DNA from: Capnocytophaga periodontitidis
GTDB taxonomy: Bacteria > Bacteroidota > Bacteroidia > Flavobacteriales > Flavobacteriaceae
Direction of reading: 5' to 3'
Length of the DNA: 64,000 bases
Assembly: GCF_016126015.1 (NCBI RefSeq)
Contig: NZ_JAEFDB010000001.1
Span: forward strand, 186,001-250,000
Positions 1 to 64,000 of this stretch are shown here, piece by piece (the stretch's first letter is position 1; each line of letters starts with the position of its first letter). Under the pieces are notes generated by a model. That model did not search any database. It saw only the letters and a list, made by a program, of their open reading frames with translations, and was not told where the DNA came from. The translations under genes and the position numbers were made by a program.

Positions 1-1844
1 GTATCAAAAACAACGATGCTAAAGAAAAACAAGTACAAAGTTCACTAAATACAGGTAACTATGTAGCTTTAGCACTTACTTTAGTAGCTTGCTATTTTCT
101 TATCAAATATATGTTACCCGAAACTATCCAAATGAGTTTCTTTGGCGAAGGAGTAAAAGAGATTGCAAGTATCAATGTATTCTATGCAACTATCGTAGGT
201 TTGGCAGTAGGCTTACTCATTTCTGCTATTACTGAACACTTTACCGCTTTGGGTAAAAAACCAGTATTGAATATCGTACGCAATTCATCTACTGGAGCTG
301 CTACTAACATTATTGCAGGTTTGGCTACAGGTATGAAATCTACCTTTGGTTCTGTATTGCTTTTTGCTGTAGCTATTTGGGGTTCTTACTCTTTAGCTGG
401 TTTCTATGGTGTAGCGATTGCCGCATCAGCAATGATGGCAACTACAGCTATGCAATTGGCTATTGATGCTTTTGGTCCTATTGCTGATAATGCTGGGGGT
501 GTAGCCGAAATGAGTGAATTGCCAAAAGAAGTGCGTCAACGTACTGATATTTTAGACTCAGTAGGTAATACTACTGCAGCTGTAGGTAAAGGATTTGCTA
601 TTGCTTCAGCAGCTCTTACCGCCTTAGCCTTGTTCGCTGCTTATGTGACCTTTACAGGCATTTCTGGTATCAATATTTTCAAAGCAAACGTATTAGCTGC
701 CTTGTTTATCGGAGGTATGATTCCAGTAATTTTCTCAGCCTTGGCAATGCAATCAGTAGGGAAAGCTGCTATGGATATGGTGAACGAAGTACGTCGCCAA
801 TTCCGTGAAATCCCTGGTATTATGGAAGGTAAAGGTACTCCAGAGTATGGTAGATGTGTAGATATTTCTACCAAAGCTGCTTTGCGCGAAATGATGTTAC
901 CTGGTGCTATTACAATCATCACTCCTATTATCATCGGTTTTGTGATGGGTGCTGAAGCTCTTGGCGCTTATATGGCTGGTGTAGCTGTATCAGGAGTTGT
1001 ATGGGCTATCTTCCAAAACAACGCTGGTGGTGCTTGGGACAATGCTAAGAAATCATTTGAAGCAGGTGTTGAAATCAACGGACAAATGACTTACAAAGGT
1101 TCTGATGCTCACAAAGCTGCCGTTACTGGTGATACTGTAGGTGACCCATTCAAAGATACTTCAGGACCTTCAATGAATATCCTTATCAAACTCACTTGCT
1201 TGGTAGGTTTGGTAATTGCTCCTATCTTGGGTGGACATACCGCTGATGCTTCAGGTACTCCTATAGAAGCTCAAATTCGTCAAGGTGAAGGTGAGGGAGT
1301 GATGCCTGTGGAAGAAGTAGTAGTTATTGAAGAAGGTAAGCTTAACGCCGATGGTGACTTCGAGTACAATGTAGGTGATTTATTCCAATTGAGCCTTTTT
1401 GACAATACAATGTTAGAAGTAGGAAAGAACTCATCTGAAGCACACCTCGTGAAATTGATAGAAGATAAAAACCTTACTACTCCAGAACAGTTCAAAGATA
1501 ACTGGATTACTTTGGATAGAACTTACTTCAAAACAGGTAGCGATGAACTTACTGAAGGTTCTGAACAACAATTAAAGAACATTGTAGCTATTTTGAAAGC
1601 TTATCCTAAAGCTGCTATTCGTTTAGGAGGTTATACTGATAATACGGGTAGTGTTGAAGGTAACAAAAAACTTTCAGAAAGACGTGCTAATTCAGTGCTA
1701 AACAAATTGGTAGCATTGGGTGCTAACAAAGCTCAATTGAGCGCTCAAGGTTATGGTGCAGAACACCCTCTTTGTCCTGCTAACGATACTCCTGAGTGCA
1801 AAGCTAAAAACAGACGTATCGACATACGTTTGACTGCTAAATAA
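1..1844 (+). CDS. hppA: Membrane-bound ion-pumping pyrophosphatase with C-terminal OmpA-like domain (5' end outside window)
   Basis: The reading frame is open from base 3, so the gene starts before the window. The protein couples pyrophosphate hydrolysis to Na+ or H+ export across the inner membrane. Family signatures visible are [16 protein letters not shown] (about 465-512), [11 protein letters not shown] (564-596), [15 protein letters not shown], and [15 protein letters not shown]. The codon at 576-578 is Ala where K+-independent enzymes carry Lys, which places it in the K+-dependent class that includes Na+ pumps. After the last membrane helices comes a linker of about 70 residues, then an OmpA-like domain (about 1500-1844) with [16 protein letters not shown] and NRRIDI. 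As known for the family, both termini face the periplasm, so this domain could bind peptidoglycan. A terminator follows. Identification is secure; ion specificity is inferred. Confidence 0.93.
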
Positions 1845-1871
1845 CAGTATTTTAGTTACTATATAACCTCA

Positions 1872-1913
1872 AAAGGGGTGTTTGAGGAACTTCTTCCTCG
1901 AACACCCTTTTTA
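1872..1913 (+). terminator. Rho-independent terminator after hppA
   Basis: GGGTGTTTGAGG (1876-1887) pairs with CCTCGAACACCC (1896-1907), followed by TTTTT. It ends the pyrophosphatase transcript. It also shows that the longer start for the next gene at 1882 is not real, because that start lies inside this hairpin. Confidence 0.85.
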
Positions 1914-1929
1914 TAATCACCTAAAAACT

Positions 1930-3972
1930 ATGAAATTACCTTTATTTTCAGCAGCTATATTGCTCACTGCTTTGGTAGCCTGCAACGACTCAAAGACTTC
2001 AAAAATGACAGAGAATACAGATAACAATCCGCTATTGGTAGAAAGCACTTTACCTTATAGTGCTCCCGACTTCTCAAAAATTAAAGATGAGCATTACCGT
2101 CCCGCCTTGCTCAAAGGAATGGCTTTGCAAAACGAACGTATTGCAGCTATTGCTAATAGCAACGAAGCGCCTACTTTTGAGAATACAATTATCGCTTTAG
2201 AAAAAAGTGGAGTAGAATTGGAACGTGCTTCAGCGGTATTCAATGCTTTAACTGAGGCAAATACTAATGATACCTTAAAAGTATTGCAAAAAGAATTATC
2301 ACCTAAGTTTGCCGAGCACGCCGATTGCATTCACCTGAACGAAAAACTCTTTGCGCGTATCAAAGCCTTATACGATAAACGTGATAGCTTGAAATTAGAT
2401 GCTGAATCGCTTAAATTGTTAGAAAATTACTACGAAGATTTTGTAGTAGCAGGTGCTAACCTATCGGCTACTGATAAAGAAACTCTTAAAAAGTACAATA
2501 GTGAGTTAGCTTCTTTAGAAACTGATTTTAACCAAACGCTTTTAGAAGGATCGTTGGCAGCCGCTCAAACTATCAATGGTCAGAAAGTAGCGATTGTGAA
2601 TACTACTCAGCAACCGCTCCTTAGTGAATTAGCCGACCGCAACGCTCGTAAACAATTGTTTGAAGCAAGCTGGAATCGCACCGATGGGGGAGCTCATAGT
2701 ACCAATGATATTTTAAAACGCATTGCTTTACTACGCGCTAAAAAAGCTGAACTCTTAGGCTTTAAAAACTATGCCGAATGGAGCTTGCAACGCACTATGG
2801 CTAAAACACCTGCTGCTATTGCTCAATTCTTTAAAGATTTAGTGCCCGCTTCAGTAGGTAAAGCCAAAGCAGAAGCTAAAGAAATACAAGCGCAAATCGC
2901 CAAAACGGGAGGTAATTTTACTTTAGAGCCTTACGATTGGAACTTCTATGCCGAACAAGTTCGCAAAGCTAAATACGACCTCGATGAGAACGAAATCAAA
3001 CCTTATTTCGAATTGAAAAATGCTCTTGAAAATGGTGTATTCTATGCAGCTACCAAACTTTATGGCATTACCTTCAAAGAACGCAAAGATATACCCGTAT
3101 ATCACCCCGATGTATTAGTGTATGAGCTTTTTGAAGAAGACGGTACGCCATTAGGACTTTTCTATGGCGATTTCTTTGCTCGTGAAAGCAAACGCGGTGG
3201 TGCGTGGATGAGCAACTTTGTAAACCAATCGAAGTTATTAGGCACTAAACCTGTTATCTACAATGTGTGCAATTATGTGAAACCTGCCGAAGGTAAACCT
3301 GCTTTACTTACTTACGATGAACTCACTACGCTCTTCCACGAGTTTGGTCACGCATTGCACGGTTTCTTTGCTAACCAACAGTATGCAAGTTTATCAGGAA
3401 CAGCAGTAGCACGCGATTTTGTGGAGTTTCCTTCGCAATTCAATGAGCATTGGGCTTTGTATCCTGAGGTACTTAAAAACTATGCAGTACATTACGAGAC
3501 CAAACAACCTATTCCACAAGCACTTATTGATAAGATAAAAAAAGCGAGTACCTTCAATGAGGGGTATGCTTTTACCGAAGTTTTGGCTGCTGCCAATTTA
3601 GACTTGCAATGGCATACTATCCCTTCGGATACTATCATCAATAATGTAAGTGATTTTGAGAAAAAAGCCCTTGAAAGAACAGGTTTATGGGTGAAAGAAG
3701 TACCTCCAAGATACCGTTCGTCTTACTTTGCACATATTTTTGGCGGAGGTTATGGAGCTGGTTATTACTCTTATCAATGGACAGAGATGCTTTGCCACGA
3801 TGCCTACCAATGGTTTGAAGAAAATGGAGGGCTTACTCGCGCTAATGGGCAACGTTTCAGAGATTTGATACTCTCCAAAGGCAATACAATGGATTACGAA
3901 AAAATGTATTTAGCCTTCAGAGGGAAAGCTCCTGCTATTGAGCCACTACTCAAAGCACGTGGGTTGAAATAA
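1930..3972 (+). CDS. dcp: M3-family metallopeptidase (peptidyl-dipeptidase Dcp-like), lipoprotein
   Basis: A 680-residue zinc peptidase of the thimet oligopeptidase/Dcp family, which removes dipeptides or cuts short peptides. The zinc motif HEFGH is at residues 470-474 and the third ligand Glu is in FVEFPSQ, about residue 499. The ATG at 1930 was chosen because an in-frame ATG at 1882 lies inside the upstream terminator. From 1930 the protein begins MKLPLFSAAILLTALVAC, a lipoprotein signal ending in a lipobox (L-V-A-C, Cys18). It is therefore probably anchored in the periplasm or outer membrane, as often seen in Bacteroidota M3 enzymes. It is followed 15 bp later by the thioesterase gene, probably in one transcript. 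The choice between Dcp and another M3 oligopeptidase is not certain. Confidence 0.88.
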   Translation: MKLPLFSAAILLTALVACNDSKTSKMTENTDNNPLLVESTLPYSAPDFSKIKDEHYRPALLKGMALQNERIAAIANSNEAPTFENTIIALEKSGVELERASAVFNALTEANTNDTLKVLQKELSPKFAEHADCIHLNEKLFARIKALYDKRDSLKLDAESLKLLENYYEDFVVAGANLSATDKETLKKYNSELASLETDFNQTLLEGSLAAAQTINGQKVAIVNTTQQPLLSELADRNARKQLFEASWNRTDGGAHSTNDILKRIALLRAKKAELLGFKNYAEWSLQRTMAKTPAAIAQFFKDLVPASVGKAKAEAKEIQAQIAKTGGNFTLEPYDWNFYAEQVRKAKYDLDENEIKPYFELKNALENGVFYAATKLYGITFKERKDIPVYHPDVLVYELFEEDGTPLGLFYGDFFARESKRGGAWMSNFVNQSKLLGTKPVIYNVCNYVKPAEGKPALLTYDELTTLFHEFGHALHGFFANQQYASLSGTAVARDFVEFPSQFNEHWALYPEVLKNYAVHYETKQPIPQALIDKIKKASTFNEGYAFTEVLAAANLDLQWHTIPSDTIINNVSDFEKKALERTGLWVKEVPPRYRSSYFAHIFGGGYGAGYYSYQWTEMLCHDAYQWFEENGGLTRANGQRFRDLILSKGNTMDYEKMYLAFRGKAPAIEPLLKARGLK

Positions 3973-3987
3973 CAAAAAGGATATGCT

Positions 3988-4413
3988 ATGTTCAACAAAG
4001 AAACTTTATTACAGAAGTGGCAGGCGCTACCTCCAAACAACTTGATGCGCGATTGGCAAATGGAAATTTCCGAAGTAACCGAAGATAGTGTTACTATAAC
4101 GATGCCTGTTACCGAGAAAGTTACTCAGGTAGATGGGGTGTTACACGGAGGGGCTACTTTAGCTTTAGCTGAAACAGCAGGTAGCATAGGGGCGTATTTA
4201 CTTTACCGCAATGATGATGAACAGATTCGAGGTATTGAACTCAGTGCTAATCACTTGAGAGCGGGTAGAGTAGGGGATACCCTTTACGCCAAAGCTGTAT
4301 GTGTGAATGCAGGACGTACGCTCCAACTTTGGGAAATAAAAGTAACAAATCAGGAGGAAAAACTCATTTCTTATTGCAAATTCACCACGATTAGAATTAA
4401 CCCTAACACTTAG
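3988..4413 (+). CDS. Hotdog-fold acyl-CoA thioesterase (PaaI/MenI-like)
   Basis: A 141-residue single-domain hotdog protein. The stretch VDGVLHGGATLALAETAGS (about residues 48-66) is the family active-site helix: His53-Gly-Gly and the Glu at 62 correspond to the catalytic region of MenI/EntH-type thioesterases. The likely reaction is hydrolysis of an aromatic or naphthoyl-CoA thioester. DHNA-CoA in menaquinone synthesis is one candidate, but no other men gene is visible in the window. It lies 15 bp after the M3 peptidase and 4 bp before the YciO-like gene, so the three are probably co-transcribed. The substrate is unknown. Confidence 0.82.
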   Translation: MFNKETLLQKWQALPPNNLMRDWQMEISEVTEDSVTITMPVTEKVTQVDGVLHGGATLALAETAGSIGAYLLYRNDDEQIRGIELSANHLRAGRVGDTLYAKAVCVNAGRTLQLWEIKVTNQEEKLISYCKFTTIRINPNT

Positions 4414-4417
4414 AACA

Positions 4418-5041
4418 ATGGCTGATTTTATTAAATTATACAACGAAAATCCCAACGAAAAGGAGATTGCTAAGGTAGTGGAAGTGCTTCGCCACGGCGG
4501 ACTCATTATCTATCCTACTGATACCGTTTACGGTTTGGGCTGTGATATTACAAATACCAAAGCCCTTGAGAAAATTGCTCGCATCAAAGGGGTAAAACTC
4601 GAAAAAGCAAACTTTTCATTTGTGTGCTGCGATTTAAAAAATCTATCTGACTATGTGAAACAGATAGATACGAGCACTTTCAAACTGTTGAAGCGCGCTT
4701 TACCAGGTCCTTATACCTTTATAATGCAAGGAAATAACAATCTTCCTAAGGATTTTAAAAAGAAGAAAACCGTAGGGATACGTGTCCCCGATAACACTAT
4801 TGCGCGTACTATTGTAGAAAAGTTAGGTAACCCTATAGTCTCTACCTCTATCTACGACGACGACGATGTGATTGAGTACACCACCGATCCAGAGCTTATC
4901 TTCGAGAAATGGCAAAACCGCGTGGATATCGTTATTGATGGTGGTTATGGCGACAATGTAGCCTCCACCGTCATCGACCTCTCAGGTGACACTCCTGTTG
5001 TGCTGCGGGAAGGCAAAGGAGATGTTGATATCATTTACTAA
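4418..5041 (+). CDS. L-threonylcarbamoyladenylate synthase family protein (Sua5/YciO/YrdC)
   Basis: A 207-residue protein with the YrdC fold. GGLIIYPTDTVYGLGCDI near residues 28-45 is the nucleotide/threonine-binding start of the domain; KKKTVGIRVPDN and NPIVSTSI follow. Members of the TsaC/Sua5 branch make threonylcarbamoyl-AMP for the t6A37 modification of tRNA. The length and the absence of a Sua5 C-terminal domain point to the TsaC or YciO type. YciO proteins are less well understood, so the exact role is open. It is the last gene of the plus-strand group and is followed by a strong terminator. Confidence 0.82.
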   Translation: MADFIKLYNENPNEKEIAKVVEVLRHGGLIIYPTDTVYGLGCDITNTKALEKIARIKGVKLEKANFSFVCCDLKNLSDYVKQIDTSTFKLLKRALPGPYTFIMQGNNNLPKDFKKKKTVGIRVPDNTIARTIVEKLGNPIVSTSIYDDDDVIEYTTDPELIFEKWQNRVDIVIDGGYGDNVASTVIDLSGDTPVVLREGKGDVDIIY

Positions 5042-5043
5042 AC

Positions 5044-5082
5044 AAAAAATCCAGTATAGTAACTCACTATACTGGATTTTTT
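5044..5082. terminator. Bidirectional terminator
   Basis: AAAAAATCCAGTATAGT (5044-5060), loop AACTC, then ACTATACTGGATTTTTT (5066-5082). The arms are perfect complements with T-runs on both strands. It serves the plus-strand YciO-like gene and the convergent minus-strand gene. Confidence 0.9.
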
Positions 5083-5099
5083 GTTGTTAAAGCTCTTGT

Positions 5100-6482
5100 T
5101 TACATGTCATCAGGTATTTCTAAGTAATCTATCTCTAAAGGTATTACTTCTATAATATTCAAATTAAGTGTTTCACTTCTTCCATCAGCAAAAGTAACAA
5201 TAGCAGTTTTATCTTTGAAGAGTTCTTTCTGATAATATTGGTGCAATTTTTCTAAATATTTCTCGGGTATGATGGTTTTATCTGAAACTGTAAATGTGTC
5301 TTTCTTAAGAGAAATATGAAGTGATATGGGGTTATCTTTAAATTCCCAACCTGTAAAATATTCTAAAAGCTCATCTTCAAAAAAAGCAGTTTTTAATGAC
5401 GAATTGTCAATAAGCACTGAAGGAGACAAAAAAGAAGCCTTGTAGTGGTAATGTTTTCTATTATTAGAAGGTGTACCGCAATTCAAGGGTGTAATTTTCT
5501 TTTTAAATTCTATCTTTCTCCAAAATTTCCAAGTACCTATATCCTCTATTATGGCTTTTATTCTTCCTTTACCTTTTACACGTTTTATTTTTTGAGCACC
5601 TGTGAGATGGTTTATATACAAAATTTTATCTAATACTAAGTAATTACTTTCTTTCTGAGGATAATAGAACCATCGTATACTCTTTTCAAGGCTCCCTTCA
5701 GTAGTATAAAAATACTGTAAAAAAGGGATATATCCCTTTTGAAGAGGGTCAAGCCCTTTGCAATAGAACTTTTCAGAAAAAAGAAGGTCTTTTTTAAATA
5801 CGTATTCTCGTATCGAATCCACCTCTCCAAAAGATTCTCTTTTATAAAGTGAATCAGGGTAACGATAGTAAAAAAGCCTATAAAGCTCTTTTCTATCTTG
5901 GTTTCTCACAACAGAATCGTATTTATGAATGACCTCATTCTTCAATTCTTTATGAACAGAAATATTATTTTTGTAGTAAGAATGTATTACTTGATAATTA
6001 CCTTGTGTAAAAACAGTTTCTTCTTTGAGTCCACTCTTTCTACTGATGTAACTACTCTTTTCTTTACCATTCTTATCCAAAAACTCTTCTTTATAAAACA
6101 AATCGCTAAAAGTTTTCTTTTCAATCACTGAATCTTTGTCTACAGTAAGTGTATAAGAAGCAATCTTTCCATAAGAGTTATAAGTAGCCTCATACCCTTT
6201 TTATATCTGCAAAAAATAGGCTGAGAGCAGTTTACCATTATCATCATACGAACATTCTCTTTCAGGAGTAGTAATTTTTAAATAGCCTTCGGGAGTAGAT
6301 AAAAGTTGGTAAGTATATAATAATTGTCCTTGATGATAAAGCGCAATATTTTTTATGGAAAGCCTTTTATAAGTAGGTATGCTTCCCGAAAGTATATCGC
6401 GCCATTGAGCAACAGTAAGCGCTTCTTGTGCGTTTATAGAAAACACCCAAAAGTAAAGAATCAATAGACTATATTTCATCAC
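5100..6482 (-). pseudogene. Secreted protein gene interrupted by one in-frame TAA
   Basis: The 5' part (6482 to 6201) encodes a protein starting MMKYSLLILYFWVFSINAQ, a clear signal peptide, and ending ...AYFLQI at TAA (6203-6201). Reading on in the same frame gives KGYEATYNSYGKIASYTL and then runs without another stop into a 342-residue open frame that ends at 5100. That second frame could only start at a GTG (6128-6126) in mid-sequence. The simplest reading is one gene of about 460 codons with a single nonsense change or a sequencing error. No family was recognised. It is the last gene of the purH-side minus-strand group, 18 bp after the MFS gene. Confidence 0.75.
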
Positions 6483-6500
6483 TGTCTAAATTTCTAATTA

Positions 6501-7718
6501 CTAACTCCTAACTTTTTTTGATAAATTAGGTAAGAAATAAGCAATAAGTCCCATTAGGGGGAGGAATGAACAGAGTTTATAAACAAAATCGATATCGGTT
6601 ATGTCTATCAATTTGCCTAATACAGCTGAGGCTAAGCCGCCCATACCAAAGGCAAAACCGTAGAAAAATCCTGAAATCATCCCTATTTTCTGGGGTAATA
6701 ATTCTTGTGAATAGACTAAGATAGAAGCAAAAGCTGATGAGATGATGAAGCCTATCAGTACGATGAGTATTGCCGTAGTGGTAGCATCGGCGTAAGGCAA
6801 CCAAAGCGCAAAGGGGGCAGCCCCTAAGATTGAAAACCAAATGATAAATTTTCTTCCTACTTTATCACCCAAAAATCCTCCAATAAGTGAACCTGCTGCT
6901 ACTGCTCCTAAAAAGTAAAATAGGTATACCTGTGCCTCAGCATTGCTAAATCCGAACTTTTTAATGGTGTAAAACTGAAAGTAATTGTTGATAGCTGCTG
7001 TATAGAAGTTTTTGGAGAATACCAGCAACATCAATATAATCATAGAGTTGCGTATTTGCGCACGGGTGAGATTGGGCAAAACTACTGGTTTTTTAACCTT
7101 CTTTTTGAGTAGTTTAAGCAAGATGCTGCGCCATTTGCCTATGAGAAGCAAAATGAACATCGCAAAAATAGAAAAGCTCGCAAACCATATCAAATTACCT
7201 TGATGACTCTCTTCTACAACTTTCCCATCGATTACTTTTTTACTCAATAACAACAATATCACCAACAGAGGGGCTAAGGCTGTGCCAAAATTCCCACCTA
7301 ATTGAAAGATAGCTTGAGCAAATGAGCGTCTACCACCTGAGGCTAAAAAGGCTACTCGAGATGCTTCGGGGTGAAATACCGATGAACCTACCCCTATAAA
7401 CACTACCGAGCACAGTATAGCTGCATAACTACTCGCCAACGATAAACTCACAATTCCTATAGTGGTAAACGCCATTCCTAATACTTGTGAGTAAGGTTTG
7501 GGGTGTTTATCGGTGTAGTTGCCTACTAAGGGTTGTAATATAGAGGCTGAAAGTTGGTAACAGAGTGTAATTACCCCTACTTGCGTCATAGTGAGAGCGT
7601 ATTTGCTTTGTAGGGTGGGGTAAATAGACGGAATGACCCCTTGTATGAGGTCATTGAGTCCGTGTGCTAAAGCTATCAGTAGTAAAATGCGATATTGTGG
7701 TTTGTTTTCTTGATACAT
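6501..7718 (-). CDS. MFS transporter, fosmidomycin-resistance (Fsr)-like
   Basis: A 405-residue protein with about 12 hydrophobic segments. The opening (LIALAHGLNDLIQGVIPSIY), the motif SSVFHPEASR and GGRRSFAQAIFQLGGNFGTA are typical of the Fsr branch of the major facilitator superfamily, which exports drugs by proton antiport. The ATG at 7718 is preferred to one 39 bp further upstream, because the latter would overlap the mlaE-like gene. With this start there is 1 bp between that gene's stop and this ATG, suggesting translational coupling. The substrate is unknown. Confidence 0.85.
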   Translation of the reverse strand: MYQENKPQYRILLLIALAHGLNDLIQGVIPSIYPTLQSKYALTMTQVGVITLCYQLSASILQPLVGNYTDKHPKPYSQVLGMAFTTIGIVSLSLASSYAAILCSVVFIGVGSSVFHPEASRVAFLASGGRRSFAQAIFQLGGNFGTALAPLLVILLLLSKKVIDGKVVEESHQGNLIWFASFSIFAMFILLLIGKWRSILLKLLKKKVKKPVVLPNLTRAQIRNSMIILMLLVFSKNFYTAAINNYFQFYTIKKFGFSNAEAQVYLFYFLGAVAAGSLIGGFLGDKVGRKFIIWFSILGAAPFALWLPYADATTTAILIVLIGFIISSAFASILVYSQELLPQKIGMISGFFYGFAFGMGGLASAVLGKLIDITDIDFVYKLCSFLPLMGLIAYFLPNLSKKVRS

Positions 7719-7719
7719 T

Positions 7720-8457
7720 TTAAGCGTAGAACAATTGCGTAAGCACTGAGTTAGCAAGGATAATCACTATACTCGTCCATACAAATGAAACCGTACTGGC
7801 TTTTCCAACATCTAAAGCGCCTCCTTTCATATAATAACCGTGATAGGACGGAATGGTAGCCAAGAAAAATGCAAAAACAACCGTTTTAGTGAAGGCGTAC
7901 ACCATACTGTAAGGTTTGAAGTCGTACTGCACTCCTTGTACAAATTCGGCAGAGGTGGTATAGCCACTCATTACCGCAGAAGCCCAACCTCCTAATACCC
8001 CTAAGTACATACCTAAGGCGATGAGGAACGGCATTAACATTAGGGCTACTATTTTGGGGAATATCAAATAATTCACTGAGTTTACCCCCATAATATCAAG
8101 GGCATCAATCTGTTCGGTTACGCGCATTGTACCTATGCTGGAAGTGATAAACGAACCAATTTTCCCTGCTAAAATTACTGCTGTAAAGGTAGGTGCAAAC
8201 TCCAATACAATAGATTGTCGAGTAGCGAAACCTATAAGGTATTTGGGGATAAAAGGGTTGTCGATATTCAAAGCGGTTTGTACAGCTACTACCCCTCCTA
8301 CGAAGAAAGAGATAAAAGCTACGATACCTATAGACCCAAAGATGAGGTCATCTATCTCACGCAATATGAGGTCTTTAGTAATCGACCAGCGGGTGCGTTT
8401 GCGAAAGATATCATAAAGCATTATAAAATAGCCTCCTACGGCTGCAATGTGTTTCAT
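7720..8457 (-). CDS. mlaE: MlaE/YrbE-family ABC transporter permease
   Basis: A 245-residue inner-membrane permease of the MlaE family, which with an MlaF ATPase and an MCE-domain protein moves phospholipid between the membranes. Typical sequence: VGGVVAVQTALNI, EFAPTFTAVILAGKIGS and RVTEQIDALDIMGVN. It lies 22 bp downstream of purH on the same strand. The usual mlaF and mlaD partners do not follow; an MFS gene does. The partners must be encoded elsewhere if the system works. Confidence 0.9.
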   Translation of the reverse strand: MKHIAAVGGYFIMLYDIFRKRTRWSITKDLILREIDDLIFGSIGIVAFISFFVGGVVAVQTALNIDNPFIPKYLIGFATRQSIVLEFAPTFTAVILAGKIGSFITSSIGTMRVTEQIDALDIMGVNSVNYLIFPKIVALMLMPFLIALGMYLGVLGGWASAVMSGYTTSAEFVQGVQYDFKPYSMVYAFTKTVVFAFFLATIPSYHGYYMKGGALDVGKASTVSFVWTSIVIILANSVLTQLFYA

Positions 8458-8479
8458 ACGTTGTTTAAATAGCGTTTAA

Positions 8480-10012
8480 TTAGTGTTTAAAGTGTCGTAT
8501 TCCTGTGAATACCATTCCCATTTGGTGAGCATCACAATAGTCGATACTGGCTTGATCTTTAATAGAGCCACCAGGTTGTATTACAGAGCGAATACCTTCG
8601 TTGTGAGCAATTTCCACACAATCGGGGAAGGGGAAGAAGGCATCGCTTGCCATTACGGCATCGTTGAGATCAAATTTGAATTCTTTAGCCTTTTCGATAG
8701 CTTGTTTGAGTGCATCAACGCGGCTGGTTTGTCCTGTACCACTGGCGATGAGCTGTTTGTTTTTAGCTAATACAATGGTATTCGATTTGGTGTTTTTACA
8801 TATTTTAGAAGCGAAGAAAAGGTCGTCGAGCACTTCAGCTGAAGGTTTAACAGCAGTTACGTATTGTACATCGGCTATGCTATCGGTTTTGAGGTCTTTT
8901 TCCTGCACCAAATAGCCATTGAGACACGAACGCACACTTGTTGTAGGCATTTTGGCTTTTTTCTGTACTAAAATAATACGATTTTTCTTCTGTTCGAGTA
9001 TTTTTAGAGCTTCATCACTATAAGAAGGTGCAATGATTACCTCAAAGAAAAGTGAGTGAATGGTTTCGGCAGTAGCCGAATCAATTTTTGTATTAGAAAT
9101 GAGGATACCTCCAAAAGCTGAAACGGGGTCGCCGGCGAGCGCATCTTTATAGGCTTCGTGTATCGTTTTGCGAGTTGCTACGCCACAAGCATTGTTGTGT
9201 TTTAGTATAGCAAAAGTAGGATCGTCGCCTACAAATTCAGCCATTAGATTCACAGCAGCATCTACATCTAACAAGTTATTATACGAGAGCTCCTTGCCGT
9301 GTAATTTATCGAAAAGGGCATCGAAATTACCGTAAAATTCTCCTTTTTGGTGAGGGTTTTCGCCATAGCGCAACACTTGTCCGTGGCACTCGTTGATAGC
9401 CAGAGTAGGAATTTCTTCGGTTTGGTTGAAGTAGTTGAAGATAGCAGTATCGTAGTGAGATGATACGCGGAAGGCTTTAGCAGCAAAGTGGCGGCGCTGT
9501 TCTAAAGTCGTGCTGCCGTGTTGTTCGTCTAAAATTTGCAAAAGGTCACTGTATTCATCAACTGAGGCTACACAAAGCACATCTTTATAGTTTTTAGCAG
9601 CAGCGCGGATGAGCGAAATACCACCTATATCAATTTTTTCAATAATCTCTTGTTCATTAGCACCGCTTGCTACTGTTTTTTCAAAAGGATATAAATCCAC
9701 AATCACTATGTCAATTTGAGGGATAGCATATTGTTTCATTTCTTCAGTATCCTGCACATTGTCCTGACGGTTGAGGATGCCTCCAAAAATTTTAGGGTGG
9801 AGCGTTTTCACACGTCCTCCAAAAATGGAGGGATAATCGGTAATACTTTCCACAGGAATCACTTCTACACCCAATTTTTTGATAAAATCTTCAGTACCCC
9901 CAGTAGAGTAGATAGTAATACCTAAAGTTTTCATTCTGTGAATGATAGGTTCTAATACTGTCTTGTCAAAAACAGATATTAAAGCAGATTTTGCTTGTTT
10001 TGTAGTGCTCAT
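8480..10012 (-). CDS. purH: Bifunctional AICAR formyltransferase/IMP cyclohydrolase
   Basis: A 510-residue protein that performs the last two steps of IMP synthesis. The N-terminal part (residues 1-190) is the MGS-like cyclohydrolase with TGGTEDFIKKLG and SIFGGRVKTLHPKIFGG. The C-terminal formyltransferase part contains VLRYGENPHQKGEFYG, AILKHNNACGVAT and DAFFPFPDCV. The length is normal for PurH. A TAnnTTTG box (10040-10047) lies about 30 bp before the ATG. It heads a minus-strand group with the mlaE-like, MFS and interrupted genes. Confidence 0.96.
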   Translation of the reverse strand: MSTTKQAKSALISVFDKTVLEPIIHRMKTLGITIYSTGGTEDFIKKLGVEVIPVESITDYPSIFGGRVKTLHPKIFGGILNRQDNVQDTEEMKQYAIPQIDIVIVDLYPFEKTVASGANEQEIIEKIDIGGISLIRAAAKNYKDVLCVASVDEYSDLLQILDEQHGSTTLEQRRHFAAKAFRVSSHYDTAIFNYFNQTEEIPTLAINECHGQVLRYGENPHQKGEFYGNFDALFDKLHGKELSYNNLLDVDAAVNLMAEFVGDDPTFAILKHNNACGVATRKTIHEAYKDALAGDPVSAFGGILISNTKIDSATAETIHSLFFEVIIAPSYSDEALKILEQKKNRIILVQKKAKMPTTSVRSCLNGYLVQEKDLKTDSIADVQYVTAVKPSAEVLDDLFFASKICKNTKSNTIVLAKNKQLIASGTGQTSRVDALKQAIEKAKEFKFDLNDAVMASDAFFPFPDCVEIAHNEGIRSVIQPGGSIKDQASIDYCDAHQMGMVFTGIRHFKH

Positions 10013-10039
10013 TTGAAAAAAAAGTTTTATTTTTGGCTA

Positions 10040-10047
10040 CAAAAATA
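10040..10047 (-). promoter_or_regulatory. Candidate -7 box for purH
   Basis: TATTTTTG on the minus strand, about 28 bp before the purH ATG, matches the Bacteroidota TAnnTTTG box. The -33 element is imprecise: a TTTG lies 21 bp upstream instead of 19. Confidence 0.45.
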
Positions 10048-10087
10048 CTACTTTTTACTAATACGAAGCAAACAAAAGAGATTAAAA

Positions 10088-10142
10088 TTTGTTAATGAGC
10101 TAATTTGTTAATTAGCAGATTAGCAAATTGGCAAATTCTTAA
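10088..10142. repeat. Intergenic GCTAATT/AATTTGC tract, copy 1
   Basis: A tract of short units such as GCTAATTTGTTAATTAGC and AGCAAATTGGCAAATT between purH and the MacB-like gene. Similar tracts occur at 27958-28000 and 41676-41712. The rest of 10013-10236 holds the purH promoter and nothing else I can support. Confidence 0.5.
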
Positions 10143-10236
10143 ATCAATCCTATATCCTATGAAGAAAGCAGTTTTATACGCTCCTATCCCTCTATTGAAA
10201 AACAAGACATTTAGAAATTAATGTAAAAAATACGAT

Positions 10237-11484
10237 ATGTTCATTTATCTACAACTATTAAAAGAGAGTTTTAACTTTGCTATCAAGTCACTGCGCGACA
10301 ACAAGCTCCGCACTTTCCTATCGCTATTAGGTGTAACGGTGGGCATCTTTTCTATTATCTCGGTGTTAGCAGCGGTTGATTCATTGAATAGGAGTATTCA
10401 GGAGAGTCTTTCGGGTTTGGATAAGAATATGATCAACCTTTCCAAATATTCTTTTGCGCCTTCTTCTGTGCCTCAGTGGCAACGCCTGAGCTTTCCGCAA
10501 GTTACCTATCAGGAATACGAATTTCTCAAACGTGAATTACCTAATACCGAAGCAGTGGTGTACGAGTTATTCGGACTCAATTCGGCGGTGAAGTACGGCG
10601 GTAAAACTATTCCCTCAATGTCGGTACAGGCTACCTCAGCGGGGGTGGAACAGATTAGCGACATTCGTATGGGCAAAGGGCGTTTTTACAACGATGCGGA
10701 AGCTAATGCAGGAACGGCAGTAACGATATTAGGCTATGAAGCTGCCGAACAACTCTTTGGAGAAGAAGATCCTCTCGATAAAGAAATACGCGTGTTTGGC
10801 AGGCGACTCACGGTTATTGGAGTACTGAAAAAATACGGAGAATTAGGGGGAGGTCCTGATAATAATGCCTATGTAACAGCTAATTTCGTCCGCAGTTTTA
10901 TGAATACAGGTCCACAAGGGATGCCCAGTGGGGTCGTACTCAAACCTAAAAAAGGAGTGGATATGGCAGAATATGAAGCCGTATTGCGCCAGAAATTCCG
11001 TACTTATCGCGGACTCAAACCTGAGGATATCGACAATTTTTTCCTCAACAAAATCTCGTCGTTTACTGATATGATAGACGAAACCATTGGAATGATGAAT
11101 GTAGTAGGTTGGATTATTGGGGGCTTTTCTATCTTGGTAGGGGGCTTTGGGATTGCCAACATTATGTTTGTGAGCGTGAAAGAACGCACCAACCTCATCG
11201 GGGTACAAAAGTCGTTAGGCGCTAAAAATCAGTTTATTTTATTTCAGTTTTTGTTTGAAGCAGTACTTTTGGCGATTATCGGCGGACTTTTTGGGTTGCT
11301 ATTCGTATGGTTGCTCACCTTTGTAATCCCAAGCAGTGAAGAAGGTTTTACTTTTATACTATCGTTTAAAAATGTAGCCATAGGTTTGAGTATCTCGTTT
11401 GTAGTAGGCTTGCTTTCGGGCATCATTCCTGCTTCCTCAGCAGCGCGACTCAATCCTGTAGAAGCCATTCGCACAGGGTCATAG
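10237..11484 (+). CDS. MacB-family ABC transporter permease
   Basis: A 415-residue permease. It has a first membrane helix near residues 22-44 (TFLSLLGVTVGIFSIISVLA), a periplasmic MacB-type domain to about residue 280, then three C-terminal helices of an FtsX-like domain. GFGIANIMFVSVKERT and IIPASSAARLNPVEAIR are typical. Such proteins couple an ATPase to export or to transfer of mechanical force across the envelope. No ATPase gene is adjacent, so the partner is elsewhere or unknown. It stands alone between purH (divergent) and the secreted-protein genes. Confidence 0.87.
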   Translation: MFIYLQLLKESFNFAIKSLRDNKLRTFLSLLGVTVGIFSIISVLAAVDSLNRSIQESLSGLDKNMINLSKYSFAPSSVPQWQRLSFPQVTYQEYEFLKRELPNTEAVVYELFGLNSAVKYGGKTIPSMSVQATSAGVEQISDIRMGKGRFYNDAEANAGTAVTILGYEAAEQLFGEEDPLDKEIRVFGRRLTVIGVLKKYGELGGGPDNNAYVTANFVRSFMNTGPQGMPSGVVLKPKKGVDMAEYEAVLRQKFRTYRGLKPEDIDNFFLNKISSFTDMIDETIGMMNVVGWIIGGFSILVGGFGIANIMFVSVKERTNLIGVQKSLGAKNQFILFQFLFEAVLLAIIGGLFGLLFVWLLTFVIPSSEEGFTFILSFKNVAIGLSISFVVGLLSGIIPASSAARLNPVEAIRTGS

Positions 11485-11544
11485 TACAATCGTGGCACGA
11501 TGAGCATTTTGTATTACAAATTTTGATTACTAAAAAATCTAAAA

Positions 11545-12228
11545 ATGAAAACACTCTTAATCGCTTTATTTTCTATCACTTGTCTTTCAGCTCAAGAATT
11601 TATAGGCAAGGATTGGGATATTGATAATTTCTTAGGAGAATTCCCCGATGTAACGGATGTTTATTTTCTAAAAAAACCACGCCAGAAAAATCCTTGTGTA
11701 GCTGATAATACGATTCTATTTCGCCCTGATAGTACTTTTTTTCCACCTTGTATAATAGATAAAGATCATTATGATGGTCAATACCAAATGGTAGGAGAAA
11801 ACTATCTGAAGGTAGCTATTGGCAGTTACTACATTCATAAAGTATCTAATGATGAATTTTATCTTATCAAAAGTACAGGAAACCTCATTACCGATAAACA
11901 AAAGGCTAAAAATGCGGAGGCTTTAGCACGTTTTATGAAAATATATAGCCGAAATGGTAAATCGCCCAATCCTTCTTTCCAACTGAAAAGTGATGTGCCT
12001 AAGGACGAGCGCATTGGCAAACTTGTGCGCAAACTCTTTCACCTTATCTCTTACGAAATCCTCAAAGGTTACCCTACCGATGATAGCACTCTTTACCTTG
12101 TGAAAGACCTGAAAACCAATACTTATTACTACTTGCGAGAGGAATATTATAAAGATAAAGTAACAGTTTATTACTTTACTGAAAAAGACTTAAAACAACG
12201 TGCTAAAGAACAGAAAAAACAACAATAA
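11545..12228 (+). CDS. Small secreted protein, paralogue of the gene at 12847
   Basis: A 227-residue protein with a signal peptide (MKTLLIALFSITCLSAQ). No known family was recognised. The mature start EFIGKDWDIDNFLGE and the later LVKDLKTNTYYYLREE match the plan of the product encoded at 12847 (DLIGAKWEINNILGD, LVKDLDKNTYYYIVE). The two are therefore divergent copies of one family on either side of a third secreted-protein gene. The C terminus is rich in Lys and Gln. The next gene starts 4 bp after the stop, so the three form an operon. Confidence 0.65.
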   Translation: MKTLLIALFSITCLSAQEFIGKDWDIDNFLGEFPDVTDVYFLKKPRQKNPCVADNTILFRPDSTFFPPCIIDKDHYDGQYQMVGENYLKVAIGSYYIHKVSNDEFYLIKSTGNLITDKQKAKNAEALARFMKIYSRNGKSPNPSFQLKSDVPKDERIGKLVRKLFHLISYEILKGYPTDDSTLYLVKDLKTNTYYYLREEYYKDKVTVYYFTEKDLKQRAKEQKKQQ

Positions 12229-12232
12229 TACA

Positions 12233-12850
12233 ATGAAATATCTATTTTTGCTATTCTTTTTGCCATTTTACACTTTTTCGCAATCTAAGGGAGAGACTTA
12301 TTACACTTATGTTATTAGAGACAAAAAAGAGCAAAGGAAAGTGATCAATAGCCCTCACCAACTTGTGTTAAAGCAAGATACCTTATGTATTGTAGAACCA
12401 TTAATATTCGATCGAACTTATTGTTTTCCTTATGTAAAAGAAGGGAAGAAAATACGCTTGCTTAACAACGACAATAAATCTCAACCTGATAAAGTAGTAG
12501 GGATAAAGCTACATAACAACGAACTTGTAGCGCTCTTTCTCGATCACCCTATTGAAGTTGTCTCCAAAGATGAATTGCGACTAACGGGGGAAGACCGACC
12601 TTATTATTCCGAGAGTGCTATCAAAGCAGTATTTGGCAACGACTATCCCCGAATATGGAGCTTGTTCTATCTGAATGGCAAGTTACTCAGTGAAGATAAT
12701 GAGGAAATAAAAAATCTATTGGAAAAATATGATAAAGGCAAATTCAAAGCCTACTATTCAGAAGGTGCTAAAGCTATAAAAAAATACGGACTCAAGGGCA
12801 TTTGGGGAGTATTTGAAATTAATTGTAAAACAAAGAAGAAAAAACAATGA
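12233..12850 (+). CDS. Small secreted protein of unknown function
   Basis: A 205-residue protein starting at ATG 12233 with the signal peptide MKYLFLLFFLPFYTFSQS. An in-frame ATG at 12200 would lie inside the preceding gene and would spoil the signal peptide, so it is rejected. No family was recognised. The C terminus is Lys-rich. It sits between two paralogous secreted-protein genes: 4 bp after the first and overlapping the start of the third by 4 bp. Confidence 0.62.
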   Translation: MKYLFLLFFLPFYTFSQSKGETYYTYVIRDKKEQRKVINSPHQLVLKQDTLCIVEPLIFDRTYCFPYVKEGKKIRLLNNDNKSQPDKVVGIKLHNNELVALFLDHPIEVVSKDELRLTGEDRPYYSESAIKAVFGNDYPRIWSLFYLNGKLLSEDNEEIKNLLEKYDKGKFKAYYSEGAKAIKKYGLKGIWGVFEINCKTKKKKQ

Positions 12851-13626
12851 TGAAAACACTTTTTATAATACTCAATTTTCTCTGTATAGGAATGGTTTCC
12901 GCCCAAGACCTTATAGGTGCTAAATGGGAGATTAACAACATATTAGGAGATAATGTTAATAAGGAAGATTTTTATATCCTTACAAAACCCGAAAATCCCG
13001 ATTGGAGTTATGGTAATCACCTACAGTTATCTACCGATGGAAATTTTAAATCGTGGTATTCAGCCCCGTGTGGGAATGATTGTTTTACCACCTCTTATGG
13101 TACTTATAAAAAAATCAGTGAGGAATATATTAGTTTTCACATTCAAAAAGTAGAACATTGGGGTGATTGCCGTGATGAAGGGGAGGTAGAAAAGAATGAG
13201 ACTAACACTTATTATGTGTATAAAAAATCAGAAAGTGAAATCCATCTTCTCAAAACTACAGGCGACCATTCAAAAGATTTACAAAAAGCTACTTATGCAA
13301 AAGTATTAGCCGATTACTTTAAGATAATCCTTAACAAAAACTATAGTAGTCTTGGAAATATAACACTGCCTTCTACGCTGACTTGGCAACAGCGCGCTGA
13401 TAACTACGCTTCGCAATACTTAAAACTCACGAACTATGAAATATGTATTACAGGGAGTAATGATTTTTTTATTTCAGTTCATTTAGTAAAAGATTTAGAT
13501 AAAAACACCTACTATTACATAGTAGAACGCCCTCTAAAAGAAGGTTATGGTTTATTTCATTATACTGAAGATCAAGTAAAAGAATTTAGAGATTACTATG
13601 AAAAGCACTATGGTAAGAGAAAATGA
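12847..13626 (+). CDS. Small secreted protein, paralogue of the gene at 11545
   Basis: A 259-residue protein (258 if the second ATG at 12850 is used) with the signal peptide MKTLFIILNFLCIGMVSAQ. It shares the layout of the gene at 11545: a DLIGAKWEINNILGD start, a central Cys-containing segment (here APCGNDCFTTSYGTY), a LHLLK-like strand and a C-terminal NTYYY motif. Its ATG overlaps the stop of the previous gene (ATGA), indicating coupled translation. The function is unknown; an envelope or extracellular role follows only from the signal peptide. Confidence 0.64.
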   Translation: MMKTLFIILNFLCIGMVSAQDLIGAKWEINNILGDNVNKEDFYILTKPENPDWSYGNHLQLSTDGNFKSWYSAPCGNDCFTTSYGTYKKISEEYISFHIQKVEHWGDCRDEGEVEKNETNTYYVYKKSESEIHLLKTTGDHSKDLQKATYAKVLADYFKIILNKNYSSLGNITLPSTLTWQQRADNYASQYLKLTNYEICITGSNDFFISVHLVKDLDKNTYYYIVERPLKEGYGLFHYTEDQVKEFRDYYEKHYGKRK

Positions 13627-13633
13627 GTCGCTA

Positions 13634-13727
13634 CACTTTGGCAAAGTTTCACACTTTACCAAAGTTGATTACTCTAAAAATCAATTACTTTTAGAGTATG
13701 TTATGTAGGGGCGTTTTGCAAACGCCC
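13634..13727. repeat. Cluster of three intergenic hairpins
   Basis: Within 13627-13789 there are three stem-loops. The first is ACTTTGGCAAAGT with ACTTTACCAAAGT (13634-13665). The second is TACTCTAAAA with TTTTAGAGTA (13670-13698). The third is GGGCGTTT with AAACGCCC (13709-13727). The TCGCTACACTTTG segment that starts the first also occurs inverted at 31793-31805. The first hairpins may terminate the secreted-protein operon, but no strong T-run follows any of them. Confidence 0.5.
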
Positions 13728-13789
13728 TCACAGATAGAACTTTTCGGACGCTTTCAGTAGAAAACTTTAATTTAGAAAATAAAAACACT

Positions 13790-15811
13790 ATGGATTTAAA
13801 AAAATACATCAATCGATCTAAAAGCAATGGTAAGAAAATTTGGCTACACAAATTGCCAAAAAAAGAAACTTTGTTTGATGTTATTGATAAATTACGAGAA
13901 GTTTATAAGGAAGAAACCTTAGTTTTTACAGAAGAGATTAATATTATAGGGAAAACTATTGATAAAGAGGTTAACTTTTCAAATTGTATTTTTAAGAAAG
14001 ATGTGGATTTTTCAGGTTGTATTTTTAAGAAAGATGTGGATTTTTCAGGTTGTACATTTAATAAAAAAATTTCATTTTCATATATTAAAAACAATCAAGA
14101 AAAAATAATTGCTAAAGCTTCTATATTTGAAAAGGGAGTAAACTTTTCTAAGGCTATTTTTAAAGAAACTGTTAATTTTTCAGGTGCAAAATTTGGGATC
14201 AAGCAAGAGGACAATTTAAATGAGAATAATTCAGAAGTTAAATTTCTTTTTGAAAATGCTAAATTTCAAAAAGAAATAGACTTCTCTCAAGCTATTTTTT
14301 ATGATACTATTTATTTTTCAGAAACAGAGTTTTGTACTGATATAAAAGAGTATAAAAAAGAATCTATCAATTTTGAAAATGCTCAGTTTTGTAAAAAAGT
14401 ACGTTTTCACCATTGTAAGTTTCATAATACTGTTCGATTTGAAAATACCTCATTCAATAAATTAGCAGACTTTTATAGTGCTCATTTTCATAAAGCGCAG
14501 CAGTTTCACTTTACAGATTTTTTGGATAGGGCAATTTTTTCAAATACAGAATTTGATGAAGAAGTTCAATTTCTACATTGTAGAGTAGAGACAAGAGTGT
14601 CCTATATACGATTTGAAAGTACAATTTTTAGAAGAGGGTTAGATATATCTCGGAGTAATTTTAACAATAATATCAACCTTTGGGATATAAAAATAGAAGA
14701 AGAGGGAGTTCTATATATATTTAATAATCGTGATAATGTAAAATATAAAAATGACTTTGAAGTTCAGGATAAGACGCCACTTATTTATAACCAAATTCGT
14801 GAGACCTATCGCATTATTAAAGATAATTTTTACAAACAAAATAATAAGGTTGAAGGACTTCGTTTTTATGAAAAAGAAATGAGTGTTTACTTAGAAGAGA
14901 AACGTGCTGAAGATGAAAAAACAGAAGGTTTTTTTAGTGATGTATCTACTAAAGTAATAAAAATTAAAGATCAAATTAAAAAAGCATCCTACAATCTACA
15001 GCCATTTTTTACTAAACTCAAAAATAATATAATAATCTCAAACCTGTTTGTGTATACTATTCCTGTAATTATTGACAGAAAAACAAGAATGGGAATAAAA
15101 TACGTATTACTTTTTTTTAGTGTAGTATCTCTTTCCTTATATATGATTGAAAAAAGCTATTATTGGTTTTGGCTATTAGCATTAGCATTGATTTTATTAG
15201 TTCTTCTAAAATTCTATGAAAATAGAAAAAGTACAAGAGAAATTGTAAAGCAAAATAATTATATATCTCCTTTATTATTGTTTATTATGACAATAATTTT
15301 TCTTGTAATTATATATGGACAAGAAGATTTTAAAAATGATTGGGCATATAAAACTATTCATTGGTTTTTATTACAAATTTCAAAAATATTAAATGATCAA
15401 CTCGGATTAAGCATTGTAATAATCATTGCTTTAATGAGTTTTGCTATGCTGTTTATCGTAGTACTTAGGGAACACGACAAAATTACACTATGGTTTAATA
15501 AAAACTCTAATAAGTTTGACACTAATTGGATCGCAGGGGTTAATTTTTCTATACTAGTAGGGTTTATAACATATTTTATGGTTCTTTTATTTATGAATAA
15601 TGATATAGAACTTGATACAAATACAGAAGGAATTTCAAACTTCATAACCTCATTAGTTGATGTTTTTAATCTAACCAAGTGGGGTGATTTAAAGATTATT
15701 GATATAAGATTAGAAGGATTTCCATATTTACTACTTTTCATAGGTCGTATATTTATAGGTTATGGCTATTACCAAACCATTCAAGCCTTTAGAAAATTTG
15801 GTAAATCGTAA
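13790..15811 (+). CDS. Pentapeptide-repeat protein with C-terminal membrane domain
   Basis: A 673-residue protein. Residues about 60-300 consist of A(D/N)F-type pentapeptide repeats (for example VDFSGCIFKK, VNFSGAKFG, VRFENTSFN), which fold as a right-handed beta-helix. Residues about 410-670 contain several hydrophobic helices. The last pair (LTKWGDLKII followed by a helix ending in RIFIGYGYYQTIQAFRKFG) is arranged like the pore and final helix of two-helix ion channels. The selectivity-filter sequence is not conserved, so channel function is only a possibility. A 30-bp unit is tandemly duplicated at about 13988-14051. The gene stands alone; base composition is AT-richer than its neighbours. 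Confidence 0.78.
   Translation: MDLKKYINRSKSNGKKIWLHKLPKKETLFDVIDKLREVYKEETLVFTEEINIIGKTIDKEVNFSNCIFKKDVDFSGCIFKKDVDFSGCTFNKKISFSYIKNNQEKIIAKASIFEKGVNFSKAIFKETVNFSGAKFGIKQEDNLNENNSEVKFLFENAKFQKEIDFSQAIFYDTIYFSETEFCTDIKEYKKESINFENAQFCKKVRFHHCKFHNTVRFENTSFNKLADFYSAHFHKAQQFHFTDFLDRAIFSNTEFDEEVQFLHCRVETRVSYIRFESTIFRRGLDISRSNFNNNINLWDIKIEEEGVLYIFNNRDNVKYKNDFEVQDKTPLIYNQIRETYRIIKDNFYKQNNKVEGLRFYEKEMSVYLEEKRAEDEKTEGFFSDVSTKVIKIKDQIKKASYNLQPFFTKLKNNIIISNLFVYTIPVIIDRKTRMGIKYVLLFFSVVSLSLYMIEKSYYWFWLLALALILLVLLKFYENRKSTREIVKQNNYISPLLLFIMTIIFLVIIYGQEDFKNDWAYKTIHWFLLQISKILNDQLGLSIVIIIALMSFAMLFIVVLREHDKITLWFNKNSNKFDTNWIAGVNFSILVGFITYFMVLLFMNNDIELDTNTEGISNFITSLVDVFNLTKWGDLKIIDIRLEGFPYLLLFIGRIFIGYGYYQTIQAFRKFGKS
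13988..14051 (+). repeat. 30-bp tandem duplication inside pentapeptide-repeat gene
   Basis: Two adjacent near-perfect copies of a 30-bp unit, each containing TTTTTAAGAAAGATGTGG and encoding IFKKDVDFSGC. The unit is ten codons long, exactly two pentapeptides, so one turn-related step of the beta-helix was added without breaking the frame. Confidence 0.85.
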
Positions 15812-15828
15812 CTTATTCTTTATCTTTG
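15797..15828 (+). promoter_or_regulatory. Promoter of the flotillin gene
   Basis: TTTG at 15797-15800 and TATCTTTG at 15821-15828 with a 20-bp spacer, close to the Bacteroidota TTTG-N19-TAnnTTTG consensus. The box ends 40 bp before the ATG at 15869. The -33 element lies in the end of the upstream gene. Confidence 0.65.
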
Positions 15829-15868
15829 TCGCAACATTTGTTAATTATTAATTTAAAACAATATTTTA

Positions 15869-17443
15869 ATGGAAACATTCACTTCACCAATTGGACTTAT
15901 CGTTATTTTGGCGGTTGTCCTCTTTGTTACTATCTCATCGCTTGTGGCGCGTTACAAACGCTGTCCGTCCGACAAAATTCTCGTAATCTACGGTAAAACC
16001 GGTGGTTCATCTGCCAAGTGTATCCATGGGGGTGGTGCCTTTGTATGGCCTGTGATTCAGGATTATGCCTATTTAGATTTGCGTCCGCTTTCTATCGAAG
16101 CAAACCTTACCAATGCGCTGAGCCGTCAGAATATTCGGGTAGATGTACCTTGTCGCTTTACGATTGCGATTTCTACCGAACACGAGAATATGAATGCAGC
16201 TGCCGAACGCCTCTTAGGGCTCTCACCTGAGCAAATTCAAGAGTTGGCAAAAGATATTCTTTTCGGTCAGTTGCGTTTGGTCATCGCTACTATGACTATT
16301 GAGGAAATCAATTCCGACCGTGATAAATTCCTCGAAAACATCTCTAAAAACGTAGATAGTGAGCTCAAAAAAATAGGTTTAAAACTCATCAACGTAAACG
16401 TAACCGATATCAAAGACGAGTCGGGTTATATTGAAGCTCTTGGTAAAGAAGCGGCTGCGAAAGCTATCAACGAGGCAAAAATCAGTGTGGCTGAACAAGA
16501 GAAAATAGGGGAAACTGGTAAAGCCCTTGCCGACCGTGAGAAAGATACCCAAATAGCCGAAACACACCGCGATAGAGATGTGAAAATCGCTATCACTCAA
16601 AAAGATAAAGAGATTAGCATCGCCGAGGCTAAGAAAGATGAAACTGTAGGGATTGCCGAAGCTAAGAAGTTTGAGTCTATTGGTAAAGCAGAAGCCGACC
16701 GTGATAGTCGTATCAAAATTTCAGAAGCTAATGCCTTGGCTATCAAAGGGGAAAACGAGGCTAAAATTGCGATTGCCAACTCTGAAGCGCTACGTCGTGA
16801 AAAAGAAGCCGAATCGTTGCGTATTGCTATTTCAGCTGAAAAAGTACAACAAGCTAAAGCTTTAGAAGAAGCCTATTCAGCTGAAGAAAAAGCTGAAACT
16901 GCTCGTTCTGAACGCGAACGTGCTACCCAGGTGGCAAATATCATTGTCCCTGCTGAAATTGACAAACAGCGCGCTATTATCGAGGCACAAGCCGAAGCTG
17001 AACGCCTTCGCGAGAAAGCTAAAGGGGAAGCCGATGCTATTTACGCTAAAATGGAAGCTGAAGCAAAAGGTCTCTTCCAAATCCTTACCAAACAAGCTGA
17101 AGGTTATAAAGATGTGGTTAGTGCAGCAGGGGGCGACCCTACCAAAGCATTCCAATTGCTCCTTATCGAGAAGTTGCCTGAACTCGTTAAAACCCAAGTG
17201 GAAGCCGTTAAGAATATCAAAATCGATAAGATTACAGTATGGGATTCTGGCAAAGGTGAAGATGGCAATAACTCTACTGCCAATTTCGTATCGGGGATGA
17301 TGAAAACTGTCCCACCTCTCAACGACCTCTTCAATATGGCAGGATTGAACCTCCCTACCTACTTGGCTAAAGAAGGGAAACAAATTACGAATGACGAGGG
17401 ACGAATTACGAATGACGAGAAACAAAAAACAAATAATGCGTAG
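15869..17443 (+). CDS. floT: Flotillin-like SPFH (band 7) family protein
   Basis: A 524-residue membrane scaffold protein. An N-terminal membrane helix (about residues 5-26), an SPFH domain (about 30-200) and a long Ala/Glu-rich coiled coil (about 200-400, repeated IAEAKK units and EAEAERLREKAKGEA) are in the usual flotillin order. Flotillins organise membrane microdomains. The last residues, QITNDEGRITNDEKQKTNN, come from an interspersed repeat tract rather than from flotillin sequence. The next gene begins at the base after the stop codon, so the two were one transcription unit before the transposon insertion. The symbol is by similarity only. Confidence 0.86.
   Translation: METFTSPIGLIVILAVVLFVTISSLVARYKRCPSDKILVIYGKTGGSSAKCIHGGGAFVWPVIQDYAYLDLRPLSIEANLTNALSRQNIRVDVPCRFTIAISTEHENMNAAAERLLGLSPEQIQELAKDILFGQLRLVIATMTIEEINSDRDKFLENISKNVDSELKKIGLKLINVNVTDIKDESGYIEALGKEAAAKAINEAKISVAEQEKIGETGKALADREKDTQIAETHRDRDVKIAITQKDKEISIAEAKKDETVGIAEAKKFESIGKAEADRDSRIKISEANALAIKGENEAKIAIANSEALRREKEAESLRIAISAEKVQQAKALEEAYSAEEKAETARSERERATQVANIIVPAEIDKQRAIIEAQAEAERLREKAKGEADAIYAKMEAEAKGLFQILTKQAEGYKDVVSAAGGDPTKAFQLLLIEKLPELVKTQVEAVKNIKIDKITVWDSGKGEDGNNSTANFVSGMMKTVPPLNDLFNMAGLNLPTYLAKEGKQITNDEGRITNDEKQKTNNA
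17391..17420 (+). repeat. Interspersed ACGAATTACGAATGACGA tract inside flotillin 3' end
   Basis: The unit AATTACGAATGACGAG occurs twice, in frame, at the end of the flotillin gene and encodes ITNDE twice. Related tracts occur between genes at 23117-23141, 27927-27955 and 33320-33341. Confidence 0.65.
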
Positions 17444-18828
17444 ATGAAACAGTTTATTACCTATATTTTATTGTTTAGTTCAGCTTTTGTGTTAGCGCAA
17501 AAAGCACAATTTGCTAATGCTAAACTCGATGCAGCTACAGTATATTTCAATTCGGCTGAACTTACTCATTATTTTAGTGCGAACCTCAACAAGGGTACGA
17601 ATGAAATTGTAGTGAAAAACGTTGCTAATAGACTAAATGAGAATACACTTCGCATTGTAGCTCCTAAAAATGTAACGGTACTTTCGGCTCAATTTACCAC
17701 TCAGTATACTACTGATGGTGAGAACCTCTTGCCCAAATCGAAACAAGTGAAAGATAGTATCGACTTGCTGACTTCTCAAATTGATAAGCTCAATAACCAG
17801 ATTGCTGCTGAAAAGCAAGTAGTAGATTTGATTAAAGAAAACAAATCGGTGTTAGGAGGTGGTACGGGACTTAATGTAGCTGAGTACGCTAAGTTTCTCG
17901 ACTATTCAAAGGATAAGATGACCACTTCTCTCGACAAAATAGATACGATGACTGATAAGCAAAACAAATTGCGCAGTCTTCGTTACAATTTGGAACAACG
18001 TCTTAAAGGAGAAGTTACTAAAGAAGAAACGCTTTCTGATGGCAAATTGGTGTTGCAAGTAATGGTTGATGCTCCTGTTAAAGCTGATTTCAGTGTGAGT
18101 TATATAACCCCCAATGCGTCGTGGGTGCCTTTTTATGACTTGCGTGCTGACAATATCTCTCAACCTATCAATTTGGTGTATAAGGCGCAAGTGCGACAAA
18201 ATACTGGGGTAGATTGGAAGCATATCAAACTGAGTCTTTCTAGTGGTAATCCTAATCAGAATAATCAGTTTACGCTACTAAAAGCGTGGTATCTCTATTT
18301 TGGCAGGCGATATGATAGCGACGACAACTACGTGAGAGCTAATGTCTATCGTTCAGAAGCAGTAAAAAAAGAAGCAATGGTAGAACAGATACAAGAAGAA
18401 GCTACTATTTCCGATTATACAAATCTAAACGAAAATCAACTCAATACCTCGTTTGAGATTACTACGCCTTATGATATACTCTCTAACAACAAAGAGCATA
18501 GTGTATCACTCAAAGAGCTTAAAATCAAAGCTAAATATGAGTATTACACCGCACCGCGTATAGATAATGGAGTGTATTTGGTGGCTTCCGTTGACGATTA
18601 TTCGCAGTATAACCTGCTTACAGGTCAGGCAAATGTGATTTTTGAAGATATGTATGTAGGTAAAACACTGATAGATCCTAATCAAACCTCAGAGAGTATG
18701 CAACTCACTATGGGTAATGATAAGAAGATAAGTGTAAAACGCGAAAAAATAGCTGATAAATCGGCAACTAAGTTTATTTCCAGCTATAAAGAGCAGACTT
18801 TTACTTACGAAATTACCGTTAAGAACAA
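17444..18828 (+). pseudogene. DUF4139 (MuiA-like) protein, 5' part, cut by composite transposon
   Basis: The first 461 codons of a secreted protein: signal peptide MKQFITYILLFSSAFVLAQ, a DUF4140-like N-terminal domain (about 25-120), a coiled-coil segment (about 105-145) and the start of the DUF4139 beta-rich domain (from about 200, SYITPNASWVPFYDLRADN). The frame reaches ITVKN and then enters the IS, adding LSSSYKCNF before a stop at 18859. The remaining 72 codons lie at 22901-23119. Removing the transposon and one copy of the CAA duplication restores VKNNKKEAIDLKLKDQYP and an intact protein of 533 residues. The truncated product probably does not fold fully. Confidence 0.93.
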
Positions 18829-19982
18829 CTTGAGTTCAAGTTATAAATGCAACTTTTAAAGAAAAGGATTAATAGCTGCATAAGTAATATTTTTTTCAGA
18901 GAGAAAAGAGAGACAATTCCCTCTGTTCTCTGCTGAATGGATAAATGTTACTATCTTTGTTTTTATTGTCCGTCCAAAGAAATAAAAGTTGTAGATGAGT
19001 AAACATATAACCGAAAAGCAAAGGTATGCAATTTCTAAGATGTTGCAAGTTCCGATGAGTAAAAAAGATATAGCTGAAGCTATTGGAGTTGATAGGAGTA
19101 ATATTTATAGAGAAATAAAACGCAATTGCGATAGTCGTAGTGGAAAATACAACCCTGATCTTGCCCAAAGAAAGGCAGATAAACGTAAGGTTGAAAAGAA
19201 GCGAAAGGAGGTATTTACACAAGCTATGAAGAAGCGTGTAAAAAAGCTTCTACGAAAGGACTTGAGCCCAGAGCAGATAGTGGGCAGAAGCCAAGTAGAA
19301 AATATAGCTATGGTATCTCACGAAACTATATATTGTTGGATATGGCAAGATAAACGACAAGGTGGGGATCTTCATAAATCTCTTAGAAGGCAAGGACGCA
19401 AATATTCAAAGCGTGGTTCTAAAAACGCAGGTAGAGGATTTATTCCGAATAGAGTGGAGATTGATCAGCGACCTTCAATTGTAGAGCAAAAAGAAAGATT
19501 TGGTGATTTAGAGATAGATACAATTATTGGAAAGAATCACAAAGGTGCTATTCTAACCATTAATGATAGAGCAACAAGCAGAGTATGGATACGTAAGCTA
19601 TCAGGGAAAGAAGCCATCCCTGTAGCAAAGATTACAGTATGGGCATTACGAAAAGTAAAAAACTTAATACACACAATAACGGCTGATAATGGAAAAGAAT
19701 TTGCAAAACACGAGGATATAGCACAAAAATTAGATATTAATTTCTATTTTTGTAAGCCATACCACTCTTGGGAGCGTGGTGCCAATGAAAATACTAACGG
19801 TCTTATCAGGCAGTATATCCCAAAGGGTACGGACTTTAGTGAAGTAACCAACAAGCGTATTAAATGGATTGAAAACAATCTAAATAATAGACCTCGTAAA
19901 AGACTTGGATACCTCACACCAAACGAAAAATTTAAACAAATTATTAATATGAATTCCGTTGCATTTGGAACTTGAATTCAGC
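18829..19982 (+). mobile_element. Left IS30-family element (IS4351-like)
   Basis: The copy begins CTTGAGTTCAAG and ends CTTGAATTCAGC. Its ends form imperfect inverted repeats: TGAGTTCAAGTTATAAATGC at the left, and TGAATTCAAGTTCCAAATGC on the opposite strand at the right. The limits were set by comparing the two copies, which agree between these points and differ outside them. It contains one transposase gene with a TATCTTTG box (18952-18959) 35 bp before the start. The right end probably supplies the erm promoter. Confidence 0.93.
18995..19975 (+). CDS. IS30-family transposase (IS4351-like), left copy
   Basis: A 326-residue DDE transposase. The N-terminal helix-turn-helix region (ITEKQRYAISKMLQ, SKKDIAEAIGVDRSNIYREI) binds the IS ends. 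The catalytic residues lie in GDLEIDTIIG (first Asp), TADNGKEFA (second Asp) and ERGANENTNGLIRQYIPK (Glu). The length and sequence fit the IS4351 transposase as known from Bacteroides. It is complete and identical in sequence to the right-hand copy, so the element is probably still active. Confidence 0.95.
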   Translation: MSKHITEKQRYAISKMLQVPMSKKDIAEAIGVDRSNIYREIKRNCDSRSGKYNPDLAQRKADKRKVEKKRKEVFTQAMKKRVKKLLRKDLSPEQIVGRSQVENIAMVSHETIYCWIWQDKRQGGDLHKSLRRQGRKYSKRGSKNAGRGFIPNRVEIDQRPSIVEQKERFGDLEIDTIIGKNHKGAILTINDRATSRVWIRKLSGKEAIPVAKITVWALRKVKNLIHTITADNGKEFAKHEDIAQKLDINFYFCKPYHSWERGANENTNGLIRQYIPKGTDFSEVTNKRIKWIENNLNNRPRKRLGYLTPNEKFKQIINMNSVAFGT

Positions 19983-19994
19983 AAGAAATAAGTA
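19960..19994 (+). promoter_or_regulatory. IS-end promoter region for erm
   Basis: TGCATTTG at 19960-19967 is one base off the TAnnTTTG box and lies 27 bp before the erm ATG, inside the right end of the left IS. In Tn4351 the ermF gene is known to be transcribed from the flanking IS4351. Only 12 bp separate the IS end from the ATG, so there is no room for a macrolide-responsive leader and expression should be constitutive. The position of the start site is inferred. Confidence 0.5.
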
Positions 19995-20795
19995 ATGATA
20001 AAAAATAAACTGCCCGTAAGATACACGGGACAGCATTTTACTATAGATAAAGTGCTGATAGATGATGCAATTAAAATTGCGAAAATAAATGAATCCGACA
20101 CTGTTATAGATATTGGTGCCGGAAAAGGATTTTTGACTGTTCATTTAGTTCGTCAATGCACAAATATAATTGCAATAGAGAATGATAAATCGCTATTGTC
20201 CATTCTAAAAAACAAGTTTTCTAACAACACGAATGTCAAAATTATTGATTGTGATTTTAGATGTTACACCATACCAAAAAGAAATTTTAAAGTTGTGTCT
20301 AATATCCCTTTCAGAATAACTTCTGAAATTTTAAAATCCTTGATGTTTGATAGTGTTGAGCATTTTATGGGTGGTTCATTGATAATGCAACTTGAACCTG
20401 CCCAAAAGTTATTTTCAAAAAAAGTTTTCAATCCATATATTGTGTTTTATCATACTTTTTTTGATTTAAAACTTATGTATGAAATATCTCATGAGAGTTT
20501 TTTGCCACCACCAAAAGTCAAGTCAGCACTTTTAAAGATTGAAAGAAAAAAAATGTCAATAAGTTATGAATTGAAAAGAAAATATCTGAATTTTCTCACT
20601 TTCTTGTTGCAAAAACCCGATTTGCCAGCCAGAACTGTATTAAAGACAATATTCAGAAAAAGTCAAGTCAGAGTTATTGCTGATAAATATGGAATAAATC
20701 TTAATTGTCAAATTGTTAGTTTGGCTGCAAAACAATGGGAATGTTGTTTTTTGGAAATGTTGGAGAGAGTTCCTGAAAAAAACCATCCCTCTTAA
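19995..20795 (+). CDS. erm: 23S rRNA (adenine-N6) methyltransferase, Erm(F)-like; macrolide-lincosamide-streptogramin B resistance
   Basis: A 266-residue methyltransferase that dimethylates A2058 of 23S rRNA and blocks macrolide, lincosamide and streptogramin B binding. QHFTIDKVLIDDAI (13-26), the SAM motif DIGAGKGFLTVHL (39-51), IAIEND (59-64) and the substrate motif SNIPF (102-106) are all present. LEPAQKLFSKK and FYHTFFDLKL follow the Erm(F) pattern closely, but many positions differ from Erm(F) as I recall it. It may therefore be a separate Erm class. Its position directly inside an IS4351-like copy is the same as that of ermF in Tn4351. It is convergent with the nitroreductase gene and ends before a shared terminator. 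Confidence 0.93.
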   Translation: MIKNKLPVRYTGQHFTIDKVLIDDAIKIAKINESDTVIDIGAGKGFLTVHLVRQCTNIIAIENDKSLLSILKNKFSNNTNVKIIDCDFRCYTIPKRNFKVVSNIPFRITSEILKSLMFDSVEHFMGGSLIMQLEPAQKLFSKKVFNPYIVFYHTFFDLKLMYEISHESFLPPPKVKSALLKIERKKMSISYELKRKYLNFLTFLLQKPDLPARTVLKTIFRKSQVRVIADKYGINLNCQIVSLAAKQWECCFLEMLERVPEKNHPS

Positions 20796-20814
20796 TTGTT
20801 AGTTGATTAGAGTC

Positions 20815-20852
20815 TGATTCAGTAAAACAAAATTATTTTTTTTACTGAATCA
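20815..20852. terminator. Bidirectional terminator between erm and nitroreductase genes
   Basis: TGATTCAGTAAAA (20815-20827) pairs with TTTTACTGAATCA (20840-20852) around an AT-rich loop. The stem is 13 bp and serves both convergent cargo genes. Confidence 0.75.
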
Positions 20853-20899
20853 AGATTAACTGTTTAATACACCATTTTAGTCATTAAGTAACTTCTATT

Positions 20900-21718
20900 T
20901 TACTTCCATGTAATATCCACAGGATTGCGTCTCGGAATAGAAGTTATTTTATAACTTGAATATCCAAATAGCATTGGACAAGCCGCTTTACGTTCTTCTG
21001 GTATTGATAACAAATCCTTTAATGGTTTATAATTGTCTATAGCCAACTTTACGAATCCAGCCCAACATGTACCGATACCAAAAGCGGGCGCAGCAATATC
21101 AAAATGAGTCAAAGCAATAATTGCTTCGGTAGGGTCATCAATTGGCTCAATAGGAACATGTGCAAAAAGTAAATGGGGAGCATTATGGCAAATCAAATCC
21201 AAACCACTATCCCAAGTTGAAATTATTGCAGGTACATAATCTGCTAGAGGATGTGATGTGTTTTGAATAGTTCGCATCCAATCAACGGTTAAACTTGCAA
21301 CACGATTTACCTCTGATGGTTTATGAATAACAATCCATTTTACTGGTTGTCCATTCCCTCCAGATGGAGCATAACGGGCTATATCAATAACTTTAGCAAT
21401 TAACTCTTTATTAACTGTCTTTGAAGAATAATGTCTCACAGAACGTCGACTTTTTATATACAATGCTATATTCTGTGGTTCAATCTGACTATCCAAAAAA
21501 GACGTATTAATTTTTTCGTCAAGAAGGAAATCTAAGGTAAGAGCCTTCTGTGCACAAAAAGACTCACAATGACCACATTTTAAACAATAATCCAATTTTT
21601 CTTCAGGTATGGTTGGATAATTTAAGGCTGTCGATTTATCAATGATTCCCATTACACATACAGTTGCGCAAGTATTGCATTTAGAACATGTTTTTCTGTC
21701 TATAAGAATTTGTGGCAT
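20900..21718 (-). CDS. Nitroreductase-family protein with N-terminal 2[4Fe-4S] ferredoxin domain
   Basis: A 272-residue flavoprotein. The ferredoxin domain has two CxxCxxCxxxC motifs (Cys11, 14, 17, 21 and Cys45, 48, 51, 55). The nitroreductase domain starts at SRRSVRHYS (about 90-98, FMN-phosphate contact) and continues with YAPSGGNGQPVKW. Such proteins pass electrons from ferredoxin-type clusters to FMN to reduce nitro compounds, quinones or other acceptors. The substrate is unknown, and it is not a Nim-type protein. On its strand, AAAGGAG stands 6 nt before the ATG. That strong Shine-Dalgarno sequence is unusual for this genome and suggests an origin outside Bacteroidota, possibly Bacillota. 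As transposon cargo it may have a drug- or redox-related benefit. Confidence 0.88.
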   Translation of the reverse strand: MPQILIDRKTCSKCNTCATVCVMGIIDKSTALNYPTIPEEKLDYCLKCGHCESFCAQKALTLDFLLDEKINTSFLDSQIEPQNIALYIKSRRSVRHYSSKTVNKELIAKVIDIARYAPSGGNGQPVKWIVIHKPSEVNRVASLTVDWMRTIQNTSHPLADYVPAIISTWDSGLDLICHNAPHLLFAHVPIEPIDDPTEAIIALTHFDIAAPAFGIGTCWAGFVKLAIDNYKPLKDLLSIPEERKAACPMLFGYSSYKITSIPRRNPVDITWK

Positions 21719-21735
21719 TTTTGTCTCCTTTAAAT
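21719..21735 (-). promoter_or_regulatory. Strong Shine-Dalgarno sequence before nitroreductase
   Basis: The minus strand reads AAAGGAGACAAAA directly before ATG. The GGAG core and 6-nt spacing are canonical, in contrast to the AT-rich, SD-poor leaders of nearly all other genes in this window. Confidence 0.7.
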
Positions 21736-21745
21736 TTTATTCATT

Positions 21746-22899
21746 CTTGAGTTCAAGTTATAAATGCAACTTTTAAAGAAAAGGATTAATAGCTGCATAA
21801 GTAATATTTTTTTCAGAGAGAAAAGAGAGACAATTCCCTCTGTTCTCTGCTGAATGGATAAATGTTACTATCTTTGTTTTTATTGTCCGTCCAAAGAAAT
21901 AAAAGTTGTAGATGAGTAAACATATAACCGAAAAGCAAAGGTATGCAATTTCTAAGATGTTGCAAGTTCCGATGAGTAAAAAAGATATAGCTGAAGCTAT
22001 TGGAGTTGATAGGAGTAATATTTATAGAGAAATAAAACGCAATTGCGATAGTCGTAGTGGAAAATACAACCCTGATCTTGCCCAAAGAAAGGCAGATAAA
22101 CGTAAGGTTGAAAAGAAGCGAAAGGAGGTATTTACACAAGCTATGAAGAAGCGTGTAAAAAAGCTTCTACGAAAGGACTTGAGCCCAGAGCAGATAGTGG
22201 GCAGAAGCCAAGTAGAAAATATAGCTATGGTATCTCACGAAACTATATATTGTTGGATATGGCAAGATAAACGACAAGGTGGGGATCTTCATAAATCTCT
22301 TAGAAGGCAAGGACGCAAATATTCAAAGCGTGGTTCTAAAAACGCAGGTAGAGGATTTATTCCGAATAGAGTGGAGATTGATCAGCGACCTTCAATTGTA
22401 GAGCAAAAAGAAAGATTTGGTGATTTAGAGATAGATACAATTATTGGAAAGAATCACAAAGGTGCTATTCTAACCATTAATGATAGAGCAACAAGCAGAG
22501 TATGGATACGTAAGCTATCAGGGAAAGAAGCCATCCCTGTAGCAAAGATTACAGTATGGGCATTACGAAAAGTAAAAAACTTAATACACACAATAACGGC
22601 TGATAATGGAAAAGAATTTGCAAAACACGAGGATATAGCACAAAAATTAGATATTAATTTCTATTTTTGTAAGCCATACCACTCTTGGGAGCGTGGTGCC
22701 AATGAAAATACTAACGGTCTTATCAGGCAGTATATCCCAAAGGGTACGGACTTTAGTGAAGTAACCAACAAGCGTATTAAATGGATTGAAAACAATCTAA
22801 ATAATAGACCTCGTAAAAGACTTGGATACCTCACACCAAACGAAAAATTTAAACAAATTATTAATATGAATTCCGTTGCATTTGGAACTTGAATTCAGC
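21746..22899 (+). mobile_element. Right IS30-family element (IS4351-like)
   Basis: The second 1154-bp copy, in the same orientation as the left one and matching it from CTTGAGTTCAAG to CTTGAATTCAGC. It is followed directly by the CAA target duplication and the 3' part of the interrupted DUF4139 gene. I saw no difference from the left copy in the stretches I compared, which suggests recent arrival or gene conversion. Confidence 0.93.
21912..22892 (+). CDS. IS30-family transposase (IS4351-like), right copy
   Basis: A complete 326-residue transposase with the same protein sequence as the left copy, including the N-terminal helix-turn-helix and the Asp, Asp, Glu triad (IDTIIG, TADNG, ERGANEN). 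The intact gene means either copy could mobilise the composite. Confidence 0.95.
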   Translation: MSKHITEKQRYAISKMLQVPMSKKDIAEAIGVDRSNIYREIKRNCDSRSGKYNPDLAQRKADKRKVEKKRKEVFTQAMKKRVKKLLRKDLSPEQIVGRSQVENIAMVSHETIYCWIWQDKRQGGDLHKSLRRQGRKYSKRGSKNAGRGFIPNRVEIDQRPSIVEQKERFGDLEIDTIIGKNHKGAILTINDRATSRVWIRKLSGKEAIPVAKITVWALRKVKNLIHTITADNGKEFAKHEDIAQKLDINFYFCKPYHSWERGANENTNGLIRQYIPKGTDFSEVTNKRIKWIENNLNNRPRKRLGYLTPNEKFKQIINMNSVAFGT

Positions 22900-23119
22900 C
22901 AATAAAAAAGAGGCTATAGACCTGAAACTAAAAGACCAATACCCACTTACCACTGATGATAAGATACAAATAGAACTCTTAGATACCTCAAAAGCTGAAG
23001 TGAATAAGGAAACGGGTATACTCACTTGGGATACCAACCTCAAAGCAGGTGAAACTAAGAAATTCCGCATTAGCTATAAGGTAAAATACCCTAAGAATGA
23101 AGTAATCGGAAATTTGTAA
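22900..23119 (+). pseudogene. DUF4139 (MuiA-like) protein, 3' part
   Basis: From AAT at 22901 the frame reads NKKEAIDLKLKDQYP and runs 72 codons to TAA (23117-23119), giving the end of the DUF4139 domain (LKAGETKKFRISYKVKYP). It continues the 5' part at 17444-18828 exactly once the transposon is removed. The fragment has no start of its own except a TTG within the IS end, so expression is unlikely. A TGACGAAATACGAATGATGA tract and a terminator follow. Confidence 0.92.
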
Positions 23120-23144
23120 TGACGAAATACGAATGATGAGTTAC

Positions 23145-23185
23145 AAAAAAGCAGTTGGATACTTATTTTATCCAACTGCTTTTTA
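23145..23185. terminator. Bidirectional terminator between the DUF4139 gene and cysK
   Basis: AAAAAAGCAGTTGGATA (23145-23161) pairs with TATCCAACTGCTTTTT (23169-23185, with short loop). T-runs on both strands fit the end of both convergent units. Confidence 0.88.
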
Positions 23186-23216
23186 ATTATTAAGACTTTT
23201 CATTTTTCACATTTCA

Positions 23217-24125
23217 CTAAAAAAGTCCTTCTACTGACCAGTAGCGTTCTCCTGTGTCGTAATTTATGGTGAGGATACGCGCTTTGGGGTCTTTTTTGAG
23301 TACTTTAGCAACGGCAGCTAAAGCAGCACCAGTAGAGATACCTCCTAAAATACCTTCTTCTTTAGCCAATCGGCGAGCGTAATCAAAGGCTTCTTCTTTA
23401 GAGATAGGGATAACTTCATCTACTACAGCAGGGTTATAGTTATCGGGTATGAAGCCAGTGCCCAATCCTTGTAAGGCGTGAGGACCTGGAGCACCACCAC
23501 TCAACACCGCCGATTGATCGGGTTCTACAGCTACAGTTTTGAGGTTAGGGAAGTGTTGTTTAAGCACTTTTGATACCCCAGAGATATGTCCGCCAGTACC
23601 TACTCCCGTTACGAAATAGTCAAAACCTTCGGGGAAAGATTTTAGTATTTCCTGAGCAGTTGTTTTTTCGTGTACATCAGGATTAGCAGGGTTTTTAAAC
23701 TGTTGAGGTACCCAATAGTTAGGTTTGCCTTCAGCTATTTCCAGAGCTTTAGCGACCGCTCCCCCCGTACCTTTTTCTTTAGGCGTGAGTACTACTTCGG
23801 CGCCATAAGCGGCTACCAACTTGCGGCGTTCAATACTCATTGATTCAGGCATTACCACGATGAGTTTATAGCCCTTTACAGCCGCTACTAATGCCAAGCC
23901 CACTCCCGTGTTGCCAGAGGTAGGCTCTACAATCACACTGTCTTTTTTAAGGATGCCTTTAGCTTCGGCATCTTCAACCATAGCGAGCGCAATACGGTCT
24001 TTGATACTACCGCCAGGGTTCAAGCGCTCTAATTTGATGAATACGTTGGCATCATTGCCAAACAATCTGTTGATTTTTACCTCGGGAGTATGCCCGATGA
24101 CTTCTAAAACATTTTTGTACGCCAT
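23217..24125 (-). CDS. cysK: Cysteine synthase A (O-acetylserine sulfhydrylase)
   Basis: A 302-residue PLP enzyme that makes L-cysteine from O-acetylserine and sulfide. The PLP lysine is Lys42 in [11 protein letters not shown]; the phosphate/substrate loop TSGNTGVG is at about 69-76; GTGGHISGV binds PLP phosphate. The length is normal for CysK. It lies 34 bp downstream of the serine acetyltransferase gene, so the two enzymes of the pathway form one operon. The operon is probably under the attenuator described at 25003-25219. Confidence 0.95.
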
Positions 24126-24159
24126 TATATAAATTATTTATTAGTTACGTGTTTAGGAA

Positions 24160-25002
24160 TCAGATAACAAAATTAATCGGTTCTTCATATACTTCGTTGT
24201 CCTTTACAATAATCTGACTTTTGTGGAAAACCTTAGTAAAAGGTTCGATGCTATTGGTGAGCCATACATTCCCGCCGATGATACTATCGTGTCCTATTAC
24301 GGTTTCACCACCTAAAATAGTAGCACCAGAGTATATCACCACATTATCCTGAATGGTAGGGTGGCGCTTGGTATGAGCCTTATCTACTGATACCGATAGA
24401 GCCCCCAAGGTAACTCCTTGATATATCTTTACATAGTTACCTATTACTGTAGTTTCTCCAATTACAATACCTGTACCGTGGTCAATCATAAAAGGGACTC
24501 CAATGCTTGCCCCTGGGTGAATGTCGATACCCGTTTTGCTATGAGCGTATTCAGTGAGCATACGCGGCAAGAGAGGTACTTTGCGCAACCACAATTCGTG
24601 AGCAATGCGATATACCATAATAGCAAAGAAACCAGGGTAGGTGATTTGTACTTCTCTGATAGAAGTTGCTGCAGGGTCGCTATCAATAAAATACTGAGCA
24701 TCTTCTCGCAATTGCTGATAGATATTAGGCAAAATACAATCGTAATAATCGGTTGTTTTTGCTTTTTGAGATTCGTTTAGCAGAAAATCGTCTACAATAT
24801 TGATAAAATCCCAACGCAATTCCTCATAGCGGGCTTCTATACTCACTTTTGATAAGCAAGTGCGTTCATCAATAAGAAATAAGAACTGAAAAAGGTCGTT
24901 TACAAAGCGTGTAATACGCTGTTTGCTTACGTGGTGTTTGATGTTTTTACTTTCGTGATAGAGTTCATTAATAAGACTCTCAGTACAATTTATTTTTGTC
25001 AT
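24160..25002 (-). CDS. cysE: Serine O-acetyltransferase
   Basis: A 280-residue protein of the long SAT type common in Bacteroidota and cyanobacteria. An N-terminal helical region precedes a left-handed beta-helix of hexapeptide repeats. GIDIHPGASIG, MIDHGTGIVIGETTVIG (catalytic His/Asp region) and GVTLGALSV are typical. It acetylates serine to O-acetylserine, the substrate of CysK encoded next. The ATG at 25002 follows a terminator-like hairpin whose U-run ends 6 nt upstream, and a leader ORF with two adjacent Cys codons precedes that hairpin. Confidence 0.94.
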   Translation of the reverse strand: MTKINCTESLINELYHESKNIKHHVSKQRITRFVNDLFQFLFLIDERTCLSKVSIEARYEELRWDFINIVDDFLLNESQKAKTTDYYDCILPNIYQQLREDAQYFIDSDPAATSIREVQITYPGFFAIMVYRIAHELWLRKVPLLPRMLTEYAHSKTGIDIHPGASIGVPFMIDHGTGIVIGETTVIGNYVKIYQGVTLGALSVSVDKAHTKRHPTIQDNVVIYSGATILGGETVIGHDSIIGGNVWLTNSIEPFTKVFHKSQIIVKDNEVYEEPINFVI

Positions 25003-25016
25003 CGTTATAAAAAAAT

Positions 25017-25047
25017 ACCCCCACTACCTTTATAAAGCGGTGGGGGT
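25017..25047 (-). terminator. Intrinsic terminator hairpin of the cysE leader
   Basis: On the minus strand ACCCCCAC pairs with GTGGGGGT; the stem may extend with mismatches through CGCTTTA/AAAGGTA. It is followed by ATTTTTTT. It stands between a good promoter and cysE, so it must be bypassed for expression. Confidence 0.82.
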
Positions 25048-25086
25048 TGTTATTTCATTTGTTAAAATATAGTAACTGACATATCT

Positions 25087-25140
25087 TTAAGAAATAACGA
25101 GCCTTGCACTGCTCAAATTGAGTGTGCAACACATCGTCAT
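25087..25140 (-). CDS. Leader peptide MTMCCTLNLSSARLVIS (candidate attenuator peptide)
   Basis: A 17-codon ORF: ATG ACG ATG TGT TGC ... TCT TAA. It has two adjacent Cys codons early and two adjacent Ser codons later, upstream of genes that convert serine to cysteine. It starts about 43 nt after the predicted transcription start. Its last codons form the 5' arm of the candidate antiterminator. It is too short to be called by normal gene finding. No homologue could be checked. Confidence 0.65.
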   Translation of the reverse strand: MTMCCTLNLSSARLVIS

Positions 25141-25188
25141 TATGTTTAAAGTGTACAATGTCATATAATATTGTTCTATTTGATGGGG

Positions 25189-25219
25189 CAAAGGTAAGAA
25201 TATTTTTCTAACTACCAAA
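25189..25219 (-). promoter_or_regulatory. Consensus promoter for the cysE-cysK leader
   Basis: Minus strand: TTTG (25219-25216), a 19-bp spacer, TACCTTTG (25196-25189). This is a full match to the Bacteroidota primary sigma consensus TTTG-N19-TAnnTTTG. Transcription should begin near 25184, about 180 nt before the cysE ATG. Confidence 0.85.
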
Positions 25220-25246
25220 TAAAAAGTGAAAAATTATTTCATTTTT

Positions 25247-26749
25247 TTATTTTTCAGCAGAAAGAATTGCGTCCAAACGGCATAGTGTTTCTTCTTTACC
25301 TATAACCTCTATAATATCAAATATGTGAGGACCTTTGAGTTCACCTACTAATGCCAAGCGCAATGGAGGCATTACTTGACCAAAGCCTAAGCCCTTTGTT
25401 TCCATATATTGCTTTACCGCCTCTTCTAAGGCAATTGAAGTAAAATTAGCAGTATTTTGGAGTACTTCAGCTACTTCTTTCACAATGGTAGGAGTTTGTT
25501 CTTTCCATTGTTTTTTAATTGCCTTTTCGTCGTATTGGGTAGGTGCTTCAAAGAAGAATTTGCTAAGTTCCCAGAAATCACTTACAAAGGAAGCGCGCTC
25601 TTTGATGAGTCCAACTACTTTTTCTACTGTAGCAATTGGGGCAGTTACACCTCTTTCGGTAAGGTCTTTTTGGAAAAGGGTAGCCAATTCATCATTGGGT
25701 TTCATTTGTAAATATTGGTGGTTGAACCATTTGATTTTCTCAGGGTCGAAACGAGCCCCAGCCTTGTGTACTTTTTCTAAATCAAATAGTTGAATGAGTT
25801 GTTCCATTGAAAAAATCTCCTCATCATTCCCTGGATTCCACCCTAAAAGTGCTAAAAAGTTGATAAGAGCTTCAGGAAAATAACCTTCTCCACTAAATCC
25901 TTTTAGCGTTTCGCTATTCTCTGTCCAATCCATTGGGAAGACAGGAAAACCGAGTTTGATACCATCGCGTTTGCTGAGTTTGCCATTCCCTACAGGTTTG
26001 AGGATAAGAGGCAAATGAGCAAAAGCAGGAGCTTGCCAACCAAAAGCGCGGTAGAGTATTAGGTGCAAAGCCATAGAAGGCAACCATTCTTCACCGCGTA
26101 TTACGTGAGTAATTTCCATTAGGTGGTCGTCTACGATGTTTGCTAAGTGGTAAGTAGGCATTCCGTCACTTTTGAAGAGCACTTTGTCGTCTAAGGTACT
26201 CGTATCGATAGTTACTTCCCCACGAATCATATCGTTCATTTTCAACTGTTCGTTGTGGGGCATTTTGAAGCGAATTACGTACTCATCACCTCGTTGCAGG
26301 CGTTGTTGTACCTCTTCAGCACTCAGCGATAGAGAGTTTTGCAAAGTATCGCGTGTTGCCCAATTGTATATAAAGGTTTCTCCTTTGGCTTCAGCCTCTT
26401 TGCGCGCAATATCAAGTGCCTCAGCAGTATCAAAAGCGTAATACGCCCAACCATTCTCAATAAGAGCATCGGCATATTGTTTGTAGAGCGGCTTGCGTTC
26501 ACTTTGGCGGTAGGGAGCGTGTTTGCCCTCTTTGCCTACTCCCTCGTTGTAAGTAAGCCCTAACCAGTTCAGTGAGTTGATGATGTACTGCTCAGCGCCT
26601 GGTACATAGCGATTTTGGTCGGTATCTTCAATGCGAAGTAAGAAGTCGCCACCGTGTTTTTTGGCGAATAAATAATTGAATAAGGCGGTACGTACGCCTC
26701 CGATATGCAATGCTCCTGTAGGACTTGGAGCAAATCTAACTCTAACCAT
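25247..26749 (-). CDS. gltX: Glutamate--tRNA ligase
   Basis: A 500-residue class I aminoacyl-tRNA synthetase that charges tRNA-Glu. The HIGH-type motif is in PSPTGALHIGG (9-19) and the KMSKS-type motif is GKLSKRDG (about 260). RIEDTDQNRYV and IRGEEWLPS are typical GluRS sequence. The start MVRVRFAPSP is the normal one for this family. It lies upstream of cysE on the same strand. The cysE promoter begins 28 bp after the gltX stop, so cysE-cysK can be transcribed independently. Confidence 0.96.
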   Translation of the reverse strand: MVRVRFAPSPTGALHIGGVRTALFNYLFAKKHGGDFLLRIEDTDQNRYVPGAEQYIINSLNWLGLTYNEGVGKEGKHAPYRQSERKPLYKQYADALIENGWAYYAFDTAEALDIARKEAEAKGETFIYNWATRDTLQNSLSLSAEEVQQRLQRGDEYVIRFKMPHNEQLKMNDMIRGEVTIDTSTLDDKVLFKSDGMPTYHLANIVDDHLMEITHVIRGEEWLPSMALHLILYRAFGWQAPAFAHLPLILKPVGNGKLSKRDGIKLGFPVFPMDWTENSETLKGFSGEGYFPEALINFLALLGWNPGNDEEIFSMEQLIQLFDLEKVHKAGARFDPEKIKWFNHQYLQMKPNDELATLFQKDLTERGVTAPIATVEKVVGLIKERASFVSDFWELSKFFFEAPTQYDEKAIKKQWKEQTPTIVKEVAEVLQNTANFTSIALEEAVKQYMETKGLGFGQVMPPLRLALVGELKGPHIFDIIEVIGKEETLCRLDAILSAEK

Positions 26750-26755
26750 TTATTT

Positions 26756-27418
26756 TTATAATAATTTTAAATCTTTAATCACTTTAAAAGCAATGTCCAC
26801 GTGGTATTCAGGAATTACTATAGTAAACTCATTTGCAGTAGAAATTACCTCGTTCATACTCACACCTTCCCACGCCAAACGCTGGAAGATGAAATAATAA
26901 ATTCCTGGTACCGAAATATTTTCTTCAGGTAATTTCACACTGATAGCCCCTAAATTAGGAAACTTGTGCAATAAGCGTTCTTTCTTGAAAATATCTTCCA
27001 CAATACTCTCCATTGTACTACTTACAATGAGATTTGTTTCATTTACCCCACGAGTAGCAGCATAGAACACATCTTTGTTGTTTTGAATCTTTTGAAGCAA
27101 TTCAGCCTGATTGTTCATAAAAGTATCCGATAGTAAGAAAGTATAGTCAATAAGGTTTGATCGAACGATAATATCGCCTATATTTTTTAATACTTTTACG
27201 ATACGATGCGTAGAACGGAACTCCATATCTACCGATAATCGTTTGAGAGCCATTACTATAGCCCCATTACGGACTTCGCGTGTGGTAGTTTCGCTTTGTA
27301 TATCTTTGCGAATCACCCTTGCGAGCGATGTGAGGTTGATAATCCCTTGAGAGAGGGCAGTTTGCAAAAAAGGTTTTGATTTGATGTATTGTTCAACGGC
27401 TGAGGCTACTGTTTTCAT
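26756..27418 (-). CDS. Uncharacterised protein with C-terminal ACT-like region
   Basis: A 220-residue soluble protein. The N-terminal part is helical, with SLARVIRKDIQ resembling a winged-helix segment and VRNGAIVMALKRL after it. The C-terminal 65 residues (AISVKLPEENISVPGIYYF, then WEGVSMNEVISTANEFTIV) follow the beta-alpha-beta pattern of ACT domains, which bind amino acids in aspartokinases and regulators. No catalytic domain is visible. It lies 6 bp upstream of gltX, so co-expression is likely; an amino-acid-sensing role is only a guess. Confidence 0.6.
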   Translation of the reverse strand: MKTVASAVEQYIKSKPFLQTALSQGIINLTSLARVIRKDIQSETTTREVRNGAIVMALKRLSVDMEFRSTHRIVKVLKNIGDIIVRSNLIDYTFLLSDTFMNNQAELLQKIQNNKDVFYAATRGVNETNLIVSSTMESIVEDIFKKERLLHKFPNLGAISVKLPEENISVPGIYYFIFQRLAWEGVSMNEVISTANEFTIVIPEYHVDIAFKVIKDLKLL

Positions 27419-27506
27419 TTTGCTGAGGTTTAAAATTGTTACAAAAGTACTAAAAAAAATAATTCTATAACAATATAGGGCAAAAAATTATATTTATTTA
27501 ACATTT

Positions 27507-27866
27507 TTAGAATGGGTAAAAAGCATCCTCAATATAGTTGATAGTAAACTCAACATTGTTTTTTACAATTGAAATGATATCAAATTGAACCTCTAAATCT
27601 AAATCGGTTTTTTGCATATAGTAGTTGGTTGCTCTTACTAAAAGGTCGATTTTTTGTTGGTTCACAAACGATTCGGGTTCGCCATAAGCACTTGAATTAC
27701 GAGTTTTTACCTCTACAATATGCAAAATATTGTCCTTTCGAGAAATTATATCAATCTCGGCGTGACCGAATCTAAAATTGCGTTCTAAAATAGTATGACC
27801 ATTTTCTATAAGGAAGTTTACAGCATCTTGCTCGCCTTCTTTTCCAAAATCATTATGTGCTGCCAT
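27507..27866 (-). CDS. yraN: YraN/UPF0102 family protein, restriction-endonuclease-like fold
   Basis: A 119-residue protein. GKEGEQDAVNFL, ILERNFRFGHAEIDIISR and ILHIVEVKTRN give the UPF0102 pattern with the acidic residues and E-x-K of a PD-(D/E)XK-type nuclease fold. The family is widespread and poorly defined, possibly acting on branched or damaged DNA. It is a single gene followed by a short gap before the ACT-like gene. Confidence 0.86.
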   Translation of the reverse strand: MAAHNDFGKEGEQDAVNFLIENGHTILERNFRFGHAEIDIISRKDNILHIVEVKTRNSSAYGEPESFVNQQKIDLLVRATNYYMQKTDLDLEVQFDIISIVKNNVEFTINYIEDAFYPF

Positions 27867-27957
27867 AGTTTAGGTGTTAAGTTTCAGGTATTAGGGTTTA
27901 GGTGAGGCAAAAGTAGAAAATAATTGTGAAATACGAATAACGAATGACAAATTTTTA

Positions 27958-28008
27958 CTAATTTGCTAATCAGAAAGTTGGCTAATTGACTAATTATTGT
28001 TATTTTTG
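27958..28008 (+). promoter_or_regulatory. NADAR-cluster promoter within GCTAATT tract
   Basis: The tract CTAATTTGCTAAT...GGCTAATTGACTAATTA (27958-28000) runs into TATTTTTG (28001-28008), with a TTG at 27978-27980, 20 bp upstream. The box ends 36 bp before the ATG at 28045. An ACGAATAACGAATGACAAAT tract lies just before it (27930-27949). Confidence 0.6.
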
Positions 28009-28044
28009 CCCCATTGTTAATCATTAATAATTAATAGTTTAGTT

Positions 28045-28872
28045 ATGAATTATATGGCACCGCAGTGGATTGCATTCCCTGCTTATACTGAATTTACGAT
28101 AGGCTGGCGTATGGGCGCTGGCGAAGATTATAAATCCAAGTTTTGGGACTGGTATGAGTCCCTTACCCCAGCACAACAAAAAGAGTACCAAGCACTTTTT
28201 CCGTATCCTTGTTTTTGGCATTACAACAGATGGGAAGAGGATGACCAAGATATAGATGACGAGGAGGATTATTACTACGAAGGAATTCCGGTTTGGCAAC
28301 CCAAAGGCGCTTATAAGTATTCTAAAGCGACCTTTATCCATTCGGCAAAGAAGCTCAAGTTTGTTTTCTTTTGGAAACCCAATGCAGAGGTAGTAGATGA
28401 ATCTTGTTTTTCGCAATGGCAACCCTCACCTTTTTCTGTAGATGGTGATAAATATTATTGTGCTGAGCAGTATATGATGGCTGAAAAAGCGCGTTTGTTT
28501 GGAGATGAAGAGGTGGAGGAAGAAATAATGAACACCTCCGACCCTAAACTTATGAAAGCCTTGGGAAGGAAAGTGCGCAACTTTGACCCTCAGGTGTGGG
28601 ACAAAGCCAAATACAGCATCGTACTGAATGGGAATTACTACAAATTCACTCAGAATAAGGAAATGATGGACTTTTTGCTCTCTACTGGTGATAAAATATT
28701 AGTAGAAGCAAGTCCGATGGATACCATTTGGGGAATAGGCTTTGGCAAAGACAATGAGAAAGCATATAACATTGCCTCGTGGCGTGGCAAGAACCTCTTA
28801 GGCTTTGCGCTAATGGAAGTAAGGGATGAAATTAGAAAAGTATATCAGAATGTACATTTACTGAAAAAATAG
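28045..28872 (+). CDS. NADAR-domain protein, copy 1
   Basis: A 275-residue protein. Residues about 1-100 form an uncharacterised N-terminal region (SIGWRMG-type TIGWRMGAGEDY, YPCFWHYNRW) with an acidic DDQDIDDEEDYYYEG insert. The rest is a NADAR (YbiA/DUF1768) domain: FFWKPNAEVVDESCFSQWQ, CAEQYMMAEKARLFGDEE, and the catalytic-site motif EASPMDTIWGIG. NADAR proteins hydrolyse N-glycosidic bonds in ADP-ribosylated guanine or riboflavin intermediates. Some act as antitoxins that remove ADP-ribose from guanine. It heads a plus-strand group; the next gene starts 2 bp later. The last 125 codons are almost the same as in copy 2. Confidence 0.85.
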   Translation: MNYMAPQWIAFPAYTEFTIGWRMGAGEDYKSKFWDWYESLTPAQQKEYQALFPYPCFWHYNRWEEDDQDIDDEEDYYYEGIPVWQPKGAYKYSKATFIHSAKKLKFVFFWKPNAEVVDESCFSQWQPSPFSVDGDKYYCAEQYMMAEKARLFGDEEVEEEIMNTSDPKLMKALGRKVRNFDPQVWDKAKYSIVLNGNYYKFTQNKEMMDFLLSTGDKILVEASPMDTIWGIGFGKDNEKAYNIASWRGKNLLGFALMEVRDEIRKVYQNVHLLKK

Positions 28873-28874
28873 AA

Positions 28875-30461
28875 ATGAATACAGCAGAAAAATACGCTAA
28901 AGAAATTCTACAAGGCATATTAGAAAAGATAGGAAGTGAAATAAAAACTCCTTATCAGTATCGCTACCTTGTGGAAGGCTCTGCTAACTATATTTTAATT
29001 GAGCAAGATGAAAATCGTGATAATAGCATCCTCTTTTATACTTCACTCAAAAGGTATAGTACCCCTCAAGAAATAGTTATTACCAATTCCTCTACACTTT
29101 CTAAAGAAGAAAAGAAAACTATTGCTAATACTTTGCAGGAGAAAATTACTAAGATATTTTTTACAGAAGCTTTTTTTGGAAAGTTTAGGTACAAAACATC
29201 GGTAAATATTGAATTTGAAGATTACACACTACAGTTCAAACTGGTACACGAAGCACGCAAAGCAGAGCTTAAGAATCGTTTTGATACTTTTATGGAAGAG
29301 GTAATCAACCACCCCAGTAGAGAAATGGAGGATGGAGAGATAGTTAGCTTTTTAGATAAGTTATTTGATACAGAGCTCAATGGCTATACAGCGAGCCAAA
29401 TCATAGCTATTGCTGAAAAAACATTAAAACTTTATGCTGGTAAAAAAGATTGGCTAAAAGAAAATGCAAGATGGCTTACTTTTAAGGCTAGATATTGGAA
29501 GTATGAAGTTTTCTATCCATTGTACTATGATGAAAAAGGATCTCAATGGAATACTAAATATACACTCAAAGAAGGTATCACCCCTGAAAAAATTGATACA
29601 GACAAACTAAACCTCTATATACAACAAGCCCTTTGGAAAATCAAATACAAACAATACAGTTGGGATGTAAAGTCTGCTCAAGAAGATTTAGAACGAGCTG
29701 CTAATGAACTGGGGTCGGAGAAAGCTAAGCAATACCTTAAAAAAGGTACGGGCGAGATACCCGATGACCTTATTCACTACAAAGATAGCCAATTGGAAGC
29801 TGATGCCAATGATGTATTTGCTACCATTAGCCTTAAAATCAAGCAAGAGACTGCTGAGGCTTATGGTAAGGCATTGGATTTTATCATTGCGCTGCTTAAA
29901 GCAGGATTCCACCATAGTTATCAAATCAAGCTGAGTTCTAAAGCTCCTAAACAGTTTTTGGATATAAAAGGTCTTGTAAAATCAAGCACTCATCGCTTTT
30001 TTGCACAGGCATTGCAATATGAGACCTTGCATCCTAAATTAGAGGAATATGCGAAGGTAGCGATAAAAGAGCTTGAATGGTATACCGATACGGAATATAT
30101 TGAAAATAGTTGTGTAACAGGAAGTTATGCCATATTTGGCTTAGGACTCACCAGCAAGAAGTATTTTCCTTTGGTTGAGCAATACTTTAAGCTAGTAGAT
30201 GATGAGGACCAGATGATGATACACATAAATTTTGTGAATGCGCTAATAAAAAGGCATGGGTTTAACGTAGAGACCTTGCCTACGATATATGAGGGAGTGA
30301 TTTCTTCACAAGATGATGTGATATTCAAGTCGCTTACAGAGGCGATGAAAAATCCTGAAAACAAAGCACTCCTCAACGACTTTTTGAAAGACAAAGAGGA
30401 TTACTACCAAGAGGCGATGTATTATGCCGTATATGGCAAAAATTGGGAGAAGAAAAAATGA
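28875..30461 (+). CDS. Uncharacterised 528-residue protein of NADAR cluster
   Basis: No family was recognised with confidence. It is a soluble protein without a signal peptide or membrane helices. The first 130 residues mix alpha and beta; the rest is mainly helical and rich in Lys, Glu and Tyr (ASQIIAIAEKTLKLYAGKKDW, a repeat-like layout such as SEL or HEAT folds). It lies 2 bp after NADAR copy 1 and overlaps the start of copy 2 by ATGA, so all three are coupled. A substrate or partner role with NADAR is possible but not shown. Confidence 0.6.
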   Translation: MNTAEKYAKEILQGILEKIGSEIKTPYQYRYLVEGSANYILIEQDENRDNSILFYTSLKRYSTPQEIVITNSSTLSKEEKKTIANTLQEKITKIFFTEAFFGKFRYKTSVNIEFEDYTLQFKLVHEARKAELKNRFDTFMEEVINHPSREMEDGEIVSFLDKLFDTELNGYTASQIIAIAEKTLKLYAGKKDWLKENARWLTFKARYWKYEVFYPLYYDEKGSQWNTKYTLKEGITPEKIDTDKLNLYIQQALWKIKYKQYSWDVKSAQEDLERAANELGSEKAKQYLKKGTGEIPDDLIHYKDSQLEADANDVFATISLKIKQETAEAYGKALDFIIALLKAGFHHSYQIKLSSKAPKQFLDIKGLVKSSTHRFFAQALQYETLHPKLEEYAKVAIKELEWYTDTEYIENSCVTGSYAIFGLGLTSKKYFPLVEQYFKLVDDEDQMMIHINFVNALIKRHGFNVETLPTIYEGVISSQDDVIFKSLTEAMKNPENKALLNDFLKDKEDYYQEAMYYAVYGKNWEKKK

Positions 30462-31321
30462 AACCTACATTTGAACTTAAGACCCCTCCTTGGATTAAGT
30501 TTCCAGAGCTTTCAGAGTTTACCATAGGCTGGCGTATGGGCTATGGTGAAGCCTATGCTTATGATTTTTGGAAATGGTATAGGGCACTTACCCCTGCACA
30601 ACAGCAAGAGTATCAAGAGCTATATCCTCGTCCTTGCTTTTGGCATTTAAATACTTGGAAGCCAAGAGTTACGATAGAAGAATTAAGTTCTGGGAAGAAT
30701 GATTACTATTATGGGGATAATCGTATTCCCTTTTGGCAGGCTAAAGGAACCTACAGATACTCTCTGACATTTTTTTTAAACTCAGCAAAAGAACTCAATT
30801 TTCTATTCTTTTGGAAACCTAATGCTCAGGTGATAGATGAATCTTGTTTTTCGCAATGGCAACCTTCTCCTTTTCAGTTGAATGCTTATCACTATTCTTG
30901 TGCTGAACAGTATATGATGGCTGAAAAAGCGCGTTTGTTTGGTGATGAAGAAGTAGAAAAGGAGATAATGAACACTTCTGACCCTAAACTGATGAAAGCC
31001 TTGGGAAGGAAAGTGCGCAACTTTGACCCTCAGGTGTGGGACAAACTCAAATACAGCATCGTGCTGAATGGAAATTACTACAAATTCACTCAGAATAAGG
31101 AAATGATGGACTTTTTGCTCTCTACTGGTGATAAAATATTAGTAGAGGCAAGTCCGATGGATACTATTTGGGGGATAGGCTTGGGGAAAGACAATGAGAA
31201 AGCACATAACATCGCCTCGTGGCGTGGCAAGAACCTCTTGGGCTTTGCGCTAATGGAAGTAAGAGACGAGATTAGAAAGGTATATCAGAATATACATTTG
31301 CTGAAAAATAGCAATGAATAG
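30458..31321 (+). CDS. NADAR-domain protein, copy 2
   Basis: A 287-residue paralogue of the gene at 28045. ATG 30458 is used because it overlaps the upstream stop (ATGA) and gives MKPTFELKTPPWIKFPEL, which aligns with copy 1; an upstream ATG at 30443 lies inside the previous gene. The N-terminal half differs clearly from copy 1, for example a PRVTIEELSSGKNDYYYGDN insert. From FFWKPNAQVIDESCFSQWQ onwards the two are nearly identical, including EASPMDTIWGIG. The 3' end is one A shorter than in copy 1, which moves the stop and adds NSNE. It overlaps the next gene by 8 bp. Confidence 0.85.
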   Translation: MKPTFELKTPPWIKFPELSEFTIGWRMGYGEAYAYDFWKWYRALTPAQQQEYQELYPRPCFWHLNTWKPRVTIEELSSGKNDYYYGDNRIPFWQAKGTYRYSLTFFLNSAKELNFLFFWKPNAQVIDESCFSQWQPSPFQLNAYHYSCAEQYMMAEKARLFGDEEVEKEIMNTSDPKLMKALGRKVRNFDPQVWDKLKYSIVLNGNYYKFTQNKEMMDFLLSTGDKILVEASPMDTIWGIGLGKDNEKAHNIASWRGKNLLGFALMEVRDEIRKVYQNIHLLKNSNE

Positions 31322-31721
31322 ACTCAAAATCAATGTAGTTACACTAAAAGAAGATGAATACCTTATTCGCGATAGTATTCGTTTTGAAAATTGTAGTTAT
31401 CTACAGCTTTTCATTGACGATGAGGATATAGCTACTTATCCTGATTTTGAAGATATACTGATAGTCCCCACTGAATTATACAAAAGTAGCTTACAAAGTG
31501 GTGAATATCTATTGTTTACTTGTGCTTGTGGTGTTGCAGACGATGGAGGATGGGCAACAATTAAGGTAGTACATTCAGAAGCTATTGTTCAATGGGATTT
31601 TTTGAGGGACAAACCTTATTGTTTTAAGTTTTCTAAAGAAAATTACTTAAAAGAGGTTCAAGTTATCAATAAAGAAGACTATAGTTTCATTCCTAAAGAG
31701 ATTATTTTTCCTGAAATTTAG
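31314..31721 (+). CDS. Uncharacterised small protein following NADAR copy 2
   Basis: A 135-residue soluble, acidic, beta-rich protein with FTCACGVADDGGWATIKVV in the middle. No family was recognised. It overlaps the NADAR copy 2 end by 8 bp, as the 528-residue gene directly follows copy 1, so each NADAR gene has its own unrelated downstream partner. The size and context resemble immunity-protein arrays, but that is only an impression. Confidence 0.6.
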   Translation: MNRLKINVVTLKEDEYLIRDSIRFENCSYLQLFIDDEDIATYPDFEDILIVPTELYKSSLQSGEYLLFTCACGVADDGGWATIKVVHSEAIVQWDFLRDKPYCFKFSKENYLKEVQVINKEDYSFIPKEIIFPEI

Positions 31722-31767
31722 TCTTTAATATGAGTTTAATAAGAAAATGTGTTCTTTTTAGGTTTAA

Positions 31768-31805
31768 CTTTGCCAAAGTCTAAAAATTTTGGCAAAGTGT
31801 AGCGA
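31768..31805. repeat. Intergenic hairpin with shared TCGCTACACTTTG segment
   Basis: CTTTGCCAAA (31768-31777) pairs perfectly with TTTGGCAAAG (31788-31797). The following GTGTAGCGA is the reverse of the segment found at 13628-13640. No T-run follows, so it is more a dispersed element than a clear terminator. Confidence 0.5.
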
Positions 31806-31896
31806 TACAAATACGATTTTGAGACTTTTTAAATAGTCTTTCTGTGATATAGAAATAATAAGTTTGAAGTAGAATATAGCTAAAAATAATATTAAA

Positions 31897-32214
31897 ATGA
31901 ATAAACGATACGAAAACATCAAGAAAATGAACGATATCCTCTTACGATTAGAGGGTATTCTTAGCAAAGCTGAAACTCTTTTAGAAGAATGGAAAGCCAT
32001 ACAACCCGAGTATGAGGCTTTGGAGGCGTATTACGACAGCCCTCAATGGCGCGAAGACTATTTCGATAGCAACGACGGTAAAATGCCAGATGAGGTACCA
32101 CAATGGGTACTCACCCAAGATGCTATTTTTGATGCCATAGGCACTCAATTCGACCTTGTTGACGGTTTCCAACCGCTACTCGATAGCATCAATGCTAGAA
32201 AGTGGAATGAGTAA
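31897..32214 (+). CDS. DUF4298-family small protein
   Basis: A 105-residue soluble protein. An N-terminal helical hairpin (about 5-45) precedes EALEAYYDSPQWREDYFDS and VLTQDAIFDAIG, the conserved pattern of DUF4298. The function is unknown. It is part of the plus-strand accessory string and separated from the next gene by 21 bp. Confidence 0.72.
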   Translation: MNKRYENIKKMNDILLRLEGILSKAETLLEEWKAIQPEYEALEAYYDSPQWREDYFDSNDGKMPDEVPQWVLTQDAIFDAIGTQFDLVDGFQPLLDSINARKWNE

Positions 32215-32235
32215 TTTCAAAAGTTAAAAATAAGA

Positions 32236-32829
32236 ATGAAAAAACTACTTATCTATCTTGTTGTTATTATTTTCTGTTTGCCCAATATTTTCATTCTTTA
32301 TAAGACTTTTAATGTGTTAGACAACCTTGATTCCCTACCTAAAAAAACAGGTTGGGTAAAGGGATATGAGTACTGGGGAATGGGGAAAAAGAAAAATTTA
32401 AATATTTATTTGGCTTCAGAACAGGAGGTAAAACAAATGAAAGAGCCTAGCAGAGAGGGTGATGCGGACATTAGTTTAAGGTTAAAGAAGTTCAACTTTG
32501 TAGACATCCCTGAAATAAAGTTTAGAGATAAAATTACCTATTACGAGTTAGAAGATGATTTTGTCTATAAGACAAGTCTTTCTGATAGGCCTAAACTCAT
32601 AGGTGTTGCTACAGAAGGGAAGCCCGTAAGTTACCATCACCTCTTCGTGGAAATTATGGAGTTTTATGAAACTTTTGTCAACTATGCTGTGTTTTTGTTA
32701 AATGTGCTTGTGATAAACTATTATGAAAGAATTTTTAAAACAGAAAAAGGATTTCTATTGATGTTCATTCCTCCTTTATTTTATGGCATTATCTTTATTG
32801 TTTGTCGTATAATTCTTCCTTTTTTTTAG
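32236..32829 (+). CDS. Uncharacterised membrane protein
   Basis: A 197-residue protein with one N-terminal hydrophobic helix (LLIYLVVIIFCLPNIFILY), a polar extracytoplasmic stretch of about 110 residues, and two C-terminal helices (about 140-160 and 175-195). No family was recognised. It lies 21 bp after the DUF4298 gene and 19 bp before the next gene. Confidence 0.55.
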   Translation: MKKLLIYLVVIIFCLPNIFILYKTFNVLDNLDSLPKKTGWVKGYEYWGMGKKKNLNIYLASEQEVKQMKEPSREGDADISLRLKKFNFVDIPEIKFRDKITYYELEDDFVYKTSLSDRPKLIGVATEGKPVSYHHLFVEIMEFYETFVNYAVFLLNVLVINYYERIFKTEKGFLLMFIPPLFYGIIFIVCRIILPFF

Positions 32830-32848
32830 TTAAAATTGATATATTGAG

Positions 32849-33322
32849 ATGTTACAAGATCGTATTGAGCAAAAGCTAATAGAACTTGCTCAAAAAGCAA
32901 AAATAATTTCTTATAAAGCTAATCCTTACTGTGAAGTATTAGGATTGGTAAATACCGAAGCACTAATGTCTTTTTATGATTTTGTACGGGAGGCTATACG
33001 ATATGAGAACAATACCCCCTATAATGATAGGTTGTTGTTAAATGAAGAACTAACTTCAGTTAAAAAGAAAGAATGGATACTCTCTAAAATACAATCTATT
33101 ACTACAGTAGGGGATGTAATTATACTTCCATTCCTCGATTTTGGTATAAGATTGTGCTTAACTGAAGTGTCTTCATTTTTTCTTAACGAAATAGCCCAAT
33201 GTGAAGCTGAATTTGTAGGTTGGGATATAGGTTATAGCAACGAAACTAAAGGATGTTATCAGTATTTTTCAGATGAAGAATATTACCTATTTGAGTATGA
33301 AAAGTATACTCGTCATTTGTAA
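32849..33322 (+). CDS. Uncharacterised small soluble protein
   Basis: A 157-residue acidic protein without signal peptide or membrane segment. It is the last gene of the accessory string. The pattern (helical start, then DVIILPFLDFGIRLCLTEV and a Tyr/Glu-rich end) was not recognised. It meets the convergent ABC permease gene 14 bp downstream; the gap is an ATTCGTTATTCGTAATT tract. Confidence 0.55.
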   Translation: MLQDRIEQKLIELAQKAKIISYKANPYCEVLGLVNTEALMSFYDFVREAIRYENNTPYNDRLLLNEELTSVKKKEWILSKIQSITTVGDVIILPFLDFGIRLCLTEVSSFFLNEIAQCEAEFVGWDIGYSNETKGCYQYFSDEEYYLFEYEKYTRHL

Positions 33323-33336
33323 TTCGTTATTCGTAA

Positions 33337-34455
33337 TTAACTCGTTTTCTTATAGTTCCAAATTGCCCAGCTGTTCAGCAGTATTGCAAAGCCTACTAAA
33401 TATAAGAACTCAGTACTGAGTTGTGCAAAACTACTGCCTTTGAGCACAATAAGGCGCATTGCATTGACAAAGTGGGTTACCGGAATAGCATTACTCACTT
33501 GCTGACTCCAAGCGGGCATACTGTCTACACTGGTGAGGAAACCGCTCATCAATAGGAATATCATTATAAAGAAATAGGCGATGAACATAGCTTGCAACTG
33601 CGAATTAGCATAAGTGGAGACCAGAAGTCCGAAGCCGAGAATCGCGATGAGGTACATTATCGCAAAGGCATACAAGGTGAGCAAACTGCCTGCGGGGAAG
33701 ATACCATATACTACATACATCACCACAAGCCCCAAGGTAAAGAGAATGAGCCCCACTACCAAAAAGGGAATGAGCTTGCCTAAGATAAACTGCCACTTCT
33801 TGATAGGCGTTACATTAATCTGCTCGATAGTGCCTATTTCCTTTTCTTTGACTACATTCAAAGCAGAGAGAAATCCCCCAATAATAGTGAGTAATAAGGC
33901 TAAAATGCCTGGAACTATGTAATATCTGTACTCCATTTGTGGGTTGTACCAGTGTGTATTCGCCACACTGAATTTGGCTATATTGCTTATCCGTTGGGGT
34001 GTTTTCACATTTATATCGAGCTGAGTGTTGAAGTCACGTATTACCGAAAGCAAATACGCTCCTCCTAAAGACGACTTGCTCCCATTAATCGCATCGATAG
34101 AGAGACCAAGTGTCTGCTTTCCTTCGCGTACGAGGTTGCGCTCAAAACCTTCGGGGACTTCTAAAACTACATCAGCTTTACCGTCTTCTATCAGGGCGAT
34201 GCCTTCTTTGTAAGAGAAAGGAGCCTCTACGAGTTTAAAGTAACCCGAGGCAGTAATCTTCTGTATCAGTTGGTGAGAATAGGTACTTTGGTCGTGATCG
34301 ATATACACAAGGTTAATGTTCTTCACATCGAAATTGGCAACTAAGGGCAATATAATCAGCTGCATCATAGGCGCCACAAGCATCATTGCCAAGATGGTCT
34401 TATCTCGGAATATCTGCTTAAATTCTTTTTGGAGTATAAATGATAAGGTTTTCAT
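33337..34455 (-). CDS. ABC-2 type permease (YbhR/YhhJ-like), second of the pair
   Basis: A 372-residue permease: one N-terminal helix (about 22-42), a large periplasmic domain (about 45-170) and five C-terminal helices ending in LNSWAIWNYKK. VVKEKEIGTIEQINVTPIKKWQF is the typical ABC-2 cytoplasmic loop. With the next upstream gene it forms the membrane part of a drug exporter of the YbhFSR type. It is the last gene of the efflux operon, 7 bp after its partner. Confidence 0.88.
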   Translation of the reverse strand: MKTLSFILQKEFKQIFRDKTILAMMLVAPMMQLIILPLVANFDVKNINLVYIDHDQSTYSHQLIQKITASGYFKLVEAPFSYKEGIALIEDGKADVVLEVPEGFERNLVREGKQTLGLSIDAINGSKSSLGGAYLLSVIRDFNTQLDINVKTPQRISNIAKFSVANTHWYNPQMEYRYYIVPGILALLLTIIGGFLSALNVVKEKEIGTIEQINVTPIKKWQFILGKLIPFLVVGLILFTLGLVVMYVVYGIFPAGSLLTLYAFAIMYLIAILGFGLLVSTYANSQLQAMFIAYFFIMIFLLMSGFLTSVDSMPAWSQQVSNAIPVTHFVNAMRLIVLKGSSFAQLSTEFLYLVGFAILLNSWAIWNYKKTS

Positions 34456-34462
34456 TTCTTCT

Positions 34463-35569
34463 TTATTGTAATCTAATCTTAAACTTCTTCATTGCAAGGC
34501 TTAAGAAAATTACTGCCATTGCTATTAATATCAGCGTTTCTTTCCATACATAAGTAAAATCCAATCCTTTGAGCATTACTTTCTTCACGATACTGTAGTA
34601 ATAACTTGAGGGGAAGACTTTAGATATCCCCTGAAAGATAAGAGGCATATTCTCTATGGGGAACATAAAGCCGGTAAAGAAAGCCGTAGGGAGCATCATT
34701 CCCATCATAGCGATGAGCATAGCCGTTTGCTGTGAAGCGGTAATGGTGGATATGAGTAGCCCCAACGACAAACAGATGATGATAAACAAGGTGCTTTCGG
34801 CGTACAACAACAGCAGATTGCCACGTATCGGGACATCGAGCATATAGACCGATAGCAGGAGTATCACGGTGAAGTTGATGAGCGAGAGAATAAGGTAAGG
34901 CACAGCTTTGGCAATGAGTATCATTATAGGTTTGAAAGGCGATACCAAAAGGATTTCCATAGTGCCTAACTCTTTTTCGCGCACCACCGCTACCGAGGTG
35001 AGGGCAGTACTCACTATCATAAAGACGAGCGCAATCACCCCAGGTACGAAGTTCATAGAGCCATTCTGCTCCTCGTTATACAGCATTCGGTTTTCAACGG
35101 TTATCTGGTAGGGTAGTTGCACAGTAGGGTTCAGCTCTTGCTGATAGCTGGCTACCATAGCTGAGAAGTAGTTTTGCACCGTTTTAGCCGTGTTGGGATC
35201 GCTCCCATCGGTGATGAGTTGTAGCGAGGTGCCACTGGGTGTGTAGAGGTCTTTGCCGAAATCGAGAGGGAAGATGAGCGCAGCTTTTATGGTGCCACGC
35301 TTGAATTGGTCTTCTACTTGATCGTAACGAAACAAAGGGTCTTTCAGCTTAAAATACGGACTTGCCTGCAAGCGGTGTGTGATTTCTTGGCTATAGGTAT
35401 TGTTTGCCTGATCTAATACAGCGATACCGATATTCTTGACCTCGCTGCTGAGGGCTTGACCGAAAAGGATAATCTGCGCTATGGGAATACCGAAGAGTAT
35501 CAGTAGCGTGCGACGGTCGCGGAATACGTGATAGAATTCCTTGCGTATAAAGGCGATAAGCTGTTTCAT
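34463..35569 (-). CDS. ABC-2 type permease (YbhS-like), first of the pair
   Basis: A 368-residue permease with the same layout as its downstream partner: N-terminal helix, periplasmic domain (about 45-175), then five helices. VVREKELGTMEILLVSPFKP is the ABC-2 loop and MLPTAFFTGFMFPIENMP is typical of the family. It starts 3 bp after the ATPase gene at 35573, showing a tight operon. Confidence 0.88.
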   Translation of the reverse strand: MKQLIAFIRKEFYHVFRDRRTLLILFGIPIAQIILFGQALSSEVKNIGIAVLDQANNTYSQEITHRLQASPYFKLKDPLFRYDQVEDQFKRGTIKAALIFPLDFGKDLYTPSGTSLQLITDGSDPNTAKTVQNYFSAMVASYQQELNPTVQLPYQITVENRMLYNEEQNGSMNFVPGVIALVFMIVSTALTSVAVVREKELGTMEILLVSPFKPIMILIAKAVPYLILSLINFTVILLLSVYMLDVPIRGNLLLLYAESTLFIIICLSLGLLISTITASQQTAMLIAMMGMMLPTAFFTGFMFPIENMPLIFQGISKVFPSSYYYSIVKKVMLKGLDFTYVWKETLILIAMAVIFLSLAMKKFKIRLQ

Positions 35570-35572
35570 TGT

Positions 35573-36310
35573 TTAGTCTGCTGAACGTTTTGCTTTACGG
35601 GCGAGTTGGTAGAACACCTCGTCCATTGAATGGGTATTAAACTGTGATTTAAGGCGAGTGGGCGTATCCATTGCTTCCACTTTGCCGTCTACCATTATGC
35701 TGATGCGGTGACAGTACTCGGCTTCGTCCATATAGTGGGTGGTAACGAATACGGTGATGCCCTGCGCGGAGGCTTCGTATATCATATCCCAGAACTGACG
35801 GCGCGTTATCGGGTCTACACCACCGGTAGGCTCGTCGAGGAATACGATTTCGGGACGATGGAAGATAGCCACCGAAAAGGCGAGCTTCTGCTTCCAGCCA
35901 AGAGGTAGCGACCCTACGAGTTTGTTGGCTTCAGCCTCCAAGCCGAGCTTGGTGATAAGCTGGGTACTGCGGGTTTTGATTTCCTTGCGACTCAAGCCAT
36001 AGACGCCTCCGTAGAAGGTGATGTTTTCCTGCACGGTGAGGTTGTCATACAACGAAAACTTCTGACTCATATAGCCGATGTGCTTTTTTATCTGCTCTTG
36101 CTCTCGATAGACATCGAAGCCTGCTACTTGTGCCTCGCCCGAGGTAGGATAGGAGAGTCCGCAGAAGATGCGTATAGCGGTGGTTTTCCCCGCACCATTG
36201 GCACCGAGGAAGCCGAAGATTTCGCCTTTTTCAACGGTAAGGGAAATGTTGTTTACGGCTTTGAAATCGCCGAATTGCTTTGTTAGGTTATGACAGTGTA
36301 TTGCGTACAT
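35573..36310 (-). CDS. ABC transporter ATP-binding protein of the efflux system
   Basis: A 245-residue ATPase: Walker A GANGAGKTTAIR, Walker B IVFLDEPTGGVDP, switch His in VTTHYMDEAEYCHR. The signature is SLPLGWKQKLAFS instead of LSGGxxQ, as in one half of the YbhF/RbbA double ATPases. It probably pairs with the ATPase encoded upstream (canonical LSGGM signature), giving the two halves of YbhF as separate proteins. Confidence 0.9.
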   Translation of the reverse strand: MYAIHCHNLTKQFGDFKAVNNISLTVEKGEIFGFLGANGAGKTTAIRIFCGLSYPTSGEAQVAGFDVYREQEQIKKHIGYMSQKFSLYDNLTVQENITFYGGVYGLSRKEIKTRSTQLITKLGLEAEANKLVGSLPLGWKQKLAFSVAIFHRPEIVFLDEPTGGVDPITRRQFWDMIYEASAQGITVFVTTHYMDEAEYCHRISIMVDGKVEAMDTPTRLKSQFNTHSMDEVFYQLARKAKRSAD

Positions 36311-36356
36311 CTTATTAAATTAGCAAATTACCCCCACACATACTCTGCTGTCGCAG

Positions 36357-36387
36357 ACCTTTCCGAAGGGGGACAATCTGGAAAGGT
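36357..36387. repeat. Intergenic palindrome between the two ATPase genes
   Basis: ACCTTTCC (36357-36364) and GGAAAGGT (36380-36387) form a stem in the 90-bp gap. The surroundings (CTGCTGTCGCAGA, CCCCCACACA) look like part of a dispersed repeat. No T-run follows, so it need not stop transcription. Confidence 0.45.
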
Positions 36388-36400
36388 GATAAATATTGTT

Positions 36401-37306
36401 TCAATTTGCTTCCATTAATCTTATAAAACTGTCCTCGATGGTGGGGGCAATGGCTTTCCATTCGAGGTGGGGGAAGGTGTTTTTCAGCTGTTGCTCGAAT
36501 ATGGGAATGTTGGTGTTTTCCTTGACAGTAATGTGTAGGTACTCGCCAAAGGGGTAACAGCTATCAATGTTGGGGTGCTCGCGCAGGTGCTGGAGCAGTG
36601 CGTACAAATTGGGAGCCTTGATAGCATAGAGTGCAGTGGGGTACTGGGCTATGATTTGCTCGGGGGTGCTGGTGGAAAGCACCTTGCCTGATTGTATTAA
36701 GGCAATGCGGTCGCACAGGCTGGCTTCGTCCATATAAGGGGTGGAAACGAGTATGCTGATGCCTTGCGCCTTCAGTTTTTTCAGCATCTCCCAGAACTCT
36801 TTGCGCGAAACCACATCTACCCCTGTGGTGGGCTCGTCTAACAAAAGGACTTTGGGCTTGTGAATGAGGGCACAACAAAGGGCTAACTTCTGCTTCATAC
36901 CCCCTGAGAGCTTGCCCGCGCGACGGTTGCTAAACGGCTTTATTTGCTCGTAAATATCCTTGATAAGGTCGTAATTCTCAGAAATAGTCGTACCAAAAAC
37001 AGTAGCGAAGAAGGAGAGGTTCTCCTCGACAGTGAGATCTTGATAGAGAGAGAAGCGCCCAGGCATATAGCCCACGTGCTTGCGGATCTCCTTATAATCT
37101 TTGACGATATCCCAGCCCTCGATGCTTGCTGTACCCTCATCAGGCAAGAGGAGAGTGGTGAGCATACGAAAGACGGTGGTTTTGCCCGCCCCATCGGGAC
37201 CGATAAGCCCAAAGAGTTCGCCCTTTTTAACTTCTAAGGAAAGGTGTTGGACGGCGTGGATATCGCCGTAGGACTTGCTGAGATTATGTATAGTGATGCT
37301 TGTCAT
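36401..37306 (-). CDS. ABC transporter ATP-binding protein of the efflux system
   Basis: A 301-residue ATPase: Walker A GPDGAGKTTVFR, signature LSGGMKQKLALC, Walker B VLLLDEPTTGVDV, and a C-terminal extension of about 75 residues. ATG 37306 (MTSITIHNLSKSYGD) is preferred; the longer frame would overlap the divergent SMR gene. It is the canonical half of a two-ATPase YbhF-type system. Confidence 0.9.
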   Translation of the reverse strand: MTSITIHNLSKSYGDIHAVQHLSLEVKKGELFGLIGPDGAGKTTVFRMLTTLLLPDEGTASIEGWDIVKDYKEIRKHVGYMPGRFSLYQDLTVEENLSFFATVFGTTISENYDLIKDIYEQIKPFSNRRAGKLSGGMKQKLALCCALIHKPKVLLLDEPTTGVDVVSRKEFWEMLKKLKAQGISILVSTPYMDEASLCDRIALIQSGKVLSTSTPEQIIAQYPTALYAIKAPNLYALLQHLREHPNIDSCYPFGEYLHITVKENTNIPIFEQQLKNTFPHLEWKAIAPTIEDSFIRLMEAN

Positions 37307-37361
37307 TTTATTAATTAGGTGTGAGCCACGCAGGCTGTTTTTTTTATTGTTAAAAAAGTTG

Positions 37362-37369
37362 TATTTTTG
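37362..37369 (+). promoter_or_regulatory. -7 box of the SMR gene
   Basis: TATTTTTG matches TAnnTTTG and lies 27 bp before the ATG at 37397. The -33 element is not convincing. Confidence 0.5.
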
Positions 37370-37396
37370 CCGCAAATTAATAAATAATATACTTAT

Positions 37397-37726
37397 ATGC
37401 ACTATTTGTATTTAACCTTAGCTATTGTTTTTGAAGTGCTGGGCACTTCTCTTTTGGGCAAATCGGAAGGGTTTTCTAAATGGTTACCTACCGTTGGCTC
37501 TCTATTTTCATTTGGAGTTTGTTTTTATTTTTTATCCTTAGCCCTCAAGAATATTCCGTTGGGGGTAGCCTACGCTATCTGGTCGGGGGTAGGGATTGTA
37601 CTGACTGCTATTGTGAGTATTCTTGTTTTTAAGAACAAAATAGACTTGCCTTTTGTATTGGGTTCCCTGCTTATTATCGCAGGGGTGTTGGTTATCAACC
37701 TTTTTTCAAAAGCGAGCGGACACTGA
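37397..37726 (+). CDS. Small multidrug resistance (SMR) family transporter, QacE/EmrE-like
   Basis: A 109-residue protein with four membrane helices. The essential membrane Glu is Glu13 in AIVFEVLGTSLL. AYAIWSGVGIVLTAI is the family signature. Such proteins export quaternary ammonium or guanidinium compounds as dimers. It is on the strand opposite to the ABC efflux operon and separates the HlyD/small membrane gene part from the ATPase part. It is convergent with the next gene (8-bp gap). Substrate not predictable. Confidence 0.9.
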   Translation: MHYLYLTLAIVFEVLGTSLLGKSEGFSKWLPTVGSLFSFGVCFYFLSLALKNIPLGVAYAIWSGVGIVLTAIVSILVFKNKIDLPFVLGSLLIIAGVLVINLFSKASGH

Positions 37727-37734
37727 TTTTCTTT

Positions 37735-38292
37735 TTATTTTTCCTCTTTTTTTCTTGTTATCAAAATAAATACTACGCATATTACCAGTCCTACAAGAGC
37801 GGGTTTGGCTACTGACCAACCGCTTGCACCACTGCTCACCACGCTCCATAACAGTTTTAAAAGCGCTGCTAACACTACGGTGTAGAGCAATAAGCGCCAT
37901 TTTCTCTTCCACGCTGAGACTATCAGCAGATAGAAAAAGAGCGGTACCGTTAGTGAGAAAAGTATCTTTTTTGTGTCCCACGTGCCTTTGAGATAGTCCA
38001 TTTCGTAGGCTAAGAAGCCGAGCACTTTAGGGTCGGTTTGTTGTGGGATGGAGAACCAAAACATACTAGTAAATAGGCAAAAGATACTCAATGACACTCC
38101 TGCATACGATTTCCTCAAAGCAAAATACACCATAGGCACGATAAAGAGCGGGCGCACATACCAGCTCAATATATTGTGATGCCGTGCAAAAGTCCACTCA
38201 AAAAAGGAGTCATTAGTGAGAAAGACTACTATAAAAACTATGGTAAGCAGGACGAAAACCGTTGCTATTACTTTGTCGTATTTCTTTAACAT
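37735..38292 (-). CDS. Uncharacterised multi-helix membrane protein
   Basis: A 185-residue protein with about six hydrophobic helices, short loops and a positively charged end (TRKKEEK). No family was recognised. It lies 114 bp downstream of the HlyD-like gene on the same strand and ends 8 bp from the convergent SMR gene. Confidence 0.62.
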   Translation of the reverse strand: MLKKYDKVIATVFVLLTIVFIVVFLTNDSFFEWTFARHHNILSWYVRPLFIVPMVYFALRKSYAGVSLSIFCLFTSMFWFSIPQQTDPKVLGFLAYEMDYLKGTWDTKKILFSLTVPLFFYLLIVSAWKRKWRLLLYTVVLAALLKLLWSVVSSGASGWSVAKPALVGLVICVVFILITRKKEEK

Positions 38293-38406
38293 AGGGTTGT
38301 ATTTGTTAGTAAGCTACAAAAAATGTGCTAAGAGTATGAGTTACAAGCTCTGTTCTTAATAGGCACAAGCCACAGGTTCGCGCCAGCGGGGGGGTGTAGA
38401 GCGAGG

Positions 38407-39336
38407 TTATTTGAATAGTACTTCACCGTACATTCCTATCTTGAGATAGCCGTCGTTTTTAACCTTTATCTTGATGGCGTATACAAGGTTAGCGCGTTCA
38501 GATTTGGTTTGAATTGTTTTGGGGGTGAACTCGCTCTTTTGAGATATCCAGATAATTTCGCCTTGATAGGTGCGGTATTCGCCTTTTCCGGCATCGGTGC
38601 GCACGGTAACTTGCTGTCCTAATTTGATTTGGGATAGTTGGTCACCGGTGATGTAGGCTTTTAGAGTTAGTACATCGGTATTGGCGATTTTGTATAGTGG
38701 CTTCCCGAACGTCTGCATTTCTCCTTTTAGGGCGTAGTTAGTAAGCACAGTGCCCGCAATGGGGTTGATAATATCACCCTGATTAATTTGCTCTTGAACG
38801 GCTTCGGCATTCTTTTGCAGAGGAGCTTCTTGGCTGAGCACATTGCGGTTCTGGGTGTTGATATTGGTCAGGCTCACCTTGAGTTGGTTCTCGGTTACAG
38901 CTATCTGCTTGCGAAGCTGGTCGATGAGGGCGGAGAGGTCGTCCAATTGCTTTTGTGTGGCAGCCCCACCACGTACTAAGTTCTGCGTACGCATAAGCTC
39001 ACGTTCCTGTTGGGCGAGTTGTGCGCGCTGTACTTCGAGTTGGCTACGAATGAGTGCCACCTGGTCGGCAGGGTTTTGGGTTTTCTCTTTGAGTGAGGCG
39101 ATAGTGGCTTCCACTTGCTCTTTCTGTATCTTGAGAAGGGCGACGTTTATCTGACCGACCTTTTGACCTTCGGTAAGAGTTTTGCCTTCCTCTACATCGT
39201 AGTCGATGAGTTGCCCCGTCTGTTGGGCAGAAACAATGACTTCGTCGGCTTCGAAGTTGCCAGAAGCGTCGAATTTGTTCTTATTATTGCAAGCTATTAA
39301 AGCTATCAATGTGGTAATAAGTGTTATCTTTTTCAT
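38407..39336 (-). CDS. HlyD-family periplasmic adaptor (YbhG/YhiI-like), lipoprotein
   Basis: A 309-residue adaptor. The start MKKITLITTLIALIAC is a lipoprotein signal (Cys16). Then come the first half of the biotinyl-lipoyl domain (GQLIDYDVEEGKTLTEGQKV), a long coiled coil (about 75-185) and the second half with NPIAGTVLTNYALKGE. It links the inner-membrane ABC permease to the TolC-type channel encoded upstream. Confidence 0.9.
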   Translation of the reverse strand: MKKITLITTLIALIACNNKNKFDASGNFEADEVIVSAQQTGQLIDYDVEEGKTLTEGQKVGQINVALLKIQKEQVEATIASLKEKTQNPADQVALIRSQLEVQRAQLAQQERELMRTQNLVRGGAATQKQLDDLSALIDQLRKQIAVTENQLKVSLTNINTQNRNVLSQEAPLQKNAEAVQEQINQGDIINPIAGTVLTNYALKGEMQTFGKPLYKIANTDVLTLKAYITGDQLSQIKLGQQVTVRTDAGKGEYRTYQGEIIWISQKSEFTPKTIQTKSERANLVYAIKIKVKNDGYLKIGMYGEVLFK

Positions 39337-39350
39337 TTTAGTTCCTCACC

Positions 39351-39390
39351 CCCATTGCCCCCTCTCCTTGGGAGAGGGGGCAAGCCATAA
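39351..39390. repeat. GC-rich palindrome (CCCCCTCTCC/GGAGAGGGGG)
   Basis: CCCCCTCTCC TT GGGAGAGGGGG form a stem in the TolC-hlyD gap. A related GC-rich unit (CCCCTCCTTGGGAGGGG) lies at 39517-39533 and supplies the end of the tolC frame. Confidence 0.6.
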
Positions 39391-39415
39391 AGGCAATAGG
39401 GGCGTTTTTTATTGG

Positions 39416-39502
39416 GTTATTATTCAGTAAATGGTATTCTTGTTCTGTTTTGTTGTTCAGTTATTATCCAATAAATGGTATTCTTGTTCTGTTTTATTGT
39501 TA
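39416..39502. repeat. 44-bp tandem direct repeat, two copies
   Basis: Copy 1 starts GTTATTATTCAGTAAATGG at 39416 and copy 2 starts GTTATTATCCAATAAATGG at 39460. Both continue with TATTCTTGTTCTGTTTT. They differ at only a few bases and fill the gap between the tolC-like and hlyD-like genes. Confidence 0.85.
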
Positions 39503-39508
39503 GCCTCG

Positions 39509-40822
39509 CTATAACTCCCCTCCTTGGGAGGGGCTGGGGGAGGATTGTCCAGTAATTAGTTTTTGGTTCTCTTGTGCTTGCAAGAGTTGTATTTGGTGCA
39601 GGATAAGAGTTTGCTGGGCAAGATGCCAAGCATTGACTTTCTGCAGGTATTCGTGGGTGGTGATGACCCCATTGTCCAACTGTACTTCGGCTGCTTTGGC
39701 GACGGAATGGCGCAAAGTTACCGATGCTTCATCTTGTTCTATGAGCTTTTGTAGCTTTTTGAGTTGCTCGGACTGTTGGGTAAGTTCGAGTTTTGTGTTG
39801 AGCAAGAAGGCTTGGCGGTCGGTTGTGAGACTTTCTCGATTGAGGCGCAAAATGTGTCTCTTGCTCGATAAGTTGTATAGCGGACTTAGATTCCACTGCA
39901 AACGGAGCCCTGTGATGTAGTAGAAATCCGCTTGGTTGCTGAGCATATTGAGTGTGGGACGCCCGTAACCACCTTGAAAAAACGCACTGAGCTTAGGTAT
40001 ATATTCGCTACTGAGCTGTTTTTCTTGGGCTTTAAGTAACGATTCCTGTAGCTGAAATCCTTTGAGTTCAGGACGAAAAATTTCGGTACTTAGGGTTTGA
40101 GACTGGGATTGGGACGCAGGCTGTGCAAGCTGGGAAGCGTTGGAGAGCTCTTTACCTATGAAAGTAGACAGCATTTGCAAGTAGGTAGCTTGAGTAGCTT
40201 CGTACTCAGTGGTTTGCATTGTCACGCGGAGGATTTCGGCTTTAAGCTCGTCTACATTGCTGGGGAAGGTCGTACCGTTTTTTAGGGCTACTTCCGCCTT
40301 CTTAAGTTGCGACTCAAGCGTTTCGATATTGAGGCGGTTTTGAGAGAGTTGCGCATTGATGAGGAGCACCCCAAAATATAGGTTGCTCACGCGTTGTTTC
40401 AGGGTGTACAATTGGGTTTCGACCGCTTGTGCTTGCACGGCACTTTGAGCTTTGGCAATAGCCTTCTGACTGTGAATCGTACCACCTCCGTAGAGAAGCT
40501 GGCTTACCTCGCCCACGACCTTGTATTGCTCTTTGTCAATCGTAGGCAAAGAGACATTAGGAGGCAGTGGGAGTGCTCCTACAATGGTTTTAGAGAGGTC
40601 GGTTACTTCCGACTGGTAAGTGGCTTGCCCTAGGATAGAGACCTGTGGAAGGTAAGCACGATTGACATTGGTAAGGGTATAGCCTTCGGTTTTGGCTACC
40701 AAATCGAGCTTTTTGACAGCAGGGTAATTCTCTCGTGCCAATCGATAGCAATCCTCCAAGGTAATCGTTTCTTGTGCGATACCTATTATGGGGAAGAGTA
40801 AAAGTAATGCTATAAATCTCAT
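39509..40822 (-). CDS. TolC-family outer-membrane efflux protein
   Basis: A 437-residue protein with a signal peptide (MRFIALLLLFPIIGIAQ) and the two-fold helical-hairpin pattern of TolC channels (long amphipathic helices at about 135-215 and 330-420). With the adaptor and ABC permeases downstream it makes a complete tripartite exporter. The last 11 residues (SSPSPSQGGEL) are encoded by a dispersed GC-rich repeat, not by TolC sequence. A TetR-site palindrome lies 34 bp before the ATG. Confidence 0.9.
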   Translation of the reverse strand: MRFIALLLLFPIIGIAQETITLEDCYRLARENYPAVKKLDLVAKTEGYTLTNVNRAYLPQVSILGQATYQSEVTDLSKTIVGALPLPPNVSLPTIDKEQYKVVGEVSQLLYGGGTIHSQKAIAKAQSAVQAQAVETQLYTLKQRVSNLYFGVLLINAQLSQNRLNIETLESQLKKAEVALKNGTTFPSNVDELKAEILRVTMQTTEYEATQATYLQMLSTFIGKELSNASQLAQPASQSQSQTLSTEIFRPELKGFQLQESLLKAQEKQLSSEYIPKLSAFFQGGYGRPTLNMLSNQADFYYITGLRLQWNLSPLYNLSSKRHILRLNRESLTTDRQAFLLNTKLELTQQSEQLKKLQKLIEQDEASVTLRHSVAKAAEVQLDNGVITTHEYLQKVNAWHLAQQTLILHQIQLLQAQENQKLITGQSSPSPSQGGEL

Positions 40823-40855
40823 ATATAATTGTTGTTTATTTTATACAATATGTTT

Positions 40856-40867
40856 AACCATTTGGTT
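40856..40867. promoter_or_regulatory. Candidate TetR operator upstream of tolC
   Basis: AACCATTTGGTT in the 74-bp gap between the TetR gene and the tolC-like gene. It is the reverse complement of the site at 41571-41582 before the TetR gene. Both have a 5-bp inverted repeat (AACCA/TGGTT). Confidence 0.65.
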
Positions 40868-40896
40868 AGGTTGTGGATAAAAAATATATCTCCTCT

Positions 40897-41526
40897 TTAT
40901 TCAGCCCTATTTGGGAGGAACAATATCGCTCTAATCCATTGTGGGATAAGGGTTTTGCGCTGAAGCATTAAGGCTTTATACTGTTCCTCGGGTAGGTTGG
41001 TAATTGCACTTAATATAGGCTTGGCAACAAAAGGGAATATCACCAACCCAATGACATTGAGAATAGCTTGTATTAAGTTAGGCTCGCTAATTTCACCGCG
41101 GGCTACAGCTTCAGCATATTGACGGGTGAGCGCCGAGTTAGTAAGTACTTCCCTTATAGGACTTTGCTCTACAAAAAATTGCGGGTTAGGACGTACCTCG
41201 TTGAGTATAAAGGTCGGCAGGTCAGGTTCTTCCAAGAGCAAATCAATATAGTTAGCCACAACTTGCTTTATTTTCTCCTCTAAAGAGGTACTTTCATCAT
41301 TGAGGATAACACCTACACCTTTAAAGAATTGCCCCATTGTTTCCATCATTACAATCTCAAAAAGCTTTTCTTTACTGCGGAAATAATAGTTGAGCATCGC
41401 GTGATTGATACCTGCTTCCTCAGCAATATCACGGGTGCGAGTGCCTGCGTAGCCCTTCTGGTGAAAGACTTTGCGAGCAGCGGCTTTGATGCGTTCTTCG
41501 GTGGATGTGTCTTTAGTGTTACTCAT
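40897..41526 (-). CDS. TetR/AcrR-family transcriptional regulator (CecR-like)
   Basis: A 209-residue repressor. The N-terminal DNA-binding domain is clear (AARKVFHQKGYAGTRTRDIA, then EAGINHAMLNYYFRSKEKLF). The C-terminal ligand domain is divergent. It is the first gene of the efflux operon and most likely controls it. Its own promoter (TAATTTTG, 41553-41546 minus, -33 TTTG at 41577-41574) overlaps an operator-like palindrome, which fits autorepression. Confidence 0.9.
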   Translation of the reverse strand: MSNTKDTSTEERIKAAARKVFHQKGYAGTRTRDIAEEAGINHAMLNYYFRSKEKLFEIVMMETMGQFFKGVGVILNDESTSLEEKIKQVVANYIDLLLEEPDLPTFILNEVRPNPQFFVEQSPIREVLTNSALTRQYAEAVARGEISEPNLIQAILNVIGLVIFPFVAKPILSAITNLPEEQYKALMLQRKTLIPQWIRAILFLPNRAE

Positions 41527-41545
41527 TGTTGTTTGATTTCGGGGG

Positions 41546-41582
41546 CAAAATTATATTAAACGTTTGTATTAACCAAATGGTT
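41546..41582 (-). promoter_or_regulatory. TetR-gene promoter with overlapping operator palindrome
   Basis: Minus strand: TTTG (41577-41574), 20-bp spacer, TAATTTTG (41553-41546). The palindrome AACCAAATGGTT (41571-41582) covers the -33 box and recurs before tolC at 40856-40867. Confidence 0.7.
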
Positions 41583-41675
41583 GATGTTAAAATTTTGTTA
41601 ATTGTGTGTTTTAACTTAAATAGTATATTTGATAGAGAAGGTGAACTCTTGTAGTAGAATCATCATATTTACTAA

Positions 41676-41722
41676 TTCTATAGTTTGCTAATTTGCTAAT
41701 TGACAAATTATTCGTATCTTTG
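41676..41722 (+). promoter_or_regulatory. Promoter of the NlpC/P60-like gene, within a GCTAATT tract
   Basis: TTTG (41692-41695), a 19-bp spacer and TATCTTTG (41715-41722) are a full consensus match. The -33 box belongs to the tract TTTGCTAATTTGCTAATTG. The start site is predicted at about 41727-41730, so the ATG at 41731 would be nearly leaderless. Confidence 0.78.
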
Positions 41723-41730
41723 CGCGCGTG

Positions 41731-42507
41731 ATGAGTATGAAAATATTAGAAACCCCTTATGGAATATGCCATTTGAGCGTTGTTCCAGTACGCTTAGAGC
41801 CCCTTGAAGGAGCCGAGATGATTACGCAATTACTATTCGGTGAATTGCTGCAAGTGATTGATAAAGAAGAACATTGGAGCTATGTGCGCTTGTTATTCGA
41901 CAATGTAGAAGGCTGGGTAGATAACAGTCAGTTTACAGAAATTTCGGATAAGGACTACAAAAAATGTCTTAAGAAGAAAGAGAAATACGCACATCGATGG
42001 CTTACTAAACTCCGTTTGAAAACAGGAGATGATCTCTTTTTGCACATACCCAAAGGGGCAACTTTCTCTCATAATCATCTTTTACATACTTTTCAATCTA
42101 CCCAAAGAACTTCTCATCAAGGCGTAGTTTCCACCGCTTTAGAATATCTCAATGTACCTTTTTTGGCAGGAGGAAAAACTCCTTTTGGCATAGATGCTTC
42201 TGGTTTGGTACAAATGGTCTTTAAACTCAACAATATACATCTACCTCGCACTGCTGAGAAACAAGCAAAATGCGGGGAACTCATTAGTTTTATAGAAGAA
42301 TGTGAGGCAGGCGATTTGGCTTTTTTTGATGATGAAGAAGGAAATATCATTCACGTAGGAATTCTGTTAGGCGATAATAAAATTATTCATTCTTTTGGGA
42401 AAGTGCGAATTGATCGTTTGGATCATATAGGAATATTCAATAATGAACTTAGAAACTATACACATCAGTTGCGACTTTTAAAAAGAGTTGTATTTGATAA
42501 GAAATAA
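41731..42507 (+). CDS. NlpC/P60 (C40)-like protein with SH3 domains; catalytic Cys replaced by Ala
   Basis: A protein of about 258 residues. Two SH3-like segments (about 1-115) with EHWSYVRLLFDNVEGWVDNSQF precede an NlpC/P60 domain (about 125-255). Active C40 enzymes have Cys in the motif GIDCSG; here it reads FGIDASGLVQ, codon GCT at 42196-42198. The catalytic His is kept (GNIIHVGILLGD) and the rest is typical (EAGDLAFFDDEEG, KVRIDRLDHIGIF). It may bind peptidoglycan peptides without cutting. ATG 41731 or 41737 fits; a GTG at 41728 does not. No signal peptide is seen. Confidence 0.82.
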   Translation: MSMKILETPYGICHLSVVPVRLEPLEGAEMITQLLFGELLQVIDKEEHWSYVRLLFDNVEGWVDNSQFTEISDKDYKKCLKKKEKYAHRWLTKLRLKTGDDLFLHIPKGATFSHNHLLHTFQSTQRTSHQGVVSTALEYLNVPFLAGGKTPFGIDASGLVQMVFKLNNIHLPRTAEKQAKCGELISFIEECEAGDLAFFDDEEGNIIHVGILLGDNKIIHSFGKVRIDRLDHIGIFNNELRNYTHQLRLLKRVVFDKK

Positions 42508-42542
42508 GAAAATAAAACATTGACTATTAATTTATTAATTAT

Positions 42543-43247
42543 ATGAAAATTGCTTTATTAGGATATGGTAAAATGGGTAAAACCATTGAACAAATAGCTG
42601 TTGCGCGTGGTCACGAGATTGTTTTGAAAATAGATAATGCCGAAACTCCTTACAACATTACTATAGCCGATGTTGCTATAGAGTTCAGCACGCCCAATAG
42701 TGCTTTTGCAAATATCAGCAATAGTTTGACACATAAAGTACCTGTGGTAGCAGGTACTACAGGGTGGTTATCCCAATATAACGAGGCGGTGGCATTGTGT
42801 AAAGCACAACAAACCGCTTTTTTGTATGCATCTAATTTCAGTATAGGGGTGAATGTATTTTTTGCTCTCAATAAAACTTTAGCTAAACTAATGTCAGGAC
42901 TTAAGGAGTATGAGGTAGCTATTGAGGAAATCCATCATACCCAAAAACTCGATGCTCCTAGTGGTACGGCAATTACTTTGGCTGAAGGTATCATCGCAGA
43001 GACAGATAAAGCTGGCTGGCATTTAGATACCGCTGGGGAAAACGAAATTCCCATCGTAGCCAAACGCATTGATAATACCCCTGGTACTCACATCATCACT
43101 TATAGCAGTGAGGTGGATACTATAGAAATTAAACATACTGCTCACAATCGCAATGGTTTTGCTCTTGGCGCTGTGATGGCAGCGGAGTGGATTGTAGATA
43201 AACAAGGGGTCTTCACGATGAGTGATGTACTTGGATTTAGCAATTGA
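42543..43247 (+). CDS. dapB: 4-hydroxy-tetrahydrodipicolinate reductase
   Basis: A 234-residue NAD(P)H enzyme of lysine/diaminopimelate synthesis. LLGYGKMGKTI (4-14) binds the cofactor; IEEIHHTQKLDAPSGTA holds the catalytic His pair and Lys plus the substrate loop. VVAGTTGW and YASNFSIGVNVFF are typical. It lies 35 bp after the NlpC/P60-like gene. DapA, the preceding enzyme, is encoded at 52883, so the pathway genes are split. Confidence 0.94.
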   Translation: MKIALLGYGKMGKTIEQIAVARGHEIVLKIDNAETPYNITIADVAIEFSTPNSAFANISNSLTHKVPVVAGTTGWLSQYNEAVALCKAQQTAFLYASNFSIGVNVFFALNKTLAKLMSGLKEYEVAIEEIHHTQKLDAPSGTAITLAEGIIAETDKAGWHLDTAGENEIPIVAKRIDNTPGTHIITYSSEVDTIEIKHTAHNRNGFALGAVMAAEWIVDKQGVFTMSDVLGFSN

Positions 43248-43351
43248 AAATGATGATTATAGAATATAGTAATCAGTATTTTTATCTAGTTCAAGCAACA
43301 ACATTACATAACTAAAATGCAAGAAACTTATTTTCTTTAAGAAAAAGGCAT

Positions 43352-43359
43352 TATCTTTG
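43352..43359 (+). promoter_or_regulatory. -7 box for the HAD phosphatase-lepB-wbqC group
   Basis: TATCTTTG matches TAnnTTTG, 40 bp before the ATG at 43400. The -33 region is AT-rich without a clear TTTG. Confidence 0.5.
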
Positions 43360-43399
43360 CAAACTCATAACTCATAATTTTTTAACTCATAACTAAAGA

Positions 43400-44212
43400 A
43401 TGTATAAAATTATATTTTCTGATATTGATGGAACTCTTTTAAGCGGTTCACGTACTCTTACTCAAAATACCATTCACGAAGTGAAAAAACTGAAAGACAA
43501 AATGCCTTTCATTTTAGTATCTTCACGTATGCCTCAGCAAATGTATCACATACAAAAAGATTTAGGTATAGCAGGTTTACCCCTTATCGCTTATAATGGA
43601 GGATTAGTGCTCAATGGTGAAAAAGTACTGCACTCAGTAGCAATTCCTCTTCAGATATTGGAAGAGGTGGTTACTCTCAACGAAAAAGAGTTTGCTTCAG
43701 AAATACATATTAGTTTTTATTACAACGATGAGTGGTATGTACCTCAATACGATCAATGGGCACAACGTGAAGAAACTATTACCAAAGTAACTCCTGTAGT
43801 ACGTCCTAACCGAGAAGTGCTCACAATGTGGCAACAAGCAGGGCACGGAGCTCACAAACTGATGCTAATGGGGGAAGAAACTCTTATTGAGCGTATGTTC
43901 CAACTATTAAATGAGAAATATACTAAGGTAATGCAAATTTATCGTGGAAAAGAAACTTATATCGAACTATCAGATATCAGTATTTCTAAACTCACGGGGG
44001 TAAAAGTAGTTTTGGACGAAATATACCATTTGCCGCTGAGTGAAGCAATTGCTTTTGGTGATAACTACAACGATTTAGAAATGTTAGAAGGCGTTGGCTG
44101 TGGCGTAGCAGTAGATAATGCACGCAATGAGGTGAAAGCCGTTGCCAAACATATAACATTACACCACTCAAAAGATGGTGTAGCCGAATTTTTAAAACAA
44201 TTAAATAATTAA
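43400..44212 (+). CDS. Cof-type HAD-IIB family phosphatase
   Basis: A 270-residue hydrolase. Motif I IIFSDIDGTLL (nucleophile Asp8), motif II ILVSSRMP, and motif IV AIAFGDNYNDLEML are present, with the IIB-type cap between them. The family removes phosphate from sugar phosphates, FMN or PLP; the substrate cannot be told. It is the first gene of a group with lepB 16 bp downstream. Confidence 0.9.
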   Translation: MYKIIFSDIDGTLLSGSRTLTQNTIHEVKKLKDKMPFILVSSRMPQQMYHIQKDLGIAGLPLIAYNGGLVLNGEKVLHSVAIPLQILEEVVTLNEKEFASEIHISFYYNDEWYVPQYDQWAQREETITKVTPVVRPNREVLTMWQQAGHGAHKLMLMGEETLIERMFQLLNEKYTKVMQIYRGKETYIELSDISISKLTGVKVVLDEIYHLPLSEAIAFGDNYNDLEMLEGVGCGVAVDNARNEVKAVAKHITLHHSKDGVAEFLKQLNN

Positions 44213-44228
44213 TAATTAACGATTAAAG

Positions 44229-45782
44229 ATGATATATTTATACATTTTAATTATTGCACAACTCATCAATGGGCTATTTTTTTGGAAAGGTTATGAAAAA
44301 GCAGGTTACAGAGCGTGGCAAGCCTTTGTACCTTTTTATAATACTGTCATTTTTTTGCGTATCATCTCACGTCCGTGGTGGTGGGTCTTCTTGTTGTACT
44401 TACCTGTAATAGGCAATATTATGGTAGTAGTGATGACCTACGAATGGTTACACGTGTTTAACTATCGCAAAAAACGCTATACCTTGCTTTCAGTAGTTAC
44501 TTTAGGCTTGTTTGCTGCCTATGTAACTTATTTGCCCTCTACACAATATGTAGGTAAGGATGTAGAGGTAATCAAGAAAAATGTATCGTCGTGGGTAAGT
44601 GCTGTACTCTTTGCTGTGGTAGCAGCTTCGGGTATTCACACCTATTTCATACAGCCTTATATGATTCCTACTTCTTCCCTAGAAAAAACACTGTTAGTAG
44701 GTGATTTCCTCTTTGTGAGCAAGTTCCATTACGGAGTGCGTGTGCCTATGACACCTTTATCATTACCTATGGTACACGATTCTATTCCTGTAATAGGTAC
44801 AAAATCATACATCAAAACACCACAATTACCTTATTTGCGCTTGCCTGCTTTGCAAAAAGTACAACGAAATGATATTACTGTATTCAACTGGCCTACTGAT
44901 ACGGTAAGATACTTCCGCGATAATTCGGGTATTCACGTTGATAAACCTATTGATAAGAAATCAAACTATGTGAAACGCACGGTAGCTATCCCAGGTGATG
45001 TACTTGAGATAAAAGATGGTGATGTATGGATCAATGGCAAAAAAGAAATTTACCCTGTACGTGCTAAACTACAAACATCGTATATAGTGGTGACACAGCC
45101 TAATTTGTTTAACTCTATAGAAGAAGTTTGGAGTGCTATGTACCAACAATTTGGTGTGACCGATCGCGCTTATCCTATCAATAACGATACCTATATTTTT
45201 TCTTCTCTTACTGACGATGTGGCAAAAGCATTAGCTGCCAATCCTAATATAGTATCTGTAACTCGCAATGTGAATAAGGCTGGAGTGTACAACAAGGCTA
45301 TCTTCCCTCATAGTCCTGCATTCCCTTGGAATGAGGATAATTACGGTCCCATTACCATCCCTGCTAAAGGAAAAAGTGTAACACTTACTATTGAGAATTT
45401 ACCTTTGTATAAACGCATTATCAGCGTGTATGAACACAACCAATTGGAAGTAAAAGGTAATGAGATTTATATCAACGGACAAAAAGCTAATAGCTATACC
45501 TTTAAACAAGACTATTATTGGATGATGGGTGACAACCGCCATAATTCCGAAGATAGCCGTTTTTGGGGCTTTGTACCTGAAGATCACGTATTAGGAAAAC
45601 CAGTACTCGTTTGGATGAGTTTAGACCAAAACGCTTCAGGCTTTAAGAAAATACGTTGGAATCGTCTATTCACCACTGTGAATGGTGATGGAGAACCCGT
45701 ATCGTATCGTTATATCGTGTTTGCTTTGCTCGGTTTGTGGTTAGCTTATAGTTTGCTGAAAAAGAAAAAAGAAAAAGAATAA
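44229..45782 (+). CDS. lepB: Signal peptidase I (long Bacteroidota form)
   Basis: A 517-residue membrane protease that removes signal peptides. It has N-terminal membrane helices (to about residue 140), then the active site: Ser150 in YMIPTSSLEKTLLVGD and Lys249 in NYVKRTVAIPGD. An insertion of about 150 residues separates this from MMGDNRHNSEDSRFWGFVPE. A last helix lies near the C terminus (YIVFALLGLWLAYSLL). The long form with insertion is usual for Flavobacteriaceae. The stop codon directly abuts the next start codon. Confidence 0.94.
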   Translation: MIYLYILIIAQLINGLFFWKGYEKAGYRAWQAFVPFYNTVIFLRIISRPWWWVFLLYLPVIGNIMVVVMTYEWLHVFNYRKKRYTLLSVVTLGLFAAYVTYLPSTQYVGKDVEVIKKNVSSWVSAVLFAVVAASGIHTYFIQPYMIPTSSLEKTLLVGDFLFVSKFHYGVRVPMTPLSLPMVHDSIPVIGTKSYIKTPQLPYLRLPALQKVQRNDITVFNWPTDTVRYFRDNSGIHVDKPIDKKSNYVKRTVAIPGDVLEIKDGDVWINGKKEIYPVRAKLQTSYIVVTQPNLFNSIEEVWSAMYQQFGVTDRAYPINNDTYIFSSLTDDVAKALAANPNIVSVTRNVNKAGVYNKAIFPHSPAFPWNEDNYGPITIPAKGKSVTLTIENLPLYKRIISVYEHNQLEVKGNEIYINGQKANSYTFKQDYYWMMGDNRHNSEDSRFWGFVPEDHVLGKPVLVWMSLDQNASGFKKIRWNRLFTTVNGDGEPVSYRYIVFALLGLWLAYSLLKKKKEKE

Positions 45783-46406
45783 ATGGTAACACAAGTATTA
45801 TTGCACCCCACTTATTTTCCTTCAATAGCTCAATTTCATTTGATATTGAACAACCCTTGTGTGTTAGAAGTTTCGGATAACTATCAGAAGCAAACTTTGC
45901 GCAATAGGGCTTATATTTATGGTGCGAATGGTAAACAAGCTCTTAATTTACCTATCAAACACGTAGGAGGGGATACTGGCAGACAGCTGTTTAAAGATGT
46001 AAAGGTAGAAAATAATTTTCCTTGGCAACGATTGCATTGGAAGAGCTTAGAAACTGCCTATCGCACTTCACCTTATTTTGAGTATTACGAGGACGATTTG
46101 GTACGTATTTTTGAAAAACAATATACTTATTTACTCGATGTAAACCTTGATACTATTGAAACTATTTTAGCGTGCCTATTGGTACATATCAACTTTGATA
46201 AAACAAAAGGGTATGAAGCCGATCCTCAAGGAATAAAAGACTATCGCTTTTTAAGTAGTGCTAAAAAAGAATACCCTATAACAATGCCTCCATATCATCA
46301 AATATTCTCAGATAAATATGGGTTTATTCCTAACTTATCAATATTGGATTTATTGTTCCACGAAGGGCCTAATACCCAAGACTATTTGTCGAAGGTAATA
46401 GTATAG
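45783..46406 (+). CDS. WbqC-family protein
   Basis: A 207-residue protein of the WbqC-like family. LLHPTYFPSIAQF at the start, YQKQTLRNRAYIYGANGKQ and FPWQRLHWKSLETAYRTSPYF are typical. The family is often linked with polysaccharide or envelope genes, but the reaction is not established. The ATG follows the lepB stop without a gap, so translation is probably coupled. Confidence 0.85.
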   Translation: MVTQVLLHPTYFPSIAQFHLILNNPCVLEVSDNYQKQTLRNRAYIYGANGKQALNLPIKHVGGDTGRQLFKDVKVENNFPWQRLHWKSLETAYRTSPYFEYYEDDLVRIFEKQYTYLLDVNLDTIETILACLLVHINFDKTKGYEADPQGIKDYRFLSSAKKEYPITMPPYHQIFSDKYGFIPNLSILDLLFHEGPNTQDYLSKVIV

Positions 46407-46550
46407 TGTAATAAAGTGTGCAACTATACATTTAAAGGTGTATAATTACACGTTTTGTTATAGGCTTTTGAAATAAGTGTTATAGTTAATTTTTATTTTA
46501 GTTATTGATAATCAGTGTATTGAATGTTTTAATGAATTAAACAAAAAGTT

Positions 46551-46566
46551 TGGCACAGATTTTTCC
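46551..46566 (+). promoter_or_regulatory. Sigma-54-like -24/-12 element
   Basis: TGGCACA-GATT-TTTCC has the -24 half of the sigma-54 consensus; the -12 half is TTTCC instead of TTGCA. It stands in a 417-bp gap without genes. Confidence 0.35.
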
Positions 46567-46577
46567 ATATACTAAAC

Positions 46578-46773
46578 AGAAAAATGCTAAATTAAACATC
46601 ATCACCCTAAGTGTGATACTCATTAAAACAAATCTTGTGAAAAAGACTTTATTACTCAATGGTAATAAAATAACATTTTTCTAAACTGGAAAAATTTTCT
46701 TCATTTTGGAGTTAGTAGTAGTATTTATATGCATTGTGAAAAAGGCTCTCTAAGAAATTAGGGAGCTTTTTTT
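46578..46773 (+). ncRNA. Possible small RNA ending in a terminator
   Basis: The gap 46407-46823 has no ORF worth calling. It contains a sigma-54-like element (46551-46566) and, about 180 bp later on the same strand, the terminator GGCTCTCTAA/TTAGGGAGC followed by seven Ts (46744-46773). A transcript between them would be about 195 nt, with internal stems such as ATCAC/GTGAT. No RNA family was recognised. The terminator alone could also serve read-through from the upstream operon. Confidence 0.3.
46744..46773 (+). terminator. Rho-independent terminator in the wbqC-bshC gap
   Basis: GGCTCTCTAA, loop GAAA, TTAGGGAGC, then TTTTTTT. Orientation plus. It is 340 bp after the wbqC-type gene, which suggests that another transcript ends here. 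Confidence 0.75.
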
Positions 46774-46788
46774 ATGCCTATTTATAAC

Positions 46789-46816
46789 AAAAAAAGACGC
46801 CAAAGGGCGTCTTTTT
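46789..46816. terminator. Terminator of bshC
   Basis: AAAAAAAGACGCC and GGCGTCTTTTT pair around a short loop. It lies just after the bshC stop codon in the minus-strand direction. Confidence 0.88.
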
Positions 46817-46823
46817 CGTATCG

Positions 46824-48425
46824 TTAGTATTGTATGACTACAAATCTAAAATCAAAGGGATTGAAGTCTTTTACTAATTCAGGGATGAATTCCTTACCTT
46901 TCAGCAAATAGAAATCGGTGAAGTTAGCAAAACGTTCTTGTAAGATGTTATTAGGGAATAGTTCACTTTGCAAAATAGTAGTGCGCTCTAATTCCTCACT
47001 AAACTTCCTTTTTTGGGCTTTTAAAAGTCGTTTTTCAAGTTTTTCTAAACCTTTTAACTGTCGGACTTCTTGGGCTTTTACGGCATTCTTAAAGGTAATG
47101 TCAGTACGTTCAGCTAATTGGTATAGATGAGTGAATTGCTGTTGGAGTAATTCCTTTTCAGGAGTAAAATCTATAGGAAATTCACTGAGTTGTCGTACTT
47201 TTTTATTCTTTAACTCTTCTGGTTTTAAGAATAAATCGTTTAGAGAAAGCTGTAGTTTTTCAATTTTCTCAGCTTGTCGTTGTGAAACGAGCATTGCCGA
47301 ATTGCGCAACATCAGTATGGGGAAGGGTACTTTTTCCGTATTAAAAAATCCTTTTAATTCTAACCAATAAGCTATTTCTCCACCACCACCTATATAAGCC
47401 AAATTAGGCAATATCACCTCTTGATACAAAGGGCGCAAGATAACGTTAGGAGAAAACCGTTCAGGATAGGTATTGAGTTCTTCTAAAATAGCTTCTTTAG
47501 AGAAGTGAATATTTGTATCGTGTACCTCAAAACCTTCGGTGGTACGTATGATGCGGTGTCTGCCGTTAGGGGTAAGGTAAAACATATTCACCTCACGTGG
47601 GTTTACTTGCACAAGATAAGTGCTATTCACCTTTTGTAAGGCCTCAATACTTTTAGTTACTTCACGATGAGCAACACTGTGTAACAAATCATTGCTTATA
47701 TAGGGGATAAATTCCTTTTTTAAAGATTTGTCGTTACCATCGATTACCACCACTCCATAATCTTCAAATAGGGCATTTACTAAATAGCGAGTAGCTTCAG
47801 CTAAATTATTGTTTTTTAGATAACTATCGCGGAAGAGAGCTCGCAATTCATCAGCATTTTTACCCAATCCTATTGCTCTATCAAACGTTTGAAATACCGC
47901 TTCGAGTGTATTGGTGGAAAAGTTGCCCGTTGCTCCTGTTTGGTCGCTATTCCAACAGATGGTGCGATTGCTGAGGTGAAAATGGTTGATTTCCTCAAAA
48001 TCGTGGTCTTCTGTAGCCATCCAATACACAGGAACAAAATGTTTATTGGGGTACTTTTCAGTGAGCTGTCTAACAGTATTAATTACTGAAATTATCTTGA
48101 AAATAAAATAAAGATGCCCTGTAAAAAGACTCAACTGATGTCCTGTAGTAACTGTGAACGTATTACTTTGAGCTAAAAGTTCTATATTTTTGAGTACTTT
48201 AGGGGTCGTTTTTAGCTCGGCGTATTGTGCTTTTAAGCTACTTACTAAAACATTGCGTTTTTCTTGACTAAAATCAGCTTCTTTTTCAGTTATTTGCTTT
48301 TCAAATTCTGTTATTGAAGGAAAGTGATTGTAGAAAGGGCGTAGTTTTTCTTGCTCATCTACATAATCGGTGATGAGCGTAGAGAAAAACCGAATATTGG
48401 AGTAAGGAATATAAGCGGAAATCAT
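46824..48425 (-). CDS. bshC: Bacillithiol synthesis cysteine ligase BshC
   Basis: A 533-residue protein that adds cysteine to GlcN-malate in the last step of bacillithiol synthesis. TVTTGHQLSLFTGHLYFIFKI, PVYWMATEDHDFEEINHF and LAYIGGGGEIAYWLELKGFF are conserved BshC segments, and a coiled coil occupies about 370-480. Bacillithiol is the low-molecular-weight thiol of many Bacteroidota. It follows a small acidic-protein gene by 15 bp. Confidence 0.94.
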   Translation of the reverse strand: MISAYIPYSNIRFFSTLITDYVDEQEKLRPFYNHFPSITEFEKQITEKEADFSQEKRNVLVSSLKAQYAELKTTPKVLKNIELLAQSNTFTVTTGHQLSLFTGHLYFIFKIISVINTVRQLTEKYPNKHFVPVYWMATEDHDFEEINHFHLSNRTICWNSDQTGATGNFSTNTLEAVFQTFDRAIGLGKNADELRALFRDSYLKNNNLAEATRYLVNALFEDYGVVVIDGNDKSLKKEFIPYISNDLLHSVAHREVTKSIEALQKVNSTYLVQVNPREVNMFYLTPNGRHRIIRTTEGFEVHDTNIHFSKEAILEELNTYPERFSPNVILRPLYQEVILPNLAYIGGGGEIAYWLELKGFFNTEKVPFPILMLRNSAMLVSQRQAEKIEKLQLSLNDLFLKPEELKNKKVRQLSEFPIDFTPEKELLQQQFTHLYQLAERTDITFKNAVKAQEVRQLKGLEKLEKRLLKAQKRKFSEELERTTILQSELFPNNILQERFANFTDFYLLKGKEFIPELVKDFNPFDFRFVVIQY

Positions 48426-48440
48426 ACGCTTGGAGTATTT

Positions 48441-48743
48441 TTATTCGTCGTCTAATGAAGAATCGTCGGGGATGTCTAAACCGCCTACCCCTATTTCATC
48501 GTCATTATTGTTCATAAATTCGTCGTCCTCGTCGAAGTTTTCCATTGTATCGGCTAAACGAGTACTTACTTTCACTAAATAGATAGTGTCCTCGGTGCGT
48601 ACTTCTAAGGCATCAACGGTCTCATTTTTGGCGTTTTTAAAACGAATTACATCTGCATCAGTATACCCATCAGGGTATTTTTCTACTAACATAGAGAGAA
48701 TCTCATTAGTTAGTTTGTTGTAGTCTACTATTACGCGTTTCAT
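48441..48743 (-). CDS. Small conserved acidic protein
   Basis: A 100-residue protein, starting MKRVIVDYNKLTNEILSMLV. The ATG at 48743 is preferred to one 18 bp upstream, because a -7-like box (TACTTTCG) lies close by. A folded N-terminal part (VEKYPDGYTDADVIRF, TIYLVKVSTRL) precedes a tail with long runs of Asp/Glu/Asn. No named family was recognised. It lies upstream of bshC in one unit. Confidence 0.65.
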   Translation of the reverse strand: MKRVIVDYNKLTNEILSMLVEKYPDGYTDADVIRFKNAKNETVDALEVRTEDTIYLVKVSTRLADTMENFDEDDEFMNNNDDEIGVGGLDIPDDSSLDDE

Positions 48744-48825
48744 ATTAATATTACTTTTCACGGGGCGAAAGTAAGTTAAATTTTATAATTACAAAATAAA
48801 AAACGTATTTTTTTTTAATTTGTAG

Positions 48826-48833
48826 TATCTTTG
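48826..48833 (+). promoter_or_regulatory. -7 box of rsmE
   Basis: TATCTTTG matches TAnnTTTG, 39 bp before the ATG at 48873. The upstream region is a T-run without a clear -33 box. Confidence 0.5.
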
Positions 48834-48872
48834 CCCTCGAAAAATGCTTATGATTTCTAAGAAAATTAAACT

Positions 48873-49598
48873 ATGAGTATACAATTATTTTATCACCCAG
48901 CACTGCAATTAGATAGTACAAATTGCTTTTTTGATAAGGAAGAAAGTCAGCATATAGTAAAGGTATTGCGCAAAAAATCGGGTGATGTGTTACATATTAC
49001 TAATGGTAAGGGACAACTTTTTGAAGCACAATTAGATTTTGCGTCTCCTAAACAATGCGAAGTAAGAATACTGAAATGCACTACCCAATCATCGCGTTCT
49101 TATTATTTACACTTGGTAGTAGCTCCTACCAAAATGAATGAACGTTATGAATGGTTTTTAGAGAAAGCTACTGAAATAGGGGTAGATGAAATTACACCTA
49201 TTATTTGTGAACATTCTGATCGTACGACTATTAAAGTAGAGCGTTTTGAGAAGATACTTCTTTCGGCGATGAAACAATCGCTGCAATGTTATTTGCCTAA
49301 ACTCAATACTCCTATTGCTTCAAGTCAGTTTTTTAAAGCGATGAAGACAGATACTTCAGCTAAATATATAGCCCATTGTTACGAAAATGAGAAGCGGTTG
49401 TTTTCAAGAACACTCACTCCGTTCCCTGAACGTATCACAGTACTAATAGGACCTGAAGGTGATTTTTCAACAACTGAACTCAACACCGCTTTACAACAGG
49501 CGTTTGTGCCTATATCATTGGGTGATACGCGTTTGCGTACCGAAACAGCAGCCGTAGTAGCTTGCCATACAGTAGCCGTACTTAATGAACTCCAATAG
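48873..49598 (+). CDS. rsmE: 16S rRNA (uracil(1498)-N(3))-methyltransferase
   Basis: A 241-residue SPOUT methyltransferase. An N-terminal PUA-like domain (about 1-70) precedes the trefoil-knot domain with EWFLEKATEIGVDEITPI, VLIGPEGDFSTTE and SLGDTRLRTETA, the SAM-binding knot. It methylates U1498 of 16S rRNA. It is convergent with the Mur-ligase-like gene, 2 bp away. Confidence 0.95.
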   Translation: MSIQLFYHPALQLDSTNCFFDKEESQHIVKVLRKKSGDVLHITNGKGQLFEAQLDFASPKQCEVRILKCTTQSSRSYYLHLVVAPTKMNERYEWFLEKATEIGVDEITPIICEHSDRTTIKVERFEKILLSAMKQSLQCYLPKLNTPIASSQFFKAMKTDTSAKYIAHCYENEKRLFSRTLTPFPERITVLIGPEGDFSTTELNTALQQAFVPISLGDTRLRTETAAVVACHTVAVLNELQ

Positions 49599-49600
49599 GA

Positions 49601-50359
49601 TTAGAAACTCACCATAGCTTCATAGAAATCGGCTTCATCAATGCCTATATTTTGGCATACCCATTTGGCAGCCTCAATATAGCTTATTTGGGTAGCCGAC
49701 GCATCGCCTAAGGGCAATTCTCCTTCGGGAGTAATAAGAAAAGTTTCGCCATTGTGCGTTTCAAATAGAGGGGTGCGGTATTCCATTTTACGTATCGCCC
49801 TCTCGTTGTTTTCTATAATTGTTTTGAGAGCTTCATCTTCTTCGTTGTAAATAAGGATGCCTCCTTTAGTAATGGATTCTATAAAGTTTTGATATTCTTC
49901 TACTTTTTCATTGTTAATATCACTGATGAGGGCAATGGTAGGATGTAGTGCGGCACTGTTGTCCCCTCCTTCAAAAAGAACAAATTCGGTATCTACAAAA
50001 TGTACTTGTTTGCCATTAATAGGAGTTTCTAAACAATAACTCAAAGGTTGGTTATAAAAATCCATAGTGTGTAGCACACGTGCCAAACACTCTTTCTTAC
50101 CCTTATCACCACTGAGTACTACACGGGTTTTATTTTTGAAATATTCGTATAGAAAAGCATTAGGTGATATAGGTGAAAGCCCTAAGTTTTGAGCCAATAA
50201 CAAATCGGGGTGAGTAGGTGAGAGGTGAGGATCAGCAATTACATAATGAGTTTCAGAAGACAATTCTTCTGGCAAGGTAGTGATGTGGTGCTGTTCATTT
50301 AGAGCCATCATCAAGGGGCGCAAGTGAGTGCTGGGGGCTACTATAAAATGGATATTCAT
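49601..50359 (-). CDS. Shortened Mur-ligase-like (Mpl/peptidoglycan synthetase) protein, lacks P-loop
   Basis: A 252-residue protein that follows the order of the first half of Mpl/MurC-type ligases: IHFIVAPSTHLRPLMMAL at the start, LLAQNLGLSPISPNAFLYEY, KNKTRVVLSGDKGKKE, then PTIALISDINNEKVEEYQNF and AKWVCQNIGIDEADFYEA. The ATP-binding loop, GGSHGKTT in active enzymes, reads SGDKGKKE. The C-terminal ligase domains (about 200 residues) are missing. It is probably not a working ligase. It could be a regulator or a relic under selection, because the frame is intact. The family assignment is from memory of Mpl sequences. Confidence 0.65.
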   Translation of the reverse strand: MNIHFIVAPSTHLRPLMMALNEQHHITTLPEELSSETHYVIADPHLSPTHPDLLLAQNLGLSPISPNAFLYEYFKNKTRVVLSGDKGKKECLARVLHTMDFYNQPLSYCLETPINGKQVHFVDTEFVLFEGGDNSAALHPTIALISDINNEKVEEYQNFIESITKGGILIYNEEDEALKTIIENNERAIRKMEYRTPLFETHNGETFLITPEGELPLGDASATQISYIEAAKWVCQNIGIDEADFYEAMVSF

Positions 50360-50381
50360 TGTATTGAAAGTTAATTGTTAT

Positions 50382-50414
50382 AAAAAAAGCTATCCTATTA
50401 GGATAGCTTTTTTT
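50382..50414. terminator. Terminator after tRNA-Leu
   Basis: AAAAAAAGCTATCC, loop TATTA, GGATAGCTTTTTTT. It lies 5 bp beyond the tRNA 3' end in minus direction. Confidence 0.88.
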
Positions 50415-50418
50415 GTTG

Positions 50419-50498
50419 TACCTGAGGAGGGAATCGAACCCTCACTCCGAAGAACACGAGTTTGAGTCGTGCGCGTCTACCAATTCCGCCACTCAGGC
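50419..50498 (-). tRNA. tRNA-Leu (anticodon CAA)
   Basis: The minus strand folds as a tRNA: acceptor stem GCCTGAG/CTCAGGT with A as discriminator base; D-arm GCGGAATTGGTAGACGC; anticodon stem-loop ACGA-CTCAAAC-TCGT with anticodon CAA (codon UUG); a long variable arm; T-arm GAGGG-TTCGATT-CCCTC. The long variable arm fits class II (Leu). The 3' CCA is not encoded. About 80 nt. Confidence 0.93.
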
Positions 50499-50586
50499 TT
50501 GCTTTTTAAATCGGGTGCAAAGGTACATAAGTTTTTTGAATATGCAAAAAAAAGCCTAACTTTTTTGCTAAATATTTTTTAACTTA

Positions 50587-51501
50587 TTAAACTTCAATGC
50601 TAACAGATTTATTTTTCACCAGCTTTTCATCTTCAAAAAAGAAGTCAATACGCCCTAAATTGATACCATAGCATCCCACTTGGTTTACTAAAGTTGTTTT
50701 TTCACGGCGATTGGTTACCAAAGTAGGCTTTGGCAAGAAAGTGTGCGTATGTCCGCCAATAATCAAATCGATATACGATGTTTGATCTGCCACTTTTAAG
50801 TCGCACACCTTGTTAGGATTATCTTTGTACTCATAGCCTATGTGTGAAAGACAGATAATGAGGTCGCAATGTTCTTCGTTATGCAGTTTGCATTCCATAT
50901 CTTGGGCAATTTCTATAGGGTTGAGATATACAGTTTCACCGTACATCTGTTTGTTAACTAAGCCTTCTAACTCTACTCCTATACCAAAAACACCTATTTT
51001 GATACCATTAAGATAGTAAATTTTATAAGGGAGTGTATGTCCGTTTAAAATAGTATTGCTAAAATCATAATTAGAGATGATAAAATCGAATTTAGCGTGA
51101 GGTAATTGAGCATAGAGGCCTTCGAGAGCATTGTCAAAATCGTGATTGCCGAGAGTTGCCGCGTCGTATTTGAGCATAGACATCAGTTTGAACTCTAATT
51201 CACCTCCGTAGAAGTTGAAATAAGGAGTACCTTGAAAAATATCTCCCGCATCAAAGAGGAGAGTATAAGGGTTTTCTTGACGTATTTGGTCTATGAGTGC
51301 AGCCCTGCGTGCTACCCCTCCTTTGTTAGGATTAAAGGGGGCGGTAGCAGGTAGTGGGTCGATATGGCTGTGCACATCGTTAGTGTGCAAGATAGTAATT
51401 TGCTTGGTATTAGCGGGTTTCATTGATAAGGAACCCAATCCTCCCATCCCTACCAATAGAGAGGAAGCGCCTATATGTTTTAAAAAAGTTCTTCTTTCCA
51501 T
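50587..51501 (-). CDS. Metallophosphatase half of a split 5'-nucleotidase (UshA-type)
   Basis: A 304-residue calcineurin-like phosphatase. A twin-arginine signal (MERRTFLKHIGASSLLVGMGG) precedes ILHTNDVHSHIDP, DAGDIFQGTPYF, LGNHDFD and IIGGHTHTF, the metal-binding motifs in the usual order. The C-terminal nucleotide-binding domain of UshA is absent here and is encoded by the gene just upstream. It probably hydrolyses nucleotides or similar phosphoesters in the periplasm together with that protein. 6 bp separates the two genes. Confidence 0.88.
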   Translation of the reverse strand: MERRTFLKHIGASSLLVGMGGLGSLSMKPANTKQITILHTNDVHSHIDPLPATAPFNPNKGGVARRAALIDQIRQENPYTLLFDAGDIFQGTPYFNFYGGELEFKLMSMLKYDAATLGNHDFDNALEGLYAQLPHAKFDFIISNYDFSNTILNGHTLPYKIYYLNGIKIGVFGIGVELEGLVNKQMYGETVYLNPIEIAQDMECKLHNEEHCDLIICLSHIGYEYKDNPNKVCDLKVADQTSYIDLIIGGHTHTFLPKPTLVTNRREKTTLVNQVGCYGINLGRIDFFFEDEKLVKNKSVSIEV

Positions 51502-51507
51502 AATATA

Positions 51508-52275
51508 TTAAGGTTTATATTCAAAACGATGGTCTTCAGTAGCGTTTAAAATATCTATTTTTTTGAAGTAATCAATAAGTACGTTGCGGAGTTTATAGCC
51601 TATTTTATCAGCGTCTAAAGCGCCTTTAAAAAAGTACATTTCATCGCCTCCATTGTATAGGTAATCGGAAGTGACAACTACATAAGTTTTGTTAGGGTCA
51701 AAAGGCTTTCCATTAATGGTGAAGTGCGTGATTTTACCATCCTTAGTGATTTGTAACGACACTTGTTTAGAAAGAGGGTGGGGGAGACGGTGCTGTATGA
51801 GGTAATCAGCGAGTTCTTTTACTTTAGTTCCTGGCATAGTGAGTACAATTACCTCATTTTCAAAAGGCATCAAATTAAAAGCTGATTCCATTGTAATGGT
51901 GCCTTTAGGCAAATCGGAGCGGATACCTCCCCAATTGAGCATCACAAAATCAACCTCCTTGCCTGTGCGCTTTTTGTATGCCTCGGATACAATTTCAAAG
52001 GTAGCATCAGCCATAAAATTGCTGATTCCTGTGTTAAGCAAGGTGGTTTTCCTATCCTTTACTAAATCACGAGCATTTTCAGCTAAAACGGTAGACATTT
52101 CTGCTTTGATACGCTCTCTATACGGACTTATAAAATTTTCTATATCAGTTTTTTGTGATATAGATTCGGTAACGGGAATATTTTTGCTACGCTCTTTTGT
52201 AACAGTGTATTTAGCAGGGGTGCAAGAGGCTAAAAAGGCAAATGTTACAAATAATACAAAAAAATAATGCTTCAT
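51508..52275 (-). CDS. 5'-nucleotidase C-terminal domain lipoprotein (other half)
   Basis: A 255-residue protein from ATG 52275: MKHYFFVLFVTFAFLASC is a lipoprotein signal. LLNTGISNFMADATFE, DFVMLNWGGIRSDLPKG, AFNLMPFENEVIVLTMPG and VVTSDYLYNGGDEMYFF are the 5_nucleotid_C (substrate-binding) domain. It has no phosphatase domain. The first gene of a two-gene unit with the catalytic half. An ATG 18 bp upstream is less likely because it weakens the signal peptide. Confidence 0.87.
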   Translation of the reverse strand: MKHYFFVLFVTFAFLASCTPAKYTVTKERSKNIPVTESISQKTDIENFISPYRERIKAEMSTVLAENARDLVKDRKTTLLNTGISNFMADATFEIVSEAYKKRTGKEVDFVMLNWGGIRSDLPKGTITMESAFNLMPFENEVIVLTMPGTKVKELADYLIQHRLPHPLSKQVSLQITKDGKITHFTINGKPFDPNKTYVVVTSDYLYNGGDEMYFFKGALDADKIGYKLRNVLIDYFKKIDILNATEDHRFEYKP

Positions 52276-52322
52276 TATATCAAACTTTCTCATAAATATG
52301 TTTTTATTTTAAAAATTATTTT

Positions 52323-52330
52323 TACCTTTG
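52323..52330 (+). promoter_or_regulatory. -7 box of the DUF6913-dapA unit
   Basis: TACCTTTG matches TAnnTTTG. It overlaps the TTG at 52328 that a gene finder would use as start, so that start cannot be right. Confidence 0.65.
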
Positions 52331-52357
52331 CAATCACACGCAAAATTACAATATATT

Positions 52358-52876
52358 TTGGACATCATAAAGAATTTTTACCTAAAAAATAAAATTCGCA
52401 AGAATTTTAAAGCCTTAGAAAAGTATAACAAAAGGTTAGACAGCGACTTAGTGAAAGTAGGCTGTATTGTGGATATGGATGTAGTGAAGGAAGTTAACCC
52501 TCTGTTAGAGTTAATGAAATACTATTCCATACGTCCTGAAAACTATATTGTTTTAGGATATAAGCACACTTCAGAAGAAACTCACGCTAATGGAGTTCCT
52601 TTTTTAGTAGATAAAGAAATTAATTGGCAAGGAAAGGTGAGAAATTATCATGCTGATCGTTTAGCAGAACAGGAATATGATTTGCTCATCAACTATTTCA
52701 ATGAACCTAAATTGCCCTTGCTCTTACTATCCTCATCAATAAAAGCAAAATTGAGAATAGGGTTTCAAGGAATTGATATGCAGTATAACGATATTACTAT
52801 TGCTTGCCCACTTACTGAAGAAAGAGTTTTTACTGAAGAAGTAAAAAAAGTATTAGGAACCATTATTCATAAATAA
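52358..52876 (+). CDS. DUF6913-like protein, non-ATG start
   Basis: A soluble protein of about 172 residues: LKNKIRKNFKALEKYNKRLD, VKVGCIVDMDVVKEVNPLL, and RIGFQGIDMQYNDITIAC. The pattern resembles the small flavobacterial family DUF6913, often next to dapA; the assignment is tentative. The longest frame begins with TTG 52328, but this lies inside the promoter box. TTG at 52358, about 23 nt after the predicted start site, is the best candidate; no ATG is available near the start. dapA follows 6 bp later. Confidence 0.62.
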   Translation: MDIIKNFYLKNKIRKNFKALEKYNKRLDSDLVKVGCIVDMDVVKEVNPLLELMKYYSIRPENYIVLGYKHTSEETHANGVPFLVDKEINWQGKVRNYHADRLAEQEYDLLINYFNEPKLPLLLLSSSIKAKLRIGFQGIDMQYNDITIACPLTEERVFTEEVKKVLGTIIHK

Positions 52877-52882
52877 GAAGTT

Positions 52883-53755
52883 ATGACAAACCAACTAACA
52901 GGAACTGGTGTAGCTCTCATTACACCTTTTACAAAAAACAATCAGGTGGATACTGAAGCACTTGCCCGCATTGTGGACTATGTAACCGAAGGCGGAGTGG
53001 AATTTATAGTAGCCTTAGGTACTACCAGTGAATCCCCTACGCTTACTAAAGATGAAAAACGCATCGTACGCGAGACAATTATCAAGGCTAATAAAGGACG
53101 TTTGCCTTTAGTTTTAGGTATAGGTGGTAACAATACCCAAAATGTAATTGACGAAATCAAACAGACCGATTTGTCTCCGTTTGTAGCAATTTTATCAGTA
53201 ACACCTTATTACAACAAGCCTTCGCAAAACGGCTTATATGCACACTTTGCCGCCATTGCGAAAGAAAGTACACTCCCTATTATTTTGTATAATGTACCAG
53301 GACGTACAGGAGTATCGATGACGACTGAAACTGTCGTGCGTTTAGCAAATGATTTTGAGAATATTGTAGCAATTAAAGAAGCATCGGGCAATTTGCTGCT
53401 CGATATGAATATCATCAAAGATATGCCTAAAGATTTTATTTTGCTCTCTGGTGACGATGCTACTACTTTGCCTGCGGTGTATATGGGAGGAAGTGGAGCA
53501 ATTTCTGTGATAGGAATTGCTTATCCTAAAGAATTTTCAGAAATGGTGCATTTAGGACGACAAGGAAAAACAGTTGAGGCTAACAAACTTCAATATAAAT
53601 TGCTTCCTAGAACAGCATTAGCTTTTAAAGAAGGAAATCCTATAGGAATTAAAGCTATGTTAGCGGCTAAAGGTTTGTGCGAACCTTATGTGCGTTTGCC
53701 TTTAGTAGAGGCATCAGAAGAATTGAAAAAAGCAATAAGCGATTTGAAAGATTAA
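52883..53755 (+). CDS. dapA: 4-hydroxy-tetrahydrodipicolinate synthase
   Basis: A 290-residue TIM-barrel lyase that condenses pyruvate and aspartate semialdehyde. The Schiff-base lysine is Lys165 in VAIKEASGN; Tyr136 is in ILYNVPGRTG; GTTSESPTL (46-54) holds the Thr of the proton relay. The last 6 codons and the stop lie in a perfect inverted repeat shared with the convergent L,D-transpeptidase gene. Confidence 0.95.
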   Translation: MTNQLTGTGVALITPFTKNNQVDTEALARIVDYVTEGGVEFIVALGTTSESPTLTKDEKRIVRETIIKANKGRLPLVLGIGGNNTQNVIDEIKQTDLSPFVAILSVTPYYNKPSQNGLYAHFAAIAKESTLPIILYNVPGRTGVSMTTETVVRLANDFENIVAIKEASGNLLLDMNIIKDMPKDFILLSGDDATTLPAVYMGGSGAISVIGIAYPKEFSEMVHLGRQGKTVEANKLQYKLLPRTALAFKEGNPIGIKAMLAAKGLCEPYVRLPLVEASEELKKAISDLKD

Positions 53756-53769
53756 CTTTCAAATCGCTT
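53737..53769. terminator. Bidirectional terminator within the ends of two convergent genes
   Basis: AAGCGATTTGAAAG (53737-53750), loop ATTAA, CTTTCAAATCGCTT (53756-53769): a perfect 14-bp stem. The loop holds the overlapping stop codons of dapA (plus) and the transpeptidase gene (minus). T-rich stretches follow on both strands. Confidence 0.88.
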
Positions 53770-55443
53770 TATTTCTTTTAACTGTTCGTTATCGAGATCA
53801 TAGATGTCGTTTTTTAAAGTTAATTCGCCGTTTTCATCTATAAAAGCGGTGTAGTAAAGAATATTTATTTTGTACTTCGTTTTTAAAGCAATGCGATATT
53901 GAGATCGCTTGCCATTCATAGCTTCATTTACTTTTTCTAAAGTCCAAGGTGTTTCAGTAGCTTCATTTTTCAATAGCTGATAAGCTAATTCATTAGGGTT
54001 TTGCACACGCACACAACCGTGACTTAAGGCGCGATCATCACGCTGAAAGAAATATTTAGAAGGAGTGTCGTGCAGGTAAATACTCATACCATTAGTGAGT
54101 ATGAACTTCACTAACCCCAAGGAGTTATAGGCTGATGGAGCTTCTACAAAGTGGAAACCGCGTTTGTGTACAGAAGGGTCTGTCCAATCAATGGTAGTAG
54201 GGTCTACCTTTTTGCCCTTTTCATACATAGTATAACCTCTTTTTTGGTATTTTTCGGGATCGGCTTGTGATATAATCTGTGGGAGCATTTCCTTTTTTAT
54301 AATACTTTGTGGAACCGACCACGTAGGGCGGAATTCTACATAGCGAATGGTATCGGTAAAAATAGGTGTAGGGGTTTCTGTTCTACCTACTACTACACGT
54401 GTTTGAAATTGTAACGAGTCCTTGTGAAAGAGCAATAATTTGAAATCGGGGATGTTCACCAAAGCGTAGTGTTCGCCTAAATCGTTATTGAACACGCGCA
54501 TACGTTCCATATTCAGTTGTAACAAATCGCGTTTACGACTTTTGTTCATATTCAGGAAGTAAAGTGTTTGTTTTCCTAACAAGCCATCAGCTGTAAGTCC
54601 GTTGCTTTTTTGGAAACGTTGTACTGTTTTGATAAGGGTACTATCTACCATTTGAGCCTCAATTTCAGGAGTAGCATAAAAACCCTTCTGTTTGAGTCCA
54701 TTGCGCAAATGTACCACTATAGGGGAAGTATAGCCATATACAAAATCCTTTGCGGGAAAATCAATGGTAATAAAAGTATCTACCGCTTGTTTTTTGAGTT
54801 GTAGATAGAGTGCTTTCATCTGCTCATACTGCTTGTTTTGAGGAAACAGTGGTATAATAACGCTTGCTAAAGAAGTTTTATCACCTATATACAATAATAG
54901 GTCAATATTTTTCTGAGCATCATATTTAGGCTTGATCCAAGTGTGTTTGCCATAAGCAATTCTTGTAAATCTACCGCTGGTAAGGTGTTTGGTAAACAAT
55001 AAGAACGAGGCAGTAATTTCCTTGTCTAAGGAAGCTTTGTAATCATCGGATAACTGGTGAGCATAACTACTATCCACTGCTTTTTTCAGAGCAGTACGCC
55101 TATAAGTTTCAGGTGCCAAGCCATCGTTAGCAACACTGTCTAAAACAGAAAGATACTCTTTAAATAAGCGTGAAGGAATATCTTGGTAGAGCCAACGTGT
55201 TTTGCCACCATTTTGTATATAATAGGTGTAAGTTTCAGATTGGATACCTTTTTTGTTGTGAGTGTCCAAGATGGGAAGATTTTCAAAAGTAGCAGCCGTA
55301 GTATCTACTGCTATAGTAAGAGCTTCGGCATAAATTTCTTCACCAGTTTCTCTCAGTGATGAATCAGGGTGTGAAGCAGGATTTTTCTTACAGCTTTGGA
55401 GTATAGCAAGAGCAGCTATTAAAAAGTAGAGTTTAAATTTCAT
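53752..55443 (-). CDS. L,D-transpeptidase (YcbB/LdtD-like), lipoprotein
   Basis: A 563-residue protein. MKFKLYFLIAALAILQSC is a lipoprotein signal. A helical N-terminal region is followed by a peptidoglycan-binding segment (VDSTLIKTVQRFQKSNGLTADG, about 265-290) and a YkuD catalytic domain whose active-site motif is SHGCVRVQNPNEL. Such enzymes make 3-3 cross-links in peptidoglycan or attach proteins to it. It overlaps dapA by 3 bp at the ends. The order of domains and the length fit the YcbB group. Confidence 0.9.
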   Translation of the reverse strand: MKFKLYFLIAALAILQSCKKNPASHPDSSLRETGEEIYAEALTIAVDTTAATFENLPILDTHNKKGIQSETYTYYIQNGGKTRWLYQDIPSRLFKEYLSVLDSVANDGLAPETYRRTALKKAVDSSYAHQLSDDYKASLDKEITASFLLFTKHLTSGRFTRIAYGKHTWIKPKYDAQKNIDLLLYIGDKTSLASVIIPLFPQNKQYEQMKALYLQLKKQAVDTFITIDFPAKDFVYGYTSPIVVHLRNGLKQKGFYATPEIEAQMVDSTLIKTVQRFQKSNGLTADGLLGKQTLYFLNMNKSRKRDLLQLNMERMRVFNNDLGEHYALVNIPDFKLLLFHKDSLQFQTRVVVGRTETPTPIFTDTIRYVEFRPTWSVPQSIIKKEMLPQIISQADPEKYQKRGYTMYEKGKKVDPTTIDWTDPSVHKRGFHFVEAPSAYNSLGLVKFILTNGMSIYLHDTPSKYFFQRDDRALSHGCVRVQNPNELAYQLLKNEATETPWTLEKVNEAMNGKRSQYRIALKTKYKINILYYTAFIDENGELTLKNDIYDLDNEQLKEIKRFES

Positions 55444-55513
55444 TGTATAAAAAAAATGTTACAATTAAGCGGCAAAAGTACTCTTTTTTTTTCCACTTAA
55501 ACAAATGATAATA

Positions 55514-55577
55514 AAATGACCTTGCTAAAGATATATACCTTGTGGAGAGATAATCAAATCTTTGGCAAGGTTATGTT
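55514..55577 (-). terminator. Long hairpin downstream of bioA
   Basis: Minus strand: ATAACCTTGCCAAAGAT and ATCTTTAGCAAGGTCAT pair nearly perfectly over 17 bp around a 30-nt loop that contains another ACCTTGT-like arm. A TTTTATT stretch follows. Likely end of the moxR-bioA operon. Confidence 0.6.
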
Positions 55578-55579
55578 TT

Positions 55580-56857
55580 TTACAAATTAGAGAACTTCTG
55601 TATTGCTTCTTCTAAAACATCGTACACTCGGTCTAATTGAGCATCTGTGATGATGTAAGGGGGCAAAATGTAGATAATATTTCCCACCGGACGCAGTATT
55701 ACGCCTTCTGAGATGAAGAAGTTGTACAGTTTATCTCTGAATGAGCCGTAGTAGTCAGTATTTTGAGAGGTTTTGAGGTCGAATGCCAAAATAACACCTA
55801 AGGTACGTGCATTCTCTACCGATGGATATTTCGCAATACGGGCTAAAAACTCCTGATGACGACGTGCAATACGTTTTAAGTTGGCTTGCATTTCGTCACT
55901 TTCCAATATGCGAATAGCTTCTAAGGCAATCGCACAGCCCGTGGGGTTTGCCGTAAAGGTATGTCCGTGGAAAAGAGCTTTGTTCACGTCTTCACTGTAA
56001 AAACCGTCGAATATCTCTTGGGTAGCAGTAGTTACTGCAAGCGGAATCGTTCCTCCTGTAAGAGCTTTCGATAAGCACATAATATCGGGTTTGTGAGTGA
56101 GATAGTCCGAAGCAAAAGTGCGCCCTGTACGCCCGAAGCCTGTCATTACCTCGTCGGCAATGGTAATCACACCATTTTCTTGTGCGATATGAATCAGCTT
56201 GTCTAAGGCTTCTGGTTCATAAATTTGCATTCCTGAAGCTCCTTGTACTAAGGCTTCAAATATAAAGGCGGCAGGGTGATGTTCGGCAATCACTTCTTTT
56301 AGTTTTTTAGCAGCTGCATCGCTTCCTTTTTTGGGTAACGGTATGCGCACTACTTTCAACAAGTGTTCTTTAAAAGCATCAGTAAAGAATGAAATACCCG
56401 AAGCTGCCATAGCGGCAAAGGTATCTCCGTGAAATGCATCTTCAAAAGCAACTACCGTAAAGCGTTTCTCGCCTTTATTGAAAAAGTACTGTAACGCCAT
56501 CTTGATACCTACTTCCACTGCTGTCGACCCGTTGTCCGAGAAGAATACTTTCTGTTGGTTTTTAGGCAGGATACTGATAAGCTTTTCAGCAAGCTCTACC
56601 GCAGGTCGGTGTGTAAAGCCACCAAAGAGCACGTGCTCTAATTGAGTGAGTTGTTTGTAGGCAGCTTGCGCTAATCGCTCGTTGCTATGCCCATAGGGGT
56701 TCACCCACCAACTGGCAATGGCATCTATGTATTCTTTGCCGTCCTCGTCCCAAAGGAGAGCATCTTTTCCTTTCACAATTCCAATAGGTTTGGCAGCCGT
56801 TTGATGTTGGGTATACGGGTGCCACAAATGTTTTTCGTCTCGCTGTTGTAAATTCAT
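55580..56857 (-). CDS. bioA: Adenosylmethionine-8-amino-7-oxononanoate aminotransferase
   Basis: A 425-residue PLP aminotransferase of biotin synthesis. HLWHPYTQHQTA at the start is specific for BioA; ASWWVNPYGHSN, FSDNGSTAVEVGIKMA, DEVMTGFGRTG and the PLP lysine in CLSKALTGG follow. ATG 56857 overlaps the nth stop (ATGA). An in-frame start 111 bp further up lies inside nth and is rejected. No other bio gene is in the window. Confidence 0.94.
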   Translation of the reverse strand: MNLQQRDEKHLWHPYTQHQTAAKPIGIVKGKDALLWDEDGKEYIDAIASWWVNPYGHSNERLAQAAYKQLTQLEHVLFGGFTHRPAVELAEKLISILPKNQQKVFFSDNGSTAVEVGIKMALQYFFNKGEKRFTVVAFEDAFHGDTFAAMAASGISFFTDAFKEHLLKVVRIPLPKKGSDAAAKKLKEVIAEHHPAAFIFEALVQGASGMQIYEPEALDKLIHIAQENGVITIADEVMTGFGRTGRTFASDYLTHKPDIMCLSKALTGGTIPLAVTTATQEIFDGFYSEDVNKALFHGHTFTANPTGCAIALEAIRILESDEMQANLKRIARRHQEFLARIAKYPSVENARTLGVILAFDLKTSQNTDYYGSFRDKLYNFFISEGVILRPVGNIIYILPPYIITDAQLDRVYDVLEEAIQKFSNL

Positions 56858-57483
56858 TTTTTCGATTGTATAATGGTTTTGGTTATGATATCTTTTTCCA
56901 TATTCCAGCCTCTCGCCGGACTGTATTCGCGCCCGTACAAGATGATTTGCACGTGCAGTTTGTTCCATTTTTCTTTGGGGAAGAGTCGTTTGGCATCTTT
57001 CTCAGTTTGCACTACCGAGCTACCGTCGGAAAGCTTCCAGCGGTGCATCAGTCGGTGTATATGGGTATCAACGGGGAAGGTCGGAATGCCAAAGGCTTGT
57101 GCAAGAACAACGCTGGCAGTTTTATGTCCTACTGAGGGGAGAGCCTCTAAAGCCTCAAAGGTCTGAGGAACTTCACCGTTGTATTTGTCTATGAGTATTT
57201 GGGAAAGCCCGTGAATACCTTTAGATTTCATAGGAGCAAGCCCTAAGGGTTTGATAATTTCCTGTATTTCGTCCACCGAAAGTAGTACCATATCATACGG
57301 ATTGTCCGCTTTGCTAAATAGAATAGGCGTGATTTGGTTCACCCGTGCATCGGTAGTTTGAGCCGATAAGAGTACGGCTATTAGTAAGGTATAAGGGTCT
57401 TTGTGCTGTAGAGGTATAGTGATTTCAGGATAGATACTTTCAAGTGTATCAATGATGAATTTTACTTTTTCTTTTTTTTTCAT
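56854..57483 (-). CDS. nth: Endonuclease III, lacking the Fe-S cluster cysteines
   Basis: A 209-residue DNA glycosylase/AP lyase. The helix-hairpin-helix LEALPSVGHKTASVVLAQAF carries the catalytic Lys (GHKTA) and the catalytic Asp is in PVDTHIHRL. The C-terminal region, where E. coli Nth has four Cys for [4Fe-4S], reads LYGREYSPARGWNMEKDIIT and has no Cys. It should still fold, as other cluster-free homologues are known in Bacteroidota. It overlaps bioA by 4 bp and lies 5 bp after batA. Confidence 0.92.
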   Translation of the reverse strand: MKKKEKVKFIIDTLESIYPEITIPLQHKDPYTLLIAVLLSAQTTDARVNQITPILFSKADNPYDMVLLSVDEIQEIIKPLGLAPMKSKGIHGLSQILIDKYNGEVPQTFEALEALPSVGHKTASVVLAQAFGIPTFPVDTHIHRLMHRWKLSDGSSVVQTEKDAKRLFPKEKWNKLHVQIILYGREYSPARGWNMEKDIITKTIIQSKK

Positions 57484-57488
57484 TTGTA

Positions 57489-58490
57489 TTATATTTCATT
57501 CCTAAAAACAGTGTGTTTTAAAAGGAATTCAAGTAACAATAGTACAGTAGCAATGATTACTAATAAGCGGAATTTTTCGTCTACTTCAGTGTATTTAAAC
57601 TCTTCAATTTTAGAGGTTTCTAATTTGTTGATTTCGTCGTAAATTTGTTGGAGTTTTTGGTTGTTAGTAGCGCGGAAATAACGTCCGTGAGTTATTTGTG
57701 CAATTTTTTTCATCAACGATTCATCTATTTCTACTTGTAGCATTCGGTACATTATGCTACCATCGGGGTTGAGAGCGTAAGGCGAAAGCGCCATACCATT
57801 AGTACCAATACCTACGGTATACACTTTGATACCATATTCGGCAGCTAATTCGGCAGCGATAAGCGGGTCGATTACCCCAGTGTTGTTTACCCCATCGGTA
57901 AGGAGAATAATCACTCTACTTTTAGCTTTGCTCTCTTTGAGTCGATTTACAGCAGTTGCTAACCCCATACCTATAGCAGTTCCATCTTCTACTTGTCCAT
58001 AAGTAAGTTCAGCTAATGAGTTAAGAATGATACTCTTATCGGTAGTTACAGGTGTTTTGGTATAGCTTTCTCCAGCGTATACTACCAATCCAATGCGGTC
58101 ATTAGGACGATCTTTAACAAACTGAGAGGCTACTTTTTTCAAGGCTTCAAAGCGGTTAGGTTTCAAGTCTTGAGAAAGCATACTTGATGAAACATCTATT
58201 GCCATCACAATATCTATCCCATCAGTAATTTTAGTTTGTGCATTTTCAGAATGTGTTTGAGGGCGTGCTAAAGCTATAGTAATTAAGGCAACGGCTAATA
58301 GACGCAAAGCAAAAAGAGAATGGTATAAGTAATCCTTCCACGAACTTATCTTTCTAAAAGCGATGGTAGACGATAGTGTAACATTTGGTTTAGATTTTTT
58401 ATTCCAATACATGTACCAAGCTACCATTAGCGGTAAAACTAACAGCAACCAAAAGAACTGAGGATTGGCAAATGTAATATTTTTAAGCAT
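57489..58490 (-). CDS. batA: BatA-like VWA-domain membrane protein
   Basis: A 333-residue protein: two N-terminal helices (about 10-25 and 55-75), a von Willebrand A domain with the metal site MAIDVSSSMLSQDL and VIILLTDGVNNTG, and a C-terminal helix (about 308-325). Bat proteins support aerotolerance in Bacteroides and act with MoxR-type ATPases. It lies 1 bp after the BatD-like gene. Confidence 0.9.
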   Translation of the reverse strand: MLKNITFANPQFFWLLLVLPLMVAWYMYWNKKSKPNVTLSSTIAFRKISSWKDYLYHSLFALRLLAVALITIALARPQTHSENAQTKITDGIDIVMAIDVSSSMLSQDLKPNRFEALKKVASQFVKDRPNDRIGLVVYAGESYTKTPVTTDKSIILNSLAELTYGQVEDGTAIGMGLATAVNRLKESKAKSRVIILLTDGVNNTGVIDPLIAAELAAEYGIKVYTVGIGTNGMALSPYALNPDGSIMYRMLQVEIDESLMKKIAQITHGRYFRATNNQKLQQIYDEINKLETSKIEEFKYTEVDEKFRLLVIIATVLLLLEFLLKHTVFRNEI

Positions 58491-58491
58491 A

Positions 58492-60126
58492 TTATTCTGT
58501 TTTAAAAACTATAGAATTGATGACCCTTTGAGCTATTTTATTAGCATTAGGTTCGTTGATGTAGGTAATAAGTACTTGTTGGAGTGCATTGTTTTCAGTA
58601 AAACTATAGAGCTCATACGAAGCATTAAAATACTTACCTTTTTCATTAGGGATACTCATTTTACCAAATACTTTCATACCTTTAGCTCCATTCGGAGAAG
58701 TATATTCTTCCGTTAAGGTAGTGATGTTTTTTGCTTTGGCTTTATCCAATTGTGAAAGTACAATTTCATTCACTTTTTTGGGGTCTAAAGTAAGTCCACC
58801 GTCTTGTCCTTCTTGCTGAGATGCTGTATTTTGGGCATCTTTCTTGAAGGTAATGATATTAGTCATTATATAGAGTGGTGAATTGAGACTACCGTAATAG
58901 AAAGTGTATTGTTTGTCTATAATCGATTTATACTCAACTATATCTACTATTTGCTTGCGAATGAGTACTTCGGGGGTAGTAAGCTCGGTAATAGGATAGC
59001 CATAATCACTTGTTACCCACTCCACTTTATTATATTGAGCATATATACTGAAATATTTTAATCGTATCTTATTGTAGCCAAATATAAAAATGAGAAATAA
59101 TACTAATGAACATAGACCAATAATTAAGCGTTTCTGCCAACGACTTAATTTTCTATTAGGGCGTGTAACCTTCGCTTCTTCTGCTATTTGATTTGTTTCA
59201 GCTTCTGTTTCTACAATAGGGATAGCTTCTTTAGTTTTAATGACTACATTTTCAATAGTTTCACGGTCGTATTCAGCGTTGTTATCTGAAGGTTTGCTCT
59301 TAGCAAACTTCACTAAATCGGCATTTTGTAATACACGTTTGAGATTATTGATAGTTTCTGTCGATAAGTATAATTTTCCAGTTTTTTGTAAGTTGTTGAT
59401 TTTAGCTAAGAGTTCATCAGTAGTACTTTCTTTAGCTAAAATATGTACCTCGTCTTCCAAATATTCTTTTACAATATCCGTAAGGCGTGTGTAATAGGCT
59501 TTATGTTGTGATTCTATAAGGTATTTGGAGTTCTGTAAATCTTTTAAATCCTGAATAGCGCGTTCAAAAGGAGGTAGTTTTTTACGTTTTTCTTCAGCAG
59601 ATAGTTTTTTCTTGCGAAATACAAAAAAGTATAAAGCGGCAGCAGTTAAAAGAAGAGCAACTATACCTAAAACAATCCATAACCAAAGGTGAGAAGAGGA
59701 GGGAGAGGTTACTTCGGCAATAGGTTTAGCGTCATATAAAGGCTGTTTGAGCGTATCTACGGCTACATTATGTACTTCTACAAGTAGTGAATCAGTATAA
59801 AAATCTTTATGGCTAATCTGTATTTTTTGTTGTGGAATGGTGTATTTACCCTCGTCGAATTGAGTGAGGTAATAGGCTTTTTCCAAACGGAATTTACCTT
59901 TCTCTTTTAAGGTATCGGTAGGATTAGTTTTTACCATTTCCAAAGCTCCAAAAGTTTGACCTTCAGGGAATACCACGACTGCATCGGCAGGAGCTTGTAC
60001 GGATATTTTATACTCTATTTGTTCTCCTATCTTTATGTTTTTTGTACTAGTTGCTACTTTCACTTCTTGTGCGTGAAGAGTAGGCAATACAAATAATGTT
60101 AGTATGAAATATAATATTCGTTTCAT
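58492..60126 (-). CDS. BatD-like membrane protein of the Bat operon
   Basis: A 544-residue protein: signal peptide (MKRILYFILTLFVLPTLHAQ), an extracytoplasmic beta-rich domain (about 20-140, IGEQIEYKISVQAPADAVVV), a membrane helix (about 147-170), a cytoplasmic part (about 175-330), a second helix (LIIGLCSLVLFLIFIFGY) and a C-terminal domain. The first part matches BatD/DUF4381-type proteins of MoxR operons. The second half was not recognised. The position between DUF58 and BatA genes supports the role. Confidence 0.75.
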   Translation of the reverse strand: MKRILYFILTLFVLPTLHAQEVKVATSTKNIKIGEQIEYKISVQAPADAVVVFPEGQTFGALEMVKTNPTDTLKEKGKFRLEKAYYLTQFDEGKYTIPQQKIQISHKDFYTDSLLVEVHNVAVDTLKQPLYDAKPIAEVTSPSSSHLWLWIVLGIVALLLTAAALYFFVFRKKKLSAEEKRKKLPPFERAIQDLKDLQNSKYLIESQHKAYYTRLTDIVKEYLEDEVHILAKESTTDELLAKINNLQKTGKLYLSTETINNLKRVLQNADLVKFAKSKPSDNNAEYDRETIENVVIKTKEAIPIVETEAETNQIAEEAKVTRPNRKLSRWQKRLIIGLCSLVLFLIFIFGYNKIRLKYFSIYAQYNKVEWVTSDYGYPITELTTPEVLIRKQIVDIVEYKSIIDKQYTFYYGSLNSPLYIMTNIITFKKDAQNTASQQEGQDGGLTLDPKKVNEIVLSQLDKAKAKNITTLTEEYTSPNGAKGMKVFGKMSIPNEKGKYFNASYELYSFTENNALQQVLITYINEPNANKIAQRVINSIVFKTE

Positions 60127-60152
60127 TTTTTAGTCCTTTATCTTTCTAAATC

Positions 60153-61019
60153 CTAACTCCTATTTTTGAAGTATCCTAATAGTTTTTGGGTGTAACTCTC
60201 ATCGTCTCTACAACTCACTACGCCAGCACCCGATTTCTGCCAAAGAGCTTCAAAGTAGTTCACCGTTTCACGATATTGTTTGGTGTACTCATTTCGCACA
60301 GCAGCTGAAGAAGTGTTGACACGCATCAATGTTCCAGTTTCAGCATCTTTTACCATTATGTAGCCTAAATTAGGTAATTCAGTTTCTTTTTTGTCGTAAA
60401 TTCGAATCCCTGTAATATCGTGCTTTTTAGCGGCTATTTGTATAGGTTTCTCATAACCTTTATCCATAAAATCGGAGAGCATAAACACAATAGCTTTTTT
60501 CTTGCTCACTCTGCTGAGAAATTGTAGAGCCTCAGAAATATTTGTTCTTAAACTTTTGGGTTGAAACTCTATAAGTTCTCTGATAATACGTAATACGTGA
60601 GATTTTCCTTTTTTAGGAGGTATATACAGTTCTATTTGGTCGGAGAAGAGAATCAAACCTGTTTTGTCGTTGTTTTGTAGGGCAGAAAAAGCTAAAGTAG
60701 CTGCTATTTCAGTGATGAGTTCACTTTTGAATTGCTGTTCGGTACCAAAGAGCTCACTACCACTCACATCTATCATCAACATAAGGGTAAGTTCACGTTC
60801 TTCTTCAAATACTTTTACGAAAGGCTCGTTGTAGCGAGCTGTTACATTCCAATCGATATTGCGAATGTCGTCACCAAATTGATAGGGGCGAACTTCACTG
60901 AAAGTCATACCACGACCTTTAAAAGTAGAGTGATATTCCCCTCCGAAGATATTATCGGAGAGTTTACGCGTTTTTATCTCTATCTTGCGTACTTTTTTTA
61001 ATAATTCTTTAGTATCCAA
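60153..61019 (-). CDS. DUF58 family protein of the MoxR-Bat operon
   Basis: A 288-residue soluble protein. FKGRGMTFSEVRPYQFGDDIRNIDWNVTAR (cut here: GMTFSEVRPYQFGDDIR) is the DUF58 signature, followed by a VWA-like fold with LMIDVSGSELFGT and VFMLSDFMDKG. DUF58 proteins act with MoxR ATPases in envelope protein assembly or maturation. It lies 28 bp after the pRiA4b-type gene. Confidence 0.9.
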   Translation of the reverse strand: MDTKELLKKVRKIEIKTRKLSDNIFGGEYHSTFKGRGMTFSEVRPYQFGDDIRNIDWNVTARYNEPFVKVFEEERELTLMLMIDVSGSELFGTEQQFKSELITEIAATLAFSALQNNDKTGLILFSDQIELYIPPKKGKSHVLRIIRELIEFQPKSLRTNISEALQFLSRVSKKKAIVFMLSDFMDKGYEKPIQIAAKKHDITGIRIYDKKETELPNLGYIMVKDAETGTLMRVNTSSAAVRNEYTKQYRETVNYFEALWQKSGAGVVSCRDDESYTQKLLGYFKNRS

Positions 61020-61047
61020 AATTAATTAGCAATTATGTAGTTAGGGA

Positions 61048-61743
61048 TTATTGAAAGTCCAACTGAAAATCTTCGTAATTATTTTGAGCATCAATAATGA
61101 GAGTTTCATTGATAGCATTGATATCAAACTCATTTTCGTCCCAAGGGAAGCTGTAACCACAGAAAGAGAGCCATTCCTTGTAATTTTTTACTTCAGTTTT
61201 AGGTTTACCAGCTTTAAGTACTTCAAGCATTGCTTGGTAACCCCAAATACCGCCACAATCTTCAGGGGGAGTTTTACCTTTTCCTTTGATGCATATAGGG
61301 TAGATGAGAGTTTCATCATCAATAGCTTCTAACACAATTTTGTGTTCCCACGAATCGCCAAAATCATACTCATAGATAATATAATCCTTTTCTTTTTTTA
61401 ATATATCGGAAAGGAGGGTCTTGTTTACCAATTTGTAAATATCTCGGCGTGAGTGCAAGAAAACAGACATAGGGTCATTAGGATCGAAGTTATTGTCCTC
61501 ATCTTCATCACCTACAAAGCCCATTTCTCTACCAAACTCCATATCCTTTTCAGTTTTGATAAACAAACGAGGTTCGTTTTTCGGAAATCTGTAAAATTGA
61601 TACAAATGCGCATTATCCCAGTTAAAAAGGGTTTGAATGATATAATGTAGTGTTTCAAAAGTGATGTTGTTATTCACTTTCACACGTCGCCATATTATAG
61701 GCTTCCTTGAGCCTTCAATACTAATTTTTAATGTGTATGCCAT
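61048..61743 (-). CDS. Plasmid pRiA4b ORF-3-like family protein
   Basis: A 231-residue soluble protein. TLKISIEGSRKPIIWRRVKV, LHYIIQTLFNWDNAHLYQF, YEYDFGDSWEHKIVLE and GKGKTPPEDCGGIWGY are the well-known family motifs. The function is unknown. It sits between moxR (23 bp) and DUF58 (28 bp) in what is otherwise a standard operon. Confidence 0.9.
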   Translation of the reverse strand: MAYTLKISIEGSRKPIIWRRVKVNNNITFETLHYIIQTLFNWDNAHLYQFYRFPKNEPRLFIKTEKDMEFGREMGFVGDEDEDNNFDPNDPMSVFLHSRRDIYKLVNKTLLSDILKKEKDYIIYEYDFGDSWEHKIVLEAIDDETLIYPICIKGKGKTPPEDCGGIWGYQAMLEVLKAGKPKTEVKNYKEWLSFCGYSFPWDENEFDINAINETLIIDAQNNYEDFQLDFQ

Positions 61744-61766
61744 TTATAATTCTTGATATTTAACTT

Positions 61767-62768
61767 TTAAGGCACTTCTATTATATTTACTATTTTGTGA
61801 ATCATCTCCACTGAGGTAATATTTTCAGCCTCTGCTTCATAGGTGATACCAATACGATGGCGCAATACATCAAACACTACAGCTCGTACATCCTCAGGAA
61901 TTACATAACCACGACGTTTGATAAAAGCATAACATTTAGCAGCCATAGCTAAATTGATACTACCACGAGGTGATGCCCCAAAGCTAATAAGAGGCTTAAG
62001 TTCAGCCAAATTATACTTTTCAGGATAACGAGTTGCAAAAATGATGTTTAAGATATACTTTTCAATCTTTTCATCCATATACACTTCACGTACTGCTGTT
62101 TGAGCTTTGAGAATTTGCTCTAAACTCACCGTTTGATTCACTACAGCATAACTATTGCTAAGATTATCGCGCATAATCTGTTGTTCCTCGTCTAATTTAG
62201 GATAGTCGATAACTGTTTTGAGCATAAAACGGTCTACTTGGGCTTCAGGGAGTGGGTAAGTACCTTCTTGCTCTACAGGGTTTTGAGTAGCCATTACCAT
62301 AAAAGGAGCATCAAGTTTAAAAGTGGAGTCACCTATGGTTACTTGTCGCTCTTGCATAGCCTCTAATAGGGCAGATTGTACTTTAGCAGGAGCACGGTTG
62401 ATTTCGTCGGCTAAGACAAAATTTGCGAAGATAGGGCCTTTTTTAATGGAGAATTCATTTTGTTTGATGTTGTAGGTCATTGTACCTATCACATCGGCAG
62501 GTAGCAAATCGGGAGTGAACTGAATACGGCTAAATGACCCGTGTACTGATTTAGCAAGAGTGTTGATAGAAAGCGTTTTGGCTAATCCAGGTACTCCTTC
62601 TAAAAGGATATGCCCTTTACCTAATAAACCAATAAGTAGGGCGTTAACCATATGCTTTTGCCCTACAATTACTTTATTCATTTCATTGGTGAGAGCATCA
62701 ATGAATACGCTTTCACGCTCAATTTTTTCGTTTATCTGACTGATATCTACAGATGTTCTTTGTTCCAT
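61767..62768 (-). CDS. moxR: MoxR-family AAA+ ATPase
   Basis: A 333-residue ATPase. Walker A is in LLEGVPGLAKTLSI, Walker B in FVLADEINRAPAK, sensor 1 in VMATQNPVEQEGTYPLPEAQ and the arginine-finger region in DRFML. It probably works as a chaperone for the VWA proteins encoded downstream. It is the first gene of the operon moxR, pRiA4b-type, DUF58, BatD-like, batA, nth, bioA, with gaps of 1-28 bp. Confidence 0.94.
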   Translation of the reverse strand: MEQRTSVDISQINEKIERESVFIDALTNEMNKVIVGQKHMVNALLIGLLGKGHILLEGVPGLAKTLSINTLAKSVHGSFSRIQFTPDLLPADVIGTMTYNIKQNEFSIKKGPIFANFVLADEINRAPAKVQSALLEAMQERQVTIGDSTFKLDAPFMVMATQNPVEQEGTYPLPEAQVDRFMLKTVIDYPKLDEEQQIMRDNLSNSYAVVNQTVSLEQILKAQTAVREVYMDEKIEKYILNIIFATRYPEKYNLAELKPLISFGASPRGSINLAMAAKCYAFIKRRGYVIPEDVRAVVFDVLRHRIGITYEAEAENITSVEMIHKIVNIIEVP

Positions 62769-62883
62769 AGTATAAATTATTTTTAGTGTTTATCTATTGT
62801 ACAAATATTGTGCCGTTACGAAAGTAAAGTTGGTGTTTTTTTGGGTTTTGGGGAAAAATTATAGAGTTTGATTGTTTGTGACA

Positions 62884-62926
62884 AAAAGAAAAGCTACCTA
62901 AAAACTATTCAGACAGCTTCTTTTTA
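62884..62926 (-). terminator. Possible terminator of the hexosaminidase gene
   Basis: Minus strand: AAAAAGAAGCT and AGCTTTTCTTTTT can pair with a bulge around a 20-nt loop, followed by T-rich sequence. It lies 15 bp after the stop at 62941. Confidence 0.45.
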
Positions 62927-62940
62927 TGAGTATAAAAAAC

Positions 62941-64000
62941 TTAGTTTACTTGTATTTCATCAATAAAAAGGAAACCAGGTTTGCCTGCAGCACCTTCGTG
63001 AAAAGCAGGAATCTTGTTTACTTCATTGATTTTTACTTTTAGATAAGTAACTTCTTTTTCAGGAAAAGATAGAGTATAAGTTTTTATTTCTTTAAAATGT
63101 TCTTTAGGTAGAGCGTAACTTTCTTTGCCTAGTAACACGTAGTTTTTACCATCCTTAGAGCCCCATACTTCAAAATTAGTAGGAGGATAAATCCAATCAC
63201 CAGTTTCAATGAAAGCATTGAAACTCACTTCTTTTACTAAAGTATTATCTTTTAAGGTAATAAGTACTTCACAAGGAGCTTCACTAAAACCTAACCATTC
63301 ACTAGAACGAGAGTTTGTACCTCCTTTTCTTCCATCTACTAAGGTAATAGCACCATTATAAGCATAGTTTTGAGTGGGTTTGCTCAAAAACTCTATAGGA
63401 CGTACAGTTGCTTTATTAAAAAAGAACTCTTGATTAAACTCACTTTCACCTTCTTTGCCAAATACTTTGGCTTTCAAATTTGTATTTTGAGTGAGTTTTA
63501 AAGGTTCTTTGTATATATTAGAATTTTTAGTGGGCTCACTACCATCGGTAGTATAATAAATAGGAGTATCTTGCAAACAAGAGAGAGTAACATTGATTTC
63601 ATCTACACCAGGTTTTACTTCTGCACGAAGATCAAAAATATGTTTAGCATAAGTGTAACCTTCAACATCATAGATAGGAAGTAAGCGTATTAAGCGTTGT
63701 AAAAATCCTTGATAATCTTTAGGTTTAGTAGGGTCTGCCCATTGAACTTCAGCTAAAGCAGCCATACGTGGTAAAGCCATATATTCAACGTGTTTGAAAG
63801 TTTTGATATACTCTGTCCAAATATTAGCTTGCACTCCTAAAATATGTTTTAGCTGCTCTTTATTCAGAGCTTCAGGATAAGGATTGAAAGAATATACACG
63901 TTCTACAGGAAGATAATTACCTATAGCAAGAGGTTCTTTATCAGTTTTATCAGTTTGATAGTAATCGAAATAGCAGAAAGACATAGGGGTCATAATCGCA
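62941..64000 (-). CDS. Glycoside hydrolase family 20 beta-N-acetylhexosaminidase (N-terminal part outside window)
   Basis: The frame is open to the edge, so only the C-terminal 352 or so residues are seen. TPMSFCYFDYYQ, VYSFNPYPEALN and LGVQANIWTEYIKTFKHVEYM are the end of a GH20 catalytic barrel (the Trp lines the sugar pocket). After it come a chitobiase-like C-terminal domain (about 150-205: YTTDGSEPTKNSNIYKEPLK) and a discoidin-like (F5/8 type C) domain (GGTNSRSSEWLGF). The enzyme removes terminal GlcNAc/GalNAc from glycans, usual for a glycan-foraging oral or animal-associated Bacteroidota. A stop at 62941 is followed by a possible terminator. Confidence 0.92.
   Translation of the reverse strand, partial: AIMTPMSFCYFDYYQTDKTDKEPLAIGNYLPVERVYSFNPYPEALNKEQLKHILGVQANIWTEYIKTFKHVEYMALPRMAALAEVQWADPTKPKDYQGFLQRLIRLLPIYDVEGYTYAKHIFDLRAEVKPGVDEINVTLSCLQDTPIYYTTDGSEPTKNSNIYKEPLKLTQNTNLKAKVFGKEGESEFNQEFFFNKATVRPIEFLSKPTQNYAYNGAITLVDGRKGGTNSRSSEWLGFSEAPCEVLITLKDNTLVKEVSFNAFIETGDWIYPPTNFEVWGSKDGKNYVLLGKESYALPKEHFKEIKTYTLSFPEKEVTYLKVKINEVNKIPAFHEGAAGKPGFLFIDEIQVN

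Follow-up and report, generated by a model that had tools for sequence, protein, structure and literature searches.

Ribosome-mediated transcription attenuators of the trp type are known from trp, his, leu, and ilv. In Bacillus, a T-box (tRNA-Cys) sits between gltX and cysE. Polycysteine leader ORFs of actinobacteria and mycobacteria were reportedly studied by Canestrari 2020. Three described systems involve cysteine codons in leaders. The uORFC-8-2 motif of the Rhodobacterales, as the available text of its report describes it, is a CysCys uORF before cysS with predicted attenuation (PMC8632094). Actinobacterial cys operons, according to the accessible part of another study, have polycysteine leader ORFs and no conserved terminator hairpins (PMC1262725). 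Mycobacterial polycysteine ORFs are leaderless and, in the excerpt available, are cited as acting on translation (PMC13236596).

The Bacteroidota naturally lack Shine-Dalgarno (SD) sequences, as stated in the available portion of one study (PMC6847099). The transcriptome of Flavobacterium psychrophilum gave strong clues that leader peptides attenuate operons for amino-acid biosynthesis, with cysteine not named among the cases in the main text as available (PMC9723704), and leader-peptide-like sORFs are described in the accessible text on Bacteroides thetaiotaomicron (PMC7366714). The main text of PMC2965389 contains no occurrence of Bacteroidetes, Flavobacteri, or cysE, and the available part of PMC4833913 makes no mention of cysteine. 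On the F. psychrophilum evidence, as far as that text goes, the mechanism is therefore not new to Bacteroidota (PMC9723704). Thus, the first-pass annotation, which knew of no described example in the phylum, was too broad as to attenuation in general and stands for cysteine: we found no cysteine attenuator in Bacteroidota among the papers listed by our literature searches. Lopatovskaya 2010, said to be a comparative study of attenuation, may contain relevant predictions. The mechanism is a textbook one; what is new, as far as the literature searched goes, is the cysteine case in this phylum.

The window, a stretch of 64,000 nucleotides from Capnocytophaga periodontitidis, contains on its minus strand a 244-nt gap between gltX (25247-26749) and cysE (24160-25002). 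Inside this gap are a promoter, a leader ORF, and an intrinsic terminator. As in trp-type attenuators, a leader ORF with regulatory codons is combined with a candidate 1:2 protector, a 2:3 antiterminator, and a 3:4 terminator followed by a T-run; unlike those, this element has Cys codons, precedes cysE-cysK, belongs to Bacteroidota, and shows no SD sequence before the leader ORF. Like uORFC-8-2, by description in the text available, it places its tandem Cys codons within the first stem and ends in an intrinsic terminator, but that motif precedes a cysteinyl-tRNA synthetase gene in Alphaproteobacteria. With the actinobacterial leaders, as far as their report was available, it shares a short ORF with runs of Cys codons ahead of cysteine genes; those lack conserved terminator hairpins, whereas a terminator is present here.

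Gene identities were evaluated using NCBIfam. The models bore out the assignments made from the sequence alone, namely gltX, a cysE-type serine acetyltransferase, and cysK, with the cysE model scoring below its own cutoff. Specifically, cysE encodes a 280-residue serine O-acetyltransferase (TIGR01172, E 1.3e-48, under the curated cutoff), and the next gene, cysK (23217-24125, minus strand), encodes cysteine synthase A (TIGR01139, above cutoff). The two genes are probably one operon. In all 15 Capnocytophaga genomes where cysE is matched over nearly its full length, cysK follows it. The window also encodes, about 2.4 kb away from cysK, a protein (19995-20795) that we take to resemble an Erm-type rRNA adenine methyltransferase, and at 21912-22892 there is presumably an IS30-type transposase, judged by resemblance.

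The promoter (25189-25219, minus strand), read from the sequence, consists of TTTG at 25219-25216, a 19-nt spacer, and TACCTTTG at 25196-25189. We take this TTTG/TACCTTTG arrangement to be a putative promoter of the Bacteroidota type with -33 and -7 elements. A -7 element of the form TAnnTT[T/A]GC occurs upstream in all nine leader-bearing genomes (alignment A1). Downstream lies a leader ORF of 25 codons plus stop (25087-25164, minus strand; MTLYTLNIMTMCCTLNLSSARLVIS*, stop at 25089-25087), with an equivalent ORF in 9/9 genomes, the window included. The first-pass annotation was right that an ORF with Cys-Cys is present; its start at 25140, giving 17 residues, is an in-frame internal ATG. The start is most likely at 25164 because the ORFs of relatives begin at the equivalent position. 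No SD sequence was seen ahead of the ORF.

The putative regulatory codons are the tandem TGT TGC at 25126-25131 (minus strand). Cys-Cys is found in eight of the nine Capnocytophaga cysE leaders; the ninth (G008) has Trp-Cys in its place, yet contains four Cys in total. At least two Cys are encoded in each of the nine ORFs, all of which stand before cysE-cysK.

Four strands could form the switch. The first, strand 1, covers the Cys codons (25129-25120) and continues upstream across the Met codons. Its pairing with strand 2 would give the putative protector hairpin 1:2 (25104-25129, minus strand; TTGCACACTC/GAGCAGTGCAA), the 5' arm of which lies over the Cys codons. Strand 2 (25107-25114, minus strand; GAGCAGTG) is also the 5' arm of an outer antiterminator helix with 25042-25035. 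The latter stretch, strand 3 (25035-25042, minus strand), is common to the outer helix and to the 5' arm of the terminator, the 3' arm of which is strand 4. Since strand 2 thus pairs with a part of the terminator, the antiterminator and the terminator are mutually exclusive. Enclosed by the outer helix is an inner helix, read from the sequence, formed by GTTATTTC (25091-25098, minus strand), over the last ORF codons, and GAAATAAC (25049-25056, minus strand). The intrinsic terminator 3:4 (25009-25046, minus strand) comprises a stem at 25046-25018 and a T-run at 25015-25009 that ends 6 nt before the cysE ATG (25002); the hairpin fragment has a folding energy of -19.2 kcal/mol. The features described in the first-pass annotation (promoter, Cys-Cys, in-ORF hairpin, GTTATTTC/GAAATAAC, terminator, and T-run) are all in the sequence at correct coordinates. 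As its antiterminator, it had named the inner helix (25098-25091/25056-25049), which holds, together with a two-mismatch extension, which is only minor; the main pairing, 25114-25107/25042-25035, had been missed.

The strand 2/strand 3 helix of the window strain contains one mismatch (25110/25039). Position 25039 is C in the window and T in the other eight genomes, so one pair is lost in the outer helix and one in the terminator. The switch of the window strain may therefore be weaker.

Spacing within the leaders was also compared. Strand 2 starts 12 nt past the second Cys codon in eight of the nine genomes and 11 nt past it in G017, a position predicted to be just beyond the edge of a ribosome stalled at Cys. 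G017 keeps the RNA letters of strand 2 although their codon phase is shifted, an indication that the RNA itself is under selection.

Taken from sequence and comparison, the ORF, its Cys codons, the alternative helices, the terminator, the conserved spacing, and the neighbouring genes indicate that the element is very probably a classical ribosome-mediated transcription attenuator of cysE-cysK with charged Cys-tRNA as its signal; from them we infer that the ORF is translated, where it starts, that transcription terminates, and that cysteine governs the outcome. When Cys-tRNA is short, the ribosome would stall at the tandem Cys codons and cover strand 1. Strand 2 would be left free just past its leading edge and pair with strand 3, which would block the terminator and allow cysE to be transcribed. 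When Cys-tRNA is sufficient, the ribosome would proceed to the stop codon and so occupy the final codons together with the inner antiterminator arm. Without a ribosome, hairpin 1:2 would sequester strand 2. In either of the latter two states, strand 3 would pair with strand 4, and transcription would stop 6 nt before cysE.

The predicted states were evaluated by folding nine leaders: those of the window, G018, G010, G009, G013, G008, G001, G014, and G017. The ribosome was represented by a mask of approximately 15 nt on each side and, for the Cys stall, of everything upstream as well, these sizes being assumed. With the mask at the second Cys codon, the predicted probability of 2:3 was 0.85-1.00 in all nine. 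In the free, full-length leader, the model gave 3:4 a probability of 0.79 for the window, and values of 0.98-1.00 were obtained for the eight remaining genomes. In the free truncated leader, hairpin 1:2 was predicted at a probability of at least 0.79 in six of nine, the exceptions being G009 and G017, in which 2:3 is expected to prevail (0.99 and 0.74), and G008, which is predicted to fold otherwise. With the mask at the stop codon, the modelled probability of 2:3 was 0.01 in the window, 0.76 in G018, 0.06 in G010, 0.82 in G009, 0.15 in G013, 0.45 in G008, 0.37 in G001, 0.02 in G014, and 0.77 in G017; this state was computed at equilibrium, by a model without a ribosome in the loop and without kinetics. 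Thus, the free and ribosome-at-stop states appear to agree only partly with the folding model. The inner helix was predicted in all nine genomes, its pairing kept while the sequence changes in the more distant relatives.

Statistics were used to evaluate the structure. The stalled-state segment of the window was more stable than its dinucleotide shuffles (z = -2.8; 6 of 500 shuffles as low). Across the nine genomes, z ranged from -1.7 (G008) to -4.5, eight of them at or below -2.8. Duplexes between the ORF and the terminator arm had p values of 0.001-0.028 in 9/9 genomes. For the outer 2:3 helix, 97.2% of the cells over the nine sequences were paired, versus at most 68.1% in slid versions; five of its eight pairs are invariant and one shows a compensatory A-U to G-C change. 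Its covariation did not exceed that of shuffles (78/500 reached its score), the helix being so strongly conserved. For hairpins 1:2 and 3:4 together, pairing extended to 91.8% of cells, slid versions not exceeding 44.0%, and none of 500 shuffles reached their covariation score, in a test weakened by the kinship of the sequences. On a longer alignment, RNAalifold returned hairpins 1:2 and 3:4 among other pairs; its covariation term was unfavourable (+0.5). The inner helix, which the alignment leaves out of register, was predicted genome by genome.

We searched 20 Capnocytophaga genomes, 15 of which have a near full-length cysE match; G019 had weak partial matches only. A covariance model, R1, was built from nine leaders (alignment A2) and matched in 9 of the 20 genomes at E ≤ 1.6e-11, these nine being also its training set; no further genome had a match at cysE. 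The element is therefore present in nine of the 15 genomes with a near full-length cysE match, and these are exactly those in which cysE is at least 69% identical to that of the window. The six genomes with a cysE of 49-54% identity had neither an R1 match at cysE nor a Cys-rich ORF within 350 nt upstream. The closest named relative, C. sputigena NCTC 11653 (L009), has a cysE of 99% identity. Within Capnocytophaga, then, comparison of the gap found nine genomes that conserve the Cys-rich ORF along with the stems and terminator, and the leader-peptide attenuator proposed in the first-pass annotation was right in kind.

The same comparison bears on whether the hairpin is a constitutive gltX terminator and the short ORF incidental. 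The hairpin does separate gltX from cysE in the window, as it does in five further leader-bearing genomes, gltX being upstream in six of the nine. In G010, G014, and G017, however, gltX is not within approximately 1.5 kb upstream and the hairpin is kept; the leader is thus tied to cysE-cysK and is not merely a gltX terminator. Moreover, a conserved promoter-like element precedes the hairpin, the T-run stops close to cysE (4-26 nt before the start of the cysE match across the leaders), and in 9/9 genomes the ORF combines Cys codons with complementarity to the terminator arm in one of its strands. We give the constitutive-terminator reading almost no credence.

The nearness of the hairpin end to the cysE ATG could also suggest control of cysE translation instead of termination, and mycobacterial cysteine genes are cited, in the excerpt available, as translationally attenuated via polycysteine ORFs (PMC13236596). 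Against this stand the strong hairpin with its T-run, the mark of intrinsic termination, found between the ORF and cysE in 9/9 genomes, and the complementarity of ORF and terminator arm, which is a requirement of transcription attenuation. We consider translational control very unlikely and retain transcription attenuation by a stalled ribosome.

A T-box or another known riboswitch was considered and rejected, as no Rfam family matched the element at its gathering score. Specifically, no T-box match was found in 24950-25300 up to E = 5, and Rfam matches up to that value were all sub-threshold, the best being SSRC34_2 (26.7 bits versus a cutoff of 48). The element resembles the Bacillus T-box in its position between gltX and cysE, its presumed uncharged Cys-tRNA signal, and its predicted antitermination output; a T-box, in contrast, binds the tRNA directly and has no ORF.

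The codons directly before Cys-Cys are Met-Thr-Met (25132-25140, minus strand). Two to four Met occur among the four codons preceding the Cys pair in all nine cysE leaders. Met accounts for 24 of the 195 non-start residues in the eight distinct cysE leaders, versus 3.5 expected, and for 12 of 77 in four leaders of a second target described below, versus 1.4 expected; p values for this enrichment are nominal, the sequences being related. The Met run is conserved, and three candidate explanations stand: Met sensing, strand 1 pairing, and spare start codons.

The second target emerged from a weak R1 match in G012 (E 0.028). The match is a further Cys leader, MFLIQRNNMMMCCPMPYPCKTS, which has a terminator and stands ahead of the gene for a TonB-dependent receptor; that gene in turn comes after a gamma-glutamyltranspeptidase gene (ggt). 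The receptor is found at E ≤ 1e-80 in four of the 20 genomes, the window's own included, each time with a Cys leader and terminator. The leaders are MFLIQRNNMMMCCPMPYPCKTS in G012, MSIIRRNNMMCCSMAYP in G007, MTFTSKNMMMLCSMVSP in the window's own genome, and MEFILPAYQPTIMCCRFQPSGRNVV in G017. All four are predicted to fold into alternative helices like those of the cysE leader. The gene upstream of the receptor in G007 resembles ggt, judged from its N-terminus, and in G017 the receptor directly follows cysE-cysK. In that genome (L214, 1-9500), a Cys leader with terminator thus occurs twice over, once for cysE-cysK and once for the adjoining receptor, forming putative tandem attenuators. In the window's own genome (contig 7, L211), the row comprises ggt (6015-7721), the receptor (2799-5741), and metE (406-2706), the B12-independent methionine synthase gene; beside these neighbours, the receptor may import a sulfur source.

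A pattern search used ATGTGYTGY or ATGATGTGYTGY, and 60 loci were examined, namely 30 of 93 hits in the window's own genome and 30 of 31 in the genus. Among these, short ORFs that both stood clear of long overlapping frames and had a terminator behind them were limited to six cysE leaders and two receptor leaders. MMMCC matches in G002 and G010 (L129, L131), lying inside or against coding frames, were set aside as chance.

The Met codons in both sets of leaders might reflect general sensing of sulfur amino acids, in which stalling at the Met run or at Cys would give read-through and so coordinate cysteine synthesis with a receptor for sulfur compounds. The enrichment of Met in both sets fits this reading, as does the receptor leader of the window's own genome, with its single Cys and Met-Met-Met run. 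Nevertheless, the 300 nt before metE had no Met/Cys ORF with a terminator in 18/18 genomes, and neither the G017 receptor leader nor most leaders outside the genus have a Met run before Cys. In addition, the Met codons fall within strand 1 and are largely base-paired to the strand-2 region (51 of their 72 nucleotides), so that RNA pairing may account for them. We regard general sulfur amino acid sensing as doubtful. Control of metE by the Met run was rejected on the result for those 18 upstream regions of 300 nt, and as the metE after the receptor in the window's own genome has its own promoter-like element; upstream of metE in L220 there is an ORF, MMCMCWVAHYLNR, without a terminator.

Leaders like that of the window were also sought beyond the genus. 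In the window's family (f1), R1 gave nothing convincing in 118 genomes from outside Capnocytophaga (best E 7.4e-4, with stricter filters), and no short ORF listed for the nine f1 matches at E ≤ 0.05 contained tandem Cys. The best R1 match outside Capnocytophaga in 80 sources was L014 (E 0.012). A strict DNA pattern, which divergent leaders would escape, matched 2 of 397 family genomes, both Capnocytophaga. Two weak R1 matches in other genomes of the family, L138 (1471-1545, plus strand; MTIIYTNNKAMKMRYQKVQGLLFV) and L139 (approximately 1560-1646, minus strand; MKIKQVNKRVCYTSRKRSLGYCVYLLFQ), look like leader peptides with terminators and without tandem Cys; these are possible attenuators for other amino acids.

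Using cysE, we searched 346 genomes of the class, of which 70, the window's own included, matched at E ≤ 1e-15. Upstream regions of cysE were then scanned at 147 loci: 75 other places and 72 of 80 named loci, some of the latter outside Bacteroidota, with possible overlap between named and other genomes. The named loci left out were four from Capnocytophaga and L061, L076, L078, and L084. The latter four, scanned separately, had no Cys-rich ORF with a terminator, L061 and L078 offering only 12 and 208 nt upstream. A short ORF with tandem residues followed by a terminator was found for Cys at 11 of the 147 loci, for Trp at two, Met at three, and His at two. A relaxed scan gave 15 loci for Cys, 15 for Tyr, four for Trp, six for Met, two for His, and eight for Gln; as Tyr scores as often as Cys, the relaxed scan proves nothing by itself.

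Eight of the 15 relaxed-scan Cys loci were judged by folding; L256, L264, L267, L021, L065, L069, L070, and L086 of the tandem scan were not counted as support. In six of the eight, an ORF strand is predicted to pair with the terminator arm, with stalled-state z values of -2.4 to -5.1: L239 (f1), L240 and L247 (f21), L254 (f35), L289 (f15), and L067 (a Bacteroidales MAG). L241 and L242 showed no such pairing and were set aside as weak candidates. In L067, gltX, the leader MIKNIKNISLNCICCCCNRPGEVCSYIIV, cysE, and cysK follow one another in the window's order. A SAM-II riboswitch (Rfam RF01726) was observed at 950-1029 (minus strand) of L239, in the window's family, approximately 0.5 kb from the cysE that bears a Cys leader. 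In the f21 genus, cysE is found at E ≤ 1e-50 in eight of 36 genomes, three of which have a Cys leader (G509, G686, and G755); G765 has a terminator and a one-Cys ORF, and nothing clear was seen in the other four. The G755 leader is predicted to fold with ORF-terminator pairing. The leaders outside the genus are not visibly alignable with that of the window, and a common origin with it appears only possible.

These loci raise the possibility, to which we lean less than to its opposite, of Bacteroidota-wide sulfur-amino-acid attenuators. In such a set, Cys leader peptides (Met-Cys in Capnocytophaga) unrelated in sequence would control cysE-cysK and the ggt-adjacent TonB-dependent receptor via ribosome stalling without SD sequences. 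If this holds, the receptor would take up a source of cysteine, glutathione for instance. The common leader type also suggests a sulfur-nutrient role for the receptor.

If the reading of the cysE leader is correct, Capnocytophaga would provide a clear case of attenuation in response to cysteine from a phylum whose translation begins without Shine-Dalgarno sites. A stalled ribosome can attenuate only where transcription and translation are tightly coupled, and the element would therefore be a ready probe for coupling in Bacteroidota. Finally, the order gltX-leader-cysE parallels the gltX-T-box-cysE of Bacillus; possibly, two RNA devices have come to serve one problem in one place.
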